Shown here piece by piece: positions 1-64,000 of a stretch of DNA of 64,000 bases. The stretch comes from Pedobacter sp. V48 (GTDB lineage: Bacteria; Bacteroidota; Bacteroidia; Sphingobacteriales; Sphingobacteriaceae). The position numbers and the translations under genes are program-made. The notes beneath the pieces were generated by a model. The model ran no database searches and had not been told where the DNA came from. It saw nothing but the letters and a program-made list of their open reading frames with translations. Location of the stretch: positions 105,682-169,681 of the forward strand of contig NZ_AWRU01000031.1 in assembly GCF_000523515.1 (NCBI RefSeq). The letters run 5' to 3'. Each line of letters opens with the position of its first letter. Positions within the stretch are counted from its first letter, which is position 1.

Positions 1-1
1 G

Positions 2-3000
2 CAAACTGTAGAGCAAACTGTAACTACACCCATAGAAAGCCAGATCAATGGTACTCCGGGCATGAAATACATGTCATCGAACAGTACATCTGATGGCCGC
101 TCGGCAATAACCGTTACTTTTGATGTGGGTACAAACATAGATGTCGCCGCCCTCGATGTTCAAAACAGGGTGGGTATTGCAGAACCTGCCTTACCCGAAG
201 CGGTAAGACGTTTAGGAGTAACCACTAAAAAAGCAAACAACGATATTTTGATGGTGCTTGGACTTTACTCTCCTAATGGCACTTATGATCAGAAATTCAT
301 TTCGAACTACGTAAACTTATACGTAAAAGACGCTCTATTAAGGATTAAAGGTGTTGGAGATGTTCAGGCATTCGGTCAGCCTTTTAGTATGAGGATCTGG
401 CTTGATGCCAACAAACTTGCCAGACTGAACTTAACCCCAGCAGATGTTTCGGCTGCAATTGCAGAACAAAACTCTAGAATCCCGGGTGGTACAGTAGGTG
501 GCCCTCCTCAAAACAGCAATCAAACTTTCGAATTCTCAGTAATCCTTGATGGTGACCTGAGTACGGAAGAGCAGTTTAGAGACATTGTAGTAAAAACAGG
601 AGCCGATGGTTCTGCAGTTTACTTAAGAGATGTAGCCAGAGTAGAGCTTGGTGAGTTTGCTTATTCAACCAATTCAAAGATAAACGGTAAGGTGTCCTCT
701 ATGATGGCCATCAACCAAACTCCAGGTGGTAATGCTGTGCAAACAGCCGATGGAATAGATAAAGCCATGCTGGAGCTAAAAAAATCTTTCCCTAAGGATC
801 TGGATTATGTAGTGGCTTACGAAACGGTATCTATTGTAAAGGTTTCCATCAACGAGGTAGTTCATACCCTTGTAGAAGCCCTTATACTGGTAACGCTGGT
901 TGTATTTTTCTTCCTTCAAAGCTGGAGAGCAACGTTGATCCCAATTCTGGCGATCCCCGTTTCCATAATAGGTACTTTTATCTTCTTTACCCTTTTCGGA
1001 TTCTCTATAAACGTACTTACCATGTTTGGTTTCGTACTGGCCATCGGTATTGTGGTGGATGATGCGATTGTGGTGGTAGAAGCTGTGCAGCATTACATGG
1101 ATCACGAAGGACTTTCGGCACCTGATGCAACACGCAGGGCGATGAAAGACATCACCGCACCGGTAATTGCCATCGCATTAATACTTGCAGCTGTATTTAT
1201 TCCGGTAGGATTCATACCCGGCATGGTTGGTCAGTTGTATCAGCAATTTGCCATCACCATTGCAGTTTCGGTATTGATCTCGGCATTTATCGCTTTATCA
1301 TTAACACCGGCATTATGTTCATTGCTGCTTACACCAATGAACCTGAACAAAGATTCAAGGGGATTAAACAAGTTCTTCTTTAAATTTAATATATGGTTCG
1401 CCAATGTAACCAGCAAATACTCAAACGGTGTAAAATGGGCCTTAAAAAAGGCTCCTTTAATGATGATCATTTTGATCTGTCTTTATGTTGGAACCATTGG
1501 TTTATTTGCTAAAAAACCATCCGGTTTTATACCTAATGAAGATGCAGGAGTATTTTTGATGGGTGTTACTTTGCCAGAGGGAGCCTCTGCAGTACGTACC
1601 GATGCATTAATCAAAAGAGTTACAGAATCCATACTAAAAAAATACCCTGAGGTAAAAAATGTTACTTCAATTGGTGGTATCAACATCCTAAACAGATCAT
1701 TCAAATCTAATGCTGCCACATTCTTTGTGCAGTTAAAAGATTGGGACGACAGACCAGGGGACGTGGCTACAACTATCGCCAATATTTCTCAGGACTTTAA
1801 GGGTGACAAAGAAGGGAGTGTAATTGTTGTTGCACCGCCTCCCATTCCTGGATTGGGTATTAGTGGTGGTTTCTCTTTACAGATCCAGGAAAAACAAACC
1901 GGCGACATAAAGCAGTTTGAGGCCAACGTGGGCAAGTTCCTTGCTGCCGCCAATCAGAGACCGGAAATTGCGATGGCCTATACCCTATTTAATGCACGAA
2001 CTCCAAATTACCAGGTCCACGTTGATCGTGACCAGGCTAAAAAGATGGGCGTCTCAATAGGTACAGTTTATAGCACTATTTCCGCTTATCTGGGTAGTAG
2101 CTATGTAAACGACTTTACCAAATATGGAAGAAATTTCCGTGTAGTTACTCAGGCCGACACCAATTTCAGAAAAGGTATTGAGAACCTTAACGGTCTGTAT
2201 GTTAAAAATTCGGCAGGTGCCTCTGTACCATTAAGTTCAATAGTTAGCTATAACATAGTAGAAAAAGCTTCCATTATAAATCACTTTAACCTGTTCAGGT
2301 CTATTGAGGTAACAGGAGCGGCAAAACCAGGCTTTAGTTCTGGTGATGCCCTTACTGCAATGGAAGAAGTTGCAGCACAAACCTTACCGGCAAATTATTC
2401 CTATAATTTCTCCGGTTTGAGTTTAGAGGAAAAAGAAGCAGGTAACAGTACCACATTAATCTTTGCACTTATTATTGTTTTCGTATTCCTGTTACTCGCT
2501 TCTCTATATGAAAGTTGGTCTGTTCCATTCTCTATCCTTTTGGCTGTGCCACTTGGTCTGTTTGGAGCTATTCTGGCACTTACATTTTTGCCAAAACTCG
2601 ACAATAATATATACGCACAGGTCGGTTTAATTACACTGATTGGTCTTTCTGCAAAAAATGCAATCCTTATTGTCGAATTTGCGAAAGAACGTGTGGATTG
2701 GGGTATGGAGTTAATTGCAGCTACAATTGAAGCAGTGAAACTTCGTTTACGCCCAATTATCATGACATCTCTGGCCTTTATATTAGGGGTTATTCCATTG
2801 ATTATTTCTCATGGTGCAGGTGCTGTTTCCAGGATGACAATCGGCTGGACAGTTGCAGCAGGTATGCTTTCGGCAACCATTCTTGCCATATTTATTGTAC
2901 CTGTATTATTTGTGTTAATTACTAAGCTTGCGTATGGTAAAAAGAAACTTGCAGAATTGCAGGCTTCTTATAAACCAGAAGAACATAAAGATACTTTGCA

Positions 3001-3010
3001 TGCCGATTAA
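2..3010 (+). CDS. RND multidrug efflux permease, HAE-1 type (5' end outside window)
   Basis: Inner-membrane proton-driven drug exporter that works with a periplasmic adaptor and an outer-membrane channel. The reading frame is already open at base 2: residues before the first Met read QTVEQTVTTPIESQINGTPG, the conserved start of the first periplasmic porter domain, so the ATG at base 62 is internal. About 1002 residues are visible and roughly 45, including TM1, are missing on the left. The TM4 proton-relay motif GIVVDDAIVVVEAV and the second membrane half with LIGLSAKNAILIVEFAKE are present. The protein ends with a charged cytoplasmic tail. Its adaptor would be expected just left of the window. 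It is paralogous to the pump at 30657-33833. Family is certain, substrate unknown. Confidence 0.95.
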   Translation, partial: QTVEQTVTTPIESQINGTPGMKYMSSNSTSDGRSAITVTFDVGTNIDVAALDVQNRVGIAEPALPEAVRRLGVTTKKANNDILMVLGLYSPNGTYDQKFISNYVNLYVKDALLRIKGVGDVQAFGQPFSMRIWLDANKLARLNLTPADVSAAIAEQNSRIPGGTVGGPPQNSNQTFEFSVILDGDLSTEEQFRDIVVKTGADGSAVYLRDVARVELGEFAYSTNSKINGKVSSMMAINQTPGGNAVQTADGIDKAMLELKKSFPKDLDYVVAYETVSIVKVSINEVVHTLVEALILVTLVVFFFLQSWRATLIPILAIPVSIIGTFIFFTLFGFSINVLTMFGFVLAIGIVVDDAIVVVEAVQHYMDHEGLSAPDATRRAMKDITAPVIAIALILAAVFIPVGFIPGMVGQLYQQFAITIAVSVLISAFIALSLTPALCSLLLTPMNLNKDSRGLNKFFFKFNIWFANVTSKYSNGVKWALKKAPLMMIILICLYVGTIGLFAKKPSGFIPNEDAGVFLMGVTLPEGASAVRTDALIKRVTESILKKYPEVKNVTSIGGINILNRSFKSNAATFFVQLKDWDDRPGDVATTIANISQDFKGDKEGSVIVVAPPPIPGLGISGGFSLQIQEKQTGDIKQFEANVGKFLAAANQRPEIAMAYTLFNARTPNYQVHVDRDQAKKMGVSIGTVYSTISAYLGSSYVNDFTKYGRNFRVVTQADTNFRKGIENLNGLYVKNSAGASVPLSSIVSYNIVEKASIINHFNLFRSIEVTGAAKPGFSSGDALTAMEEVAAQTLPANYSYNFSGLSLEEKEAGNSTTLIFALIIVFVFLLLASLYESWSVPFSILLAVPLGLFGAILALTFLPKLDNNIYAQVGLITLIGLSAKNAILIVEFAKERVDWGMELIAATIEAVKLRLRPIIMTSLAFILGVIPLIISHGAGAVSRMTIGWTVAAGMLSATILAIFIVPVLFVLITKLAYGKKKLAELQASYKPEEHKDTLHAD

Positions 3011-3037
3011 GCTGTAAAGAGTAAGGTTTAAACACGT

Positions 3038-3066
3038 AAAAAGCTGACCATATGGTTGGCTTTTTC
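3038..3066 (+). terminator. Rho-independent terminator after the RND gene
   Basis: AAAAAGC at 3038-3044 pairs with GCTTTTT at 3059-3065. The inner ACCATATGGT is self-complementary and two G-U wobbles join the arms. The hairpin ends in a T run 28 bases after the RND stop codon. Confidence 0.75.
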
Positions 3067-3146
3067 TATATACAAGTATTTGATAATGGATGTATTTTAT
3101 TACATTACGTACCTGTTTAATCAGCGTCCATATGGTTAGTTTTATT

Positions 3147-4469
3147 ATGCGAAAATCAACACTTTTAAAAACCTTGTTTAGTATTGCAAGTTTTACCCTT
3201 GCATCTTTTCAGAATATATCTGCCCAGCAAAAACCCAATATTGTATTTGTTTTAACAGATGATATGGGCTACGCTGATTTGGGTTGCTATGGTAATCCGG
3301 TTATAGAAACACCTTTCTTAGATCAAATGGCCGCCAAAGGTATTAAGGCTACCAATTTCGCACTGGCATCTCCAACCTGTTCGCCGTCACGTGCGGCATT
3401 TCTTACCGGTCGATACCCTACCAGATACAATATCCCTGCGCCTTTAGGGCCTGGTTCTGATCAGGGTTTGCCTGCCTCAGAACTTACAATGGCTGAAATT
3501 TTAAAAACCGGTGGGTATAAAACCAACATGATTGGTAAATGGCATTTGGGCGACAAAAAGGCTAACCTGCCAATGGAACAAGGTTTTGATAATTATTACG
3601 GATTGCTATATAGCCACGATTACCGCAGCCCTTATGTGCAAACCGACACCACCATTAAACTGTACCGAAACTATAAGCCAGAGGTCTACAAGCCTGCTGA
3701 TAGCTCACTAACCTCTTTATACAACAATGAAGCTATAAAGTACATTAAAAAACAAAAAAAGGGGGAACCATTCTTTCTATATCTTGCCTATAACATGCCT
3801 CATTTACCAGTATATTTTGCTGCCCACAAAAAGAATAGCGACTTAACACATGGCGGGGAACTTGGTTACGTTGTAAACGAAATGGACAGAGGTTTAAGTC
3901 AAATCTGGAAAACATTGGAACAACAAGGCTTAGCCGACAATACTATTTTTATTTTTACGAGCGATAATGGCCCCTGGACTAATTACCCTGAAAGGATGTC
4001 TGGAGATGGTAAAACACGACAGAACCATGTCGGATACGCCGGAATATTCCGCGGCAGTAAGGCTACTACCTATGAAGGTGGCACAAGGGTTCCATTTATC
4101 TTATACTGGAAAGGACACACACAAGCACAGGTTCAGAAACAACTTTTTAGCAGTGTTGATTTATTGCCTACCCTGGCCGAATGGAGTGGTACTAAACTAC
4201 CTGATAACCTTAAAATTGACGGGCAATCAGTAACTCCATTATTTACTAAAAAAGACGTACCCTTCCAGCATCAACCAGTATACTACGTCCATTACGGTGT
4301 TCCGGAAGTAGCCCGCATAGGAGATTGGAAACTTAGAAGAACCAAAGAAAGCGGGATAGAATTATTCAATCTGGCAGAGGATCCTTCAGAACGGGTAAAT
4401 TTAAATAACGATTATCCGGAGGAATCCAAAAAGCTATTAAAAATACTAGACAATTATCCTGACAAATAA
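3147..4469 (+). CDS. Secreted arylsulfatase-family sulfatase, type I
   Basis: Hydrolyses a sulfate ester, probably of a polysaccharide or glycan, in the periplasm or outside the cell. From the Met at 3147 (440 aa) there is a Sec signal peptide ending near NISAQ. The frame also opens at 3090 and 3132, but those starts put polar residues before the hydrophobic core. The metal-binding DD pair is at residues 38-39. The sulfatase signature [16 protein letters not shown] starts at Cys78, the residue an FGE enzyme converts to formylglycine. GKWHLG and the downstream HLP and SDNGPW motifs are also present. No sulfatase maturase, SusCD pair or other polysaccharide-locus gene lies next to it, so the substrate cannot be inferred. 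It stands alone between a terminator and a palindromic element. Confidence 0.9.
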
Positions 4470-4483
4470 GGTTTTAAGCCTGG

Positions 4484-4553
4484 GTTGCTAAGGTCTTGCC
4501 AGGGCTTTCAGTGGGCTTTAGCCCTACCAAGGCCCTGGCAACCCCCTAGCAAC
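4484..4553. repeat. GC-rich nested palindrome between convergent genes
   Basis: Outer arms at 4484-4493 and 4544-4553 match 9 of 10. Inner arms TTGCCAGGGC (4496-4505) and GCCCTGGCAA (4532-4541) are perfect. The interior has GGGCTTTAGCCC (4513-4524). The element could fold as a branched cruciform. It is much more GC-rich than its surroundings and fills the gap between the sulfatase and the opposing aminotransferase gene. It has no long T tract, so it is not a typical terminator. A REP- or MITE-like element is possible. I saw no second copy in this window. Confidence 0.6.
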
Positions 4554-4576
4554 GCCCTCTCAACTACGGTATATAA

Positions 4577-5416
4577 TTAAAGTGCATTTAGCTTGTCGCT
4601 AAGCAACTTAGTTACTTCGTTAAAGTAACGTTTACGGCCGTAACCCATTACCCAGCGGATGCCTCCTAAAGCATTGGTAATAAAAACTTCTTCAGCTTCT
4701 TTTAATACTTCAGGGTTTATTTGTGCTTGTATTACAGGAATTTCGTTGGTTTTGGCAATATTCATTACCACATTTCTCATTACCCCTGCAATACAACCTT
4801 CTGTTAAAGCCGGTGTATAAATCTGTTTATCGTAAACCACAAAAATATTGGAACTGATGCTCTCGCATAAAAAGCCATTTTGGTTCAAAATAAAAGCCTC
4901 ATCAAGGTTGTATTGTTTTTTATACAGCCCAGCCATTACATAAACTAAAGAATTGCAGGTCTTATAATTTGAAAGTTTATCAACAGGCTTTGTAAGTTCA
5001 TCAAATACGTCAACAATTAATCCTTTTTTATTGAGTTCGTATGTGCTTTCGGTTAATGCAGATGCCTCCAATACATATCCCGATTTGTTGCTGTTTGGCG
5101 TATATAACCCATCGCCTGCCCTGTAAACAGACAATCTGAACCTTACATTATCTTTAAGCTTGTTCTTTTTACAAAGCTCATTGGTTTTTTGTTTCAGAAA
5201 ATATTCATCGAACAAAGTTGCACTCTCCATTTTAAGAGCTTTCATTCCAGCTCTTAACCTATCGGCATGCAATTCGGCAAACTTAAGTTTTCCGCCAGAC
5301 ATTCGCATAGATTCAAAAAGGCCATCACCATACCTGAAACTGCGGTTATCAGCAGTTATAATAGGTTGATTTTTTAATATAAATTCGTCGTTATGTAAAA
5401 TGTACTCTTGCTGCAT
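4577..5416 (-). CDS. Fold-type IV PLP enzyme; possible 4-amino-4-deoxychorismate lyase
   Basis: PLP-dependent enzyme of the class IV aminotransferase family, which includes branched-chain and D-amino-acid aminotransferases and aminodeoxychorismate lyase (PabC). The 279 residues match the family length. RYGDGLFESMR is near residue 28, the expected PLP-binding lysine is Lys152 (KLSNYKTCN), and the cofactor-phosphate region is FLCESISSNIF. The start codon abuts the stop of the upstream rluD-like gene with no spacing, so the two are probably co-translated. PabB is encoded at 17264-18514 and folC at 57488-58774, which makes a folate role as PabC attractive. The sequence alone does not settle the substrate. 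Confidence 0.85.
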   Translation of the reverse strand: MQQEYILHNDEFILKNQPIITADNRSFRYGDGLFESMRMSGGKLKFAELHADRLRAGMKALKMESATLFDEYFLKQKTNELCKKNKLKDNVRFRLSVYRAGDGLYTPNSNKSGYVLEASALTESTYELNKKGLIVDVFDELTKPVDKLSNYKTCNSLVYVMAGLYKKQYNLDEAFILNQNGFLCESISSNIFVVYDKQIYTPALTEGCIAGVMRNVVMNIAKTNEIPVIQAQINPEVLKEAEEVFITNALGGIRWVMGYGRKRYFNEVTKLLSDKLNAL

Positions 5417-6448
5417 TTATTGAGGCTCTACGATATAGTTTCTCCATTTATTTAAAGCTGTATCGAAATCGGGTGGCAAAGGTGCTTCAAATTCCATATA
5501 CTTTTTAGTAGTTGGATGAATAAAACCTAAAGTTTGTGCATGTAAAGCCTGTCGTGGTAAAATATTAAAGCTGTTTTGTACAAACTGCTTGTATTTATTA
5601 AAGGTAGTCCCTTTTAATATTTTATCACCTCCATAATTTGCATCATTAAATAATGGATGCCCTATATGCTGCATATGTGCCCTGATTTGATGTGTTCTTC
5701 CCGTTTCAAGTTGACAACTAATTAGTGTTACATATCCTAAACGTTCCAGAACGGTATAATGTGTTACAGACCACTTACCTTTTTCTTCATCATCGTAAAC
5801 GTCCATCACTATTCTATTCTTAGCGCTACGGCCGATATAACCTGTAACAGTACCATCCTGCTCTATATCGCCCCAGGCTAAGGCAACATATTTACGGGTA
5901 ATGCTATGATCAAAAAATTGCTTGGCAAGTTTGGTCATGGTGATTTCGTTCTTACTAATCAGCAATAAGCCGGAGGTATCTTTATCAATACGGTGCACCA
6001 AACCAGGCCTACCCTCATTACCTGGCAATTGTGGCAATTGCTCAAAATGAAAGGCAAGCGCATTTACCAGTGTACCTGTATAGTTATTATATCCGGGATG
6101 GACTACCATTCCTGCTGGTTTATTTACTACCAAAAGATCAGCATCCTCATAAACGATATCTAGTGGAATATCTTCAGGGTAAACTTCAGTGTCTCTTGGA
6201 GGATGTGGAAATACAACAGATATTTCATCTGCCGGCTTTACTTTATAGCTCGGTTTTACTGTTTTTTGATTAACCAGAACGTTTCCCGCGTCTATTGCGT
6301 TTTGAATGCGGTTACGGGAAGCATTTTCTACCCTATACATTAAAAACTTATCAATGCGCAATAAAGACTGTCCTTTATCAACAACAATGTTCAAATGTTC
6401 ATACAGATCCTGCTCCTCTAATTCTGCCCCGCTGTTGTTGTTTTCCAT
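5417..6448 (-). CDS. rluD: RluA/RluD-family 23S rRNA pseudouridine synthase
   Basis: Isomerises uridines in large-subunit rRNA (RluD acts on helix 69). An S4 RNA-binding domain at about residues 25-85 (IDKFLMYRVENASRNRIQNAI) is followed by the catalytic domain. The catalytic aspartate is Asp155 in GLVHRIDKDTSG, and the GRTHQIRAHM motif follows. Length (343 aa) and domain order match RluD. An acidic N-terminal tail of about 20 residues precedes the S4 domain. It is the first gene of a two-gene minus-strand unit. RluD versus RluC subclass is inferred. Confidence 0.88.
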   Translation of the reverse strand: MENNNSGAELEEQDLYEHLNIVVDKGQSLLRIDKFLMYRVENASRNRIQNAIDAGNVLVNQKTVKPSYKVKPADEISVVFPHPPRDTEVYPEDIPLDIVYEDADLLVVNKPAGMVVHPGYNNYTGTLVNALAFHFEQLPQLPGNEGRPGLVHRIDKDTSGLLLISKNEITMTKLAKQFFDHSITRKYVALAWGDIEQDGTVTGYIGRSAKNRIVMDVYDDEEKGKWSVTHYTVLERLGYVTLISCQLETGRTHQIRAHMQHIGHPLFNDANYGGDKILKGTTFNKYKQFVQNSFNILPRQALHAQTLGFIHPTTKKYMEFEAPLPPDFDTALNKWRNYIVEPQ

Positions 6449-6541
6449 TAAAATTGTGTTTTATTTCTATTAATTAATCATTAAATGCTCCTGCAATATC
6501 CCTCAATTTTAATATTTCGGGGTTTTAGCGATTTCGTTTTG

Positions 6542-6549
6542 CAAAACTA
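6542..6549 (-). promoter_or_regulatory. Candidate -7 element for the rluD unit
   Basis: Reads TAGTTTTG on the minus strand, matching TAnnTTTG. No good -33 TTTG is seen at the usual distance. A start site near 6535 would give a leader of about 85 bases. Confidence 0.35.
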
Positions 6550-6735
6550 ATCTTTAGCAACAACATATTTAGAAAAGAAATTGGCCTATTATTTGAGAAG
6601 TGCATGATCCAGACTAAATAATCTTACTATGAAAAATTTTACTGAGAACATAAAAGTAATTCTTAACTTCTTTCCTTATTTGATTAAAAAAATCTACTTT
6701 AAGCATTAATTAATACTGTTTAATAAAAGGCTATT

Positions 6736-6743
6736 TATATTTG
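6736..6743 (+). promoter_or_regulatory. Candidate -7 element, nearly abutting the start codon
   Basis: TATATTTG matches TAnnTTTG and ends 4 bases before the ATG at 6748. Transcription would begin at or within a few bases of the start codon, implying a leaderless mRNA. No clear -33 TTTG is seen. Confidence 0.4.
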
Positions 6744-6747
6744 TACA

Positions 6748-7623
6748 ATGTTTACAGATATTTATAGTCCTATACATCAATTAAAGCACCCTGCAAGAAA
6801 CCAGGTATTGGTAAAAAGAGATGATTTAATTGATCCTTATATTTCTGGAAACAAATGGCGTAAGCTAAAATACATCTTAAAAGATGTACAGAAAAACAAT
6901 AAAAAACACATTGTTACTTTCGGTGGAGCCTTTTCTAATCACCTTGTTGCAACGGCAGCTGCTTGTGCCAGGGCTGATCTAAAAAGCACAGCTTTTGTGC
7001 GTGGCGAAGTGGTAAGCAATGAAATGCTATTGCTTTGCAAGCTGTTTGGGATGAATTTAATTTTTACCGACAGAGACAGTTACAGAAACAAACCATTATT
7101 ATTTGATGCTCATTTTGGAACGGATCCTGACGCTTATTTTGTTGATGAGGGCGGTGCCGGTGCAGAAGCTGTTAGAGGCTGCGCAGAGATTATTGCTGAA
7201 CTACCTCAGGATATTGATCATCTGTTTTGCGCCGCAGGAACAGGAACCACTGCTGCAGGTCTGTTAAAAGGAATTCATCAGCGTAAGTTAAAAACTCAAC
7301 TTCATGTAGTACCCGTTTTAAAAGGCGGTGACTTTATTGCCGATGAAATTTATAAGCATACCGGAAACATTGAGCAACTGGTTATGCATACTGATTATCA
7401 TTTTGGTGGATACGCCAAAACCCCTCCTGCATTGATTGAATTTATTAAAAATTTTATTGCTGATGAGGGGATGCTTATTGACCCCGTATATACCTCAAAA
7501 ATGTTCTTCGCAATTGACGACCTGATAGGCAATAATTACTTTAAAAAAGAAGATAAAATAATTGCCATCCATACCGGTGGTTTACTGGGAATCTGGGGTA
7601 TGAAAGATAAGTTTATTTATTAA
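6748..7623 (+). CDS. ACC deaminase / D-cysteine desulfhydrase-like PLP enzyme
   Basis: Fold-type II PLP enzyme of the group that includes 1-aminocyclopropane-1-carboxylate deaminase and D-cysteine desulfhydrase. The likely PLP lysine is Lys36 in SGNKWRKLKY. FGGAFSNHLVATAAA and the glycine-rich phosphate-binding loop CAAGTGTTAAGLLKG follow. At 291 aa it is a little shorter than the usual 320-340, mainly at the N-terminus, although the VLVKRDDLI block is intact. It precedes the lysine aminotransferase gene, but that gene has its own promoter. True ACC deaminase activity is uncommon in this subgroup, and the substrate is undetermined. Confidence 0.8.
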   Translation: MFTDIYSPIHQLKHPARNQVLVKRDDLIDPYISGNKWRKLKYILKDVQKNNKKHIVTFGGAFSNHLVATAAACARADLKSTAFVRGEVVSNEMLLLCKLFGMNLIFTDRDSYRNKPLLFDAHFGTDPDAYFVDEGGAGAEAVRGCAEIIAELPQDIDHLFCAAGTGTTAAGLLKGIHQRKLKTQLHVVPVLKGGDFIADEIYKHTGNIEQLVMHTDYHFGGYAKTPPALIEFIKNFIADEGMLIDPVYTSKMFFAIDDLIGNNYFKKEDKIIAIHTGGLLGIWGMKDKFIY

Positions 7624-7636
7624 CACTTGTTAGACC

Positions 7637-7653
7637 GAAATAGATTCTATTTC
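7637..7653. repeat. Perfect 7-bp dyad upstream of the lysine aminotransferase promoter
   Basis: GAAATAG, a 3-base loop, then CTATTTC. No T run follows on either strand, so it is not a classic terminator. It could be an operator, roughly 65 bases before the -33 element at 7717. Confidence 0.35.
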
Positions 7654-7716
7654 AAAAACATACTTTAAATCGTTTAAACCTAGTTTTTACTTCTAAGGGT
7701 TCAAATAGTGCCCGCA

Positions 7717-7747
7717 TTTGTTAATTTGGGGGTTTTTATTACATTTG
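7717..7747 (+). promoter_or_regulatory. Consensus Bacteroidetes promoter for lat
   Basis: TTTG at 7717-7720, exactly 19 bases, then TACATTTG at 7740-7747, a full match to TTTG-N19-TAnnTTTG. Transcription should start near 7753. That lies downstream of the GTG at 7708, so the GTG cannot be the start on this transcript, and the ATG at 7771 is chosen. Confidence 0.8.
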
Positions 7748-7770
7748 ATACGTATCAAAACATAGAAATT

Positions 7771-9102
7771 ATGTATCAACTAACTGTAGCTCCAGAGCAG
7801 GTAAATGAAACTTTAAGCAAACACATTTTAGCAGATGGTTTTGACCTTACATACGATATGGAAAAAAGCCAGGGGGCTTATATTTATGATTCGAAATATA
7901 AGCGTTCTCTGCTCGATTTTTTTACTTGCTTTGCGTCTGTTCCTTTGGGCTACAACCATCCTAAAATGATAAATGATGAGGCTTTCAAGAAAAATCTTCT
8001 ACAGGCCGCATTAGCCAATCCTTCTAATTCGGATGTATATACGCAACAATACGCTCAGTTCGTAGATACCTTTGCAAAAATTGGTATCCCTTCATATTTA
8101 CCTCATGCTTTTTTTATTGCAGGAGGTGGACTTGCAGTTGAAAATGCCCTTAAGGTGGCTATGGACTGGAAGATTCAAAAGAATTTTGCTAAAGGATATA
8201 AAGAAGAAAGGGGTTTTAAAGTACTTCATTTCGAAAAAGCTTTTCATGGCAGAACTGGTTATACCTTAAGTTTAACCAATACGCTTCCTGATAAAACCAA
8301 ATGGTTTGCTAAATTCGATTGGCCAAGAGTGTCTGTCCCGGTAGTAAAATTTCCATTGGATGGCGACAACTTAAGGACAGCTGTTGAGACAGAAGAAACA
8401 TCCATTGCTCAGATAAAACAAGCCTTTGCCGATAATAAAGATGACATCTGTGCAATTATTGTTGAGCCAATTCAATCTGAAGGTGGAGATAATCATTTAC
8501 GTGAAGAATTTTTAATTCAGTTAAAAGCATTGGCTGATGAAAATGATGCTTTTCTAATCTACGACGAGGTGCAGACCGGAGTTGGCCTTACTGGCAAATT
8601 TTGGTGCCACCAGCATTATAGTGAAAAAGCGCGTCCGGATATTATTGCATTTGGCAAAAAGATGCAGGTATGTGGAATTTTGGTAGGCAACAAAGTTGAT
8701 CAGATAGATAGTAACGTATTTAAAGTACCCTCTAGAATTAACTCTACCTGGGGTGGCAATTTGGTTGATATGGTTCGTTCTTCGCAAATCCTTCAAATTG
8801 TTGCAGAAGATAACCTATGCGATAACGCGGCAGTTGTTGGCCAATATTTAAAAGAAGGCCTGCAAACACTAGCCGGAAAGTATGATAAAGTAACCAATGT
8901 TAGAGGTAAGGGCTTACTTTGTGCTTTCGACTTTCCAAATAAAAGCATGCGCGATGAGTTTATAAAAAAAGGAATGCAGCATAATGTAATGTTTTTAGGC
9001 TGCGGAAATCAGACCATAAGATTCAGACCTGCGTTATGTATGGAGAAAAAACATATTGACGAAGGTTTAGCAATCATGGAAACCATTCTACCAGCCTTAT
9101 AA
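7771..9102 (+). CDS. lat: L-lysine 6-aminotransferase
   Basis: Class III PLP aminotransferase moving the epsilon-amino group of L-lysine to 2-oxoglutarate, which yields 2-aminoadipate 6-semialdehyde. The 443-aa protein carries family blocks FFTCFASVPLGYNHPKM, FIAGGGLAVENALKVAMDWK and HGRTGYTLSLTNT, the cofactor motif IYDEVQTGVG, and the PLP lysine within IIAFGKKMQ. The start at MYQLTV is supported by the promoter just upstream. Its stop overlaps the next gene's ATG by one base (TAATG). The acyl-CoA dehydrogenase on the opposite strand could act later in a lysine-to-2-aminoadipate-to-glutaryl-CoA route. The annotation is strong, the pathway link inferred. Confidence 0.9.
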   Translation: MYQLTVAPEQVNETLSKHILADGFDLTYDMEKSQGAYIYDSKYKRSLLDFFTCFASVPLGYNHPKMINDEAFKKNLLQAALANPSNSDVYTQQYAQFVDTFAKIGIPSYLPHAFFIAGGGLAVENALKVAMDWKIQKNFAKGYKEERGFKVLHFEKAFHGRTGYTLSLTNTLPDKTKWFAKFDWPRVSVPVVKFPLDGDNLRTAVETEETSIAQIKQAFADNKDDICAIIVEPIQSEGGDNHLREEFLIQLKALADENDAFLIYDEVQTGVGLTGKFWCHQHYSEKARPDIIAFGKKMQVCGILVGNKVDQIDSNVFKVPSRINSTWGGNLVDMVRSSQILQIVAEDNLCDNAAVVGQYLKEGLQTLAGKYDKVTNVRGKGLLCAFDFPNKSMRDEFIKKGMQHNVMFLGCGNQTIRFRPALCMEKKHIDEGLAIMETILPAL

Positions 9103-9506
9103 TGCAGAGAAAATATTTCAACATCCTGCTGGGTGTTATTGTTTTGGTTTTAGTTGGGTGGATGTTAAAGGGTATGTTTACTCAACCCGGAATAGATGGA
9201 CTAAAAGGCGAGTTTAAGGAAATTACACACTATAGGAACGACAACAATACAGGCCCCATACAGTACGTATTTGCTGTTACTGTAAAGGACACTGTTTGGA
9301 ATGAAATGATAACCTATGGCGACTTTAAGCCTCATCATAAAGGAGGAAATACTAAAGTATATTACTTTTTGGAGGGCACACCCGTGCCACACAAATTATA
9401 TGCAGGTAAAATAAATTTCGATACCAGTTTTAATAAATATTGTATTGCCCTTTATGAAAAAACTGCAATGGGCAATACAAGTATCGAAAAGGCACCTTTT
9501 AAGTGA
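9102..9506 (+). CDS. Small membrane-anchored protein of unknown function
   Basis: 134 aa. One N-terminal transmembrane segment (about residues 6-24, ILLGVIVLVLVGWMLKGMF) is followed by a soluble, probably periplasmic domain of about 105 residues with no motif I recognise. It is translationally coupled to lat through a TAATG overlap and ends back-to-back with the opposing acyl-CoA dehydrogenase gene. No function is assigned. Confidence 0.7.
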   Translation: MQRKYFNILLGVIVLVLVGWMLKGMFTQPGIDGLKGEFKEITHYRNDNNTGPIQYVFAVTVKDTVWNEMITYGDFKPHHKGGNTKVYYFLEGTPVPHKLYAGKINFDTSFNKYCIALYEKTAMGNTSIEKAPFK

Positions 9507-10868
9507 TTACACAAAAGCTGAAAAACCGGTTATAGCACGCCCCACAATAAGGGTATTGATCTCTTTGGTTCCTTCGTAAGAATAGATGGCTTCTGCATCG
9601 GCTACAAAGCGAGCTACATCATATTCCAGCAAGATACCATTACCTCCCATAACTTCACGTGCCCTGCTTACTACATCGCGTGTGCGCATTGAACAGAAAA
9701 CTTTGGCTAATGATGCATGCTCATCCGTAAGGAGGTTCTGATCTTGTAATTGAGACAACCGGAAACAGAGTGTTTGCATGGCCGTAAGATTGGAGAGCAT
9801 TTCTACAAGATGGTTTTGTATCAATTGGTAGGATGCAATAGGCTTACCAAATTGCTTTCTTGTCCTGGTATATGCAAGTGCACTTTCGTATGCACCTCTG
9901 GCACAGCCTACGGCCTGCCATGCTACCCCTGCCCTGGTCATCTTTAACACCTTTGCCGTGTCTTTAAATGAATTTGCATTTTGTAAACGGTCTTCTTCGT
10001 CAACTTCACAATTGGTAAGTGTTATAAGCCCGTTTTGTACAATCCTTAATGCCATCTTGTCCTGCATCTTCTCAACAGCAAATCCTTTTGTACCTTTTCT
10101 AACCAGGAAACCTTTTACCTCATTATCGTCTACATCTCTTGCCCATATTATAGTAACATCTGAAAAGGTAGAATTTCCTATCCATTTTTTTTGCCCATTT
10201 AATATCCATTTACTGCCTTGTCGCTTAGCCGTTGTGGTTAACCCGCCTGCAACACCAGAACCCACTTCCGGCTCAGTTAATCCAAATGCTCCAATTATTT
10301 TCATCTGTTGCATATCTGGTAGCCATTGCTGCTTTTGCGCGTCGGATCCTAAAAGATATATCGACCCCATGGCCAATCCACTCTGTACACCAAAAAAAGT
10401 AGATATGGAGGTATCTACTCTTGCCATTTCCATTGCCAGCATACCTTCCATAAGATTCGATTTGTTGGGGCATCCGTAGCCCTGATAAGTCAAACCACAA
10501 ATATTTAATTCTGCAATTTTAGGAATAAGCTCAAAAGGAAATTCGGCTTTAAGCCAGTATTTATTAACTACGGGCTTTACTTCCTTTTCCAGAAATGCTC
10601 TTACTTTTAATTGAAGAGCCCTATCTTCATCTTTTAAAGCTTCATCGCCCAGATGGTAAAAATCGCCTTCAATTGGAGGTAGTTCTCTTTTTTTATGAGG
10701 TGTTCCAATCATCTTCATTAGTCCCTGCAATTGGGTTTCATCAAGATTAGCTACTGAGTCTACAATTTTGGGTAAGTCTACCTTTTTAGAAAGCTCATCA
10801 AGTTTCTTAAAATCTACACTTTTAAAAAGGGTATACGCGTTCTTTAAAGAAGAAAATATATTGGCCAT
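9507..10868 (-). CDS. Acyl-CoA dehydrogenase, glutaryl-CoA dehydrogenase / ACX4-like
   Basis: FAD enzyme of the acyl-CoA dehydrogenase superfamily. FGLTEPEVGSG and KKWIGNSTFSDVTIIWAR form the FAD/substrate region, TRTRKQFGKPI starts the C-terminal helical domain, and the catalytic base is Glu432 in YSYEGTKEINTLIVGRAITG. That last block resembles glutaryl-CoA dehydrogenase. GNSTF and the NSFKDTAKVL region resemble plant short-chain acyl-CoA oxidase ACX4. The nearby lysine aminotransferase favours glutaryl-CoA, but this is inference. An extra helical N-terminus of about 60 residues precedes the usual fold. At 453 aa it is longer than typical members (about 390). Confidence 0.82.
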   Translation of the reverse strand: MANIFSSLKNAYTLFKSVDFKKLDELSKKVDLPKIVDSVANLDETQLQGLMKMIGTPHKKRELPPIEGDFYHLGDEALKDEDRALQLKVRAFLEKEVKPVVNKYWLKAEFPFELIPKIAELNICGLTYQGYGCPNKSNLMEGMLAMEMARVDTSISTFFGVQSGLAMGSIYLLGSDAQKQQWLPDMQQMKIIGAFGLTEPEVGSGVAGGLTTTAKRQGSKWILNGQKKWIGNSTFSDVTIIWARDVDDNEVKGFLVRKGTKGFAVEKMQDKMALRIVQNGLITLTNCEVDEEDRLQNANSFKDTAKVLKMTRAGVAWQAVGCARGAYESALAYTRTRKQFGKPIASYQLIQNHLVEMLSNLTAMQTLCFRLSQLQDQNLLTDEHASLAKVFCSMRTRDVVSRAREVMGGNGILLEYDVARFVADAEAIYSYEGTKEINTLIVGRAITGFSAFV

Positions 10869-10937
10869 ATTAAACTGTTTATATATAAAACAGAAATTAA
10901 CTCTTTTTGTTGGAATATGGCCAATAAAATATACTGA

Positions 10938-11654
10938 TTAGGTAAGGTCGAAAAGGCTGTTCACCCCTAAAAGTTTACGACAGGTAAAGCCTTCGGCATA
11001 GGTTGTTCCAATTGATTTACCAAACTCACGCGCCCGGCCAATTACACTTTCAAAAAAATCTGGCGAGGAAATATAAGTATCTGGCCCATCCAGTTCAGGG
11101 TTGAAGAATTGCGTTTTAAATGCTTTTATGGAAGCTAACTTAGTTTCAATATATGGGGTAATGTCGATAATGATATCGGGTTTAATATAACGATCCTGAA
11201 TGTATTGGAATTGTAACCGTGGTCGCCATGCTTGTTGTTTCACTCCGTTAAGCTCGGTAGTTATCTTTGGCAGTCCCGACAGGAAACAGGCATCATTAGC
11301 AAGATCTCCGGCCCTGCCATGATCAGGGTGTCTATCGTGCAGGGCATTGGTTAATATAATCTCTGGCTGATACTTGCGGATCATTTTTACAACTTCAAGC
11401 TGATGTTCTTCATCATTCTTAAAGAAGCCATCTTTAAACCTTAGGTTTTCACGCGTCTGGAGGCCAAGTATTTTGGCCGAATCCGCAGCTTCTTCATCAC
11501 GTGTTTCTGCTGTACCTCGTGTACCGAGCTCTCCTCTGGTAAAATCGACTATTCCTACTTTTTTACCTAGGGCAATGTGTTTGGCTATAGTTCCTGAACA
11601 TCCCAATTCTGCGTCGTCTGGATGAACGGCAAGCACCAATATATCTAACTTCAT
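10938..11654 (-). CDS. bshB1: Bacillithiol biosynthesis deacetylase BshB1
   Basis: Zinc-dependent LmbE/PIG-L family hydrolase that deacetylates N-acetylglucosaminyl-malate, the second step of bacillithiol synthesis. Metal and catalytic motifs are HPDDAELG from His11 and HPDH at 109-112. FTRGELGTRGT is the signature of the BshB1 branch. The 238 residues match the family. It lies 27 bases after the glutathione-peroxidase homologue on the same strand. The other bacillithiol genes (bshA, bshC) are not in the window. Confidence 0.92.
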   Translation of the reverse strand: MKLDILVLAVHPDDAELGCSGTIAKHIALGKKVGIVDFTRGELGTRGTAETRDEEAADSAKILGLQTRENLRFKDGFFKNDEEHQLEVVKMIRKYQPEIILTNALHDRHPDHGRAGDLANDACFLSGLPKITTELNGVKQQAWRPRLQFQYIQDRYIKPDIIIDITPYIETKLASIKAFKTQFFNPELDGPDTYISSPDFFESVIGRAREFGKSIGTTYAEGFTCRKLLGVNSLFDLT

Positions 11655-11681
11655 GATGTGTATAGTTTATAAAAGATTGCT

Positions 11682-12158
11682 TTAAAGCAATTTCTGTATT
11701 TTCTTTTTTACTTTGGATGAAAGTGGCGTAGTAAATGGGAAAAAATAATCTACTACCTCACCATCTCTATTGATTAAATACTTGTGAAAATTCCATCTCG
11801 GGGTTGATTTTTGAGTCAGGAATTTGAAAAGCGGATGTGCATGGCTTCCGCGAACCATTATTTTATCGAACACAGGGAACTTAACGCCATAGTTAACCTC
11901 GCAAAAGGTATCTATTTCTTTTCCATCCAGAGGTTCCTGCCTGCCAAAATCATTTGATGGAAAACCCAGCACTTCGAAACCCTGGGCATTATATTCATCT
12001 CTTAAGTCTTGTAATTCTTTTAACTGAGGTGCAAAACCGCATGCAGATGCAATATTTACAACCAGAAGTACTTTATCTTTATAATCAGAAAGGTTTTTGT
12101 CAGAGCCATTAATCAGTTTTGCTTTAAATTGATGTATACTTTTGGATTTATCAGCCAT
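11682..12158 (-). CDS. Cysteine-type glutathione peroxidase homologue (probably thioredoxin-dependent)
   Basis: Reduces peroxides through a cysteine. 158 aa, single domain, no signal peptide. The peroxidatic Cys40 sits in NIASACGFAPQ, and Trp122-Asn123 (RWNF) supply part of the catalytic tetrad. The glutamine of the usual FPCNQF box is replaced: this protein reads FPSNDF with Asp70. A second cysteine, Cys86 in FCEVNYG, sits where thioredoxin-dependent members have their resolving cysteine. Since the adjacent gene makes bacillithiol, glutathione is an unlikely reductant. It starts 5 bases after the DUF4294 gene, so the two are probably co-transcribed. Confidence 0.88.
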   Translation of the reverse strand: MADKSKSIHQFKAKLINGSDKNLSDYKDKVLLVVNIASACGFAPQLKELQDLRDEYNAQGFEVLGFPSNDFGRQEPLDGKEIDTFCEVNYGVKFPVFDKIMVRGSHAHPLFKFLTQKSTPRWNFHKYLINRDGEVVDYFFPFTTPLSSKVKKKIQKLL

Positions 12159-12163
12159 AGGTT

Positions 12164-12781
12164 CTATTGATAAAACCCTGAAGAAATAATGATGGATTCG
12201 ATATCTCTCTCTTCTTGCGGGTTATATGTACTTTTCAAATTATGCCCTACTACCCTTGCAACAGATTGGTACAGGAACGCGGTAAAACCTCCCTTAGTTT
12301 CTTTCACAATATCGTAGGTTGTTCTGCCCAGTTCACGATCGATCAGTTTGGTAAGTATTTGACCCTGGGTTATGGTAAGTTCTTTTATTTCTCTGTTGAA
12401 CATGTCTTTAATTTCTTTATCACATTGTTTAACAAGCTTTTTCTGTTCTCTTTTTTCTTGCGTTAGGGCCAAATCCTTTTCCAGTTGCTCATATCGTTGT
12501 TTTGCATAAAGAGCATAAGGCATCACCTTCATCACATTATACCTCAATCTGCTATAGGCAGCTCGTTCAGCCGGGGATTTGAATATTCTGACACCATATA
12601 TAACAACCTCTTGTAAAGGTATCCATGGTATCATTTCGCCGTTATCATTAGTTCCGGCAACACGGATAGTATCATTTTTTCCAAGTACAGGCATTTTTAT
12701 AGTAACGCCATTAACCTGCGCCCTAACCTGGGCACCGCTAATAATGACAATTAACAGAATAAATAACCTATAAAATTTCAT
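12164..12781 (-). CDS. DUF4294 exported protein
   Basis: 205 aa with a Sec signal peptide (MKFYRLFILLIVIISGAQVRA). The conserved IPWIPLQEVVIYG block typical of DUF4294, a Bacteroidetes family of unknown role, follows. The C-terminal half is predicted helical and highly charged (KREQKKLVKQCDKEIKDMF). It is the first gene of a likely minus-strand transcript that continues into the peroxidase and perhaps bshB1. No enzymatic motif is visible. Confidence 0.8.
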   Translation of the reverse strand: MKFYRLFILLIVIISGAQVRAQVNGVTIKMPVLGKNDTIRVAGTNDNGEMIPWIPLQEVVIYGVRIFKSPAERAAYSRLRYNVMKVMPYALYAKQRYEQLEKDLALTQEKREQKKLVKQCDKEIKDMFNREIKELTITQGQILTKLIDRELGRTTYDIVKETKGGFTAFLYQSVARVVGHNLKSTYNPQEERDIESIIISSGFYQ

Positions 12782-13096
12782 AAATTTATACCCCTATAAA
12801 GGTAAAGCTAATTTATATTTTAGTTTTCATTTTCAACTCTAATATAATCTTTTAACGATAAAGAGCTATATTTTTTACGTAAATAATACAATACAAGTCA
12901 AATAATGACAAACTTAAATTTGGAAGAATTATTGCTCATATTAGTTACATCTTTATAAAAAACTTATATTGATAAAAGGGAGCGTAATCAACCGGGCAAA
13001 TCAGCTCAACCGTTAATTACAAAAAACTAGTAGTAAAGCAATAACATGGAGGCTGTAGCTGGCAGAATTCATAACAACCAAAAAAAGGAAACACGA
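12782..13096. other. Divergent intergenic region before the (p)ppGpp gene
   Basis: AT-rich, with no ORF or RNA gene recognised. A near-consensus minus-strand -7 (TAGCTTTA, 12803-12810) may serve the DUF4294 unit. I found no convincing plus-strand promoter. An ATG at 13046 extends the downstream frame but has no obvious ribosome-binding site. Confidence 0.4.
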
Positions 13097-15304
13097 ATGA
13101 AAAACGCTTTAGTGATTGATTTAGAAGCAGAGAAGCAAGAGATCCTAAAAAGATACAGGGCACTTTTACGCGCCTGTAAGCCGACACTTCAAAGGGGGGA
13201 TAAAAAGGAAATCAGAAAAGCATTTGACATGGCTCTGGAAAGCCACAAAAACATGCGTAGAAAATCTGGAGAACCATATATTTACCACCCTATTGCCGTG
13301 GCTCAGATTGCAGCAGAAGAAATTGGACTTGGAACCACCTCCATTGTATGCGCATTGCTTCATGATGTGGTAGAAGATACAGACATTACACTTGAAGATA
13401 TAGAACGTGAATTTGGAAAGAAAACAGCAAAGATTATTGATGGGCTGACCAAAATCTCGGGCGTATTTGATTACAATAGTTCTCTACAGGCAGAGAATTT
13501 CAGAAAAATGTTACTTACTCTGGCTGACGATGTAAGGGTAATTTTAATTAAGCTTGCCGACAGGCTGCATAACATGCGGACTATGGATTTTATGCCAAGG
13601 CAAAAACAATTAAAAATTGCTTCTGAAACTATTTATCTATATGCCCCGCTTGCACACAGGCTAGGTTTATATGCCATTAAGTCTGAGCTGGAAGATCTTT
13701 CAATGAAATATCTTGAACCAGATACTTATAAATACATTGCAACTCAACTAAATGAGAAAAAAGCTGAACGAACCTTATTTATTAAAAGATTTGTTGAGCC
13801 TATAAATGAAATACTGGCAGAACAAGGTTTAACGGCAGATATTTATGGCAGACCGAAGTCTATCCATTCGATATGGAATAAAATGAAAAGTAAAAACATT
13901 CCCTTCGAAGAGGTGTATGATCTTTTTGCTATCAGAATTATATTAGACAGCGCCCCTGAACATGAAAAAGCAGATTGCTGGAAAGCATACTCTATTGTAA
14001 CGGATCTTTATCGTCCTAATCCGGACAGGTTGCGCGACTGGGTTTCTTCTCCAAAAGGAAATGGCTACGAATCGTTGCACACTACCGTAATGGGGCCTAA
14101 AGGTCAGTGGGTAGAAGTACAGATTCGTACACAGCGAATGAATGAAATTGCCGAAAAAGGATTTGCTGCACACTGGAAATATAAGGAATCATCTAACGAC
14201 AATGGTCTGGACCAATGGATCATGAAGGTAAGAGAGATGCTAAATAACCCTGAAGCTAATGCATTAGATTTTCTTGACGACTTTAAAATGAATTTATTCT
14301 CTGATGAGATTTTCATTTTTACTCCTAAAGGTGCCTTGTTACAGTTACCACTAGGTGCAACAGCACTTGATTTTGCCTTTGAAATACATACTGACGTAGG
14401 TGCAAAATGTATTGGAGCAAAGGTAAATCATAAGCTTGTACCGCTTTCGTATAAGCTCCAGAATGGCGATCAGGTAGAAATTATCACTTCGAGTAAGCAA
14501 ACACCAAAAGAAGACTGGTTAAACATTGTTGTAACGGCAAAAGCTAAATCTAAAATCAAATCGTCTTTAAAAGAGGAAAAAAGAAAGGTAGCTGATTTAG
14601 GTAAGGAAACGTTGGAGCGTAAGCTTAAATCTTTAAAAATCACTTACAATACAGATAATTTAAATAAGCTTACTTATTTCTTTAAACTACCATCAACCCA
14701 AGAACTTTTTATAGCGGTTGCAAATGGGAAAATTGAGGTAAAAGACCTAAAAGATTACCTGGCAAGCGAGAAAGAGATTGAAAATAGAGGTTCTGACAGA
14801 AATGATCACCAAAAGATTGAAACGCTACTCAACAAGGTAAAAGGTCCTGAATCTGACACTTTATTGATTGGCGAAGACCTGCAAAAAATAGACTATACTT
14901 TGGCTGCATGTTGTAATCCAATACCTGGAGATGATGTTTTTGGATTTGTAACTGTAAATGAGGGAATTAAAATCCATCGTACAAATTGCCCTAACGCAGC
15001 GCAATTAATGGCTAACTATGGGTATAGGGTTGTTAAAGCAAAATGGAATAAACAACAGGAACTTACATTTTTAACGGGCTTACACATTATTGGAATAGAC
15101 GATGTGGGATTAATTAACAATATTACAAAAGTTATCTCTAATGATTTTAAGGTAAACATGCGTTCTATTACTGTAGATACCGATAATGGTATTTTTGATG
15201 GTTCAATAATGATCTTTGTAAATGATAAGGAGCACTTAGACAACCTGATCGAAAATCTGCTTCGGGTGAAAGGTGTAACGGGAGTTACTCGCTTTGATGC
15301 CTAA
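13097..15304 (+). CDS. Bifunctional (p)ppGpp synthetase/hydrolase (Rel/SpoT)
   Basis: Makes and degrades the stringent-response alarmone. From Met13097 (735 aa) the order is HD hydrolase (His64, His89-Asp90, HDVVEDTD), synthetase (RPKSIHSIWNKMKSK, YESLHTTVMG), TGS (IFIFTPKGALLQLPLGATALDFAF), a conserved cysteine region (AACCNPIPGD) and a C-terminal ACT domain. AGGA lies 8 bases before 13097, so I prefer it to the in-frame ATG at 13046. The synthetase loop reads RLRD, a variant of the RxKD charge motif of bifunctional Rel proteins. The intact HD box predicts active hydrolysis. Confidence 0.93.
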   Translation: MKNALVIDLEAEKQEILKRYRALLRACKPTLQRGDKKEIRKAFDMALESHKNMRRKSGEPYIYHPIAVAQIAAEEIGLGTTSIVCALLHDVVEDTDITLEDIEREFGKKTAKIIDGLTKISGVFDYNSSLQAENFRKMLLTLADDVRVILIKLADRLHNMRTMDFMPRQKQLKIASETIYLYAPLAHRLGLYAIKSELEDLSMKYLEPDTYKYIATQLNEKKAERTLFIKRFVEPINEILAEQGLTADIYGRPKSIHSIWNKMKSKNIPFEEVYDLFAIRIILDSAPEHEKADCWKAYSIVTDLYRPNPDRLRDWVSSPKGNGYESLHTTVMGPKGQWVEVQIRTQRMNEIAEKGFAAHWKYKESSNDNGLDQWIMKVREMLNNPEANALDFLDDFKMNLFSDEIFIFTPKGALLQLPLGATALDFAFEIHTDVGAKCIGAKVNHKLVPLSYKLQNGDQVEIITSSKQTPKEDWLNIVVTAKAKSKIKSSLKEEKRKVADLGKETLERKLKSLKITYNTDNLNKLTYFFKLPSTQELFIAVANGKIEVKDLKDYLASEKEIENRGSDRNDHQKIETLLNKVKGPESDTLLIGEDLQKIDYTLAACCNPIPGDDVFGFVTVNEGIKIHRTNCPNAAQLMANYGYRVVKAKWNKQQELTFLTGLHIIGIDDVGLINNITKVISNDFKVNMRSITVDTDNGIFDGSIMIFVNDKEHLDNLIENLLRVKGVTGVTRFDA

Positions 15305-15342
15305 AATTGCTAAAAAATCATAGAGTTTTATATAAAAAATGG

Positions 15343-15350
15343 TACCTTTG
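15343..15350 (+). promoter_or_regulatory. Candidate -7 element for fur
   Basis: TACCTTTG matches TAnnTTTG, 17 bases before the ATG. No good -33 element is seen. AGGAG at 15353-15357 could be a ribosome-binding site. Confidence 0.45.
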
Positions 15351-15367
15351 AAAGGAGTTTAAAAACT

Positions 15368-15859
15368 ATGTCTACAAACCACAACAGCGAGTTGGTAAGA
15401 AAGATTTTCGAAGCCTATCTCGAAAATAAAAGCCTGAGAAAAACACCGGAGCGTTTTGCCATCTTAGAAGAAATCTATTCAAGAGATGATCATTTCGATG
15501 TAGAGACCCTCTATATCCATATGAAAAACCAAAAATACCGTGTTAGCAGGGCTACAGTATACAATACTTTAGAGTTATTGGTTTCATGTGATTTGGTTAC
15601 CAAACACCAGTTTGGCAAAAACATGGCTCAGTTTGAAAAATCATACGGCTATCATCAGCATGATCACATCATCTGTATTGATTGTGGTAAAGTTGTAGAA
15701 TTCTGCGACCCACGCATTCATCAGATCCAGAGTATGGTTGGCGAACTGTTAAAGTTTGAAATTAAACACCACTCTTTAAATCTTTACGGCGTTTGTTTTG
15801 ATTGCTCTGCTAAGGCATCAATGGAAAATCAGAATGCCGCTATTAAACATGCAAGTTAA
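15368..15859 (+). CDS. Fur-family metal-responsive repressor
   Basis: 163 aa. An N-terminal winged helix (about residues 15-90, RKTPERFAILEEIYSRDDHFDVETLY) has the recognition region SRATVYNTLELL. The C-terminal dimerisation/metal domain has YHQHDHIICIDCGKVVEF and GVCFDCSA, two CxxC pairs forming a structural zinc site. This favours Fur, PerR or Zur; I cannot choose from the sequence. It sits between the (p)ppGpp gene and purA. It is a candidate regulator for the siderophore-receptor operators at 39032-39105. Confidence 0.9.
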   Translation: MSTNHNSELVRKIFEAYLENKSLRKTPERFAILEEIYSRDDHFDVETLYIHMKNQKYRVSRATVYNTLELLVSCDLVTKHQFGKNMAQFEKSYGYHQHDHIICIDCGKVVEFCDPRIHQIQSMVGELLKFEIKHHSLNLYGVCFDCSAKASMENQNAAIKHAS

Positions 15860-15893
15860 AATTCAATTATTATATTTCCATTTTTAAATTTAA

Positions 15894-17174
<1,281 letters not shown>

Positions 17175-17192
17175 TTTCTCTGAAATAAAATT

Positions 17193-17221
17193 AAAAAAGG
17201 CGGCAATTTGTCGCCTTTTTT
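17193..17221 (+). terminator. Terminator after purA
   Basis: AAAAAAGGCG (17193-17202) pairs with CGCCTTTTTT (17212-17221) around a 9-base loop. Confidence 0.9.
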
Positions 17222-17245
17222 CGTTTATGCTATTCTGATATTCTA

Positions 17246-17253
17246 TACATTTG
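17246..17253 (+). promoter_or_regulatory. Candidate -7 element for pabB
   Basis: TACATTTG matches the consensus. TTTA at 17224-17227 lies 18 bases upstream as a weak -33. The start codon is only 10 bases downstream, so the leader is very short. Confidence 0.5.
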
Positions 17254-17263
17254 CGCAAACAAA

Positions 17264-18514
17264 ATGAAAGTACAGGATTTAGATTCGTTTAAGGAAAAAG
17301 CATTGCAATGGGCCAACACATTTGATGTTTGTTGTTGCTATGATTCGAACAGCTATCCTGATTCTTATGGAGAATTCGACTTCCTATTAGCCGTTGGCAT
17401 TAAAGACTCAATTAATCTTACATACGGTGCTGCTTTTGATTCCCTAAAAGAATTTTATGAAATCCAGAAAAACTGGATGTTCGGATTGCTTAGTTATGAC
17501 CTCAAAAACGAGGTTGAACAATTAAGCTCCAGGAATCCTGATCGTCTTAATTTCCCCGATTTGTTTTTCTTTGTTCCCAAATACCTAGTTGCAGTAGTTA
17601 AAGGAGAAATAAAGCTTATCATTGGAGACCAAACCCTGTTAGATCAAATTGAGGAATATAATAGCGATGATCAGCCCCAATCTGGTATTGAAATTCAAAG
17701 TAAGTTATCAAAGGAGCTTTATATCAAAACAGTTGAGGGGCTACAAGAACATATTATAAGAGGCGACATATATGAGGTCAATTTTTGTCAGGAATTCTTT
17801 GCTGAGCACGCTCATATAAATCCATTAAATATCTATACAAAATTAAAAAAGCTATCTCCTACTCCATTTTCAGGTTTCTTTAAAATAAAAGATCAGTATA
17901 TATTATCGGCCAGCCCCGAAAGGTTTCTCTGTAAAAGAGGAAGTAAACTGATCTCACAGCCAATTAAAGGAACTGCCAGACGAAGTGGCAACATAAAGGA
18001 AGATGAACTTATAAAGCTCAATCTGCAGAATGATGCTAAAGAACAAGCGGAAAATGTAATGATTGTGGATCTGGTTAGAAATGATCTGACCAAAAGTGCG
18101 GTAAAGGGAAGCGTAGTGGTTGAGGAGCTTTTTGGAATTTATGGCTTTGCTCAGGTTTATCAAATGATATCAACTGTTACCTGTCAGTTAGATCCCACTA
18201 TACATTTTATTGATGCCATAAAAAATGCTTTCCCTATGGGCTCGATGACCGGGGCGCCGAAAATAAAAGCTATGGAACTGATAGAAGAGTATGAATTTAG
18301 CCGTCGTGGCGCTTATTCTGGAACATTTGGATATATAACGCCTGAGGGGAATTTCGATTTTAATGTGGTCATCAGAAGCATCTTGTACCAATCATCCTCA
18401 AAATATCTTTCCTTTCAGGTTGGAGGGGCAATTACATACGCATCTAATGCTACTGCTGAATATGAAGAGTGCGTGCTTAAAGCATCAGCCATAATGCAAA
18501 CTCTTGAAAACTAA
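17264..18514 (+). CDS. pabB: Aminodeoxychorismate synthase component I
   Basis: Chorismate-binding enzyme that aminates chorismate to 4-amino-4-deoxychorismate for folate synthesis. The 416-aa protein has the C-terminal chorismate-binding domain: GDIYEVNFCQEF, SASPERFL, PIKGTARR, MIVDLVRNDL, FPMGSMTGAPK and GAYSGTFGY. PIKGTARR (with the TIKGT-like lysine) separates PabB from anthranilate synthase. No glutamine amidotransferase is adjacent. The fold-type IV PLP gene at 4577-5416 could supply the lyase step. It ends in a bidirectional terminator shared with the opposing gene. Confidence 0.9.
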   Translation: MKVQDLDSFKEKALQWANTFDVCCCYDSNSYPDSYGEFDFLLAVGIKDSINLTYGAAFDSLKEFYEIQKNWMFGLLSYDLKNEVEQLSSRNPDRLNFPDLFFFVPKYLVAVVKGEIKLIIGDQTLLDQIEEYNSDDQPQSGIEIQSKLSKELYIKTVEGLQEHIIRGDIYEVNFCQEFFAEHAHINPLNIYTKLKKLSPTPFSGFFKIKDQYILSASPERFLCKRGSKLISQPIKGTARRSGNIKEDELIKLNLQNDAKEQAENVMIVDLVRNDLTKSAVKGSVVVEELFGIYGFAQVYQMISTVTCQLDPTIHFIDAIKNAFPMGSMTGAPKIKAMELIEEYEFSRRGAYSGTFGYITPEGNFDFNVVIRSILYQSSSKYLSFQVGGAITYASNATAEYEECVLKASAIMQTLEN

Positions 18515-18545
18515 AAAGCCTGCATCGTGATGAAGCAGGCTTTTT
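18513..18545. terminator. Bidirectional terminator between pabB and the M48 gene
   Basis: AAAAAGCCTGC (18513-18523) pairs perfectly with GCAGGCTTTTT (18535-18545). The A and T tracts serve both converging genes. The pabB stop codon overlaps the left arm. Confidence 0.92.
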
Positions 18546-18549
18546 AGTT

Positions 18550-19377
18550 TTATTTTATTGGTTTCCCGGTTGTAGATTTATAGTATTTCTGTGCTTCTGG
18601 TATACTTCTTTGTATCTGTGCTATCCTTGTAGCATCACTAGGGTGGGTGCTTAAAAATTCAGGTGGTTTCTGACTACCCTGAGAGGCAGCAGCCATCCTT
18701 TGCCAGAATGATGTTGCGCTTTGAGGATTATATCCCGCCATTGCCATAAAAATAAGCCCTAACCTATCTGCTTCCAGCTCTTGATTACGAGAATAATTAA
18801 GCATCACTAAAGGTGTACCTACCCCATAAAGGGTATTAAATACAGATTGAGATTTTGCATTTTTTGATAATGCTACATTGCCCGCCACACCTAAACCTTG
18901 CGAAACCATTTGTTGCGACATACGCTCAGCCGAGTGCCCTGCAATAGCATGAGCAATCTCGTGTCCCATTACAGTAGCTAAACCAGCATCATCCTGAGTA
19001 ACCGGTAATAATCCTGTATAGACTACAATTTTACCGCCAGGCATACACCAGGCATTCATTTCTTTATTTTCTACAACATTTACTTCCCATTTATAATCTT
19101 TAATCAAATCTGCATAGCCATTATTATTCATATAACTTTTTACAGATAATATAAGGCTGTTTCCTACCCGTTTAACACGTTGTGCCTGGGCATTTGTTGA
19201 AGATAATACTGCTGTCTTATTCTCAGTAAGAAACTGTGAATATGCCTGAAAAGCCATAGGCAATACCTGATCATCACTTACTAGATTTAGCCTGCTCCTG
19301 CCTGTTAAGGGAACAGTAGAGCACGAGGAAAACGCCAGGCCAATTGCTGTTACCCCGATTATCAATATCTTTTTCAT
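18550..19377 (-). CDS. M48-family metallopeptidase lipoprotein (BepA/LoiP-like)
   Basis: Zinc protease expected in the periplasm, anchored by lipid. The signal peptide ends in a lipobox with Cys19 (AFSSC). The zinc motif HEIAH is at 139-143, and the third ligand lies in NQELEADRLG. Length is 275 aa. Proteins of this type take part in outer-membrane protein quality control, which is family knowledge. It is the last gene of a tight minus-strand operon with plsY (10-base gap), nadC and a DUF4783 gene. Confidence 0.92.
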   Translation of the reverse strand: MKKILIIGVTAIGLAFSSCSTVPLTGRSRLNLVSDDQVLPMAFQAYSQFLTENKTAVLSSTNAQAQRVKRVGNSLILSVKSYMNNNGYADLIKDYKWEVNVVENKEMNAWCMPGGKIVVYTGLLPVTQDDAGLATVMGHEIAHAIAGHSAERMSQQMVSQGLGVAGNVALSKNAKSQSVFNTLYGVGTPLVMLNYSRNQELEADRLGLIFMAMAGYNPQSATSFWQRMAAASQGSQKPPEFLSTHPSDATRIAQIQRSIPEAQKYYKSTTGKPIK

Positions 19378-19387
19378 TAGGTTAAGG

Positions 19388-20038
19388 TTAGTTAATTTGT
19401 CTTTTTTTAAACAGATATACTTTAGATTCTTTGCCTTTGAGTAGCCGCTCCAAGTTCTTTTGATGTGTTACCAAAATAAGTATACAAACACACATACCAT
19501 ATAAAACCTCGGACTTTACTGATGAATGAATTATGAACACTATGCTTAACGGAAAGGTAAACCCTGCACAAATAGAACTTAGTGAAACATATTTGGTCGC
19601 CAATAATACTACTACAAAAACCAGAACGCAAAACATAGCTGCCGTGAAGTTAACTGCCAAAATCATTCCAAAAAGAGTTGCTACTCCCTTTCCGCCTCTA
19701 AATCCGGCAAATATGGGGAACAAATGGCCCATAACGGCAGTAACACCAAGGGCAAGCTCATAATTTATAAATTGGGAAGAATTTTGGGGACCGGTAACAG
19801 AGAGACCTATAAAGTATGCAAGCTTTGTTGCCGTGTAGCCTTTTGCAATATCTATTGTCATTACAGCAATCCCGGCCTTTTTACCTAGTACTCTGAATGT
19901 ATTGGTTGCACCTGCGTTACCACTTCCATATTCGCGAACGTCAACCCCATAAAACGCCTGGCCAAGCCAAACCGCTGTTGGTATAGAACCGAACAGATAT
20001 GCTAAAATAACCGCTGAAATAGAATAGATGGAAATCAT
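19388..20038 (-). CDS. plsY: Acyl-phosphate:glycerol-3-phosphate acyltransferase
   Basis: Integral membrane enzyme that transfers an acyl group from acyl-phosphate to glycerol-3-phosphate, starting phospholipid synthesis. About five hydrophobic segments in 216 aa. The three family motifs are present: GSIPTAVWLG followed by SGNAGATNTFRVLG, GHLFPIFAGFRGGKGVAT, and the later YVSLSSI region. It starts 3 bases after the nadC stop, so the pair is co-transcribed. Confidence 0.95.
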   Translation of the reverse strand: MISIYSISAVILAYLFGSIPTAVWLGQAFYGVDVREYGSGNAGATNTFRVLGKKAGIAVMTIDIAKGYTATKLAYFIGLSVTGPQNSSQFINYELALGVTAVMGHLFPIFAGFRGGKGVATLFGMILAVNFTAAMFCVLVFVVVLLATKYVSLSSICAGFTFPLSIVFIIHSSVKSEVLYGMCVCILILVTHQKNLERLLKGKESKVYLFKKRQIN

Positions 20039-20041
20039 AAC

Positions 20042-20884
20042 CTAAAAGGCTTTTAAACTCATGTCTAAACTCTTAACAGAATGCGTTAATGCACCCATGG
20101 AAATAAAATCCACCCCACAAGCTGCATATTCTGCAACATTTTCTTCAGTAATACCTCCTGAGGCTTCTGTGATGTATTTACCATTAATTATTTTAACGGC
20201 TTCTTTGAGATCGGCAAATGTAAAATTATCTAGCATGATCCTGTTTACATTACCATTTTTTAAAACCTCCTGTAATTCGGACAAATTCCTAACCTCGATC
20301 TCAATATCAAGGGTCTTGTTCTTCTCTTTTAGATACTGGTTTGCTGAATTAATAGCATTTGCAATACCACCGGCATAGTCAACGTGATTGTCTTTAATTA
20401 AAATCATATCGTATAATCCTATACGATGATTTACGCCTCCACCAATCCTTACAGCCCATTTTTCCAGATACCTTAATCCAGGAGTAGTTTTTCTTGTATC
20501 TAGAAGTTTAGTTTTATAGTTACCTAAAAGCGCAATCACGTGGTTTGTTTTTGTTGCAATACCACTCATACGCTGCATGCAGTTTAAAACCAGACGCTCG
20601 GCCAACAAAATTGAATGTGTACTGCCTGATACCGTTAAAACAATATCTCCATATTTCACGGCAGCCCCATCTTTAATAAATACTTCTACGATTAATCTAG
20701 GGTCAATATGATTGAAGATTTGCAATGCCAACGCTACTCCGGCAACTATCCCATCTTCTTTAATTAGCAATTTCGCTTTCCCCTGAGCATTTGCTGGAAT
20801 GGTTGATAAGGAGGTATGATCTCCATCGCCCAAATCTTCCGCAACTGCATTTTTTATAAATTGATCTATAGTTAGCTTATCCAA
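20042..20884 (-). CDS. nadC: Nicotinate-nucleotide pyrophosphorylase (carboxylating)
   Basis: Converts quinolinate and PRPP to nicotinate mononucleotide in de novo NAD synthesis. The 280-aa protein has AEDLGDGDHTS, LNCMQRMSGIAT, LLDTRKTTPGLRYLEKWAVRIGGG (substrate-binding Arg/Lys), IKDNH and EASGGI. Second gene of the DUF4783-nadC-plsY-M48 operon. nadA and nadB are not in the window. Confidence 0.96.
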   Translation of the reverse strand: MDKLTIDQFIKNAVAEDLGDGDHTSLSTIPANAQGKAKLLIKEDGIVAGVALALQIFNHIDPRLIVEVFIKDGAAVKYGDIVLTVSGSTHSILLAERLVLNCMQRMSGIATKTNHVIALLGNYKTKLLDTRKTTPGLRYLEKWAVRIGGGVNHRIGLYDMILIKDNHVDYAGGIANAINSANQYLKEKNKTLDIEIEVRNLSELQEVLKNGNVNRIMLDNFTFADLKEAVKIINGKYITEASGGITEENVAEYAACGVDFISMGALTHSVKSLDMSLKAF

Positions 20885-20919
20885 AACTTAAATTTAAACC
20901 CAAAAATAGCATTTTACAA

Positions 20920-21312
20920 CTATTTCTCAGTCTCAATTCTTAATTCAGTAATAAAAAAAGCATTGCCGGCCTTTTTCATTGTAATGGAAACTCTAAAGGT
21001 TCCATTCTTTGTAACAAGAGAAAGGGCCCCGTATCTGTAATTAGGGTTGGTATTTAACCGATGGATTACAGATGATTTTACAGGAATATATTTAGTGAAA
21101 AAACTTCTTAATATCTGTTCAGCTTGTGCTTTTGAATATACATCTTCTTCGTCTATTATAATTAAATCGACAGAAGGGGAAAAATGAGCGGCTATTTCTT
21201 TTGAATTTCCGGCTTTAAAATTTGTTGATAAGCCATCAATAATATCGCCTTGAATAGCAGCAAAAGAGGAAAAGTGAATAAAAAAAACAAATAATGAAAG
21301 TAAGGGCTTCAT
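20920..21312 (-). CDS. DUF4783 exported protein
   Basis: 130 aa from the Met at 21312. A start at 21336 is also open, but would put charged residues before the signal peptide MKPLLSLFVFFIHFSSFA. The mature part (about 110 residues) has the NTF2-like feel of DUF4783, a Bacteroidetes family: helix, then YSKAQAEQILRSFF and a beta-rich C-terminus. Function unknown. It leads the nadC operon, 35 bases upstream of nadC. Confidence 0.78.
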   Translation of the reverse strand: MKPLLSLFVFFIHFSSFAAIQGDIIDGLSTNFKAGNSKEIAAHFSPSVDLIIIDEEDVYSKAQAEQILRSFFTKYIPVKSSVIHRLNTNPNYRYGALSLVTKNGTFRVSITMKKAGNAFFITELRIETEK

Positions 21313-21492
21313 AATCTCTAAATAGCTAATGATCATTCTTGCACATAAACTATGCCACTAATAGCATAAAAAGGACTTACAACTCAAACCACTCAGTATG
21401 TGAGACTATAAAATATATTGACATGTTCTTGTAAAAACACACAAATGTTAATATGAATTTTAATTAGGTTCAAAAAAAAGACACAATAGACT

Positions 21493-21500
21493 TATCTTTG
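21493..21500 (+). promoter_or_regulatory. Candidate -7 element for gpmI
   Basis: TATCTTTG matches the consensus, 24 bases before the ATG. No clear -33 TTTG at N19. Confidence 0.5.
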
Positions 21501-21524
21501 TTAATAAACGAAAAGTAGACAATA

Positions 21525-23045
21525 ATGAATAATAAAAAAGTAGTATTACTTATCCTTGATGGTTGGGGTTATGGAAAAAAAGACAAATCTGATGCCGCTT
21601 ATGCTGCTAACACTCCATTCTTTGATTCCTTATTAAAAAAGTACCCTAACTCAAAACTTGAGGCTTCTGGGGAAGCTGTCGGTTTACCAGCAGGACAAAT
21701 GGGAAACTCAGAAGTTGGCCATATGAACTTAGGTGCCGGACGAGTAGTATATCAGGAACTCGGACGAATCAATAAAGCAATAAGCGATAGAACTTTGCAT
21801 CAGAATGAGGTTTTACTAGATGCTTTTAATTATGCTAAAAACAATAATAAACAAGTTCACTTTATTGGCCTTGTTTCGGATGGAGGTGTTCATGCTCATA
21901 TTAATCATCTGAAGGCGTTATGTGATGCAGCCGACGAACAAGGGCTTAAAGATGTATTTGTACACGCTTTTTTAGATGGAAGAGATACTGATCCAAACTC
22001 AGGACTTAAGTTTATAAAGGATTTGGGCCACCATTTAGAAACTTCTTCAGCTAAAATAGCCAGCTTAATTGGTCGCTACTATGCTATGGATAGAGATTCA
22101 AGATGGGAACGAGTTAAGTTAGCTTATGATCTGCTTACAAAAGGAGTTGGCGAAGCTACCACTAACCCTATTTCAGCGATAGAGCAATCTTACAAAGACG
22201 GTATTACTGACGAGTTTATTAAACCTGTTGTAATTACAAAAACAGATGGTTCACCAGTTGCAATTATACAACCGGATGACGTGGTTATCTGCTTCAATTA
22301 TAGAACAGACAGAGGAAGAGAAATAACTTCAGTATTAAGCCAGGCTGATTATCCCGATTTTGGAATGCATAAATTGCCATTGTATTATGTGACAATGACA
22401 ACTTATGATGAAAGTTTTAATAACGTAAGAGTTATATTTACAAAGGACGATCTTTCTCAGACTCTTGGAGAAGTACTTGAAAAAAATCATAAGAACCAAA
22501 TCCGAATTGCAGAAACAGAAAAATATCCTCACGTAACTTTCTTCTTTTCAGGCGGTAGAGAGCAAGAGTTCGAAAATGAAAAAAGAATACTTATCCCCTC
22601 TCCAAAAGTAGCAACTTATGATTTACAACCAGAAATGAGTGCTGCGGGAATTACCGAAGCCATTTGTAAAGAATTAGAGACGGGTTGGCCGGATTTTGTT
22701 TGTTTAAACTTTGCAAACCCTGACATGGTGGGCCATACGGGAGTATTTGAAGCTGTTGTTAAAGCTGTTGAAACTGCTGATAGCTGTGCTGAAATTGTAG
22801 TAAATAAAGGAATTGAAAATGGATATTCGTTTATTATACTGGCAGATCATGGCAATTCAGAATATATGATAAACGGCGATGGTTCTGTTAACACTGCCCA
22901 CACAACTAACCTTGTTCCTTGTATTTTAATTGATAAAGATTTCAAAACTGTTGCTGATGGCAAACTAGGAGACATTGCCCCTACTGTTTTACAAATAATG
23001 GGTATCCAAAAGCCAGAAATTATGACTGGTAACAGTTTAGTATAA
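21525..23045 (+). CDS. gpmI: 2,3-bisphosphoglycerate-independent phosphoglycerate mutase
   Basis: Manganese enzyme interconverting 3- and 2-phosphoglycerate in glycolysis. The 506-aa protein has the alkaline-phosphatase-like fold: LLILDGWGYG with the metal aspartate, GNSEVGHMNLGAGR with the phosphorylated serine, HAFLDGRDTDP, GRYYAMDRD, NYRTDRGRE, and the second metal site in ADHGNSEYM. Its stop is followed directly by the ATG of a lipoprotein gene. Confidence 0.97.
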   Translation: MNNKKVVLLILDGWGYGKKDKSDAAYAANTPFFDSLLKKYPNSKLEASGEAVGLPAGQMGNSEVGHMNLGAGRVVYQELGRINKAISDRTLHQNEVLLDAFNYAKNNNKQVHFIGLVSDGGVHAHINHLKALCDAADEQGLKDVFVHAFLDGRDTDPNSGLKFIKDLGHHLETSSAKIASLIGRYYAMDRDSRWERVKLAYDLLTKGVGEATTNPISAIEQSYKDGITDEFIKPVVITKTDGSPVAIIQPDDVVICFNYRTDRGREITSVLSQADYPDFGMHKLPLYYVTMTTYDESFNNVRVIFTKDDLSQTLGEVLEKNHKNQIRIAETEKYPHVTFFFSGGREQEFENEKRILIPSPKVATYDLQPEMSAAGITEAICKELETGWPDFVCLNFANPDMVGHTGVFEAVVKAVETADSCAEIVVNKGIENGYSFIILADHGNSEYMINGDGSVNTAHTTNLVPCILIDKDFKTVADGKLGDIAPTVLQIMGIQKPEIMTGNSLV

Positions 23046-23576
23046 ATGAAAAACACAATCCTATTATTTTTCATTGTTTTGTTTTTTATCAGCTGCAATA
23101 ATTCAGCTGATAAAAAACAGAAAACTGATATAACCTTTTTTGATGTAAAGGGCTATTTTGAAAAAGAAGCTGCAAGGCTAAACAAAGAGAATCCCTTAAT
23201 AAACAAAACAGTAAGTATAAATGGGGCTATAGAAAGTAAGCGAACTAAAATTCCTGACTGGAAAAAAGAACTAGGTCTTTTTTCAGATGCTGATATGAAT
23301 AGGGCTTCATGGAAAGGTTTATTTGAACTTAAAAAATCGAAGGATCAGGAGCTTTACTCGTCTCATAACGAGAAGGTTCCGGTTAAAGAACTAATAGTAA
23401 CTTACAAAAACAACGAGGTGTTTGGTATTAAAGTACTAATAAAGAATACAAATTCACTGTACACGTCTATTGATACCTTGACCTACTATGCAGACAGCCT
23501 ATACCAGGTTAAGAAAATGCAAAACATTAAATTACTATCCAAAAAATCATATACGATTACGGGATCTTTCCAATAG
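23046..23576 (+). CDS. Lipoprotein of unknown function coupled to gpmI
   Basis: 176 aa. The hydrophobic N-terminus ends in a lipobox-like FISC at Cys17, predicting a lipoprotein. The mature region is lysine-rich with alternating beta-like segments (ELIVTYKNNEVFGIKVLIKNT), and I recognise no domain. The ATG directly follows the gpmI TAA with zero spacing, so translation depends on gpmI. A strong terminator follows. Confidence 0.75.
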   Translation: MKNTILLFFIVLFFISCNNSADKKQKTDITFFDVKGYFEKEAARLNKENPLINKTVSINGAIESKRTKIPDWKKELGLFSDADMNRASWKGLFELKKSKDQELYSSHNEKVPVKELIVTYKNNEVFGIKVLIKNTNSLYTSIDTLTYYADSLYQVKKMQNIKLLSKKSYTITGSFQ

Positions 23577-23614
23577 AAAAAGACCAATGCAAATTATGCA
23601 TTGGTCTTTTTTTT
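23577..23614 (+). terminator. Terminator after the gpmI unit
   Basis: AAAAAGACCAATGCA (23577-23591) pairs perfectly with TGCATTGGTCTTTTT (23597-23611) around a 5-base loop, followed by more T. The A tract lets it also serve the opposing TPR gene. Confidence 0.93.
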
Positions 23615-23629
23615 AAGCTAAGCTTCTTA

Positions 23630-24256
23630 TTATTTTAAGCTGGTTACTTGGGCTTTTACGTAATCGATTAAAGATATAATGTCTTTACGTTGTGGTTGTA
23701 CAAGTAATATCTTTTGAAAATCAGAAACTGAATTATTGAATAAGGCAATGCAGGCTTTTTTCTCTACTGCCTTTTTTATCTTATAGGATTTATAAATTCC
23801 ATAGTCCTTATAAGCCAATCCTCTGTTTTGTAACAATTGAGGATCTTCTTCCCCATTTATCTCTATGGCTTTCGAAAAATCTTTAATAGCAGCAAGATAA
23901 AAGCTTTCTCTCATCTGATTTAGTGATTCTTTTGGATCATTAGCCACATTTAATCTGGCTTTTCCTCTATAATAATATGCAGAGTAATCTGATGGCTTCA
24001 GAGTCAAGAAACGGCTATATGTATTTATCGCATTTTCATAGTCGCCACACTGATAATAAGAATAGCCTAACATCTTTAGAACGTTAGAATTATTAGGGTC
24101 TTTGGTATCCGCTTTTTCTAATTGGGCCACTGCACCTTTATAATCGCCTTTTAACCAGGCCTGCATTCCCAGCTTATCATAGTTATTGTTTTGAGCAATA
24201 CTACTGTTGGCCGAAATAACAAGTAATACCAGAATTGTTTGCTTGAAATAGTTCAT
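23630..24256 (-). CDS. Periplasmic tetratricopeptide-repeat protein
   Basis: 208 aa with a Sec signal peptide (MNYFKQTILVLLVISANSSIAQ). At least three TPR units cover about residues 27-145 (AWLKGDYKGAVAQLEKADTKDP, LGYSYYQCGDYENAINTYSRFL, YYYRGKARLNV). A lysine-rich helical C-terminus follows. Likely a scaffold for protein contacts in the periplasm. Partners unknown, and it is transcribed alone. Confidence 0.82.
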   Translation of the reverse strand: MNYFKQTILVLLVISANSSIAQNNNYDKLGMQAWLKGDYKGAVAQLEKADTKDPNNSNVLKMLGYSYYQCGDYENAINTYSRFLTLKPSDYSAYYYRGKARLNVANDPKESLNQMRESFYLAAIKDFSKAIEINGEEDPQLLQNRGLAYKDYGIYKSYKIKKAVEKKACIALFNNSVSDFQKILLVQPQRKDIISLIDYVKAQVTSLK

Positions 24257-24573
24257 TAATTTTTATTAAAAAATAAATATATTTAGTTTTATTCAATACC
24301 CTCACAAATTTTAAAACTTTTTTTCCAGGTATCTCGGAGTTTACATTAGGCAACTATCATACCATTTACAAATATGATATACTAAACGTTAAATAATTAA
24401 AAATATGATCGGCATCGGGATTATTATTTTTTACCTGACTTTTTAACATAGAAAACAAGTAATATCGCTTTTGGCACAGGAGTTGAAATTATAGGTATTC
24501 AATATAATTAATAATTTCGCAAGCGACATGCTGTCAGATTGTCGTTTTTTTAATTTTAAGAAGGACTATATTA
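24257..24573. other. Divergent intergenic region between the TPR gene and lon
   Basis: AT-rich. Near the right end are a -7-like TAATTTCG (24512-24519), a terminator-like hairpin (24521-24551) and a ribosome-binding site AAGAAGGA before lon. No ORF is credible in the rest. Confidence 0.45.
24521..24551 (+). other. Hairpin with T run in the lon leader
   Basis: The 24521-24528 arm pairs with 24540-24547 (five Watson-Crick pairs GC-rich at the core, one G-U, two A-U) and a T7 tract starts at 24545. The competing hairpin GACA-TGC-TGTC (24525-24535) would disrupt it. A leader attenuator or the end of a short upstream RNA are both possible. Confidence 0.4.
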
Positions 24574-27045
24574 ATGAGTAAACAAGATCAATTTGATTTT
24601 AGCAATGCACTACCTATCATAAATGAAGATACTGAGTTTTTTCCGTTGATGTCTCAACAAGACGAAGATGAAATGAACAATGAAGAAACACCAGAGGTCC
24701 TGCCCATACTCCCGCTTAGAAATACCGTCTTATTTCCAGGTGTGGTTATCCCTATTACAGTAGGAAGAGATAAATCAATAAAACTAATAAAAGAAGCTTA
24801 TAAAGGAAATCGGATTATTGGAGTTGTTTCGCAGCGTGATGTTTCTATAGAAGACCCAACTTTTGAGCAGTTAAATAGTGTAGGTACAGTCGCACACATT
24901 ATCAAAATGCTTCAAATGCCTGATGGAAATACTACGGTAATTATTCAGGGAAAACAGCGCTTCAGATTAATAGAAGAGGTTCAGTCAGAACCTTATATTA
25001 AAGTAACAATCAGTAAGTTTACTGAAGCTAAACATAAGAGCGACAAAGAGTTTAAGGCTTTGGTTGCTTCTATTAAAGAGATGTCGAGCCAGATTATTCA
25101 ACTGTCTCCAAACATCCCTAGCGAGGCCGGAATTGCATTAAAAAATATTGAAAGTACTTCCTTCCTGATTAACTTCATATCATCTAATATGAATGCCGAT
25201 GTGTCTGACAAGCAAAAAATGCTTGAAATGACTAACCTGCGTGAACGTGCCATGATGGTAATGGAGCTGTTAACACTGGAGCTTCAAATGCTTGAGCTTA
25301 AAAACCAGATACAGTCTAAAGTACGAACGGACCTTGATAAGCAACAAAGAGATTACTTTCTAAACCAGCAATTAAAAACAATACAGGAAGAACTTGGAGG
25401 CAATTCATCAGATCTGGAATATGAAGCTTTACAAGCCCGCGCCAAGAAGAAAAAATGGGCATTACACATTGAAAGTCATTTCAGCAAAGAGCTGGAAAAG
25501 CTAGGCAGAATGAATCCTGCGGCTCCAGACTATTCTGTTCAGATAAACTACCTTGAATTACTGTTAGACTTGCCTTGGAATGATTTCACTAAGGATAATT
25601 TTGACCTAAAACGTGCACAGCGTATTTTGGACAAGGATCATTTTGGTCTTGAAAAGGTAAAACAAAGAATTATTGAGTATTTGGCCGTTCTAAAGCTTAA
25701 ACGTGATATGAAAGCTCCTATCATTTGCTTGGTTGGCCCTCCGGGAGTTGGTAAAACATCACTAGGAAAGTCAATTGCTAAAGCTTTAAATAGGAAATAT
25801 GTTCGTATGGCTCTTGGTGGAATACGAGACGAGGCGGAAATTCGTGGTCACAGGAAAACCTATATTGGTGCAATGCCAGGCCGAATAATACAGTCTATAA
25901 AAAAAGCGGGCGCTGCTAATCCGGTATTTGTTTTAGATGAGATCGATAAAGTAGGTTCTGATTTTAGAGGAGACCCTTCATCTGCTCTTTTAGAAGTATT
26001 AGATCCGGAGCAAAACAGTGCTTTTAACGATCATTATGTTGAGGCGGATTACGACCTGTCCAATGTTCTTTTCATTGCAACGGCTAACTCTTTAAGCTCG
26101 ATTCAGCCAGCTCTGCTGGATCGTATGGAGATCATTGAGGTTAACGGTTACACCATTGAAGAAAAGATAGAAATTGCTAAAAAGTATTTACTTCCAAAGC
26201 AAAAGGAACAGCATGGCATAAAATCTAAAGACATTGCCTTGAAAGGAACTTTGATTGAGAAAGTGATTGAAGATTATACTCGTGAATCAGGAGTTCGCGG
26301 TTTAGAGAAAAAAATTGGTTCACTTGTACGTGGCGTGGCTACAAAAATTGCCATGGATGAAACTTACGAGCCTAATTTAAGTGCTGAAGATGTTGAACGC
26401 ATACTTGGAGCTCCAATTTACGATAAGGACCTTTACGAAGGCAATGAGGTTGCGGGTGTTGTAACCGGATTAGCATGGACTCAGGTTGGTGGCGATATCT
26501 TATTCATTGAAGCGAGTTTAAGCCCGGGAAAAGGAAAGTTAACCTTAACAGGTAACCTTGGAGAGGTAATGAAAGAATCTGCCATTATAGCATTGGCTTA
26601 TTTAAGAGCTCATGCTGATCTGTTTGATATTGATCATTTACTGTTTGATCAATGGGATATCCATGTTCACGTTCCGGCAGGAGCTACTCCTAAGGATGGC
26701 CCGTCAGCAGGTATAACTATGCTAACAGCGCTAACTTCTGCATTTACTCAACGTAAAGTAAAACCTAATCTGGCTATGACCGGAGAAATTACATTACGTG
26801 GTAAAGTTTTACCGGTTGGAGGTATAAAAGAAAAGATACTTGCGGCAAAAAGAGCAAACATCAAAGATGTAATTCTTTGTAAATCAAACAAAAAAGATAT
26901 TTTAGAAATTAAAGAAAGCTACATTAAGGATCTTAACTTCCATTATGTAACTGAAATGAAAGAGGTAATTGAGATTGCACTAACTAAGGAAAAAGTTAAA
27001 AACCCTCAGAATCTTAGTATTAAACCAAATCCAATCGCTAACTAA
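24574..27045 (+). CDS. lon: ATP-dependent protease Lon
   Basis: Cytosolic hexameric AAA+ serine protease that degrades misfolded and regulatory proteins. 823 aa, standard for LonA. The N-terminal substrate domain is at about 45-245 (VLPILPLRNTVLFPGVVIPI), a coiled-coil linker follows, then AAA+ with Walker A GPPGVGKT near residue 390 and Walker B VFVLDEIDK. The protease domain has the Ser711-Lys754 dyad (KDGPSAG and GGIKEK). An acidic stretch of about 40 residues precedes the N domain. It is monocistronic with its own terminator. Confidence 0.97.
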   Translation: MSKQDQFDFSNALPIINEDTEFFPLMSQQDEDEMNNEETPEVLPILPLRNTVLFPGVVIPITVGRDKSIKLIKEAYKGNRIIGVVSQRDVSIEDPTFEQLNSVGTVAHIIKMLQMPDGNTTVIIQGKQRFRLIEEVQSEPYIKVTISKFTEAKHKSDKEFKALVASIKEMSSQIIQLSPNIPSEAGIALKNIESTSFLINFISSNMNADVSDKQKMLEMTNLRERAMMVMELLTLELQMLELKNQIQSKVRTDLDKQQRDYFLNQQLKTIQEELGGNSSDLEYEALQARAKKKKWALHIESHFSKELEKLGRMNPAAPDYSVQINYLELLLDLPWNDFTKDNFDLKRAQRILDKDHFGLEKVKQRIIEYLAVLKLKRDMKAPIICLVGPPGVGKTSLGKSIAKALNRKYVRMALGGIRDEAEIRGHRKTYIGAMPGRIIQSIKKAGAANPVFVLDEIDKVGSDFRGDPSSALLEVLDPEQNSAFNDHYVEADYDLSNVLFIATANSLSSIQPALLDRMEIIEVNGYTIEEKIEIAKKYLLPKQKEQHGIKSKDIALKGTLIEKVIEDYTRESGVRGLEKKIGSLVRGVATKIAMDETYEPNLSAEDVERILGAPIYDKDLYEGNEVAGVVTGLAWTQVGGDILFIEASLSPGKGKLTLTGNLGEVMKESAIIALAYLRAHADLFDIDHLLFDQWDIHVHVPAGATPKDGPSAGITMLTALTSAFTQRKVKPNLAMTGEITLRGKVLPVGGIKEKILAAKRANIKDVILCKSNKKDILEIKESYIKDLNFHYVTEMKEVIEIALTKEKVKNPQNLSIKPNPIAN

Positions 27046-27108
27046 GACATAATATTATATCGAATAATGGCTATTCGCTTTCATTTTAGTCATTAAGTAT
27101 TATATTAG

Positions 27109-27139
27109 ACTCCGGTAATTTATACCGGAGTTTTTTTTT
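27109..27139 (+). terminator. Terminator after lon
   Basis: ACTCCGGTA (27109-27117) pairs with TACCGGAGT (27123-27131), followed by nine T. Confidence 0.92.
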
Positions 27140-27150
27140 ACAACCAACAA

Positions 27151-28104
27151 ATGAACAGCAAATCCATTCTACTATTTTCGATTCTATCTATATTAACATT
27201 TGGTGCTTCCGCTCAAACTTTCAAGAATGAGTTCGGTTTTAAAAGCGACAATGACTCTTATCTTGCACAAGGTTCTGACCGTTACTATACCAATGGCTTA
27301 TTTATTGATTATCGCAGAGCGATGGATCAGAGCAAGCTAAGAAATGGACTAGAAAAAAAAATCTATGAAATATCTGCGGGGCAAAAAATGTATAATCCTA
27401 TTTCGGGTTATGCACCAGACCCTGAAAAACAAGACAGGCCATTTGCAGGTTATTTATATGTTGGAGGTGCCCTAAGCTGGTTCCATAGTAATGAAAGTAT
27501 ACTAAAAACCAGTATAGAAATAGGAACAACCGGGCCAAATTCATTAGCTGAAGACGGGCAAGAATTATTACATAGTACTGTGGGATTTTATGAGCTTGAT
27601 GGCTGGCAATATCAAATCAGAAATGAGATGGCGGTAAATCTTTCAGCTCAATACACAAAGCTATTGCACCGTGCATCCAACAATGCTATAGATTTCTCAT
27701 TTGATGGTTATACAAATGTGGGTACTACATTTAGTGGAGCGGGGGCAGGTATTTTATTTAGAGCAGGCGGTATTAATCAACTGTTCAATTCCGCTTATAC
27801 AAATGCGGTGATCGGAAATAATGCAAAAACAAAAGCATTGGTAAAAAGAGAGATTTTCTTTTATGCCAAACCGCAATTGAATTTTGTTGCCTATGACGCG
27901 ACAGTACAAGGAAGCATGTTCAACAACAATAGTCCGGTTACATTTGGTATAAAACCTATTGTTTTTGCTCAACAGATTGGATTTAATTACAGCTCACAAC
28001 GCTTCACATTTGATTTCGGAATGCTTTTTAAAACGAAAGAGATAAAAAGTACAGCTAAGGCACACCAGTATGGATCAATTAGCATGTTTTACAGATTCAA
28101 TTAG
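27151..28104 (+). CDS. LpxR-like lipid A 3'-O-deacylase (DUF2219)
   Basis: Outer-membrane beta-barrel enzyme that removes 3'-acyl chains from lipid A. 317 aa with a Sec signal peptide ending GASAQ. Family features are KSDNDSYL near the mature N-terminus, DRYYTNGLFIDY, DRPFAGYLY, and HSTVGFYELDGWQYQIRNE with the expected active-site histidine. The last residue of the final strand is aromatic-flanked Asn rather than Phe (YRFN). Its stop overlaps the opposing arfB gene by 4 bases. Confidence 0.85.
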   Translation: MNSKSILLFSILSILTFGASAQTFKNEFGFKSDNDSYLAQGSDRYYTNGLFIDYRRAMDQSKLRNGLEKKIYEISAGQKMYNPISGYAPDPEKQDRPFAGYLYVGGALSWFHSNESILKTSIEIGTTGPNSLAEDGQELLHSTVGFYELDGWQYQIRNEMAVNLSAQYTKLLHRASNNAIDFSFDGYTNVGTTFSGAGAGILFRAGGINQLFNSAYTNAVIGNNAKTKALVKREIFFYAKPQLNFVAYDATVQGSMFNNNSPVTFGIKPIVFAQQIGFNYSSQRFTFDFGMLFKTKEIKSTAKAHQYGSISMFYRFN

Positions 28105-28511
28105 TCAAACTGAGGGCGCCTTCTGTTTTCTTTTTTAGCTGCCGTTATTTGCTTATCTGCCAATCTTTTTCTGATAACTGATTTGGGGATTTTTGTTGGT
28201 TTCCTATTTTTTTGAATGTGAAGAGCAGATTTCAGCAATGCAATTAATTTAATAATGGTTCTTTCCTTGTTCATCAGTTGACTGCGGTCTTCTTGTGAAA
28301 CTATATGGAGGTTGCCGTCCTGATCTAGCCTATGCACTAATCTTTCATTTAAAAGTTGCTTTTCGTCCTCATTTAAAAAAGATGCTGAGTGTAGATTTAA
28401 AATTAGTTCAACCTTACTAGAAACTTTATTTACATTTTGTCCGCCCTTACCTCCGCTACGGGAAGTTTTAAATAGCACGACTTTAACAATATCTTCTTTA
28501 GTGGGTATCAT
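28101..28511 (-). CDS. arfB: Ribosome-rescue peptidyl-tRNA hydrolase ArfB (YaeJ-like)
   Basis: Releases peptides from stalled ribosomes without a stop codon. 136 aa. The GGQ catalytic motif is at residues 23-25 in SGGKGGQNVNKVSSKVEL. The basic C-terminal tail (KNRKPTKIPKSVIRKRLADKQITAAKKENRRRP) would insert into the mRNA channel. This matches ArfB rather than full release factors, which carry a codon-recognition domain. It converges on the LpxR-like gene. Confidence 0.92.
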   Translation of the reverse strand: MIPTKEDIVKVVLFKTSRSGGKGGQNVNKVSSKVELILNLHSASFLNEDEKQLLNERLVHRLDQDGNLHIVSQEDRSQLMNKERTIIKLIALLKSALHIQKNRKPTKIPKSVIRKRLADKQITAAKKENRRRPQFD

Positions 28512-28565
28512 ATGGCAAAAGTAATTATTTCTGTTGCCTTCAATTTACTTTATTAGAAATTTTGA

Positions 28566-28596
28566 TTGAAAATCATTTCTCAAATTGTTAGCTTTG
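28566..28596 (+). promoter_or_regulatory. Candidate promoter of cmk
   Basis: TTG (28566-28568), 20 bases, then TAGCTTTG (28589-28596). The -7 element covers the upstream TTG alternative start and ends 6 bases before the ATG at 28603, suggesting a leaderless or nearly leaderless mRNA. Confidence 0.5.
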
Positions 28597-28602
28597 CTTT
28601 AT

Positions 28603-29283
28603 ATGAGAAAAAATCTGGTTATAGCTATTGACGGCTATTCTTCATGCGGAAAAAGTACTCTTGCAAAGGCTTTAGCCAAAAAACTAGGTTTTATCTATAT
28701 AGACAGCGGGTCTATGTACCGTGCTGTTACCCTATTCTTTATTCGCAATAAAGTCGACATTAGTGATCCTGAGGCAGTAAAAGATGCACTTCAGCATATC
28801 GAATTAAACTTTCACTCAAGAGATTACGAATCTCATATTACGCTGAACGGCGAAGAGGTTTCTGAAGAAATCAGACAAATGCCTGTTTCCGAAAACGTTA
28901 GTGAAGTCTCTGCGAACAAAATTGTGCGTAAAGAAATGGTAAAACAGCAACAACGCATGGGTAAGTCTAAAAATATTGTAATGGATGGCCGCGATATAGG
29001 CACAACAGTATTTGCAGATGCTCAGGTAAAGTTTTTTATGACTGCTGATCCTAAAATCAGGGCTGAACGTCGTTTTAAAGAATTACAAAGTAAGGGCGAT
29101 ACAGTTACTTCTCTGGAAGATGTTTTTGAAAATCTAGCTCATAGAGATTACGCAGACACAACACGTGCAGAGAGCCCGCTAACCCGGGCTGAAGATGCTA
29201 TAATTCTTGACAATACAGAATTAACACAAGAAGAACAGCTTGATTTTGCATTAGAGCAAGTTCATCAGCATCTACCCGTCTGA
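28603..29283 (+). CDS. cmk: Cytidylate kinase
   Basis: Phosphorylates CMP and dCMP with ATP. 226 aa from MRKNLVIAIDGYSSCGKST, with the P-loop near residues 9-17. YIDSGSMYRAVTLFF, MDGRDIGTTVFADAQVKFFMTA and HRDYADTTRAESPL are conserved substrate-binding blocks. The frame opens at a TTG at 28585, but that codon lies under the -7 promoter element, so the ATG is chosen. No rpsA is directly downstream; S1 is encoded at 43972-45906. Confidence 0.95.
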   Translation: MRKNLVIAIDGYSSCGKSTLAKALAKKLGFIYIDSGSMYRAVTLFFIRNKVDISDPEAVKDALQHIELNFHSRDYESHITLNGEEVSEEIRQMPVSENVSEVSANKIVRKEMVKQQQRMGKSKNIVMDGRDIGTTVFADAQVKFFMTADPKIRAERRFKELQSKGDTVTSLEDVFENLAHRDYADTTRAESPLTRAEDAIILDNTELTQEEQLDFALEQVHQHLPV

Positions 29284-29375
29284 TTTTCGGGTCTCCGACC
29301 ACTTAATCACTTTATTATTTTTCTGCAAAGCTTTAGTTACAAAAGCTGAAATAGGTTAAACATTACATTTTGATG

Positions 29376-29406
29376 TTTTATCTATTTTAAAGTATGAATA
29401 ATTTCG
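29376..29406 (+). promoter_or_regulatory. Candidate promoter of the efflux operon
   Basis: TTTT (29376-29379), 19 bases, then TAATTTCG (29399-29406), one base from TAnnTTTG. The same TAATTTCG variant precedes lon. Leader of about 30 bases. Confidence 0.45.
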
Positions 29407-29444
29407 CCACCCGATAGTTAATATCTTAAAAACCTGCTACAAGA

Positions 29445-30611
29445 ATGAAAACAAAGTTCCAATCTATTTATTTTTTATTACCAGTTTTATTAATCATTAG
29501 TTCTTGTGGGAGTAATGATAAGAAAAAGGATGCCGGAGCGGCAAATCAGGTACAAGCCTATCCTGTTGTTGCATTAACGGCTCAATCTACATCACTTGAA
29601 ACAGACTATCCTGCAACAATTGAAGGTATTCAAAATGTAGACATCAGACCAAAGGTTGATGGCTTTATTGAGAAAATTTATGTTGACGAGGGCGCAGTAG
29701 TAAAGAAAGGTCAGCGACTTTTTAGCATCAATGCCCCACAATATGAACAATTGGTTAGAACTGCAACCGCCGCAATTAGTAGCGCCGAAGCTGATGTGAA
29801 TGCTGCACAGCTACAAGTAAATAAAACAAAACCCTTAGTTGAGAAAGATATCATTAGTAAGTATGATCTAGATGCTGCTCAACTTACGCTTCAAAGTAGA
29901 AAAGCTGCATTAGCTCAGACAAGAGCTGAATTGGTTAATGCAAAGGTAAACCTTGGTTACACCACAATTACTAGTCCGGTTGATGGTGTAATTGGTAGTA
30001 TACCTTTTAAAACCGGTAGCCTGGTAAGTGGCAGCAGTGCAGAACCGCTAACCACTGTATCAAATATTTCAAAAGTTTATGCTTATTTCTCTTTAAATGA
30101 GAAACAACTTCTTGATTTTTCGAGGAATTATAAAGGCGCAACACTTGAGGCGCAAATGAAAAACATTCCTGCAGTTTCGTTAATATTAGCTGATGGAAGT
30201 GCATATGCTGAGAATGGAAAAATTGAGTCTATAAATGGCTTAATAAATACCAACACAGGTTCTGCGAGTTTAAGAGCAACTTTTTCAAACCCTTCTAAAC
30301 TTTTAAGAAGTGGTGCCAGCGCATCGGTACGTATACCACAGCATCTGGAGAATGCTATTCTTATCCCTCAAAAATCAACTACTGATTTACAAGGTAAAAA
30401 GTTTGTGTTTGTTGTTGATGACAAAGGAATCATTAAAAATACGGAGATCGAAATCATGGAAAATGCAAAAGGTAATTTCTATGTAGTTACCAAAGGCCTT
30501 AAAGCCGGAGATAAGATTGTACTTGAAGGCTTCCAATCGTTAAAAGATGGTGCAGAGATTAAACCGGAAGAAAAAAGTGCAGATTCAGTATTCGCTGATC
30601 TTAAAAAATAA
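29445..30611 (+). CDS. RND efflux periplasmic adaptor lipoprotein (AcrA/MexA-like)
   Basis: Membrane-fusion protein bridging the inner-membrane pump and the outer-membrane channel. 388 aa. The signal peptide has a lipobox ISSC near residue 21. A lipoyl/barrel-sandwich half (VDIRPKVDGFIEKIYVDEGAVVKKGQRLFSI), a coiled-coil hairpin (about 95-165, alanine-rich), the second lipoyl half (TSPVDGVIGSI) and beta-barrel and membrane-proximal domains follow. First gene of the three-gene operon with the permease (45-base gap) and outer-membrane factor. Confidence 0.95.
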   Translation: MKTKFQSIYFLLPVLLIISSCGSNDKKKDAGAANQVQAYPVVALTAQSTSLETDYPATIEGIQNVDIRPKVDGFIEKIYVDEGAVVKKGQRLFSINAPQYEQLVRTATAAISSAEADVNAAQLQVNKTKPLVEKDIISKYDLDAAQLTLQSRKAALAQTRAELVNAKVNLGYTTITSPVDGVIGSIPFKTGSLVSGSSAEPLTTVSNISKVYAYFSLNEKQLLDFSRNYKGATLEAQMKNIPAVSLILADGSAYAENGKIESINGLINTNTGSASLRATFSNPSKLLRSGASASVRIPQHLENAILIPQKSTTDLQGKKFVFVVDDKGIIKNTEIEIMENAKGNFYVVTKGLKAGDKIVLEGFQSLKDGAEIKPEEKSADSVFADLKK

Positions 30612-30656
30612 ATAACAGTTTATCCAATCCGGCAATAGCCGGTTGAAATAGAATAT

Positions 30657-33600
30657 ATGTTTAAGAAATTTATAGAGAGACCTGTTTTATCAACAGTTAT
30701 ATCCATTATAATTGTAATATTGGGGGTACTAGGTTTAATTACTTTACCTGTATCTCAATATCCAGAAATTGCCCCACCAACAGTTCAGGTATCTGCATCC
30801 TATCAGGGTGCCAATGCCGATGTTGTGATGAACAGTGTTGTTGTTCCGCTAGAGGAACAGATTAACGGTGTTGAGGATATGACCTACATGACCTCAACAG
30901 CCAGTAATGATGGTACAGCAACAATCACAGTAAACTTTAAACTCGGTACAAATCCGGATCTTGCAGCTGTAAACGTCCAGAACCGTGTATCAAGAGCTAC
31001 CAGTTTATTACCTGCAGAGGTTACACGTGCGGGGGTAATAACAGCAAAAAAACAAGCGAGTAACGTTTTGATCTTCGGTATTTATAGTGATAATCCATCC
31101 TATGACCAGACGTTTCTTCAAAACTACTCCAACATTAACTTAATACCTCAAATTAAGCGTATCAATGGTGTTGGTGATGCGAATGCTTTTGGTTTAATGG
31201 ATTATACCATGCGCATCTGGCTTAAGCCAGAAGTTATGGCAACTTATGGCTTAGTACCAAATGACATTAATGTAGCGCTTGCTGAACAAAATGTTGAAGC
31301 CGCCCCAGGCCAGTTTGGAGAACAAGGCAATCAGGCATTCCAATACACGTTAAAATATTCAGGACGTCTAAAAAATGAAAGTGAGTTTAGTAATATCATT
31401 ATCAGAACTGCTGCAAATGGACAAGTATTACGTCTTAAGGATATTGCAAGAATTGAATTAGGAGCTCAAAGTTATGCCAGTTCAGTAAGGTTTGATGGTA
31501 AGCCTGCACTTGGTATTGCTATAAACCAGACCGCAGGATCAAATGCAAAAGATGTTATCGAAGGCGCAATAAAGGTTTTGGACGATGCATCGGTTAACTT
31601 TCCAAAAGGTGTTCATTATGCACCACTTGTAAATGTTAATGATTTCCTTGATGCATCAATTGAAAAAGTAATACATACACTGGTTGAAGCATTTATACTT
31701 GTGTTTTTAGTTGTGTTTATATTTCTTCAGGATTTCCGTTCGACCCTAATTCCTGCAATTAGTGTTCCGGTGGCTATTATTGGTACGTTCTTTTTCTTAA
31801 ATCTTTTCGGCTTTACCATAAATCTATTAACACTCTTTGCCCTGGTTCTTGCCATTGGTATTGTTGTGGATGATGCTATTGTGGTAGTTGAAGCGGTACA
31901 TGCTAAACTCGACCATGGTTATAAATCGGCCAAAAAGGCCACTATTGATGCCATGGAGGACATTACAGGAGCAATCATATCCATCACATTGGTTATGGCT
32001 GCTGTATTTATTCCGGTAAGTTTTATCCAGGGGTCTTCCGGGGTATTCTACAAACAATTTGGATTAACCCTTGCTATTGCAATCATATTATCAGCAATTA
32101 ATGCATTAACATTGAGCCCTGCTCTTTGTGCGCTGTTCTTAAAACCTCACGAAGAAGATCATGAGAAAAAGAAAAGTTTCCTTCAAAAATTCTATGTAGG
32201 TTTTAATACCTCATTTGATATGATGACTAACAGATACAAAAGATCTGTTAAATTTCTTGCCAGGAGGAAATGGATTGCTGGTTTGGGTATCGCCATTTTC
32301 ACAGTAGTTTTAGTTTGGACAATGAATACCACGCCTAAAGGATTTGTTCCTAATGAGGATTTAGGCACCATTATGTCTGATATTTCATTACCCGCTTCTA
32401 CTTCACAGGAACGGACAAATGAAGTTATTGCACAAATTGACAGTATTGTTCATGCTATTCCAGAAGTTAGAAACTCGATTAGGGTAGTTGGTAGAAGTAT
32501 GATCAGTGGATCTGGAAGTTCTTATGGTATGGTAATTTCAAGACTTAAACCCTGGAATGAGAGAACCCGTGACGTAAAGCAGATTATTGGTGAATTATTT
32601 GCTAAAACAGCAAGTATTAAAGGCGCGAAAATCATTTTCTTTGCACCGCCTACAATTCAAGGTTTTGGTACCAGTGGAGGTTTTGAATTTCAATTACAAG
32701 ATAAAACTGGTGGTGATATTAATAAGTTCAATGCCATAGGGAACGATTTCCTTGCAGCCCTTAGCAAACGACCTGAGATACAATATGCATCTACTTCCTT
32801 TAACCCTAATTTCCCTCAATATCAAATTGATGTTAATGTAGCCACAGTAAAACAAGCTGGACTAACTGTTACTGATGTTTTAGGTGTTTTACAGGGATAT
32901 TATGGTGGTGTTTATGCCTCTAACTTTAACAAATACGGAAAACAATACCGCGTTATGTTCCAGGCTGATGCGCAATACAGGGCGAATCAGGCTAGCTTAA
33001 ATAACATATATGTAAGAAATGCAAGCGGCAAAATGGCGCCCGTTAGTGAATTCATAACCTTAACTAAGGTTTATGGTCCTCAGGCAATTTCCCGTTTTAA
33101 CTTATTTACTTCCATTGCCGTAACTGGAAATCCAAACAACGGATATAGTTCTGGTGATGCGCTAAAGGCTGTACAAGAAGAAGCTGCAATACACTTACCA
33201 GTTGGTTATGGTTACGAATTCTCAGGATTATCTCGTGAGGAGATGTCAAGTGGTAGTCAAACCATTTTTATATTCCTTCTATGTGTTGTGTTCGTTTACT
33301 TTTTACTTTGTGCACAATATGAGAGTTACATTTTGCCTCTTGCGGTTCTAATTTCACTTCCTATTGGTCTAGCTGGTGTATTTATCTTCGATAAGATTTT
33401 CGGAATTGACAATAACATTTACACTCAAATCACGCTGATCATGCTTGTAGGCCTACTGGCTAAAAATGCAATTTTGATTGTTGAATTTGCCGTAGATAGA
33501 AGAAGAAAAGGCATGAGCATAGTAAATTCTGCTATTAACGGAGCAACTGCGCGTTTACGTCCTATTTTAATGACATCATTTGCCTTCATTCTTGGGCTAT

Positions 33601-33833
33601 TACCTTTAATGCTTTCAACAGGGGTTGGTGCAGCAGGTAATAAATCAATTGGTACAGGTGCTGTTGGGGGAATGCTTATAGGAACAATATTTGGAATATT
33701 TGTTATTCCCGCACTATTCATCATTTTCCAAACCTTACAAGAAAAGGTAAGCAACAAATCTCCTTTTGAAGAAGGTATTGTTAAAGAACAAGCAGAACTT
33801 GAATTCCCGGCAGTAGATACCCGTGAACATTAA
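30657..33833 (+). CDS. RND multidrug efflux permease, HAE-1 type
   Basis: Full-length AcrB/MexB-like proton antiporter, 1058 aa, twelve transmembrane segments and two large periplasmic loops. The N-terminus is MFKKFIERPVLSTVISIIIVILGVLG. The TM4 relay GIVVDDAIVVVEAV and the TM10-11 block LVGLLAKNAILIVEFAVDRR are intact. Its adaptor and outer-membrane factor are encoded on either side. A paralogue is truncated at the left window edge. The two-component system just downstream could regulate it, but I saw no shared operator. Confidence 0.97.
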   Translation: MFKKFIERPVLSTVISIIIVILGVLGLITLPVSQYPEIAPPTVQVSASYQGANADVVMNSVVVPLEEQINGVEDMTYMTSTASNDGTATITVNFKLGTNPDLAAVNVQNRVSRATSLLPAEVTRAGVITAKKQASNVLIFGIYSDNPSYDQTFLQNYSNINLIPQIKRINGVGDANAFGLMDYTMRIWLKPEVMATYGLVPNDINVALAEQNVEAAPGQFGEQGNQAFQYTLKYSGRLKNESEFSNIIIRTAANGQVLRLKDIARIELGAQSYASSVRFDGKPALGIAINQTAGSNAKDVIEGAIKVLDDASVNFPKGVHYAPLVNVNDFLDASIEKVIHTLVEAFILVFLVVFIFLQDFRSTLIPAISVPVAIIGTFFFLNLFGFTINLLTLFALVLAIGIVVDDAIVVVEAVHAKLDHGYKSAKKATIDAMEDITGAIISITLVMAAVFIPVSFIQGSSGVFYKQFGLTLAIAIILSAINALTLSPALCALFLKPHEEDHEKKKSFLQKFYVGFNTSFDMMTNRYKRSVKFLARRKWIAGLGIAIFTVVLVWTMNTTPKGFVPNEDLGTIMSDISLPASTSQERTNEVIAQIDSIVHAIPEVRNSIRVVGRSMISGSGSSYGMVISRLKPWNERTRDVKQIIGELFAKTASIKGAKIIFFAPPTIQGFGTSGGFEFQLQDKTGGDINKFNAIGNDFLAALSKRPEIQYASTSFNPNFPQYQIDVNVATVKQAGLTVTDVLGVLQGYYGGVYASNFNKYGKQYRVMFQADAQYRANQASLNNIYVRNASGKMAPVSEFITLTKVYGPQAISRFNLFTSIAVTGNPNNGYSSGDALKAVQEEAAIHLPVGYGYEFSGLSREEMSSGSQTIFIFLLCVVFVYFLLCAQYESYILPLAVLISLPIGLAGVFIFDKIFGIDNNIYTQITLIMLVGLLAKNAILIVEFAVDRRRKGMSIVNSAINGATARLRPILMTSFAFILGLLPLMLSTGVGAAGNKSIGTGAVGGMLIGTIFGIFVIPALFIIFQTLQEKVSNKSPFEEGIVKEQAELEFPAVDTREH

Positions 33834-33843
33834 ATTTAATCAC

Positions 33844-35244
33844 ATGAACTTTAGATATAAATCTTATATAATCATCGGTTTTGCCACACTCTGTTTAACC
33901 GCCTGTGTAACTAAAAAATATGAGCGCCCGGCCTTAAACAGCAATGATCTTTACCGCGACAAAACAGGAACCGATACTGCGACTATCGCAAATTTACCCT
34001 GGAAAACTTTATTCGCTGATGGCACTTTACAAACTTTAATTCAACAAGGTTTAAATGAAAACCTTGATTTAAAGCAGGCTGTTGAACGTATTAAAATTGC
34101 TGAAGCTACATTAAGACAAAGTAAAGCTGCTTTTTTGCCTAGTTTAAGTGGAGATTTATCTGTTACTGATGCTAAACAATCAAGAGCGGCATTAAACTTC
34201 CCTCCAGGAATAAATATCAATACAGAAACGCAAACCTATAAAGCACAATTAAGTACAAGTTGGGAAGCTGACATATGGGGTAAACTTAGTAGCGCCAAAA
34301 GATCAGCATATGCTTCATTATTACAAACAGATGCGGCAAAAAGGGCAGTACAAACGCAACTAATTGCCAATATTGCAAACACTTATTACAACTTACTTGC
34401 TCTGGATAAACAACTAGCTATTACAGAACAAACTGTAAAAATCAGAGAAACTGATGTTGAAACCATGAAATCTTTAAAAGAAGGTGCAATAGTTAATGGA
34501 GCAGCAGTTGTACAAAGTGAAGCAAATTTATATGCAGCGCAGGTTACTATCCCAGATCTTAAGAAGAGTATCAAAGAGACAGAAAATGCACTTAGCATAC
34601 TTTTAGGAAAAGGACCTGGAGCGATTAACCGCACTACTTTAGATGAGCAACAGCCATATAATAGTTTGGAGACAGGTGTATCGTCGCAGCTATTACAAAA
34701 TAGACCAGATGTACAGGCGGCTGAATTTGCTTTCAGATCAGCGTTTGAAAATACGAATACAGCAAAAACATACTTCTATCCTGCTTTAACATTAACTGCT
34801 AATGGTGGATTATCGAGCCTTGACCTGAAAAATTTCTTTGACCAATCTGTATTTTACAACCTAATTGGAGGCATTACACAACCTATATTCAATAAAGGGC
34901 AAAATAAGGCTAGATTGAAAACTGCTCAGGCACAACAGCAACAAGCATTCTATAGTTTTCAACAAACGCTTCTAACTAGCGGACAGGAGGTTTCAAATGC
35001 ATTATTTGCTTACCAAACGGCATCTGAAAAAGAAACAACCAGAGCAAAGCAGATTGCATCTCTTACCAAAGCAGTAGATTACACAAAAGAGTTGCTTCGT
35101 TATAGCTCGGCGACCAACTATACAGATGTTTTAACCTCTGAGCAGAGCCTCTTAGCTGCGCAACTGAATAGTATAAATGATCGTCTTCAGAAACTTCAAT
35201 CAATTGTTAATTTATACAGAGCCCTGGGTGGCGGTTGGAAATAG
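33844..35244 (+). CDS. Outer-membrane efflux channel, NodT/OprM-type lipoprotein
   Basis: TolC-family trimeric channel completing the tripartite pump. 466 aa from the ATG at 33844. The upstream GTG at 33823 would overlap the permease and weaken the signal peptide. The lipobox is LTAC, then KKYERP. Two OEP repeats follow: helices from about 65 and from about 260, with RPDVQAAEF and a C-terminal ALGGGW typical of NodT members. Last gene of the operon, followed by a long terminator. Confidence 0.95.
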   Translation: MNFRYKSYIIIGFATLCLTACVTKKYERPALNSNDLYRDKTGTDTATIANLPWKTLFADGTLQTLIQQGLNENLDLKQAVERIKIAEATLRQSKAAFLPSLSGDLSVTDAKQSRAALNFPPGININTETQTYKAQLSTSWEADIWGKLSSAKRSAYASLLQTDAAKRAVQTQLIANIANTYYNLLALDKQLAITEQTVKIRETDVETMKSLKEGAIVNGAAVVQSEANLYAAQVTIPDLKKSIKETENALSILLGKGPGAINRTTLDEQQPYNSLETGVSSQLLQNRPDVQAAEFAFRSAFENTNTAKTYFYPALTLTANGGLSSLDLKNFFDQSVFYNLIGGITQPIFNKGQNKARLKTAQAQQQQAFYSFQQTLLTSGQEVSNALFAYQTASEKETTRAKQIASLTKAVDYTKELLRYSSATNYTDVLTSEQSLLAAQLNSINDRLQKLQSIVNLYRALGGGWK

Positions 35245-35266
35245 AAATCTAATTGATTAATATTAC

Positions 35267-35320
35267 AAAAACCTGCATGAGTTTATTATTTTTAAAATAA
35301 TATAGCTCATGCAGGTTTTT
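35267..35320 (+). terminator. Long hairpin terminator after the efflux operon
   Basis: AAAAACCTGCATGAG (35267-35281) pairs perfectly with CTCATGCAGGTTTTT (35306-35320). The interior is itself largely complementary (TTATTATTTT against AAAATAATA), so nearly 50 bases can fold into one stem. It separates the pump from the regulator genes. Confidence 0.9.
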
Positions 35321-35332
35321 AGTGTATTAGAA

Positions 35333-36010
35333 ATGAAAATACTTATTGTTGAAGATGAAAAAACATTAGCGCTCGAAATGGCTGAATTTCTAGGCAAAGA
35401 AGGATATACCATTGAACATGCCTGGAAAAAGTCATCTGCTGAAGAAAAGATCTTTGTAAATTCTTATGACTTCATTTTACTTGATCTGGGATTGCCCGGT
35501 GGCGATGGTTTTGAACTCTTACATCAGTTAAAACAAATCGGCGGTCGTGATGATGCCGTGATTATACTTACCGCACGTGGTGATGTTGATGATCGGATTA
35601 AGGGGTTAGAGGCTGGGGCCGACGACTATCTGGCAAAACCTTTCTCTTTAACAGAACTTTTGGCTAGAATGCATGCCATTATCAGGCGCAAGCATAAGCT
35701 CGAAATGAATGAGATAAATGTTCACAAATTTACCCTGGACATTAAAAATCATGAGGTTTGTTTTAATGGAGAAAAAATTAATTTGACAAATAAGGAGTTT
35801 GAAATTTTCAATTACCTGGTGCTAAACAAAAACAGAGTAATTTCAAGAGTGAACCTTACCGAACATGTTTGGGGAGATATTCTGGAAATTAATTCAGATT
35901 CAAACTTTGTTGATGTACATGTTAAAAATCTACGTAAAAAACTATCAGCTCATGCTTCCATTAACTGGTTTGAAACCGTTAGAAGTATTGGATACAGAAT
36001 CAACTTCTAA
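35333..36010 (+). CDS. OmpR/PhoB-family response regulator
   Basis: DNA-binding half of a two-component system. 225 aa from MKILIVEDE. The frame also opens at 35309, inside the terminator stem, which is unlikely as a start. Receiver residues: Glu7-Asp8, phosphoacceptor Asp51 (LLDLGLPGG), Thr80 and Lys102 (LAKPFS). The C-terminal winged helix includes LTNKEFEIFNYLVLNKNRVISR and a VDVHVKNLRKKL recognition helix. The kinase gene follows 28 bases later. A pho-box-like repeat after the kinase gene is a plausible binding site. Confidence 0.96.
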   Translation: MKILIVEDEKTLALEMAEFLGKEGYTIEHAWKKSSAEEKIFVNSYDFILLDLGLPGGDGFELLHQLKQIGGRDDAVIILTARGDVDDRIKGLEAGADDYLAKPFSLTELLARMHAIIRRKHKLEMNEINVHKFTLDIKNHEVCFNGEKINLTNKEFEIFNYLVLNKNRVISRVNLTEHVWGDILEINSDSNFVDVHVKNLRKKLSAHASINWFETVRSIGYRINF

Positions 36011-36038
36011 TGTGTAATTTCATATAGGCAATCCAATT

Positions 36039-37352
36039 ATGAAATTACAATTTAAGCTTGCTTTATACAATACACTAACCAAGATCGCTATTATTACCTT
36101 TCTGGGGATATTAATACTGGCATCTATTAATCATATTTCGATAAAACACCTTCAGAAGCGTTTGATTCAGAAGAAAGCTAAATTTGTATCAAACCTCTCA
36201 ACTGGAGAGATTAATGACTTACTCACACAACAAAAAACCTTTACCGATTATAACTTACTTAAGGAAGAATACATCATTCTAAAAGAGGTTAAACAAGATA
36301 ACAAACCTCTTAAAAATCACTTTAGTCAAGAGATACGTAGTATAGAAGATAGTGAAGAAGAGTATCAGATCCTTACTACGGATCTGGTTTTTGAAGGAAC
36401 AAGGTATGAACTCGAATTGGGCGAGACCATGGCAACGGTATACCAATTAGAACATACCATTTCAGTTTTTACATTTTTTATACTCCTTGCCGCAGTTATC
36501 TTAACATTAATAACCGATCTGGCTTTCACTCAGTTCTTATTAGCTCCTTTTTATCGGATTATAGATCAGAAGCTAAATAGGGTAAATGACCCAATTAATT
36601 TCAATTATGAACCAATAAAGACCACAACAGAAGATTTCAAAATACTGGATAATAGTATCAGTATATTAATGAATAAAATTGCAACCTTATTTCTTACAGA
36701 AAAGGAATTTATAGCCAATGTCTCTCATGAATTACTTACACCCCTCTCAGTTTTAAATACCCGATTAGAAAATTTGCTGAACGATGAACAACTAACTCAA
36801 GAGGGTGAAAACAAACTATTTGCGTGCCTCAAAACGCTAAGTCGCCTGAAATCAATTATAAACAGCTTGTTACTAATCTCTAAAGTTGAAAATAATCAGT
36901 TTAATAAGCCGGATCTTATTTCAATAAAAGATACAGTAACAGAGGTCTATGAGGAACTGGAACACAGGCTATTGATGAAGAAGTTAACACTAAACATCAA
37001 CCTTCCCGAAGATTTTACTTTTACCGGCAATCGTTCACTGCTCCACACCTTAATAAGTAATTTGGTTAGCAATGCCATTAAATACAATGTTGAATCAGGT
37101 CTGATAAACATATATAGCAAAAAAGAACATGATGGTTTTCATCTTTACATTGCCGACACCGGTCAAGGAATGAACCTGGACGAAGTGAAAAATGCTTTTG
37201 TCCGTTTCGAAAAATTCGAATCAAAAAAGGAAGATAGTTATGGTCTGGGCCTTGCTATTGCAAAAAGTATAGCGGCATTTCATCAGATCATAATTGATAT
37301 CAAATCTAAAAAAGATAAAGGCACTACGGTCGAATTAATTTTCCATTTTTAG
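36039..37352 (+). CDS. Sensor histidine kinase
   Basis: 437 aa. Two transmembrane segments (about 12-32 and 140-165) enclose a periplasmic sensor loop of roughly 105 acidic residues with no named domain. A HisKA region with phosphoacceptor His230 (FIANVSHELLTPL) follows. The HATPase_c domain has the N box NLVSNAIKYN, the G1 box DTGQGM and the G2 box YGLGLAIA. Leucine replaces arginine in the usual HELRTP. Partner of the preceding response regulator. The signal is unknown. Confidence 0.95.
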   Translation: MKLQFKLALYNTLTKIAIITFLGILILASINHISIKHLQKRLIQKKAKFVSNLSTGEINDLLTQQKTFTDYNLLKEEYIILKEVKQDNKPLKNHFSQEIRSIEDSEEEYQILTTDLVFEGTRYELELGETMATVYQLEHTISVFTFFILLAAVILTLITDLAFTQFLLAPFYRIIDQKLNRVNDPINFNYEPIKTTTEDFKILDNSISILMNKIATLFLTEKEFIANVSHELLTPLSVLNTRLENLLNDEQLTQEGENKLFACLKTLSRLKSIINSLLLISKVENNQFNKPDLISIKDTVTEVYEELEHRLLMKKLTLNINLPEDFTFTGNRSLLHTLISNLVSNAIKYNVESGLINIYSKKEHDGFHLYIADTGQGMNLDEVKNAFVRFEKFESKKEDSYGLGLAIAKSIAAFHQIIIDIKSKKDKGTTVELIFHF

Positions 37353-37361
37353 CCTTTATCT

Positions 37362-37398
37362 ATCTTCATTAAATCTTCATGTTTGCTTTGCAACTTTG
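37362..37398 (+). promoter_or_regulatory. Pho-box-like direct repeat plus -7-like element
   Basis: ATCTTCAT occurs at 37362-37369 and 37373-37380, an 11-bp period (7-bp TCTTCAT units with a 4-bp AT spacer), the architecture bound by PhoB/OmpR-family dimers. A -7-like CAACTTTG (37391-37398) begins 10 bases after the repeat, and no -33 TTTG is present. This is the arrangement of an activator-dependent promoter. It sits 32 bases before the small Ala/Lys-rich gene. Confidence 0.55.
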
Positions 37399-37429
37399 AT
37401 CTAACAATTAACACAAAATAATTTTAGAT

Positions 37430-37633
37430 ATGAAAAGAACAATCTTAGCGTTAGCATTAGTTGCAACAACTTTTGGCGCATTTGCACAAACTCCTGCTGC
37501 TCAAAAACCAGCTGCTCAAACGACTGCTGCTGCTCAAAAACCTGTAGCCCACAAAACTAAATCACATAAAAAAGCCGCAGTAAAAAAAACAACTACAGCT
37601 GTTGCTCCAAAAGCAGCTGAAATTAAAAAATAA
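37430..37633 (+). CDS. Small exported Ala/Lys-rich protein (Asr-like composition)
   Basis: 67 aa. A clear Sec signal peptide (MKRTILALALVATTFGAFAQ) precedes a mature peptide of about 47 residues made almost wholly of Ala, Lys, Pro, Thr, Gln and His, with repeated AQKPAAQ-like units and a basic KTKSHKKAAVKK core. Composition and layout recall the E. coli acid-shock protein Asr, but such low-complexity similarity may be convergent. It lies 77 bases after the histidine kinase gene and has its own promoter and terminator. It may be the output gene of that two-component system. Confidence 0.75.
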   Translation: MKRTILALALVATTFGAFAQTPAAQKPAAQTTAAAQKPVAHKTKSHKKAAVKKTTTAVAPKAAEIKK

Positions 37634-37663
37634 GTCAATTAATTAGGTTCAATAGTTTTGTCT

Positions 37664-37694
37664 AGCCGTCTGTTTATTAACAGGCGGCTTTTTT
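37664..37694 (+). terminator. Terminator after the small Ala/Lys-rich gene
   Basis: AGCCGTCTGTT (37664-37674) pairs with AACAGGCGGCT (37679-37689) with one wobble, followed by T6. Confidence 0.88.
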
Positions 37695-37844
37695 ATTTAC
37701 AAGCAATAACCCGGATTCTCTCTTAAATACTACGCATAAGCATTTTACCCTCATCTTTTAACTCTCGGCCCCGCTCTGGTTTTAAGATCATAGAGATAAA
37801 TTCAACCAATATAATTCTTGGCTAAATCACAGAAATTGTTGTTA

Positions 37845-38861
37845 TTATTTTACTACAGTTGAGTCCCTGATATTTAAGACTGTAGGTAAGATTACTTCGT
37901 AAGGTTCATGATCGCCCTTTTGATTATCAAGTCTATTCAATAATATTTTCATAATATTTTCAGCGATTTTTTCAAGGGGCTGAGCTACTGCAGTAATTGG
38001 AGGGGCAGAAAATTCAAGTAACTCAAAATCATCAAAAGATAACAGAGCGATGTCTTTAGGAATTTTTAAGCCCAATTTCTGGATTGCTCTTAGACTTGCC
38101 ATAGTGATGTAGTTAGTAGCGCATATCACTGCATCCAACTTTTTTTCTTCTTTCAAATAATCAGCAACCTCTTGAATTAATTCGTTCGAAGGAGCATAAT
38201 TTAGTTTTTTAACGTATGAGTTTAACCCTTCCGCTTTAACTGCATCTTCATAACCACTCAAACGGTCAAGCATTTGCTGCTCAATTGTATCTATAGTAAT
38301 AAATCCAATGTTCTTATATCCCTTATCCTTTAAATGCTGAACAGCACTGTATGTACCCTGATGATTATTAATAATTACATAATCAGTTTTTATATCAGGA
38401 AAATACCTGTCAAACAACACAACTGGTTTCCTGCTCTTCGTCAACAATTTTACCTCATCTTCCAAACCATGAGGAAGAGCTATAATATAACCATCAACAT
38501 GTCGGTCCTGGAAAATCTGTAATAATTCCTGTGCTTTTGTTTTATTATTTTTTGTACTACTATAGATAATTTTATACCCCTTTTGCGAAGCTTTTTCATC
38601 TATAAGCCGTGCAATGCTGGAAAAAAAGGGTTCAGAAATATCATCAACTAAAAACCCTATAATATTGGTTTTTCCAGTACGAAAACTTTTTGCCAGAGCA
38701 TCCGGTTTATAACCTAGCTCTTCAACAAGTTCTAAAACTTTCTTAGTCAAGGGCTCACTAATTCTTTTCTCTTTAGCTTTACCATTTACTACGAAAGAAA
38801 CCGTACTGATTGAGATACCCAACAATTTGGCGATATCCTTAATTGAAACTTTTTTTTCCAT
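37845..38861 (-). CDS. LacI/GalR-family transcriptional regulator
   Basis: 338 aa. The N-terminal helix-turn-helix (VSIKDIAKLLGISISTVSFVVNG) and hinge helix are followed by a periplasmic-binding-protein-like effector domain (NIIGFLVDDISEPFFSSIARLIDEKA, DGYIIALP, VVLFDRYF). Such proteins usually respond to sugars or nucleosides. No sugar-utilisation gene is adjacent, and the divergent neighbour is a siderophore receptor. Its target is therefore probably elsewhere. A dyad AGGAATTATTTCCT at 38901-38914 lies upstream and could be an autoregulatory site. Confidence 0.92.
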   Translation of the reverse strand: MEKKVSIKDIAKLLGISISTVSFVVNGKAKEKRISEPLTKKVLELVEELGYKPDALAKSFRTGKTNIIGFLVDDISEPFFSSIARLIDEKASQKGYKIIYSSTKNNKTKAQELLQIFQDRHVDGYIIALPHGLEDEVKLLTKSRKPVVLFDRYFPDIKTDYVIINNHQGTYSAVQHLKDKGYKNIGFITIDTIEQQMLDRLSGYEDAVKAEGLNSYVKKLNYAPSNELIQEVADYLKEEKKLDAVICATNYITMASLRAIQKLGLKIPKDIALLSFDDFELLEFSAPPITAVAQPLEKIAENIMKILLNRLDNQKGDHEPYEVILPTVLNIRDSTVVK

Positions 38862-39031
38862 TAACTTAATTTCCCTATTAATGATGCAATATAGTAAATC
38901 AGGAATTATTTCCTATTTTTTCCATATAAGCACCTTATCATAAAAAACAACAAGAGTCTTCCAAAACACTCCTGTTTTTCTCTTAATTCAATATTTTAAA
39001 GACATTTTTCAAAACCAAAAAGCCAACCAGA

Positions 39032-39046
39032 TTAGACTAATTCTAA
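39032..39046. promoter_or_regulatory. Metalloregulator-type operator, upstream copy
   Basis: TTAGACTAATTCTAA contains the dyad TTAGA-N5-TCTAA and ends 6 bases before the -33 element of the receptor promoter. It resembles Fur/DtxR-type iron boxes in general form. Confidence 0.45.
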
Positions 39047-39052
39047 ATAAAT

Positions 39053-39083
39053 TTTGATTATAGGATATTAGACACTTACTTTG
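39053..39083 (+). promoter_or_regulatory. Promoter of the siderophore receptor gene
   Basis: TTTG (39053-39056), exactly 19 bases, then TTACTTTG (39076-39083), one base from TAnnTTTG. The start site is expected near 39090, inside the second operator-like copy. Confidence 0.65.
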
Positions 39084-39090
39084 CAGCAAA

Positions 39091-39105
39091 TTAGAATTAA
39101 TCCAA
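39091..39105. promoter_or_regulatory. Metalloregulator-type operator, downstream copy
   Basis: TTAGAATTAATCCAA matches the upstream copy at 11 of 15 positions and lies over the predicted transcription start. Binding here would block transcription. Confidence 0.4.
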
Positions 39106-39125
39106 ATAAACAAACAAAAGAATAA

Positions 39126-41525
39126 ATGAATAATTTTAGACTAGTTAATTTACTTATAACGCTGTTATTCCTCTCAGTTAGCGCTATGGCCCAACAACCT
39201 GGCAGCATCACTGGAAAGATCACTACATCAGATGGACATAATGCTGCATTTGTATCAGTTAAGTTAATTGGGACACCATTTGGGGCAACTACAAATGAAA
39301 AGGGTGACTATGAAATCAACAAAGTGAATCCTGGAAAATATACAATAAGGGTTTCAGCAATTGGCTTAAGTCCTCAGGAAAAAACAGCAGAGGTTACAGA
39401 ATCTGCAAGTACTAAAGTTGATTTTGTGTTGAGAGAAAACCTTAGCACACTGGAAGAGGTAAACATATCAACAAATGCAAAAAGATACAAAGTAGATCAA
39501 CCCTCTTCCTCTTTAAGATTAAACCAACCCCTGTTAGAAATTCCACAAAACATTCAAATTGTAACCTCTTCTGCATTGGCCGATCAGCAAATAATCAGTA
39601 TGAGCGACGGGCTAATTCGTAATGTAAGCGGTGCTGTTAGACTTGAACATTGGGGAGACTTGTATACAAATATTACCATGCGTGGCTCACAAATACAGGC
39701 TTTACGCAATGGCTTCAACGTAGTGAGTTCTTATTGGGGACCCTTAACGGAAGACATGAGTTTTGTTGATCACATTGAATTTGTAAAAGGTCCCGCCGGC
39801 TTTATGGTTTCTAATGGAGATCCAAGTGGCCTTTACAATGTTGTAACTAAAAAACCTACAGGACAGGAAAAAGGTCAATTGTCTTTGACAACCGGCAGCT
39901 TTGGCTTATACCGTGCGGAAGTTGATCTTGACGGAAAACTAAATAAAAGTGGAAAGCTGCTTTACCGCCTGAATCTGGCTGGTCAGAATAAAAAATCGTT
40001 CAGAGATTATGAATCAAATAATCGCTACAGCATAGCTCCCGTTGTTTCTTACCAAATAGATGATAAAACGAAACTCACCGCCGAATATGCTCTTCAGCAT
40101 GCAGCAATGACAAACGTTGGTTCCTTTTACGTATTTGCCACTGATGGATACGCTAAACTTCCAAGGAATTTTACACAAGTAGCACCTGGATTACCCCTAA
40201 CAAAAATAAATGATCATAGTTTATTCTTAAATTTAACTCATGAGATCAACGATAATTGGAAAATAACAGCTGCTGCTTCATATTTTAACTATCAGCAAAA
40301 TGGGTCTTCAATGTGGCCGACAAAGGTTAACGATAATGGCACGCTGATTAGAAATGTTGGTATCTGGGATGCAAAAAGTGAAATGACAATGGCACAAGGC
40401 TTCATTAATGGTACTGTGGTAACCGGAGCAGTTAGACATCGCATACTTGCAGGTTTCGACTTAGGTAACAAAAATTATTTTGCAGACTGGGGTCAAAGCC
40501 ATGACCTGGACACAGAGGCTTCGCCTTTTGACAACAGCAATCCGAATTATGGCGTACCTTCAAATGGCTTTCCTCAATTTGACCGTTCACTCAATCTGGA
40601 AGCAAGGGCTACCATTGCTGGTGGTGTAATTTCACAAGAATACAGCAGTTTATATGCGCAGGATGAGTTGGGCTTCATAGACAACAAATTGAGATTGACA
40701 TTGGCAGGCCGCTATACCTATGTAAAACAATTTTATTTCGGTTCTACATCCGGCAAGAAATTCACCCCTCGGGCGGGATTGAGTTATACTATTGATAGTC
40801 AAACATCTGTATATGGACTATACGATCAGTCTTTTGTTCCGCAAACCGCAGGAAGATTATTAAATGGCGGAGCAGTAAAACCGATTACAGGTAACAACGT
40901 TGAATTTGGAATTAAAAAGGACTGGGGGAAGAATGGCTCATGGAATACTACACTTGCAGTATATAGGATACTTAAGAACAATGAAGCACAAGCAGAACCA
41001 AATCCTCAAAACATCAACAATCCAAAATATTTCTTATTGGGACAGAAAAGAGCCCAGGGTATTGAATTTGATATACGAGGTGAAATCATTTCCGGGTTAA
41101 CGTTAACAGCTAATTATGCGCTTACTGATTCCCGTGTAAACAAGGTAGGCAGTGATGTCCCTTCCGATCTAGCAATCGCCAAAGGTGATATTGTACCTGG
41201 TTACGCGAAACATACCACAAATGCCTGGTTAAGTTATAAATTACAAAATGGAGTACTAAAAGGGACAGGTATATCAGCAGGTTTCACTCACCTAGCCAAT
41301 CGCGAGACAGATTCATGGAGCGAATCTGATGTCCGTTTACCTAATTATTTTAAAGTTGATGGAGGTCTATTTTGGGAAAATAGTAAACTTAGACTAAATG
41401 CTAATGTATTTAATATATTTGATAAGTATCTGTATACAGGCTCCTATTACAGTTGGTTAAAATCATTCTATTGGCAGGCGGAAGCTCCTAGAAATTATAG
41501 ACTTAGTTTATCTTATAAATTTTAG
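39126..41525 (+). CDS. TonB-dependent siderophore receptor (FhuA/FoxA-like)
   Basis: Outer-membrane importer for ferric siderophores, energised by TonB. 799 aa. Signal peptide to about residue 22, then a carboxypeptidase-D-like regulatory domain (about 27-112), a TonB-box-like LEEVNIST, a plug (LLEIPQNIQIVTSSALADQQ, MRGSQ, VDHIEFVKGPAGFM) and a 22-strand barrel ending YRLSLSYKF. The siderophore-receptor subtype is indicated by the plug motifs and the PepSY protein next door. Operator-like repeats upstream suggest iron control. Confidence 0.93.
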   Translation: MNNFRLVNLLITLLFLSVSAMAQQPGSITGKITTSDGHNAAFVSVKLIGTPFGATTNEKGDYEINKVNPGKYTIRVSAIGLSPQEKTAEVTESASTKVDFVLRENLSTLEEVNISTNAKRYKVDQPSSSLRLNQPLLEIPQNIQIVTSSALADQQIISMSDGLIRNVSGAVRLEHWGDLYTNITMRGSQIQALRNGFNVVSSYWGPLTEDMSFVDHIEFVKGPAGFMVSNGDPSGLYNVVTKKPTGQEKGQLSLTTGSFGLYRAEVDLDGKLNKSGKLLYRLNLAGQNKKSFRDYESNNRYSIAPVVSYQIDDKTKLTAEYALQHAAMTNVGSFYVFATDGYAKLPRNFTQVAPGLPLTKINDHSLFLNLTHEINDNWKITAAASYFNYQQNGSSMWPTKVNDNGTLIRNVGIWDAKSEMTMAQGFINGTVVTGAVRHRILAGFDLGNKNYFADWGQSHDLDTEASPFDNSNPNYGVPSNGFPQFDRSLNLEARATIAGGVISQEYSSLYAQDELGFIDNKLRLTLAGRYTYVKQFYFGSTSGKKFTPRAGLSYTIDSQTSVYGLYDQSFVPQTAGRLLNGGAVKPITGNNVEFGIKKDWGKNGSWNTTLAVYRILKNNEAQAEPNPQNINNPKYFLLGQKRAQGIEFDIRGEIISGLTLTANYALTDSRVNKVGSDVPSDLAIAKGDIVPGYAKHTTNAWLSYKLQNGVLKGTGISAGFTHLANRETDSWSESDVRLPNYFKVDGGLFWENSKLRLNANVFNIFDKYLYTGSYYSWLKSFYWQAEAPRNYRLSLSYKF

Positions 41526-41533
41526 AACAGCCA

Positions 41534-42691
41534 GTGAACAAAAATAAAAACAGATTCAAGTACTGGATCGGACGAATACACTTATGGCTCGGATTAACAT
41601 CCGGGCTTTTTGTCTGTTTTTTAGGTATCACCGGCTGTATACTTGCATTTCAACGAGAGATAGAAGATACTGTACAATCGTACAGATATGCGGAGATTAG
41701 AAATCAACCGCTGCTACCACCTTCTGAAATAAAAAAAATTGCAGATCATGCCCTCCCCGGTAAAGAAGCCCATAGTATAGGATACCAAAACGGAAGGGCT
41801 TCAATAGTATCTTATTTTAAAGAGGGTGAAGACTATTATTGGACTGTATATGTAAATCCATATTCAGGTGAAGTATTGAAAGTGAAAGACATGGCCTGGG
41901 ACTTTTTCAGGATTATGATCATGGGTCACTATTATCTCTGGCTTCCTCCAAATATTGGCCAGCCTATGCTCGCTACCGCTACCCTGTTGTTTACTTTCCT
42001 ATTATTTTCAGGATTGATACTTTGGTGGCCTAAAAATAAAGCTGCGAGCAAAAAACGTTTTACTATAAAATGGAATGCAAAATGGCGAAGGGTAAATTAT
42101 GACCTGCACAATGTATTTGGTTTTTATATGACCTGGGTGCTGATTTTTCTGGCATTTTCCGGGTTGGTAATGGGTTTTCAATGGTTTGCTAAATCTGTCT
42201 ACTGGGTATCTTCGGCAGGTAAGCAGATGGTTCCTTTTGAAGAAAGTATCTCAAAAAGCGCTCTTGATGCTAAATTAGTTGCATCAACTGTGGGTAAAGC
42301 ACCGGCGGAGGATATTCTTTGGGCAAAGGCAAGAGCCGATAGACCCGGTTTCGAGGGCAGTATGGATGTGCATCCACCTCATGCTAAAAACTCAGCAGTA
42401 GAAATATCGATTAATCCCGATCCCGACACTTATTGGAAGTCAGACTATCTGTTTTACGACCGTTACACGCTGCAAGAAATAGAAGTAAACCATATGTATG
42501 GCAAACTAGCAAATGCGACAGCAGCAGATAAATTAGCCCGTATGAACTACGACATTCATGTGGGAGCTGTGCTAGGTCTTCCAGGGAAAATAATGGCCTT
42601 TGCGGCCAGTTTGATTGCTGCCAGCCTACCCATCACCGGTTTCCTGATTTGGCGCGGACGTAAAAAGAAAAGCAAGCAATCCCTCAATTGA
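41534..42691 (+). CDS. PepSY-associated membrane protein, probable siderophore-iron reductase
   Basis: 385 aa, GTG start 8 bases after the receptor stop, and no closer ATG fits the conserved N-terminus. About four transmembrane helices enclose periplasmic PepSY regions (NPYSGEVLKV). Membrane histidines occur in IGRIHLWLGLTSG, MGHYYLWLP and VNYDLHNVFGFYMTW, likely haem ligands. This family is often encoded next to siderophore receptors, and members such as FoxB reduce iron from the imported complex. That role is inferred here. Confidence 0.87.
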   Translation: MNKNKNRFKYWIGRIHLWLGLTSGLFVCFLGITGCILAFQREIEDTVQSYRYAEIRNQPLLPPSEIKKIADHALPGKEAHSIGYQNGRASIVSYFKEGEDYYWTVYVNPYSGEVLKVKDMAWDFFRIMIMGHYYLWLPPNIGQPMLATATLLFTFLLFSGLILWWPKNKAASKKRFTIKWNAKWRRVNYDLHNVFGFYMTWVLIFLAFSGLVMGFQWFAKSVYWVSSAGKQMVPFEESISKSALDAKLVASTVGKAPAEDILWAKARADRPGFEGSMDVHPPHAKNSAVEISINPDPDTYWKSDYLFYDRYTLQEIEVNHMYGKLANATAADKLARMNYDIHVGAVLGLPGKIMAFAASLIAASLPITGFLIWRGRKKKSKQSLN

Positions 42692-42768
42692 TTCACACAT
42701 CATGTATACTCCTTCACAAAAAAGTGCCCATTTGTGGTTTTGGGAAGGAAGTGTGAGCATTGTGTGAA
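42692..42768. repeat. TTCACA/TGTGAA repeat cluster upstream of the AraC-type gene
   Basis: TTCACACA (42692-42699) and its inverse TGTGTGAA (42761-42768) bracket two further partial copies, TTCACA (42713-42718) and TGTGAG (42752-42757). Possible operator sites, or a weak hairpin ending the receptor transcript. Confidence 0.35.
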
Positions 42769-42823
42769 GAAATCATTACCTTGAACATTTTTTTCCTAAT
42801 TTGCATTTCCAAATACAAAACCT

Positions 42824-43798
42824 ATGATACAAGTTGCACTATTATTAACTAAAAAATATCGTCTCCTTAGTATTGCTGCGATCTTAGATGTATTTGACAC
42901 TGTAAACAGCTATTATAAATCCAATGGTAAGGATGCTATTTTTAATCTGAATCTATTTTACATTGGAGATTATACCAATGAAGTAGCCACTTTTGAAAAA
43001 TATATTCCCAAGCTTTTAACTTCTTCCGACAAACAAGATATTGTGTTAATACCTGCATTTGATACCGGAGAAATAGGCTTGTCCTTAAATGAGAATGTTG
43101 AGTTTTTACCCTGGCTACAGCAACAATATAAAAAAGGTGCAGAGGTTGCTAGTTTCTGCACTGGAGCATTCTTACTGGCCGCAAGCGGTTTGTTAAATGG
43201 TAAACAAGCAACTACGCACATCAATGCCAGCTCAGCTTTTGCTTCTTATTTTCCGGATGTAACTTTTAAGCCTGATGCCGTAGTTACTCATGATACAAGA
43301 ATATATACAAGTGGTGGGGCAACAAGTAGCTTCCATTTATTGCTTAGATTAATTCATAACTATTGCAATCGGGATGTAGCAGTACGCGTAGCCAAAATAT
43401 TCTCAATTGATATGAACCGCGAGCAACAAAGTCATTTTGGGTCCTTTACCCCTATTCGCGACCATGGAGATGAACTGGTCTCCAAAATCCAGCATTGCAT
43501 GGAAAACACCTACAGTGAGCCTATAACAATTGAAGATATATTAAAACAAATCCCCTCTAGCCGGCGCAATATTATCAGGCGGTTTAAACAGGCTACAGGG
43601 AACACACTAATTGAATATCTTCAAAAAACCAGGATAGAAGCCGCAAAAAAACTACTTGAACAAACAAATCAAAGCATTTTGGAGGTTATGCTAAATTCAG
43701 GATATAATGATCTTAAAACCTTTAGACAGCTATTCAAAAAGAATTCTGGAATGCCTCCTAAAGATTATCGCGATAAATTTAAAGTGCGGGTTGCATAG
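42824..43798 (+). CDS. GlxA-family AraC regulator with DJ-1/PfpI domain
   Basis: 324 aa. An N-terminal DJ-1/PfpI-like domain (about 1-190) has the nucleophile-elbow cysteine in ASFCTGAFLLA. A C-terminal AraC/XylS domain has two helix-turn-helix units (ITIEDILKQIPSSRRNIIRRFKQATG and ILEVMLNSGYNDLKTFRQLFKKNSGMPPKDYR). The effector is unknown. It lies 132 bases after the PepSY gene on the same strand, in a region of TTCACA repeats. Confidence 0.92.
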   Translation: MIQVALLLTKKYRLLSIAAILDVFDTVNSYYKSNGKDAIFNLNLFYIGDYTNEVATFEKYIPKLLTSSDKQDIVLIPAFDTGEIGLSLNENVEFLPWLQQQYKKGAEVASFCTGAFLLAASGLLNGKQATTHINASSAFASYFPDVTFKPDAVVTHDTRIYTSGGATSSFHLLLRLIHNYCNRDVAVRVAKIFSIDMNREQQSHFGSFTPIRDHGDELVSKIQHCMENTYSEPITIEDILKQIPSSRRNIIRRFKQATGNTLIEYLQKTRIEAAKKLLEQTNQSILEVMLNSGYNDLKTFRQLFKKNSGMPPKDYRDKFKVRVA

Positions 43799-43907
43799 CC
43801 CAGGTACCCCAACCTTTTTAGAATAACTATAATATATATGCTTATTTAAATGTTGTGGCAATCTCTACACAATCTGTTCTAAATCAACAACATTTATCAA
43901 AAAAGTC

Positions 43908-43938
43908 TTTTCTTTAAAAATATTAATTATTATCTTTG
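43908..43938 (+). promoter_or_regulatory. Promoter of rpsA
   Basis: TTTT (43908-43911), 19 bases, then TATCTTTG (43931-43938), a full -7 match. A leader of about 27 bases has AAAAGGAG before the ATG. The upstream in-frame alternative start at 43936 lies in the -7 element and is rejected. Confidence 0.65.
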
Positions 43939-43971
43939 CCGTCCCTAACGGGAAAAGGAGATTTAATTTTA

Positions 43972-45906
43972 ATGGCTAAAAAACAAGTAGCAGAAAAAGA
44001 ACTAGAGGCTAAAACAGCTGAACTACAAGGCGCAGATGCTCGTCTTGCAGAAAAAGAAACCATTGAATCAGAAGCTGATTCAGTGTCGATCGAACAGATC
44101 AAATCATCGTTAGCAACACCTGATCAAGATTTTGACTGGGATGCTGATGATAAAGTTTTCGGAAAATACTCTGATGAAGACCGTAAGAAGTTTGAAGACA
44201 TGTATACCGATACTTTCAATCAAATCACTCAAGGTGAAATCATTAGCGGTACTGTTGTTTCTATAAACAACAAAGACGTGGTATTGAACGTTGGATTTAA
44301 ATCAGACGGTTTAGTATCTACTTCTGAATTCCGTGATACACCTGATTTGAAAGTTGGCGATAAAGTTGACGTTTTCGTGGAAGCTCCAGAAGATGCTAAC
44401 GGCCAATTGATTTTATCTCGTAAAAGAGCTAAAACTCAGAGATCATGGGAAACTATCAATGAAGCCCTTGACAATGACAGAATCATCAACGGATTTGTTA
44501 AAAGCCGTACTAAAGGTGGTCTTATCGTTGACATTATGGGTGTTGAGGCTTTCTTACCAGGTTCTCAAATTGACATCAAACCTATCCGCGATTACGATGT
44601 ATACGTGGGTAAAACAATGGAATTCAAAGTTGTTAAGATCAACCACGAGTTTAAAAACGTAGTTGTATCTCATAAAATCTTAATTGAAGACGACTTAGAA
44701 AGCCAAAAAGTTGAGATCGTATCTAAACTTGAAAAAGGTCAGGTACTTGAAGGAACTGTTAAAAACATCACTGACTTCGGTGTATTCATCGATTTAGGTG
44801 GCGTTGATGGTTTACTTCACATCACTGATATTTCTTGGGGCCGCATAGAGCATCCAAAAGAAGTATTGAGCTTAGATGAAAAAATCAACGTTGTAGTTCT
44901 TGACTTTGATGACGAGAAAAAACGTATCGCATTAGGATTAAAACAATTAACTCCTCACCCTTGGGAATCTTTAGATGCTAACTTAGCTGTTGGTTCTAAA
45001 GTTAAAGGTAAAATTGTTACTGTTGCTGATTACGGTGCTTTCCTTGAAATCATTCCTGGTGTTGAAGGTTTAATTCACGTATCAGAAATGTCTTGGTCTC
45101 AAAACTTACGCAGCCCTCAGGAATTCCTGAAAGTTAGCGACGAAATCGAAGCTGAAGTTTTAACTTTAGACAGAGACGAGCGTAAAATGAGCTTAGGCAT
45201 TAAACAATTAACTCAAGATCCTTGGCAAAATGTTGCTGAAAGATATCCTATCGGAAGCAAACACACCGCTGTAGTTAAAAACATGACTAACTTCGGTGTA
45301 TTTGTTGAAATCGAAGAAGGTATTGACGGTTTAATCCACATATCTGATCTTTCTTGGTCTAAAAAAGTTAACCACCCTAACGAATTCACTAAAGTTGGTG
45401 ATACATTAGACGTAGTTGTTCTTGAATTAGACGTTGAAAGCCGCAAACTAAGCTTAGGTCACAAACAACTTGAAGAAAACCCTTGGGATACTTTTGAAAC
45501 TATCTTTACTGTAGATTCAATCCACCAGGGAACTGTTGTTAAAGTAACTGATAAAGGTGCTGTTATTGCTTTACCTTATGGTGTTGAAGGTTTCGTACCT
45601 ACTAAGCATATGGCTAAAGAAGATGGTACTACAATCAAAGCTGAAGAAACTAATGATTTCAAAATCATTGAGTTTAACAAAGATGCTAAACGTATCGTTG
45701 TTTCTCACGCCCGTATCTGGGAAGAGGCTAAAGCTGAAGCTGTTGCTGAAGAAAGAGCTACTAAGAAAAAAGAAGCTAAAGCATCTAGCAATGCAGTGAA
45801 AAAAGTTAAAGATTCAGTTGAAAAATCTACATTGGGTGATTTAGGCGTGCTTGCACAACTGAAACAACAAATGGAAGGTGAAGAGAACAAAGCTAAAAAA
45901 AGCTAG
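43972..45906 (+). CDS. rpsA: 30S ribosomal protein S1
   Basis: Binds mRNA on the small subunit and helps initiation. 644 aa from MAKKQVAEKE. After an acidic N-terminal extension of about 75 residues come six S1 (OB-fold) repeats, for example GTVVSINNKDVVLNVGFKSDG, GTVKNITDFGVFIDLGG and AVVKNMTNFGVFVEIEEGIDG. A Lys/Glu-rich C-terminal tail follows. Codon choice looks biased, as expected of a highly expressed gene. Bacteroidetes rely little on Shine-Dalgarno pairing, so S1 is probably important here; that is background knowledge. Confidence 0.96.
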   Translation: MAKKQVAEKELEAKTAELQGADARLAEKETIESEADSVSIEQIKSSLATPDQDFDWDADDKVFGKYSDEDRKKFEDMYTDTFNQITQGEIISGTVVSINNKDVVLNVGFKSDGLVSTSEFRDTPDLKVGDKVDVFVEAPEDANGQLILSRKRAKTQRSWETINEALDNDRIINGFVKSRTKGGLIVDIMGVEAFLPGSQIDIKPIRDYDVYVGKTMEFKVVKINHEFKNVVVSHKILIEDDLESQKVEIVSKLEKGQVLEGTVKNITDFGVFIDLGGVDGLLHITDISWGRIEHPKEVLSLDEKINVVVLDFDDEKKRIALGLKQLTPHPWESLDANLAVGSKVKGKIVTVADYGAFLEIIPGVEGLIHVSEMSWSQNLRSPQEFLKVSDEIEAEVLTLDRDERKMSLGIKQLTQDPWQNVAERYPIGSKHTAVVKNMTNFGVFVEIEEGIDGLIHISDLSWSKKVNHPNEFTKVGDTLDVVVLELDVESRKLSLGHKQLEENPWDTFETIFTVDSIHQGTVVKVTDKGAVIALPYGVEGFVPTKHMAKEDGTTIKAEETNDFKIIEFNKDAKRIVVSHARIWEEAKAEAVAEERATKKKEAKASSNAVKKVKDSVEKSTLGDLGVLAQLKQQMEGEENKAKKS

Positions 45907-45930
45907 TTCCATTTAACTTATATATGATAT

Positions 45931-45962
45931 AAAGGCCCTCAAAATTTGAGGGCCTTTTTTTT
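45931..45962 (+). terminator. Terminator after rpsA
   Basis: AAAGGCCCTC (45931-45940) pairs with GAGGGCCTTT (45948-45957), and a T8 run ends at 45962. Confidence 0.93.
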
Positions 45963-46021
45963 GCTCTAAAATTTGGACTCATATTTATTACTTTTGAGCA
46001 ACATACATTATACCTCCTACT

Positions 46022-47635
46022 ATGAGAATAACGCTTAGCTTATTTTTACTTATCATTCTTTCCTTTAAAATGAGTGCGCAAGATATAATACCGGCACCCG
46101 TTGAAATGAGAGCAGGATCTATGCCTAACGAGAAATTTAGTATCGAAAAAAACACTGTGATTTTTATTAACACTTCACAAGCGCAATCTTCCGCTCAATT
46201 CTTATCAGATTATATTTCTAACCATTATAACTTACGACTGGATATAATTACTGAGATTGCAAAAATTGGCCCTCGGCGATCCATAAAATTAATTGTAGAC
46301 AGTACATTATATTCCAATCCTGACAGGTACACACTCTCAGTACTTCCAACCACAATAAATGTAGGATCACCATCTCCTCAAGGCATTTTCTATGCAATAC
46401 AAAGCATTATACAGCTTTTACCATCGCAACCAGACAGTACGGAAAAGCTAGTTATTCCAACGGTAGAGATTATTGATTATCCCCGCTTTGCCTATAGGGG
46501 AATGCATCTTGATGTTAGTCGGCATTTTTTTGATGTTAGTTTTATCAAGAAATATATTGATTATCTGGCATTGCACAAACTAAACTATTTCCATTGGCAC
46601 CTGACTGATGATCATGGCTGGCGGATAGAGATTAAAAAACACCCTAAGCTTACACAAATTAGTGCCTGGCGCAATGGAACCATTGTTGGCCTTTATCCTG
46701 GAACGGGAAACGACGGAATTAGATATGGAGGATACTATACACAGGAGGAAGTTAAAGAGGTAATAAAATATGCGGCAGAAAGGTATATCACCGTTGTTCC
46801 TGAAATTGAAATGCCCGGGCACAATATGGCAGTATTAGCTGCTTACCCGGAATTGGGAACTACTCCTGCTATACCGACTCAGGTGGCACAAACATGGGGC
46901 ATCTTCAATAAATTCAATAACGTGCTACAGCCAACGGAGAAAACGTTTAGCTTTTTAGAGGATGTTCTGACAGAAGTAATGGAATTATTCCCGTCTCAAT
47001 ACATTCATATTGGAGGGGACGAATGTTCAAAGATCTGGTGGAAACAATCTCCATTTGCCCAAAAACTGATTAAAGAAAAAGGACTAAAAAATGAGAATGG
47101 CTTACAAAGCTATTTTATTCATAGAATGGAAAAATTTGTAAACAGTAAAGGAAAAACGATAATTGGATGGGATGAGATTCTGGATGGCGGCCTGGCGCCT
47201 AATGCTATTGTGATGAGCTGGCGTGGAGAGAAAGGTGGCATTGCAGCGGCAAAACAACACCATAAAGTAATCATGACTCCAGAAAATTCTATGTACTTTA
47301 ATCACAGTCAGTTTATGAAAGATGACTCATTGACGGCGGCTAAATTTTTACCACTAAAAACCGTTTACGATTATGAGCCCGTTCCTGCTGAACTTACTCC
47401 CCAGGAAGCAGAATATATTTGGGGCGGACAGGGAAATCTTTGGTCGGAATATATTGCAAATCCAGCCAAAGCTGAATACATGCTTTTCCCCAGATTAGAT
47501 GCACTTAGCGAAGTTTTATGGAGCCCAAAAAATAAACGCAATTATGTGGATTTCAGAAGAAGACTAAAGGTTCAATTTAAACGATATGACTTGTTAAAAA
47601 TAAATTATAGTAAAAGATACTTAACTGATCAATAA
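46022..47635 (+). CDS. Secreted beta-N-acetylhexosaminidase, GH20
   Basis: Removes terminal N-acetylglucosamine or N-acetylgalactosamine from glycans by substrate-assisted catalysis. 537 aa with signal peptide MRITLSLFLLIILSFKMSAQ. A GH20b N-terminal domain (about 25-150) is followed by the TIM barrel: RGMHLDVSRHFF, LHKLNYFHWHLTDDHGWRIEIKKHPKL, EIEMPGH, and the catalytic Asp-Glu pair in HIGGDE. C-terminal WGGQGNLWSEY is also typical. Monocistronic; the terminator of rpsA precedes it. Chitin, N-glycan or peptidoglycan fragments are all possible substrates. Confidence 0.95.
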   Translation: MRITLSLFLLIILSFKMSAQDIIPAPVEMRAGSMPNEKFSIEKNTVIFINTSQAQSSAQFLSDYISNHYNLRLDIITEIAKIGPRRSIKLIVDSTLYSNPDRYTLSVLPTTINVGSPSPQGIFYAIQSIIQLLPSQPDSTEKLVIPTVEIIDYPRFAYRGMHLDVSRHFFDVSFIKKYIDYLALHKLNYFHWHLTDDHGWRIEIKKHPKLTQISAWRNGTIVGLYPGTGNDGIRYGGYYTQEEVKEVIKYAAERYITVVPEIEMPGHNMAVLAAYPELGTTPAIPTQVAQTWGIFNKFNNVLQPTEKTFSFLEDVLTEVMELFPSQYIHIGGDECSKIWWKQSPFAQKLIKEKGLKNENGLQSYFIHRMEKFVNSKGKTIIGWDEILDGGLAPNAIVMSWRGEKGGIAAAKQHHKVIMTPENSMYFNHSQFMKDDSLTAAKFLPLKTVYDYEPVPAELTPQEAEYIWGGQGNLWSEYIANPAKAEYMLFPRLDALSEVLWSPKNKRNYVDFRRRLKVQFKRYDLLKINYSKRYLTDQ

Positions 47636-47697
47636 GGGATTTATATTTCTTTCTTCAATTTTATCAAAAACAACCATTAAATTCAATTCGATTTTTT

Positions 47698-47705
47698 TAT
47701 ATTTG
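47698..47705 (+). promoter_or_regulatory. Candidate -7 element for pyrRB
   Basis: TATATTTG is a full match, 15 bases before the pyrR ATG. Leader would be roughly 10 bases, leaving no room for a PyrR-binding attenuator. Confidence 0.5.
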
Positions 47706-47720
47706 CCTAATCATTAGTCA

Positions 47721-48269
47721 ATGCAAAAGAGAACCCTGCTAGACGGACAAAAATTCCAAATCACAATTAAGCGACTTTGTCATCAATTAATTGAGAATCA
47801 CATCGATTTTTCTAATACTGTTTTAATAGGTATACAGCCAAGAGGCAGTTACTTTGCCAACAGGGTGCAACAAGAGCTTTCACAAATCCTTAAGAAAACC
47901 AATATTAAAAAAGGCAATCTGGACATTACCTTTTTTAGAGATGACTTTAGGAGAAAGGATGGAATAGTTTCTGCAAACAGCAATACCATAGATTTTATAA
48001 TTGAAGGCCAGAATGTTATCCTTATTGATGATGTATTGTGGACAGGCAGAACGATTAGGGCTGCAATGGACGCATTATTGGCATATGGAAGACCGGAAAA
48101 GGTTGAACTAATGGTATTAATTGACAGGCGTTTTTCCAGACAACTACCTATTGAGCCAGATTACATCGGCCAGAAGGTAGACAGCCTAAACTCACAAAAA
48201 GTTAAGGTAAGCTGGAAAGAAACCGAAGGAGAAGACAAAGTTATCTTATTATCAGAAAGCAATAAATAG
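47721..48269 (+). CDS. pyrR: PyrR: uracil phosphoribosyltransferase / pyrimidine regulator
   Basis: 182 aa PRTase-fold protein. The PRPP-binding loop is VILIDDVLWTGRTIRAAMDAL, preceded by GIQPRG and FFRDDFRRKDG. In Bacillus, PyrR binds pyr mRNA leaders to cause attenuation and has UPRT activity. Here it is followed by pyrB with one base between stop and ATG, an operon of the Bacillus sort. The short leader makes classical attenuation of this operon unlikely. Confidence 0.93.
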   Translation: MQKRTLLDGQKFQITIKRLCHQLIENHIDFSNTVLIGIQPRGSYFANRVQQELSQILKKTNIKKGNLDITFFRDDFRRKDGIVSANSNTIDFIIEGQNVILIDDVLWTGRTIRAAMDALLAYGRPEKVELMVLIDRRFSRQLPIEPDYIGQKVDSLNSQKVKVSWKETEGEDKVILLSESNK

Positions 48270-48270
48270 T

Positions 48271-49203
48271 ATGGCAGTAGAGAAATTATCAACCCGACAT
48301 CTTTTAGGTATCAAAGATATTAACCGGAATGATATTGAATTGATTTTTGAAACTGCAGATAACTTTAAGGATGTAATTAACAGACCTATCAAAAGGGTTC
48401 CATCTTTAAGGGATATCACCATTGCCAATATCTTCTTCGAAAACTCCACCAGAACCAAACTTTCTTTTGAACTGGCAGAAAAGAGGTTATCGGCTGATGT
48501 GGTTAATTTTGCAGCGTCTTCTTCCTCTGTAAGTAAAGGAGAAACGCTAATAGATACTGTAAACAATATCCTCGCTATGAAAGTGGATATGGTAGTGATG
48601 AGACATCCATATGCCGGAGCCGGACAATTTTTAAGTAAACATATCAAAGCTCAAATTGTAAACGCAGGAGATGGTGCCCATGAGCATCCAACTCAAGCTT
48701 TACTTGATGCTTTTTCCATTCGCCAGAAACTGGGCGATGTAGCCGGGAAAAAAGTAGTAATCGTTGGCGACATCCTGCATTCCAGAGTTGCCATATCAAA
48801 TATTCTTTGCTTACAAAAACTTGGTGCTGAGGTGATGGTTTGCGGCCCTACTACTTTAATCCCTAAACACATACAAAGTCTTGGTGTAAAGGTTGAGCAT
48901 AATCTAATTAAAGCACTCAACTGGTGCGATGTGGCAAATATGCTCCGCATCCAGCTGGAAAGGCAAGACATTAAATATTTCCCCTCATTAAGGGAATATG
49001 CCATGATGTATGGATTGAATAAACAGATTTTGGACAATCTGGATAAAGAAATCATTGTAATGCATCCAGGCCCAATTAACCGAGGTGTGGAGATTACCAG
49101 TGATGTTGCTGATAGCAAACAATCAATCATCTTAGAACAGGTAGAAAATGGCGTTGCTATAAGGATGGCAGTGCTTTATTTACTTGCCTCGCAAAGAGAT
49201 TAA
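48271..49203 (+). CDS. pyrB: Aspartate carbamoyltransferase, catalytic chain
   Basis: Condenses carbamoyl phosphate with aspartate in UMP synthesis. 310 aa. The carbamoyl-phosphate motif FFENSTRTKLSFELAEKRL, the SSSSVSKGETL 80s-loop, GAGDGAHEHPTQALLDAF and HPGPINRGVEI are present. No pyrI regulatory chain is next to it. Translationally coupled to pyrR. Confidence 0.97.
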   Translation: MAVEKLSTRHLLGIKDINRNDIELIFETADNFKDVINRPIKRVPSLRDITIANIFFENSTRTKLSFELAEKRLSADVVNFAASSSSVSKGETLIDTVNNILAMKVDMVVMRHPYAGAGQFLSKHIKAQIVNAGDGAHEHPTQALLDAFSIRQKLGDVAGKKVVIVGDILHSRVAISNILCLQKLGAEVMVCGPTTLIPKHIQSLGVKVEHNLIKALNWCDVANMLRIQLERQDIKYFPSLREYAMMYGLNKQILDNLDKEIIVMHPGPINRGVEITSDVADSKQSIILEQVENGVAIRMAVLYLLASQRD

Positions 49204-49253
49204 CTTTCTTTAACAGCTTTTTTATACCATTTTCTTTTTCTGTTCGTTAAACC

Positions 49254-49268
49254 TGTGTTATTAACACA
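49254..49268. repeat. Perfect 7-bp dyad upstream of the envelope operon
   Basis: TGTGTTA, one base, TAACACA. No T run follows, so a protein-binding operator is more likely than a terminator. It lies about 70 bases before the TPR gene. A weak -7 (CATATTTG, 49322-49329) sits just before the ATG. Confidence 0.4.
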
Positions 49269-49336
49269 TGTTAATTTCTTATGCTATCAAGACACAATAC
49301 TATATCTATATTAGTACCAACCATATTTGAAATCAG

Positions 49337-52300
49337 ATGCAAAAAAAATACTTTTTTATTCCGCTGTTACTAGCAGGCGGCTATACTGCAAGTTATGCCC
49401 AGTCGAGCCTACTAGTTAACCTCAATAAAAATTATCAAACAGGACTCGAACTGCTTGACAATGAAAAATACGTTGCTGCCGCCCAGCAATTTAAACTGGT
49501 TGAACAGCTTAGACAAAAACCAGGAACACAACAGGAAAGCAATTCAGAACTTTCTTTATTAAAAGAGAATGCTAAATTCTATGCTGCTGTTTGTGCATTA
49601 GAATTGGGTAATAATGATGCAGAGAGTTTATTTCAAAATTTCATAAAAGATTATCCGCTTAATCCCAATACAAAACTTGCCTATTTTCACGTAGGAAAAT
49701 CATACTTTGATCAGAAAAACTACAAAAAAGCATTAGAGTGGTTTGAAAAAACAGACCCTTCTACACTTTCTGCTAAGCAACGTTTAGAATATCAGTTTAA
49801 GCAAGGATATGCTTATTTTTTACAGAACGACATTGAAAAAGCCGAGCCTTTATTTGAAACTGTTAAAAAAGAAAAATCTCCTTTCCAGGAAAGTGCTACC
49901 TATTATTTTGCGTACATTAATTACCTGAACAAAGAATATAAAACTGCATTAAGCAACTTTGAAAAACTTAAAGGATCTCCAACATACGAGGCAAGTTATC
50001 CTTATTACATTACTTCAATGTATTATCTTGATGAAAGATATGATGATGTATTAGAATACGCCCTGCCTATCCTTAAATCTTCAAAACAACAATATGAGGC
50101 AGAGATGTTAAGTCTTATTGCTGCATCATACTTTGCAAAATCTGATTTTGTAAATGCGGAGAAGTATTTTAAAGAGTTCTACGCTAAAGATAAATCAAAT
50201 GTTAAAAATAACCTTTTCATTTATCAATACGGATACTCGTTATTTCAATTGAAAAGATATCCTGAATCAGTTTCAATTTTAGAAAAACTCGATACAGATG
50301 ATGTATACCTTCAAAGCGGGATGTACACTTTAGGTCGCTCTTTCATTATTCTTAAAAACAAAGAAAAAGCCAGAAGTGCTTTCTTCAGAGCATCAAGACT
50401 TGACTTTGATAAAGTTATACAAGAAGAATCATGGATCAACTATGCAAGGCTAAGTTATGAACTGGACTTTAATCAGCAAGCCCTTGAAGCAACTCAGAAC
50501 TTTTTAAAACAGTTTCCAACTTCCCGCAAAATTAACGAAGCAAAAACTTTACTTGGAGAAATTCTATTGACCAGTAAAAACTATCAGGCTGCTATAGATA
50601 TTCTTGAACCTATTCAAAGCAAATCGCCAGAGGCCAGAGAAGCTTATCAAAAAGTAACTTACTTTAGAGGACTAGAGTTTTATAACGAGCGGGCTTTTCC
50701 TAACGCTTTATCAATGTTCTTACGTTCTGAGAAGTTCCCGGAGGATAAAGAAATTCACGCATTAAGTACCTATTGGAAAGCTGAGGCTTCTTATGAATTA
50801 AGAAAATTTGGTGAAGCTGTTAAACATTTCGAGACATTCCTCGGAATGCCTGATGCTGATAAAACCGGGGTGTATAATTTTGCAAATTATGCCCTTGCTT
50901 ACGCTGCATTTGAAAACGAAAGCTACGGAAAAGCAGCTACATACTTTGAACGCTTCCTAGCGGGTAACGATAAGGATCAGAAAACAGTCAACGATGCCAT
51001 AATAAGGTTAGCTGACTCATATTTTGTAAATAAAAGCTATGGCAATGCGCTTGTAAATTATAACAAGATCATCAATGCCAGATCCACAGGAGAAGATTAT
51101 GCACTTTTTCAACGTGGCATGATCCAGGGATTGGAAAACCAAAATGAGGCCAAAATTGGAACCATGCAGGATCTTCTTAAACAGTTCCCTAATTCTAATT
51201 ACGCTGATGATGCTGGTTTCGAAACTGCTTATACCTATTTCAATATTGGAAATTTCGATAAATCCAGTACAGATCTTATTAGTTTAGTTAGTTTGTATCC
51301 TAATAGCAGTTATGTTCCAAGAGCTTTGGTTACCATTGGTCTTGTACAATATAATCAGGATAAAGACGATCAGGCATTAGAGTCGTTCAAAAAAGTAATC
51401 AGAGACTACGCCAGTAGTGAAGAAGCAAAACAGGCACTAGAATCTATCAAGAATATCTATGTTGACCGTGGTGATTCACAAGGTTTCATCACCTATGCTA
51501 ATTCAACTCCTCTAGGTAATTTCTCTGAAGCAGAACAAGATAATATAGTTTTTCAGGGAGCAAATAACCTTTATTTGAAAGGCGACTTCAAAGGTGCTTT
51601 CGAAGCTGTAAATGCTTATTTTGATAAGTATCCGAAAGCAATACATGACAAAGAAGCTAAGTTTGTTAGAGCTGAGTCATTGGTTAAACTTGGTCGACCT
51701 CTGGAAGCTGTTGCAGATTATGAGTACATTCTTAATGACTGGACAAGTGATTATACTGAGCGTTCACTGGTAAGTATTTCTCAATTGTTTTTAGATCAGA
51801 AGAAATATAACGAAGCAATTGTTTATCTAAAAAGATTAGAAACTACTGCCGATTACAAAGTTCACCATAGTTACGCTATAAATAATCTTCTGAAAGCTTA
51901 CGATGCATTAAAGATGCCCGATGATATGATCAAGTATGTTCAGTTGATTAAAGAGTCTGAAAAAGGCTCTGAGGAAGAAAAGAACAGTGCTGATCTATAT
52001 GCAGGTAAAGCTTATTTATTAAAGGGCGACACAACAAGTGCCGTAAAAGCTTTTAATAATGTAGTTAGTAAAACTAAAACCTTGGCAGCTGCCGAAGCTA
52101 AATACAATATCGCTGCGGTACAATATGCCAACGCTGATTATAAAACCTCAACTAAAACATGTTTTGATCTGATTAACAATATGGCCTCTTATGACTATTG
52201 GGTTGCCAAATCGTTCCTTTTATTAGCAGATAATTATGTAGCTCTAAAAGATAAGTTACAAGCTAAAAGTACACTCTTAAGTATCATCGACAATTATGAA

Positions 52301-52354
52301 GGCAAGGATGATATCGTCCCAACTGCTAAAGAGAAATTAGAAAAAATTAAATAA
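49337..52354 (+). CDS. Giant periplasmic tetratricopeptide-repeat protein
   Basis: 1005 aa with a Sec signal peptide (MQKKYFFIPLLLAGGYTASYAQ). The rest is an almost continuous array of TPR-like helix pairs, for example LAYFHVGKSYFDQKNYKKALEWFEKTDP, YGYSLFQLKRYPESVSILEKLD, AYTYFNIGNFDKSSTDLISLVSLYPNS and AIVYLKRLETTADYK. The spacing (tripartite YAD- and YfgC-type helices of 34-36 residues) suggests about 20 or more repeats forming a superhelical scaffold. First gene of a six-gene unit with a barrel protein and an ExbB-ExbD-TonB set. CpoB (YbgF), the TPR member of Tol-Pal, is a functional analogue to consider. Confidence 0.88.
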   Translation: MQKKYFFIPLLLAGGYTASYAQSSLLVNLNKNYQTGLELLDNEKYVAAAQQFKLVEQLRQKPGTQQESNSELSLLKENAKFYAAVCALELGNNDAESLFQNFIKDYPLNPNTKLAYFHVGKSYFDQKNYKKALEWFEKTDPSTLSAKQRLEYQFKQGYAYFLQNDIEKAEPLFETVKKEKSPFQESATYYFAYINYLNKEYKTALSNFEKLKGSPTYEASYPYYITSMYYLDERYDDVLEYALPILKSSKQQYEAEMLSLIAASYFAKSDFVNAEKYFKEFYAKDKSNVKNNLFIYQYGYSLFQLKRYPESVSILEKLDTDDVYLQSGMYTLGRSFIILKNKEKARSAFFRASRLDFDKVIQEESWINYARLSYELDFNQQALEATQNFLKQFPTSRKINEAKTLLGEILLTSKNYQAAIDILEPIQSKSPEAREAYQKVTYFRGLEFYNERAFPNALSMFLRSEKFPEDKEIHALSTYWKAEASYELRKFGEAVKHFETFLGMPDADKTGVYNFANYALAYAAFENESYGKAATYFERFLAGNDKDQKTVNDAIIRLADSYFVNKSYGNALVNYNKIINARSTGEDYALFQRGMIQGLENQNEAKIGTMQDLLKQFPNSNYADDAGFETAYTYFNIGNFDKSSTDLISLVSLYPNSSYVPRALVTIGLVQYNQDKDDQALESFKKVIRDYASSEEAKQALESIKNIYVDRGDSQGFITYANSTPLGNFSEAEQDNIVFQGANNLYLKGDFKGAFEAVNAYFDKYPKAIHDKEAKFVRAESLVKLGRPLEAVADYEYILNDWTSDYTERSLVSISQLFLDQKKYNEAIVYLKRLETTADYKVHHSYAINNLLKAYDALKMPDDMIKYVQLIKESEKGSEEEKNSADLYAGKAYLLKGDTTSAVKAFNNVVSKTKTLAAAEAKYNIAAVQYANADYKTSTKTCFDLINNMASYDYWVAKSFLLLADNYVALKDKLQAKSTLLSIIDNYEGKDDIVPTAKEKLEKIK

Positions 52355-52365
52355 GATTAAGCGAC

Positions 52366-54069
52366 ATGAGATTAACTAAATTAATATATAGTACCCTTTT
52401 CTTTATCACAGCTGCATCCCTAGGATTGAAGGCTCAGGATACAAAAACTACAGAAAAGAAGACGGATGATAAAGCTGTTACCGAAGAAATTGAAGTTGTA
52501 AGACCTTACAAACCTATTTTGGCAGAAGCGGTAAAACTGAGAAGAAGCCCTGATCTGAACGATATAAAAACATACAAGGCTAAATTTAACTATAGCCTTA
52601 CTGACAGAAAATTAGAGCTAAATTCTGACATCAATAAATTACAAGCTCAGGAAGTAGTTGCGGAGAAACAAGAAGAGCTAATAAACAACTATATTAAAGG
52701 TGGTTTTGGATCTGCGAAGACTATTTTTGGCGAAGCGTATATAAACCTAGGCCGCGACGAGGCTATGCAAGCTGGTGGGTATTTTCAACATTTTAGTCAG
52801 TCAGGCAAGCTAAATAAACAACAGTCCAGTCAGCAAAAACTTAGCGTTTTTGGCCGTAGCATTGGTGATGTTGTTACCTTAAGTGGTCGCGTTAATTTTC
52901 AAAGAAACGGATTATATTTCTATGGGATCGATAAGGCCAATCCAACATTAAATCCCGATCCTGAAAAACAAACACTTAATTTCTTTGAAGCAGAAGGAGA
53001 ACTTGTAAATAAATACACAGAAGACCCCGATGCCCTTAGTTATGCATTGAAACTTAACGGTTACATCTGGAGTGATAAATTTAATGCCAAAGAAAACTCA
53101 GTTGTTTTAAATGGATATGTAAATAAGAGAATCAGTAAGTTTAACTTAGGTCTTGCAGCATCTACAGAGTTCGGAAGCACTAAAGATGAGCTAGTAAGTG
53201 TTGGCAACAATCTTTTAAAGTTAAATCCTTATATCAGATTACAAGCGAGCGGTGTAAAAATAACTGCAGGAATTAATTTCGTACAGGAGTTTGGTGCATT
53301 CTCATCAAGTAGAATTTTCCCTGCTGTAACAGCAGATTTTACATTAATACCTGATTACCTGCAAATATTTGGAGAAGTAAAAGGAGATGTAAACCGTAAT
53401 TCTTTAAAACAGTTTAGTGATGAAAACCCATTCCTGAACAACAATATTACCATCAGAAATTCTATCGAAAAGCTAAGTGTCAGTGGTGGTATCAAAGGTA
53501 CAGGCGGCCCTGGGTTTGGATATAAAGCAAGAGTATACCACAAGAGCATTGAAGATATGCCATTGTTCGTAAACAACTTTTCAAGTTTTAATAAATTTGA
53601 TGTGATCTATGATTTCGGAACCATGAAGCTTATTGGAATCGAAGGAGAACTTTCTGTACAGGTAAGTGATGCTTTAAAATGGACCGGTAAATTAAATTTT
53701 GAAGATTATAAACCTGCTGCAGAAACACAAAGCTGGTTTAAACCTCAAATGCGTTTAAGTTCTGATCTATCTTATGTGATCAACAAAAAAGTAACCCTTA
53801 ATGCTTCGGTCGCACTTCAGGATGATAGCAAAGCAAAAATTTATACTGCAGCTCCTGCAAATCCTTATTATACACCTGATCCTGCCAATGAAACCGTAGT
53901 TACCGTTAAAGGATTTGTTGATTTAGGGGCCGGGGTATCATATAAAATAAATAATAAGTTTTCTGCCTTCGCAAGAGCTAACAATCTGTTAAACTCATCA
54001 TATAGCAGATACTTGCATTATGAGGTAATTGGGCTTAATGTTTTCGGAGGTATAAGCTACTCATTCTAA
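52366..54069 (+). CDS. Plug-less outer-membrane beta-barrel with TonB-box-like N-terminus
   Basis: 567 aa. Signal peptide to about residue 24 (ending LKAQD). A short Lys/Thr-rich stretch is followed by TEEIEVVRPYKP, similar in form to TonB boxes, and then, with no plug domain, a long run of amphipathic strands ending GGISYSF, the terminal-Phe signature of outer-membrane barrels. The late strand KFSAFARANNLLNSSYSRYL resembles barrels of TonB-dependent receptors. It lies 11 bases after the giant TPR gene and upstream of its own ExbB/ExbD/TonB genes. Function unknown; a force-receiving outer-membrane anchor is inferred. Confidence 0.82.
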   Translation: MRLTKLIYSTLFFITAASLGLKAQDTKTTEKKTDDKAVTEEIEVVRPYKPILAEAVKLRRSPDLNDIKTYKAKFNYSLTDRKLELNSDINKLQAQEVVAEKQEELINNYIKGGFGSAKTIFGEAYINLGRDEAMQAGGYFQHFSQSGKLNKQQSSQQKLSVFGRSIGDVVTLSGRVNFQRNGLYFYGIDKANPTLNPDPEKQTLNFFEAEGELVNKYTEDPDALSYALKLNGYIWSDKFNAKENSVVLNGYVNKRISKFNLGLAASTEFGSTKDELVSVGNNLLKLNPYIRLQASGVKITAGINFVQEFGAFSSSRIFPAVTADFTLIPDYLQIFGEVKGDVNRNSLKQFSDENPFLNNNITIRNSIEKLSVSGGIKGTGGPGFGYKARVYHKSIEDMPLFVNNFSSFNKFDVIYDFGTMKLIGIEGELSVQVSDALKWTGKLNFEDYKPAAETQSWFKPQMRLSSDLSYVINKKVTLNASVALQDDSKAKIYTAAPANPYYTPDPANETVVTVKGFVDLGAGVSYKINNKFSAFARANNLLNSSYSRYLHYEVIGLNVFGGISYSF

Positions 54070-54123
54070 TAGGTTTTTAATTAATAATTGGTTGATACGG
54101 AATTAAAATTTATTTTTACCAGA

Positions 54124-55515
54124 ATGGATATCTTATCATACCTTACTGAACTTATAAAAACTCGTAAAGAAGTTGGAATTTCTGGACTGGGTACTTTTTA
54201 TAAAAAGAAATCGCCAGGAAGGTACGATGTTGAAACACACTCTTTTCTGCCCCCAAGTTATACTTTGGCATTTGTAGAAGAGAATAGAGAATCTCAATCT
54301 CTTATCACCTACATATGTAAAAAAAGAAACATATCGACGGAAGCGGCTACTTATTATATGGACCAGTTTGCCGATGAGACTATAAAACAACTTTCCGAGA
54401 AGCAATACGCTGATTTTGGAGAAATAGGTATACTATCTGGCACACCTGGAAACTTAATTTTCAACCCCAAAGATCAACTAAAATTTGGCTTTGACTTTTA
54501 TGGTTTCCCTCCTTTAAAAGAAGAAGCAACTGCCATTATTAATGAAAACATTGCGGAAGCTGAAATAGTTGATGAAGCAGCTATTGAACAATCACTTTCT
54601 TTTGAACAAGAGCCTATAATTACAGAAGAGCAATTGAATCTTGAAGATAATAATGCCGATTTGAGTGACGGGTCAGATGAGATAGAAGTTATTGTTCATC
54701 ATCATGAAGAAAAACCTGCACGTGATGACCAACCTGTTTATGACGAAATATCAGAAGTTAAAATAGCCCAAAAACCTACCTCTTCAATTTCAATTGAAAC
54801 TCCGGAGGGACAAGACGATGATTCAAACGTTGTTGAAGAACCTATCGCTCCAAAAGTTGCCAATGCTCCATTCTTTAATACACCAAGTCCACTACAGCCG
54901 CAGATTGCTGAACCAATAGAGACCGAAGAAGAAAGCCAGGGGCTTCCGTTCTACCTAAAAATTATAATTGCCTTTGCAATAATAGTAGCGATAGGACTGG
55001 CAGCATATTTTATTAAGCCTGATCTTTTTAATGGTGCTCTAAATAAATCTGATAATAACCTTCATGACAATTCTGAACTGATTAAAAATAATGATAAAAT
55101 CAGAACTGATTCAATTGCCGAGGCAGATAGCATAAGAATAATCAATGAGAAAGCAATACAAACTGCAGATTCAATAAAAAAGGATAGTTTGGCTGTTAGT
55201 CCCGTTAAACCAGCGCCAACTTCCGCTGTTTCCGGAGCTATTGTTAGTGGCCCTGAAGGTCCAGTTACATGGGAGGTTATTGGTGCGTCAGTAATTAATC
55301 AAAAGGAAGCAGATAAATTTATCGCCCAAATGAAAGCAATAGGTATAACTGCAAAAGTTATCCCAACCCTTCCTGGTAAAAGGAGATTGAAAATTAGCAT
55401 TGCAACATTTAAAGATGAGGAAAGTGCAAGAGAAGGACGCAAACTACTAGTTACAAAATTAAAAGATCCAGGAATTTATATACATCAAAATAAACACACA
55501 CACAAACCACAATAA
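54124..55515 (+). CDS. HU-CCDC81 / transmembrane / SPOR-domain protein
   Basis: 463 aa from MDILSYLTELIKTRKEV. A TTG start at 54088 is possible, but its residues are not typical. The N-terminal Bacteroidetes HU-CCDC81 domain (about 1-140, GISGLGTFYKKKSPGRYDV) faces the cytoplasm. An acidic linker, one TM helix near 288-308 (FYLKIIIAFAIIVAIGLAAYF) and a periplasmic linker follow. A C-terminal SPOR domain (about 385-455, WEVIGASVINQKEADKFIAQMKAIG) would bind denuded peptidoglycan at division sites. The gene ends two bases before exbB. Confidence 0.87.
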   Translation: MDILSYLTELIKTRKEVGISGLGTFYKKKSPGRYDVETHSFLPPSYTLAFVEENRESQSLITYICKKRNISTEAATYYMDQFADETIKQLSEKQYADFGEIGILSGTPGNLIFNPKDQLKFGFDFYGFPPLKEEATAIINENIAEAEIVDEAAIEQSLSFEQEPIITEEQLNLEDNNADLSDGSDEIEVIVHHHEEKPARDDQPVYDEISEVKIAQKPTSSISIETPEGQDDDSNVVEEPIAPKVANAPFFNTPSPLQPQIAEPIETEEESQGLPFYLKIIIAFAIIVAIGLAAYFIKPDLFNGALNKSDNNLHDNSELIKNNDKIRTDSIAEADSIRIINEKAIQTADSIKKDSLAVSPVKPAPTSAVSGAIVSGPEGPVTWEVIGASVINQKEADKFIAQMKAIGITAKVIPTLPGKRRLKISIATFKDEESAREGRKLLVTKLKDPGIYIHQNKHTHKPQ

Positions 55516-55517
55516 AT

Positions 55518-56228
55518 ATGATCGTTTTATTACAAGGTGCAACTGATACCGCTAACAAGCTTATTGATACCGCTAATAACTTAAACCAAGCAATTACAAC
55601 TGCCCCACCAGAGCTTCATTTCATAGACCTTTTATTTAAAGGCGGATGGGTAATGCTTCCTTTAGCTTTTTTGGCATTTTTAGGATTAGTGATTTTTGTT
55701 GAAAGATACCTGACAATAAGAAAAGCTTCCAAAACTGAATCCAATTTAATGCTTCAGATCAAGCAATACATTCATGATGGAAGATTAGAAAATGCAATAA
55801 CTTTATGTCGCAATAATAACTCTCCATTGGCAAGAATGCTTGAGAAAGGATTGAAACGTATTGGTCGCCCAATTAAAGATATTGAAGCTGCAATTGAAAA
55901 CAATGGAAAGTTAGAAGTATCGAAATTAGAGAAAAACATAGGCATACTAGGAATTATAGCGGGTATTGCTCCTATGCTTGGTTTCGTAGGAACAATTATT
56001 GGGGTAATTACTATCTTCCATGATGTTTCCATTAAGGGTGCTATCGAAATTGGTACAATTTCTGGTGGTCTTTATACAAAAATGATTACCTCGGCAACAG
56101 GGCTGATTATAGGTATTATTGCTTATGTATTATATCATATTTTAAATATGATGGTTGAGCGCATAATTTTAAGAATGGAAACCGATGCTATCGAATTTAT
56201 TGATCTATTAGAGGAGCCAGGAAAATAA
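55518..56228 (+). CDS. exbB: MotA/TolQ/ExbB proton-channel protein
   Basis: 236 aa inner-membrane channel subunit. One TM helix near 42-64 (GGWVMLPLAFLAFLGLVIFVERYL), a cytoplasmic helical domain, then two TM helices (GIAPMLGFVGTIIGVITIF and ITSATGLIIGIIAYVLYHIL) carrying the conserved family prolines, glycines and threonines. The N-terminus has about 40 extra residues rich in Asn/Thr. Its stop overlaps the exbD ATG (TAATG). Whether it serves TonB- or Tol-type work cannot be told from this protein alone. Confidence 0.94.
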   Translation: MIVLLQGATDTANKLIDTANNLNQAITTAPPELHFIDLLFKGGWVMLPLAFLAFLGLVIFVERYLTIRKASKTESNLMLQIKQYIHDGRLENAITLCRNNNSPLARMLEKGLKRIGRPIKDIEAAIENNGKLEVSKLEKNIGILGIIAGIAPMLGFVGTIIGVITIFHDVSIKGAIEIGTISGGLYTKMITSATGLIIGIIAYVLYHILNMMVERIILRMETDAIEFIDLLEEPGK

Positions 56229-56629
56229 TGAATTTACGCAAAAGAAATAAAGGAACTGTAGAGGTACATACCTCTGCTTTGAACGACATCATGTTCTTCC
56301 TGCTTTTGTTTTTTCTATTGGCATCAGCTGTAGTTAATCCACAGGTAGTGAAGCTATTATTACCTCGTTCAGAAGCAGGACAACAATCAAATTCCCAAAA
56401 AACCGTTACTATATCTATAGATGATAATTTAAATTATTTTGTCGATAAGCAGCCTACCAAGCCTGAAAATATTCTGGCTGTAGTTGAAACCATGCAAAAG
56501 GCATCACCGGATTTAACTATAGTCGTTTACGCTGAAAGAAAGGTTTCTATTGAAAATGTGATGTCTATCTACGATGTAGGTAACAAATTGAAACTCAAAG
56601 TTGTACTCGCTGTAGAACCTAAGAAATAA
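56228..56629 (+). CDS. exbD: ExbD/TolR-family protein
   Basis: 133 aa. Single N-terminal TM helix with the essential aspartate Asp20 (SALNDIMFFLLLFFLLAS), then a periplasmic domain that binds peptidoglycan or TonB in homologues. Pairs with the preceding ExbB and shares a one-base TAATG overlap with both neighbours, the sign of stoichiometric coupled translation. Confidence 0.94.
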   Translation: MNLRKRNKGTVEVHTSALNDIMFFLLLFFLLASAVVNPQVVKLLLPRSEAGQQSNSQKTVTISIDDNLNYFVDKQPTKPENILAVVETMQKASPDLTIVVYAERKVSIENVMSIYDVGNKLKLKVVLAVEPKK

Positions 56630-57444
56630 TGACTTATCCTAAAGAAGAAAACAATTATCCCAAGGCACTGGCAATATCTACCGGTATCATGGCTGCATTG
56701 CTTGCTTTAAGCTTCTTTATTGTTATCGGAAGCTTTGAGCCTGAAGAAGCAGGTATGGGGGGTATGGTTGTTAACTATGGAACTTCTCCTACAGGTATGG
56801 GTTCAGATTACACCAGTATAGAAGAGCCATCTGCCGATCCGAATGCAAATAATCGTAAACCAGATAAAGTAACACCAGAAGAAGTAACTAAAGAAACTCC
56901 TACTCCGCAAACAAGCGAAAAAGAGATCGTTACCCAAAACTCTGAGGATGCTGTAGTTGTAAAGAGCAAAGCAACTAAAAAAGAGGCTACTCCCACTGCA
57001 ACTAATACAGAGACCAAGCCTTCAAAACCAGTTGTTAATCAAAATGCCCTATACAAAGGAAAATCTAGTAAAGGAACTGGTGCAGGTGATGGAACAGGTG
57101 ATACACCAGGAAATCAGGGAAGTAAAAATGGTGATCCGTTAGCCAATAATTATGGAGAAGGTGGATCCGGCTTTGGTGAAACTCCTATTGCATTAAGAAA
57201 GTTTACAAACCTGGTTACTCCACAGGATGATGGTCAGAAAACCGGTAAAATCGCTGTACGCATAAAAATAAACAAAGCCGGTCTTGTTATAGATGCTACC
57301 CCTGGAGTTAAAGGAACTACGCTAAATGATAGGGAGTTATGGCAAAAATGCAAGGAAGCATTAATGGGTGCTCGTTTAGCACCATCAGAAACGGCCCCGG
57401 ATATTCAAATTGGTGTAGTTGTTTTCAACTTTAAAGTTAAATAA
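56629..57444 (+). CDS. tonB: TonB-like energy transducer
   Basis: 271 aa. N-terminal TM helix (about 13-33), a long Pro/Thr/Lys/Glu-rich periplasmic stretch to about residue 150, a glycine-rich linker, then a C-terminal domain of about 70 residues (GKIAVRIKINKAGLVIDATPGVKGTTLNDRELWQKCKEAL) of TonB_C type. Last gene of the unit. The presumed partner is the barrel encoded upstream, which has a TonB-box-like segment. The general siderophore receptor at 39126 could use it too. Confidence 0.88.
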   Translation: MTYPKEENNYPKALAISTGIMAALLALSFFIVIGSFEPEEAGMGGMVVNYGTSPTGMGSDYTSIEEPSADPNANNRKPDKVTPEEVTKETPTPQTSEKEIVTQNSEDAVVVKSKATKKEATPTATNTETKPSKPVVNQNALYKGKSSKGTGAGDGTGDTPGNQGSKNGDPLANNYGEGGSGFGETPIALRKFTNLVTPQDDGQKTGKIAVRIKINKAGLVIDATPGVKGTTLNDRELWQKCKEALMGARLAPSETAPDIQIGVVVFNFKVK

Positions 57445-57458
57445 TCAGGTAGCTTTGA

Positions 57459-57466
57459 TACTTTTG
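57459..57466 (+). promoter_or_regulatory. Candidate -7 element for folC
   Basis: TACTTTTG matches TAnnTTTG, 22 bases before the ATG. No clear -33. Confidence 0.4.
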
Positions 57467-57487
57467 TGATGTTATAAAGCATCAGAA

Positions 57488-58774
57488 ATGAATTACGAAC
57501 AAACCATAGATTATTTATACCGCAAACTACCAATGTTTACCAGGGTTGGTGCTGTTGCCTTTAAAAAGGATTTGCACAATACCATCGCTATGTGCGAAAG
57601 GCTGGATAATCCACAAAATAATTTTAAGACGATACATATTGGCGGCACAAATGGGAAAGGTTCAACCTCCCACATGTTAGCCGCCATTTTTCAACAAGCA
57701 GGTTATAAAACCGGATTGTATACCTCCCCTCATTTAAAGGATTTTAGAGAACGTATCAGAATTAACGGCGAAATGGTTTCTAAAGATTTCGTAATAGATT
57801 TTGTTGATCAACAACAAGAAATCATTGAAGAACTTAGTCCTTCTTTTTTTGAGGTTACCGTAGCCATGGCATTTTCATATTTTTCTGAACAGAATGTTGA
57901 TATTGCTATAATTGAAGTAGGTTTGGGTGGCCGACTAGACTCAACAAACATTATAACTCCAGAATTGTCTGTTATCACCAATATTAGTCTTGATCACACC
58001 AACATCCTCGGTAATACATTAAAGGAAATTGCAGGAGAAAAAGCTGGAATTATAAAACCAGGTATTCCTGTCGTAATTGGGGAAAGCCATCCAGAAACCG
58101 ATCAGGTTTTTATCCAAAAAGCAAAGGACACACAAAGCCCGATTCTTTTTGCCGACCAGCAAATACAGATTAGCAAGTCAGTTAAAGAAGATGAGTATTT
58201 AAATGTTTCCATCTCACAGAATGGAAATATATTGATTGAAAATCTCCTGCTTGATCTTACTGGAAAGTATCAATTAAAGAATATTTTAACAGTTATTCAA
58301 GCAGTCGAGACTTTAAGAACATTAGATTTCAAGGTTGATAATGATGCGCTTTATGCTGCGTTAAAAGATGTAAAAGGTCTAACCGGTTTAATGGGGCGTT
58401 GGCAAATATTAAGTAAAAACCCTTTAATTGTTTGCGATACCGGACATAATATTGCAGGTATAACGGAAGTAATGCAAAATATTTATGATACACCGCATAA
58501 CAAACTTCATGTTGTAATTGGAATGGTGAAGGATAAAGACATAAGTGGTGTATTAAATCTTCTTCCTGCAAAAGCCACATATTATTTTTGCCAGCCCCAC
58601 CTTGAAAGGGCACTGCCTGTCCAAGAGCTTGCAAATGAAGCAAAAAAACATGGACTAAAAGGATTCGTATTCCCAACTGTTGAACTTGCTATAAATGCCG
58701 CTAAGAAAAATGCAAATGCTGATGACCTTATTTATATAGGTGGAAGTACTTTCGTAGTGGCCGAAATACCATAA
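57488..58774 (+). CDS. folC: Folylpolyglutamate synthase / dihydrofolate synthase
   Basis: Mur-ligase-family enzyme adding glutamate to dihydropteroate and folates. 428 aa. The P-loop is HIGGTNGKGSTSHMLAAIFQQAGYKTGLYTSPHL, followed by VGLGGRLDSTN, ISLDHTNILGNTLKEIAGEKAGIIKPG and the C-terminal CDTGHNIAG. It follows the tonB gene by 43 bases with its own weak promoter, so it may be partly co-transcribed with the envelope operon. Confidence 0.95.
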   Translation: MNYEQTIDYLYRKLPMFTRVGAVAFKKDLHNTIAMCERLDNPQNNFKTIHIGGTNGKGSTSHMLAAIFQQAGYKTGLYTSPHLKDFRERIRINGEMVSKDFVIDFVDQQQEIIEELSPSFFEVTVAMAFSYFSEQNVDIAIIEVGLGGRLDSTNIITPELSVITNISLDHTNILGNTLKEIAGEKAGIIKPGIPVVIGESHPETDQVFIQKAKDTQSPILFADQQIQISKSVKEDEYLNVSISQNGNILIENLLLDLTGKYQLKNILTVIQAVETLRTLDFKVDNDALYAALKDVKGLTGLMGRWQILSKNPLIVCDTGHNIAGITEVMQNIYDTPHNKLHVVIGMVKDKDISGVLNLLPAKATYYFCQPHLERALPVQELANEAKKHGLKGFVFPTVELAINAAKKNANADDLIYIGGSTFVVAEIP

Positions 58775-58879
58775 AACTTTTACACTATATTAAAGGATAC
58801 CTATGGTCAAGTAATTAACTTTATAAAATCCTAACAAAACTGTTCTGTTGCCTTATAAACTCTAAAAATTCAACAAATA

Positions 58880-60544
58880 ATGATGAAAAGAATTATCCTT
58901 TTATTTACCATTTTAGCCCTGTTCTCGAAGGGATCAATAGCACAAAAAAAAACAGTGCCTGCAAAGAACACATCTTCCACTACATTAAACAGACCAAAAT
59001 TAGTGGTAGGATTAGTTGTTGATCAAATGAGATGGGACTATCTGTATCGTTACTATAACAGATATTCAAATGGTGGATTTAAGCGAATGGTAAATGAAGG
59101 CTTCTCTGCTGAGAACACTTTTATTCCATACACTCCTACCTATACAGCATGTGGGCACTCGAGTATCTACACCGGATCAGTTCCGTCTATTAACGGAATC
59201 ATCGGAAACGATTGGTATGATCCACAATTAAAACGCGGAGTTTATTGTGCCGAAGATACCACAGTTAAAACGGTAGGTAGTGATACCAGAGCTGGTTTAA
59301 TGTCTCCTAAAAACTTACTTACCACAACTATTACTGATGAACTTCGTTTAGCAACAAACTTTAAAAGTAAGGTAATTGGTATATCACTAAAAGACAGGGG
59401 ATCGATTTTACCAGCAGGTCATTCTGCAAATGCAGCCTATTGGTTTGATGGGGGAACCGGCGATTGGATTACCAGTACACACTACATGACTCAATTACCA
59501 TCATGGGTAGTAGATTATAACAAGTTGAAAATGGCAGATAAGTATTTTGAGAAGAACTGGAATACATTATATCCAATTGAAACTTATGATCAAAGCACTG
59601 ACGACAACAAGGAGTATGAAGGAAAATCTCGAGGAGAACAAACCCCTACGTTCCCTCACCCTTTCAAATTGTATGCAGGAAAGAATTATGAAATGATAAA
59701 AAGTTCTCCTTATGGAAATACAATGACTTTAGAATTGGCTAAGCTCGCTATAAATTCAGAGCATCTTGGTCAGGGAAGTTCCACTGATTTCCTTGCTGTC
59801 AGCTGTTCTGCAACAGACTATGTTGGACATCAATATGGACCAAATTCAATAGAAGCAGAAGACACTTACCTTAGGTTAGACAAAGATTTGGAACAGTTCT
59901 TTAATTATCTGGATACTAAAATTGGCAAAGGAAATTATCTTGTGTTTTTATCTGCTGATCATGGAGCAGCTCATGTGCCAGGTTTTATGGCAGAGAATAA
60001 ACTACCTGGGGGATTATTCAATGACTCTCCTGTTATAAAGAGTTTAAATACTACCATTGAAGAAAAATTTAAAGTAAAGAAGGCAATTATCACTTCTACT
60101 AACAGCCAGTTTTATTTCAACCATCAGGCCATTAAGGATGTCAATGCCGACTTTGATGCAATAAAAGCATTAGCAATTGCAACAATAAAGGAACAAGATG
60201 GAGTTATGGATGCAGTAGATCTCACTAAATTAGCCAGCTCTACCTTACCTGATCCAATAAAGAAAGCCATTACCAATGGATATAATGCACGTAGAAGTGG
60301 CGATATTTATTATATATTAAAATCAAACTACTTCGAAGGTGGCAAAACAGGGACAACTCACGGCGCATGGTTCCCATATGACTCGCACATTCCATGTGTA
60401 TTTATGGGATGGAATGTAAAACCAGGAAAAACAAATAAAACTCATTATATGACAGATATAGCAGCTACTCTGGCTGCAATGCTCCATATTCAGATGCCTA
60501 GTGGCTGCATAGGCGAACCTATAACAGAACTAACACATCAATAA
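58880..60544 (+). CDS. pafA: PafA-like alkaline phosphatase
   Basis: Secreted zinc phosphomonoesterase of the alkaline-phosphatase superfamily. 554 aa with a signal peptide (MMKRIILLFTILALFSKGSIAQ). Residues matching PafA active-site positions are visible: nucleophile Thr89 (TYTACGH), Asn110 (GNDWYD), and Lys171 and Arg173 (SLKDRGSILPAGH). Metal ligands are in VVDQM, DYVGHQYG and ADHGAAH. PafA of related bacteria is not repressed by phosphate and can free phosphate from organic esters, which is family knowledge. A strong terminator follows. Confidence 0.9.
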   Translation: MMKRIILLFTILALFSKGSIAQKKTVPAKNTSSTTLNRPKLVVGLVVDQMRWDYLYRYYNRYSNGGFKRMVNEGFSAENTFIPYTPTYTACGHSSIYTGSVPSINGIIGNDWYDPQLKRGVYCAEDTTVKTVGSDTRAGLMSPKNLLTTTITDELRLATNFKSKVIGISLKDRGSILPAGHSANAAYWFDGGTGDWITSTHYMTQLPSWVVDYNKLKMADKYFEKNWNTLYPIETYDQSTDDNKEYEGKSRGEQTPTFPHPFKLYAGKNYEMIKSSPYGNTMTLELAKLAINSEHLGQGSSTDFLAVSCSATDYVGHQYGPNSIEAEDTYLRLDKDLEQFFNYLDTKIGKGNYLVFLSADHGAAHVPGFMAENKLPGGLFNDSPVIKSLNTTIEEKFKVKKAIITSTNSQFYFNHQAIKDVNADFDAIKALAIATIKEQDGVMDAVDLTKLASSTLPDPIKKAITNGYNARRSGDIYYILKSNYFEGGKTGTTHGAWFPYDSHIPCVFMGWNVKPGKTNKTHYMTDIAATLAAMLHIQMPSGCIGEPITELTHQ

Positions 60545-60564
60545 AATCTTTATAGGTACAAGAA

Positions 60565-60597
60565 GGCCACTCAAGAATATTTTTGAGTGGCCTTTTT
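60565..60597 (+). terminator. Terminator after pafA
   Basis: GGCCACTCAA (60565-60574) pairs perfectly with TTGAGTGGCC (60583-60592), then T5. Confidence 0.92.
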
Positions 60598-60599
60598 GT

Positions 60600-60607
60600 T
60601 ACCTTTG
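60600..60607 (+). promoter_or_regulatory. Candidate -7 element for icmF
   Basis: TACCTTTG matches TAnnTTTG, 22 bases before the ATG and immediately behind the pafA terminator. No -33 at N19. Confidence 0.45.
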
Positions 60608-60629
60608 ATTACCAATTATTAAACCAGCT

Positions 60630-63600
60630 ATGGAACAAATTGAAATCTATAAGCCCAAACATAAAATCCGTTTTGTAACTGCAGCAGCATTATTTGACGG
60701 ACATGATGCTACAATCAATATCATGCGAAGGATTCTTCAATCCTCTGGGGCAGAAGTAATACATTTAGGCCATAATCGCTCGGTTGAGGAGGTTGTAAAC
60801 TGTGCCATACAAGAAGATGTTCAAGGGATTGCGATGACTTCCTATCAAGGTGGTCATATCGAATACTTTAAATATATGTATGATTTGCTTCAGGAACGTA
60901 GGGCACCCCATATCAAAATATTTGGTGGTGGTGGTGGTGTGATCCTGCCTTCGGAAATTGCAGAGTTACAGGCTTATGGCATTACAAGAATCTATTCTCC
61001 TGATGATGGCCGTAAAATGGGGTTACAGGGCATGATTAATAATATGCTTGAACAAACTGACTTCATCACTACAAAATCTTTAAATAGGGAATTAAAAAAC
61101 ATACCAAAAAAAGATATTAAAAGCATTGCTGCAGCCATAACAGTTGCAGAAAATGATCCAGATGCTGCTCAATCTTTTGTAAACAAGTTAAAAAAACTCA
61201 CTATCAACAGCAATGCTCCGGTTCTTGGCATTACAGGAACCGGAGGATCCGGTAAGTCATCCTTAGTTGACGAGTTGGTAAGAAGATTCCTAACAGAAGT
61301 AAAAGATAAAACACTCGCAATTATCTCAGTTGATCCATCCAAGCGCAAAACGGGCGGCGCCTTACTTGGAGATAGAATCAGGATGAATGCAATAAATAAT
61401 TCCAGAATATATATGCGCTCATTGGCTACAAGACAAGCCAACTTAGCACTTTCAAAAAACGTTCAGGAGAGCATTGATATCTGCAAAGCAGCAGGTTATG
61501 ATCTAATTATAGTTGAGACTTCCGGTATTGGGCAATCAGATACCGAAATAACAGAACATTGCGACATTTCTTTATATGTAATGACTCCCGAATTCGGTGC
61601 AGCGACGCAGTTGGAAAAGATTGATATGCTCGATTTTGCTGACCTCGTTGCCATCAATAAGTTCGATAAGCGCGGTGCCCTGGATGCTTTACGCGATGTC
61701 CGAAAACAATTTAAACGCAATCACAATCTGTTCAATGCAGATGATGACAGTCTTCCTGTTTATGGCACAATGGCCTCCCAGTTCAACGATCCAGGCATGA
61801 ACAATCTCTTTACTGCCTTAATGCAAAAGATAAAGGAAAAGACAGGGATCGATTTTAAAGCCCAAATGGAGCTTATTGGAGGAGAATCCGAAAAGATTTA
61901 TATAATACCCCCAGACAGAATACGATATCTAGCAGAGATCGCTGAATCTAGCCAGACATACAATGAATGGGTAGATAAACAAGCTGCAATTGCTAGAAAA
62001 ATGTATCAATTACAAGGTGTTATCGATCTTTCAACTGAGGAAAACCTAACAAATCCCCTAAAAGAGATTTATCAACATCAAGAGGAACAACTGGATGGGG
62101 AATGTAGGAAATTACTGCGCCAATGGCCCGAGACTAAAATCAAATACCAGCAAGAGTTCTTCGTATACAAGGTAAGAGATAAAGAAATCAAACAGCCACT
62201 CTTTTACGAATCACTATCTAAATTGCAAATCCCAAAGGTATCACTCCCTCGATATAAGGATTGGGGCGACATTCTTCAGTGGTTATTAACAGAGAATGTC
62301 CCTGGTGAGTTCCCTTATGCAGCCGGTGTTTTCCCCTTAAAACGCGAAGGAGAAGACCCAACCCGTATGTTCGCAGGAGAGGGCGGCCCAGAAAGAACAA
62401 ATAAAAGATTCCATTATGTATCTTTAGGTCAGCCTGCACACCGCCTATCCACGGCCTTTGATTCTGTAACTCTTTACGGAGAAGATCCCCATATACGCCC
62501 TGACATTTATGGCAAAATAGGCAACTCTGGTGTAAGTATAGCAACTCTTGATGATGCTAAAAAATTATACTCCGGTTTTGATCTTTGCGCTTCATCAACT
62601 TCAGTGTCCATGACAATAAATGGGCCAGCACCTATGTTGTTAGGATTTTTCATGAATGCCGCAGTAGATCAGCAATGCGAGAAATACATAATTGAAAATG
62701 GACTACAAAAAGAAGTAGAAAACAAAATTCTTTCGATATATAAGGGAAAAGGACAGCGGAGACCAACCTACAATGGATCTTTACCTGAGGGGAACGACGG
62801 TCTGGGATTAATGCTTCTTGGTGTAACCGGCGATCAGGTATTGCCAGCAGATGTATACGCCAAAATTAAAGCCCATGCAATAAGTACAGTTCGTGGCACT
62901 GTCCAGGCAGATATTCTTAAGGAAGATCAGGCACAAAACACCTGTATTTTCTCAACCGAATTTGCCCTAAGGATGATGGGTGACATTCAAAACTATTTTA
63001 TTACCGAAAAAGTACGCAACTTCTATTCAGTATCAATCTCCGGATATCATATTGCTGAAGCAGGTGCAAATCCAATATCTCAACTTGCCTTTACATTGAG
63101 CAATGGTTTTACTTTTGTTGAATATTATCTGAGCAGAGGAATGAACATTGATGATTTTGCGCCTAATCTATCTTTCTTCTTCTCTAATGGTATCGATCCT
63201 GAATACTCGGTGATTGGCCGTGTAGCAAGACGTATATGGGCCAAAGCAATTAAAAACAAATACAAGGGAAATGATAGGTCTCAAAAACTAAAGTACCATA
63301 TCCAAACCTCAGGCCGTTCATTACATGCTCAGGAAATTGATTTTAATGATATACGAACCACCTTACAGGCACTATATGCGATCTACGACAACTGTAATTC
63401 TCTTCACACAAATGCTTATGACGAGGCTATAACTACTCCCACCGAAGAATCTGTGCGCAGGGCGATGGCTATTCAATTGATCATTAACAGGGAACTTGGC
63501 TTAGCTAAAAATGAAAACCCACTGCAAGGAGCCTTTATCATTGAAGATCTAACTGACCTGGTGGAGGAGGCAGTATTGTTGGAATTTAAACGTATTAATG

Positions 63601-63992
63601 ACAGAGGAGGAGTGCTAGGAGCGATGGAAACCATGTATCAACGAGGTAAAATACAGGAAGAAAGCCTATACTATGAGACATTGAAACACACCGGTGAGTA
63701 TCCTATTGTAGGTGTAAATACTTTTCTAAATAAAAATGGCTCACCAACAATAATACCCGGAGAGGTAATTAGAGCAACAGAAGAAGAAAAACAATATCAA
63801 ATTACAGCACTTAAGACCTTTCAGGATAGAAATTCAGATTCATCAACGTCAGCATTAAAAAAGCTTCAAAAAACTGCTATTGCCGGAGAAAATATATTCA
63901 GTGAACTTATGGAAGTATGTAAGATATGTTCTTTAGGGCAAATCTCTAATGCACTTTATGAAGTTGGGGGGCAATATAGACGAAATATGTAA
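60630..63992 (+). CDS. icmF: Fused isobutyryl-CoA mutase IcmF (B12-dependent)
   Basis: Adenosylcobalamin enzyme that interconverts isobutyryl-CoA and n-butyryl-CoA, fused to its own G-protein chaperone. 1120 aa, complete. N-terminal B12 domain with the cobalt-ligand histidine His25 (DGHDATIN). MeaI-type GTPase with Walker A GTGGSGKS at 203-210. C-terminal mutase with [32 protein letters not shown] and [18 protein letters not shown]. Where methylmalonyl-CoA mutase has Arg in KEFMVRN, this has Gln769 in KEDQAQN, which favours a non-dicarboxylic substrate. The stop codon is 8 bases before the window edge. Confidence 0.94.
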
Positions 63993-64000
63993 AACGATAA

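Follow-up and report, generated by a model that had tools for sequence, protein, structure and literature searches.

A plugless transporter-type barrel in a six-gene TonB/Tol-like run of Pedobacter suggests a candidate envelope machine of Bacteroidota

The described systems closest to the gene run considered here include Tol-Pal (TolQ-TolR-TolA-TolB-Pal-CpoB), in which CpoB scaffolds wall enzymes, and TonB-ExbB-ExbD with its TonB-dependent transporters. The TonB and TolA transducers of these systems carry a histidine in their transmembrane (TM) helix, within an SxxxH motif. For outer-membrane attachment and constriction in Bacteroidota, PorE has been proposed as a tether between outer membrane and peptidoglycan that stands in for missing Tol-Pal functions, with other such systems still to be revealed (PMC12204202, 2025). 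PorE is presented there as one lipoprotein that combines folds resembling those of CpoB, TolB and Pal, and a motor is not described; its gene differs from the six analyzed below, and joint action is possible.

In a 64,000-nucleotide stretch of the Pedobacter sp. V48 genome (the window), the open reading frame list and translations place six genes, all on the + strand and at the expected place, in the order TPR protein, barrel, HU-CCDC81/TM/SPOR protein, ExbB, ExbD and TonB-like protein. Eleven bases separate the TPR and barrel genes and two separate the SPOR and ExbB genes, while the ExbB/ExbD and ExbD/TonB-like junctions are one-base overlaps. A preliminary description had proposed this gene set and order, with short gaps or one-base overlaps, and the coordinates and Pfam domains bear it out on both counts; its six-gene operon stands as one run at this locus, but the run is unbroken in some lineages only. 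A folC-like Mur-ligase gene (57488..58774, +; Pfam Mur_ligase_C and _M) lies downstream and is likewise found after the TonB-like gene in several families; we regard it as a conserved neighbour and do not think it part of the machine itself.

The gene order is kept across families inside and outside the class, and the whole run with folC is present at 56 of 80 Pedobacter-group loci, a recurrence that exceeds what chance would give. The preliminary description had made its TonB/Tol-type system depend on synteny outside close relatives, and the order indeed extends far beyond them. Every genome sampled from the order (61 of 61) has the barrel, as do 72 of the 73 sampled from the class when two profiles are combined; the raw count of 149 among 296 genomes is not a prevalence, because it counts receptor paralogues and misses families such as f13. 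Barrel, SPOR, ExbB and ExbD genes are also clustered in many other families, often together with TPR or TonB-like genes. Elsewhere the genes are scattered (family f4 and others) or the TPR-barrel pair lies apart from the motor genes (f2-f7, f10 and f11), with the pair mostly intact in split operons and an ExbB orthologue in all 28 of the split-operon genomes tested. A divergent FtsE-like gene sits near the TPR-barrel pair at 20 of 23 f4 loci and at the single f6 locus (1/1). A literature search that left aside preprints and most subscription papers recognised no publication on this six-gene set, which is not a claim of its absence from print.

The second gene (52366..54069, +) encodes a 567-residue outer-membrane barrel that scores 21.4 bits against PF00593, below the Pfam cut-off of 27. 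Its AlphaFold2 model (pLDDT 67.5) best matches BtuB in the PDB (TM 0.61), with FpvA and others also matching, and by this model the barrel has the fold of a TonB-dependent transporter. The barrel of BtuB has 22 strands. None of the 147 plug matches found by profile search in this genome falls on the barrel, and no plug domain was found in the seven relatives scanned, so that to the earlier account we add that the barrel is of transporter type and shows no detectable plug. It is this absence that led us to reject an ordinary siderophore-type receptor operon: a transporter-like barrel does adjoin exbB-exbD-tonB, but it has no plug match, the run holds no iron genes by Pfam or in the neighbourhoods inspected, and the barrel is near universal in the class, leaving this explanation scarcely credible.

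Residues 40-64 of the barrel protein (52483..52557, +) form an N-terminal arm that is the most conserved 25-column window of the protein in families f1, f4 and f23. The arm is disordered and of low confidence in the AlphaFold2 model, occupies the place of the TonB box in TonB-dependent transporters, and resembles such a box by eye in several lineages. We evaluated this resemblance in a blind test with 26 boxes from this genome as reference, counting 95 loci after exclusion of the low-scoring L134, L135, L137, L139 and L142, which by eye are other receptors. The result was not significant (17 of 95 barrels against 12.9 expected, with shuffles giving 7-19); 40 of 95 barrels reached rank 3 or better, a figure that carries no shuffle comparison, and the TPR control gave 0 of 80.

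The first gene (49337..52354, +) encodes a giant periplasmic TPR protein of 1005 residues with Pfam TPR families and, by eye, a signal peptide. It passes the NCBIfam YbgF/CpoB cut-off (178.9 against 90.1 bits) with a score summed over its repeats, but it is 1005 residues long and reaches 40.5 against a cut-off of 383 for CpoB's own model, NF008068. In two other families each of the genomes searched (14 of 14) has an orthologue, at 720-811 bits, and a TPR gene lies at most two genes upstream of the barrel at 80 of 95 loci. Apart from receptors and generic TPR proteins, searches against solved structures matched nothing, and the SPOR protein drew no match at all. The close pairing of TPR protein and barrel, a fusion seen in three genomes between the arm and a TPR paralogue, and a transporter-type barrel with its own motor would all fit dedicated energised transport or export. 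In this reading the plugless barrel would be a channel that opens when its arm is pulled, the TPR protein would serve in the periplasm as a removable cap or as a carrier of substrate, and the SPOR protein would direct the apparatus to growing or dividing sites. However, comparison of neighbourhoods by eye across families shows no recurrent gene for substrate binding, lipids or secretion in the run, and near universality in the class favours a housekeeping job, although essential export would fit that too. On balance we consider transport or export of this kind rather unlikely.

The fourth and fifth genes encode an ExbB/TolQ-type proton channel (55518..56228, +; PF01618, 81.9 bits), whose best NCBIfam model is tolQ at 68.6 bits, below the tolQ cut-off, and an ExbD/TolR-type motor protein (56228..56629, +; PF02472, 76.7 bits). 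The last protein (56629..57444, +) has no TonB match in Pfam or NCBIfam; its model comprises a TM helix, a disordered spacer and a beta-beta-alpha-beta domain, and the top 12 PDB matches of this C-terminal domain are all of TonB/TolA type (best E 0.02, probability 0.99). TIGR01352 scored 42.9, 27.3 and 16.7 bits in the three orthologues scanned, against a cut-off of 27.1. On the strength of the predicted fold and the two orthologues above that cut-off, we place the protein with TonB and TolA as a putative force transducer. Among the 12 sequences compared, the TM-helix histidine (SxxxH) is absent from all seven TonB-like proteins of family f1, that of the window included, and is present in those of some other families.

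The motor genes also bear on whether ordinary receptors draw their energy from ExbB, ExbD and the TonB-like protein, with the TPR-barrel pair and SPOR protein as unrelated housekeeping neighbours. The parting of TPR-barrel and motor genes in f2-f7, f10 and f11 is consistent with such a general role, as is the tonB1 system of Riemerella, whose operon may be orthologous to that of Pedobacter: tonB1 is reported to be dispensable and to support haemin uptake once tonB2 is lost, and its system restored an E. coli strain (PMC4446302). Given this dispensability and haemin backup, we make no claim of a purely divisional role. Against a general Ton motor, chance neighbours would not persist as clusters of barrel, SPOR, ExbB and ExbD genes in families of several distant groups, and elsewhere the genome holds a second ExbB, some 2 kb from a TonB_C match, which suggests that ordinary Ton work is served by a motor of its own. 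We judge this explanation improbable.

The third gene is listed from a TTG at 54088; this start is probably too early, and by arithmetic on the translation an in-frame ATG at 54124 would be the better fit (54124..55515, +). Its product matches HU-CCDC81_bac_1 and _2 (PF18174 and PF18175) and, as the preliminary description had anticipated, a SPOR domain, at 22.4 bits against a Pfam cut-off of 21. SPOR exceeded the cut-off in seven of nine relatives scanned; the SPOR proteins scanned from family f8 had no HU match, and one fell below the SPOR cut-off. SPOR domains bind denuded septal peptidoglycan. With a single N-in TM helix (by eye) and a C-terminal SPOR domain the protein resembles FtsN, but it carries HU-CCDC81 domains in place of the cytoplasmic tail of FtsN and is linked to a proton motor.

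Set beside Tol-Pal, the Pedobacter run shares a proton channel, a TolR/ExbD-type protein, a TonB/TolA-type transducer, a TPR protein and a peptidoglycan-binding module; it differs in having neither TolB nor Pal, in using an integral barrel as its outer-membrane handle, in binding peptidoglycan through SPOR, and in its extra cytoplasmic HU domains. With the TonB-ExbB-ExbD system and its transporters it shares motor, transducer fold and transporter-type barrel, whereas its barrel is plugless, its TPR and SPOR partners are fixed, and the run holds no substrate genes. The absence of TolB extends to the whole Pedobacter genome, which has no PF04052 (TolB_N) match, and TolB_N was found in 1 of 73 class genomes sampled. 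The absence of Pal given in the preliminary description holds for the run by Pfam but is right only in part, as 12 Pal_lipo/OmpA-domain matches occur in the genome; none reaches the Pal cut-off (best 82.5 against 125.35), and three of them lie in frames of 183-198 residues. The host group seems to lack a standard Tol-Pal machine. We dropped the idea that TolB mirrors the distribution of the system: 10 of 19 TolB_N genomes belong to f17, where no run was seen, but one family is too few and genome G296 has both the run and TolB_N. Together with the TolB_N match in the control Bacteroides ihuae, G296 argues against a clean swap for TolB.

We favour, at roughly even chances, a septal, proton-driven, Tol-like trans-envelope machine with the plugless barrel as outer-membrane handle; its septal location, docking and pulling are what we infer. 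By family-level knowledge ExbB and ExbD would form the inner-membrane motor, and the TonB-like protein, by its predicted fold, the force transducer, which may span the periplasm and engage the barrel at its N-terminal arm. Because no plug was found on the barrel, pulling would open no gate and would instead move or tether an integral outer-membrane anchor. The giant TPR protein, the usual gene partner of the barrel, would probably serve as pore cap and CpoB-like scaffold for wall enzymes. The HU/TM/SPOR protein may form a link between the cytoplasm and denuded peptidoglycan at the septum and, by analogy with SPOR domains elsewhere, site the machine at the constriction, so that the outer membrane would keep invaginating along with the dividing wall. 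Speaking for this reading are the shared gene order, the near-universal barrel, the ExbB orthologues of split genomes, the predicted folds of barrel and transducer, the conserved arm and its fusion to TPR, the scarcity of TolB_N, the separate ExbB locus and, as hints of septal action, the SPOR domain and the FtsE-like neighbour. Speaking against it are the TonB-box result, the scattered genes of f4 and others, the f8 SPOR proteins, the TolB_N matches of G296 and Bacteroides ihuae, and the tonB1 system of Riemerella.

More tentatively, and with somewhat less than even confidence, we propose that Bacteroidota replaced Tol-Pal with a proton-driven outer-membrane machine of a third kind. Its parts would be a TonB-dependent transporter turned plugless mechanical anchor, a cap formed by the giant TPR protein, and an HU/SPOR link from cytoplasm to septum, and this one device would couple the state of the cytosol to the septal wall and the outer membrane. 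For Flavobacterium johnsoniae a depletion system has been described (PMC12611786). With its defined genes, this near-universal candidate makes it testable how Bacteroidota hold and constrict their outer membrane without a recognisable Tol-Pal locus and, if true, a transporter barrel turned anchor would be a new use of Ton machinery.

The six open reading frames proposed at window positions 49337-57444 on the forward strand, their order and their close spacing were all borne out in the sequence. Pfam matched TPR repeats, two HU-CCDC81 domains, SPOR, MotA_ExbB and ExbD, confirming these parts, but the barrel drew only a weak PF00593 match and the TonB-like protein at the end no TonB match, so that both called for further evidence. 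An AlphaFold2 model of the barrel (63 sequences; mean pLDDT 67.5) showed 25 strand elements from residue 109 on and next to nothing confident ahead of residue 105. BtuB was its top PDB match (E 2e-17, TM 0.61), and further TonB-dependent transporters came next. None of the genome's 147 Plug matches fell on the barrel (150 of 160 first-look candidates scored), nor did any of seven barrel relatives scanned carry one; with no plug found, the barrel fails membership among TonB-dependent transporters. The leading alternative reading of the run, gated transport or export, we consider rather unlikely. A separate receptor, with a Plug match at window 39531-39830 (+) inside a 799-aa open frame, was also observed.

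In the TonB-like protein a TM helix is followed by a long disordered spacer and then by a beta-beta-alpha-beta domain. Its 12 top PDB matches are all to domains of the TonB, TolA or FusB type; the best has E 0.02 and probability 0.99, and E 0.001 is reached by none. Two of three orthologues scanned passed the NCBI TonB_Cterm cut-off. The ExbB channel position (glutamate E176 in E. coli) is E in 8/8 f23 loci (f numbers denote families, f1 being the window's), 17 loci of unlabelled family and 4/7 f8 loci, and T or V in 7/7 f1 loci, 2/2 f9 loci and the six f2 proteins that were parsed, three proteins in f2 being misread or unread. The genome also encodes a second ExbB, and a TonB_C match lies some 2 kb from it.

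We compared gene order across the window and 119 fetched regions, 95 of which carry the barrel at >200 bits; as regions were picked for a barrel or HU match, fractions describe architecture rather than prevalence. A TPR gene lies within two genes upstream of the barrel at 80 of the 95 loci, and within five genes downstream there is an HU/SPOR profile match at 55, ExbB at 44 and a TonB-like gene at 36. All four parts occur together at 18/95 loci (seven f1, seven f8, two f9, two f20), with ExbD labelled in 17 of these, and ten other loci from families beyond the class combine TPR, SPOR and ExbB without a TonB-like match, upholding the gene-order conservation that the preliminary description had put up for checking. 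At 14 further loci (f21, f23) HU/SPOR, ExbB and TonB-like genes lie within these distances of the barrel and TPR does not; its orthologue lies elsewhere in 14/14 genomes of these two families (720-811 bits; runner-up matches <=57 bits). FtsK-like and LolA-like genes were seen by eye upstream of the barrel at loci L126 and L141 (f23 and f21), the LolA models matching under cut-off at L126.

In f2 to f7, f10 and f11 (f4 and f3 being, at a guess, Flavobacteriaceae and Weeksellaceae), the parts are spread over two or three loci. ExbB searches of 28 such split class genomes gave one match in each (199-286 bits; next <=180 bits), around which ExbD was labelled in 27, TonB-like in 16 and the folC start in three, within regions that reach about 1.5 kb out and often cut off later genes. 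Separating in this way, the parts form two stable modules, TPR-barrel and the motor. A reading in which the motor serves Ton functions in general and its neighbours are unrelated is less probable still than transport or export. No HU/SPOR gene was found inside the 8 kb flank at 20/80 Pedobacter-group loci; contig ends cut at least two of these, L226 and L238. Motor genes were likewise not found within 8 kb past the barrel at L211 and 19 other Pedobacter-group loci; at L211, the one locus read out, a SusC/SusD/FecR-like operon follows by eye. Elsewhere, loci of f4 and f3 have a YciA-like thioesterase beside the HU/SPOR gene (L144, L151; L144 scan under cut-off), and two tandem ExbD genes follow ExbB in f5 (L268, L272, L281).

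The barrel is present in 61/61 genomes of the order sample (one family, eight genera). Our first profile, A1, found it in 70/73 class genomes (own, genus, family and class rows; phylum sample n=296), and a second recovered two of the three misses, giving 72/73; the gene-order comparison leaves aside the barrel region of seven class genomes with a match (G005, G080, G084, G229, G261, G276, G299). For genomes beyond the class we used gene neighbourhoods, A1 being too loose there, since it catches other receptors, and at the same time too narrow. The nearest named loci (barrel identity 96-99%) belong to P. panaciterrae (two strains), P. foliorum and Pedobacter sp. B4-66.

An arm (residues 40-64, window 52483-52557) separates the signal peptide from the barrel and contains the protein's most conserved 25-column window in f1, f4 and f23, although for f4 this is the arm's second half rather than the box-like part; it ranks 8th in f8, 12th in f3 and 16th in f2. 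In several lineages the arm looks by eye like a TonB box. In a blind test built on 26 boxes from the window's genome, the top window fell among the first 75 residues in 17/95 barrels versus 12.9 expected (20 shuffles, 7-19), so it is only from the arm's place and conservation that we infer docking of the TonB-like protein. Three members of the window's family (G001, G016, G039) encode a second TPR protein of 848-872 aa, a paralogue in which the barrel's signal peptide and arm are fused in front of the TPR part (L262:5326-7932, minus; L263:4211-6829, minus; L264:7072-9618, plus). Its TPR part starts at TPR residues 236-244 with 55-58% identity, and in the arm identity is 66.7% across 45 residues, 32% across 124 and 42% across 83. 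The arm is a portable element linked with the TPR protein.

SPOR scores above cut-off in the window's HU/TM/SPOR protein and in seven of nine relatives scanned; of the other two, one falls short of it at 18.3 bits and the second, from f2, has no SPOR match. Separately, an f34 locus (L138:10382-13402, plus) encodes a 1006-aa SPOR protein that has long acidic repeats and lacks an HU match. A divergent FtsE-like ABC ATPase gene (as at L079:15674-16357) flanks TPR-barrel at 20/23 f4 loci and at the single f6 locus, the distance being 60-344 bases save for one case of 1749; no other locus has it at >50% identity. Its top NCBIfam model is FtsE (242 bits, under the 264.85 cut-off). TolB_N occurs in 19/296 genomes (ten f17, four f29, two f16, one each f28, f30 and f11, the last the sole class case) and in the control genome of Bacteroides ihuae; G296 (f29) holds both TolB_N matches and the run. 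The described absence of TolB extends to the whole of the window's genome, where no TolB_N match was found; that of Pal holds only in part, since Pal-like OmpA-domain proteins do exist there, all scoring under the Pal cut-off. Lacking TolB, the run fails membership of Tol-Pal, and the missing TolB and plug together lower the family claim while leaving that of the same force principle intact. The run is a variant within the TonB/Tol kind, and a septal Tol-like machine anchored by a plugless barrel is its most likely reading, at an even balance of confidence.

The R. anatipestifer exbB-exbD-tonB1 operon matches the ExbB-ExbD-TonB-like trio in sizes and order, the two features compared. In that species, tonB1 deletion alone left haemin uptake unaffected, but uptake was abolished once tonB1 and tonB2 were both lost; a heading in the paper states that the TonB1 system restored E. 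coli growth (PMC4446302). If this operon is the orthologue, the trio would be neither essential there nor closed off from nutrient uptake.
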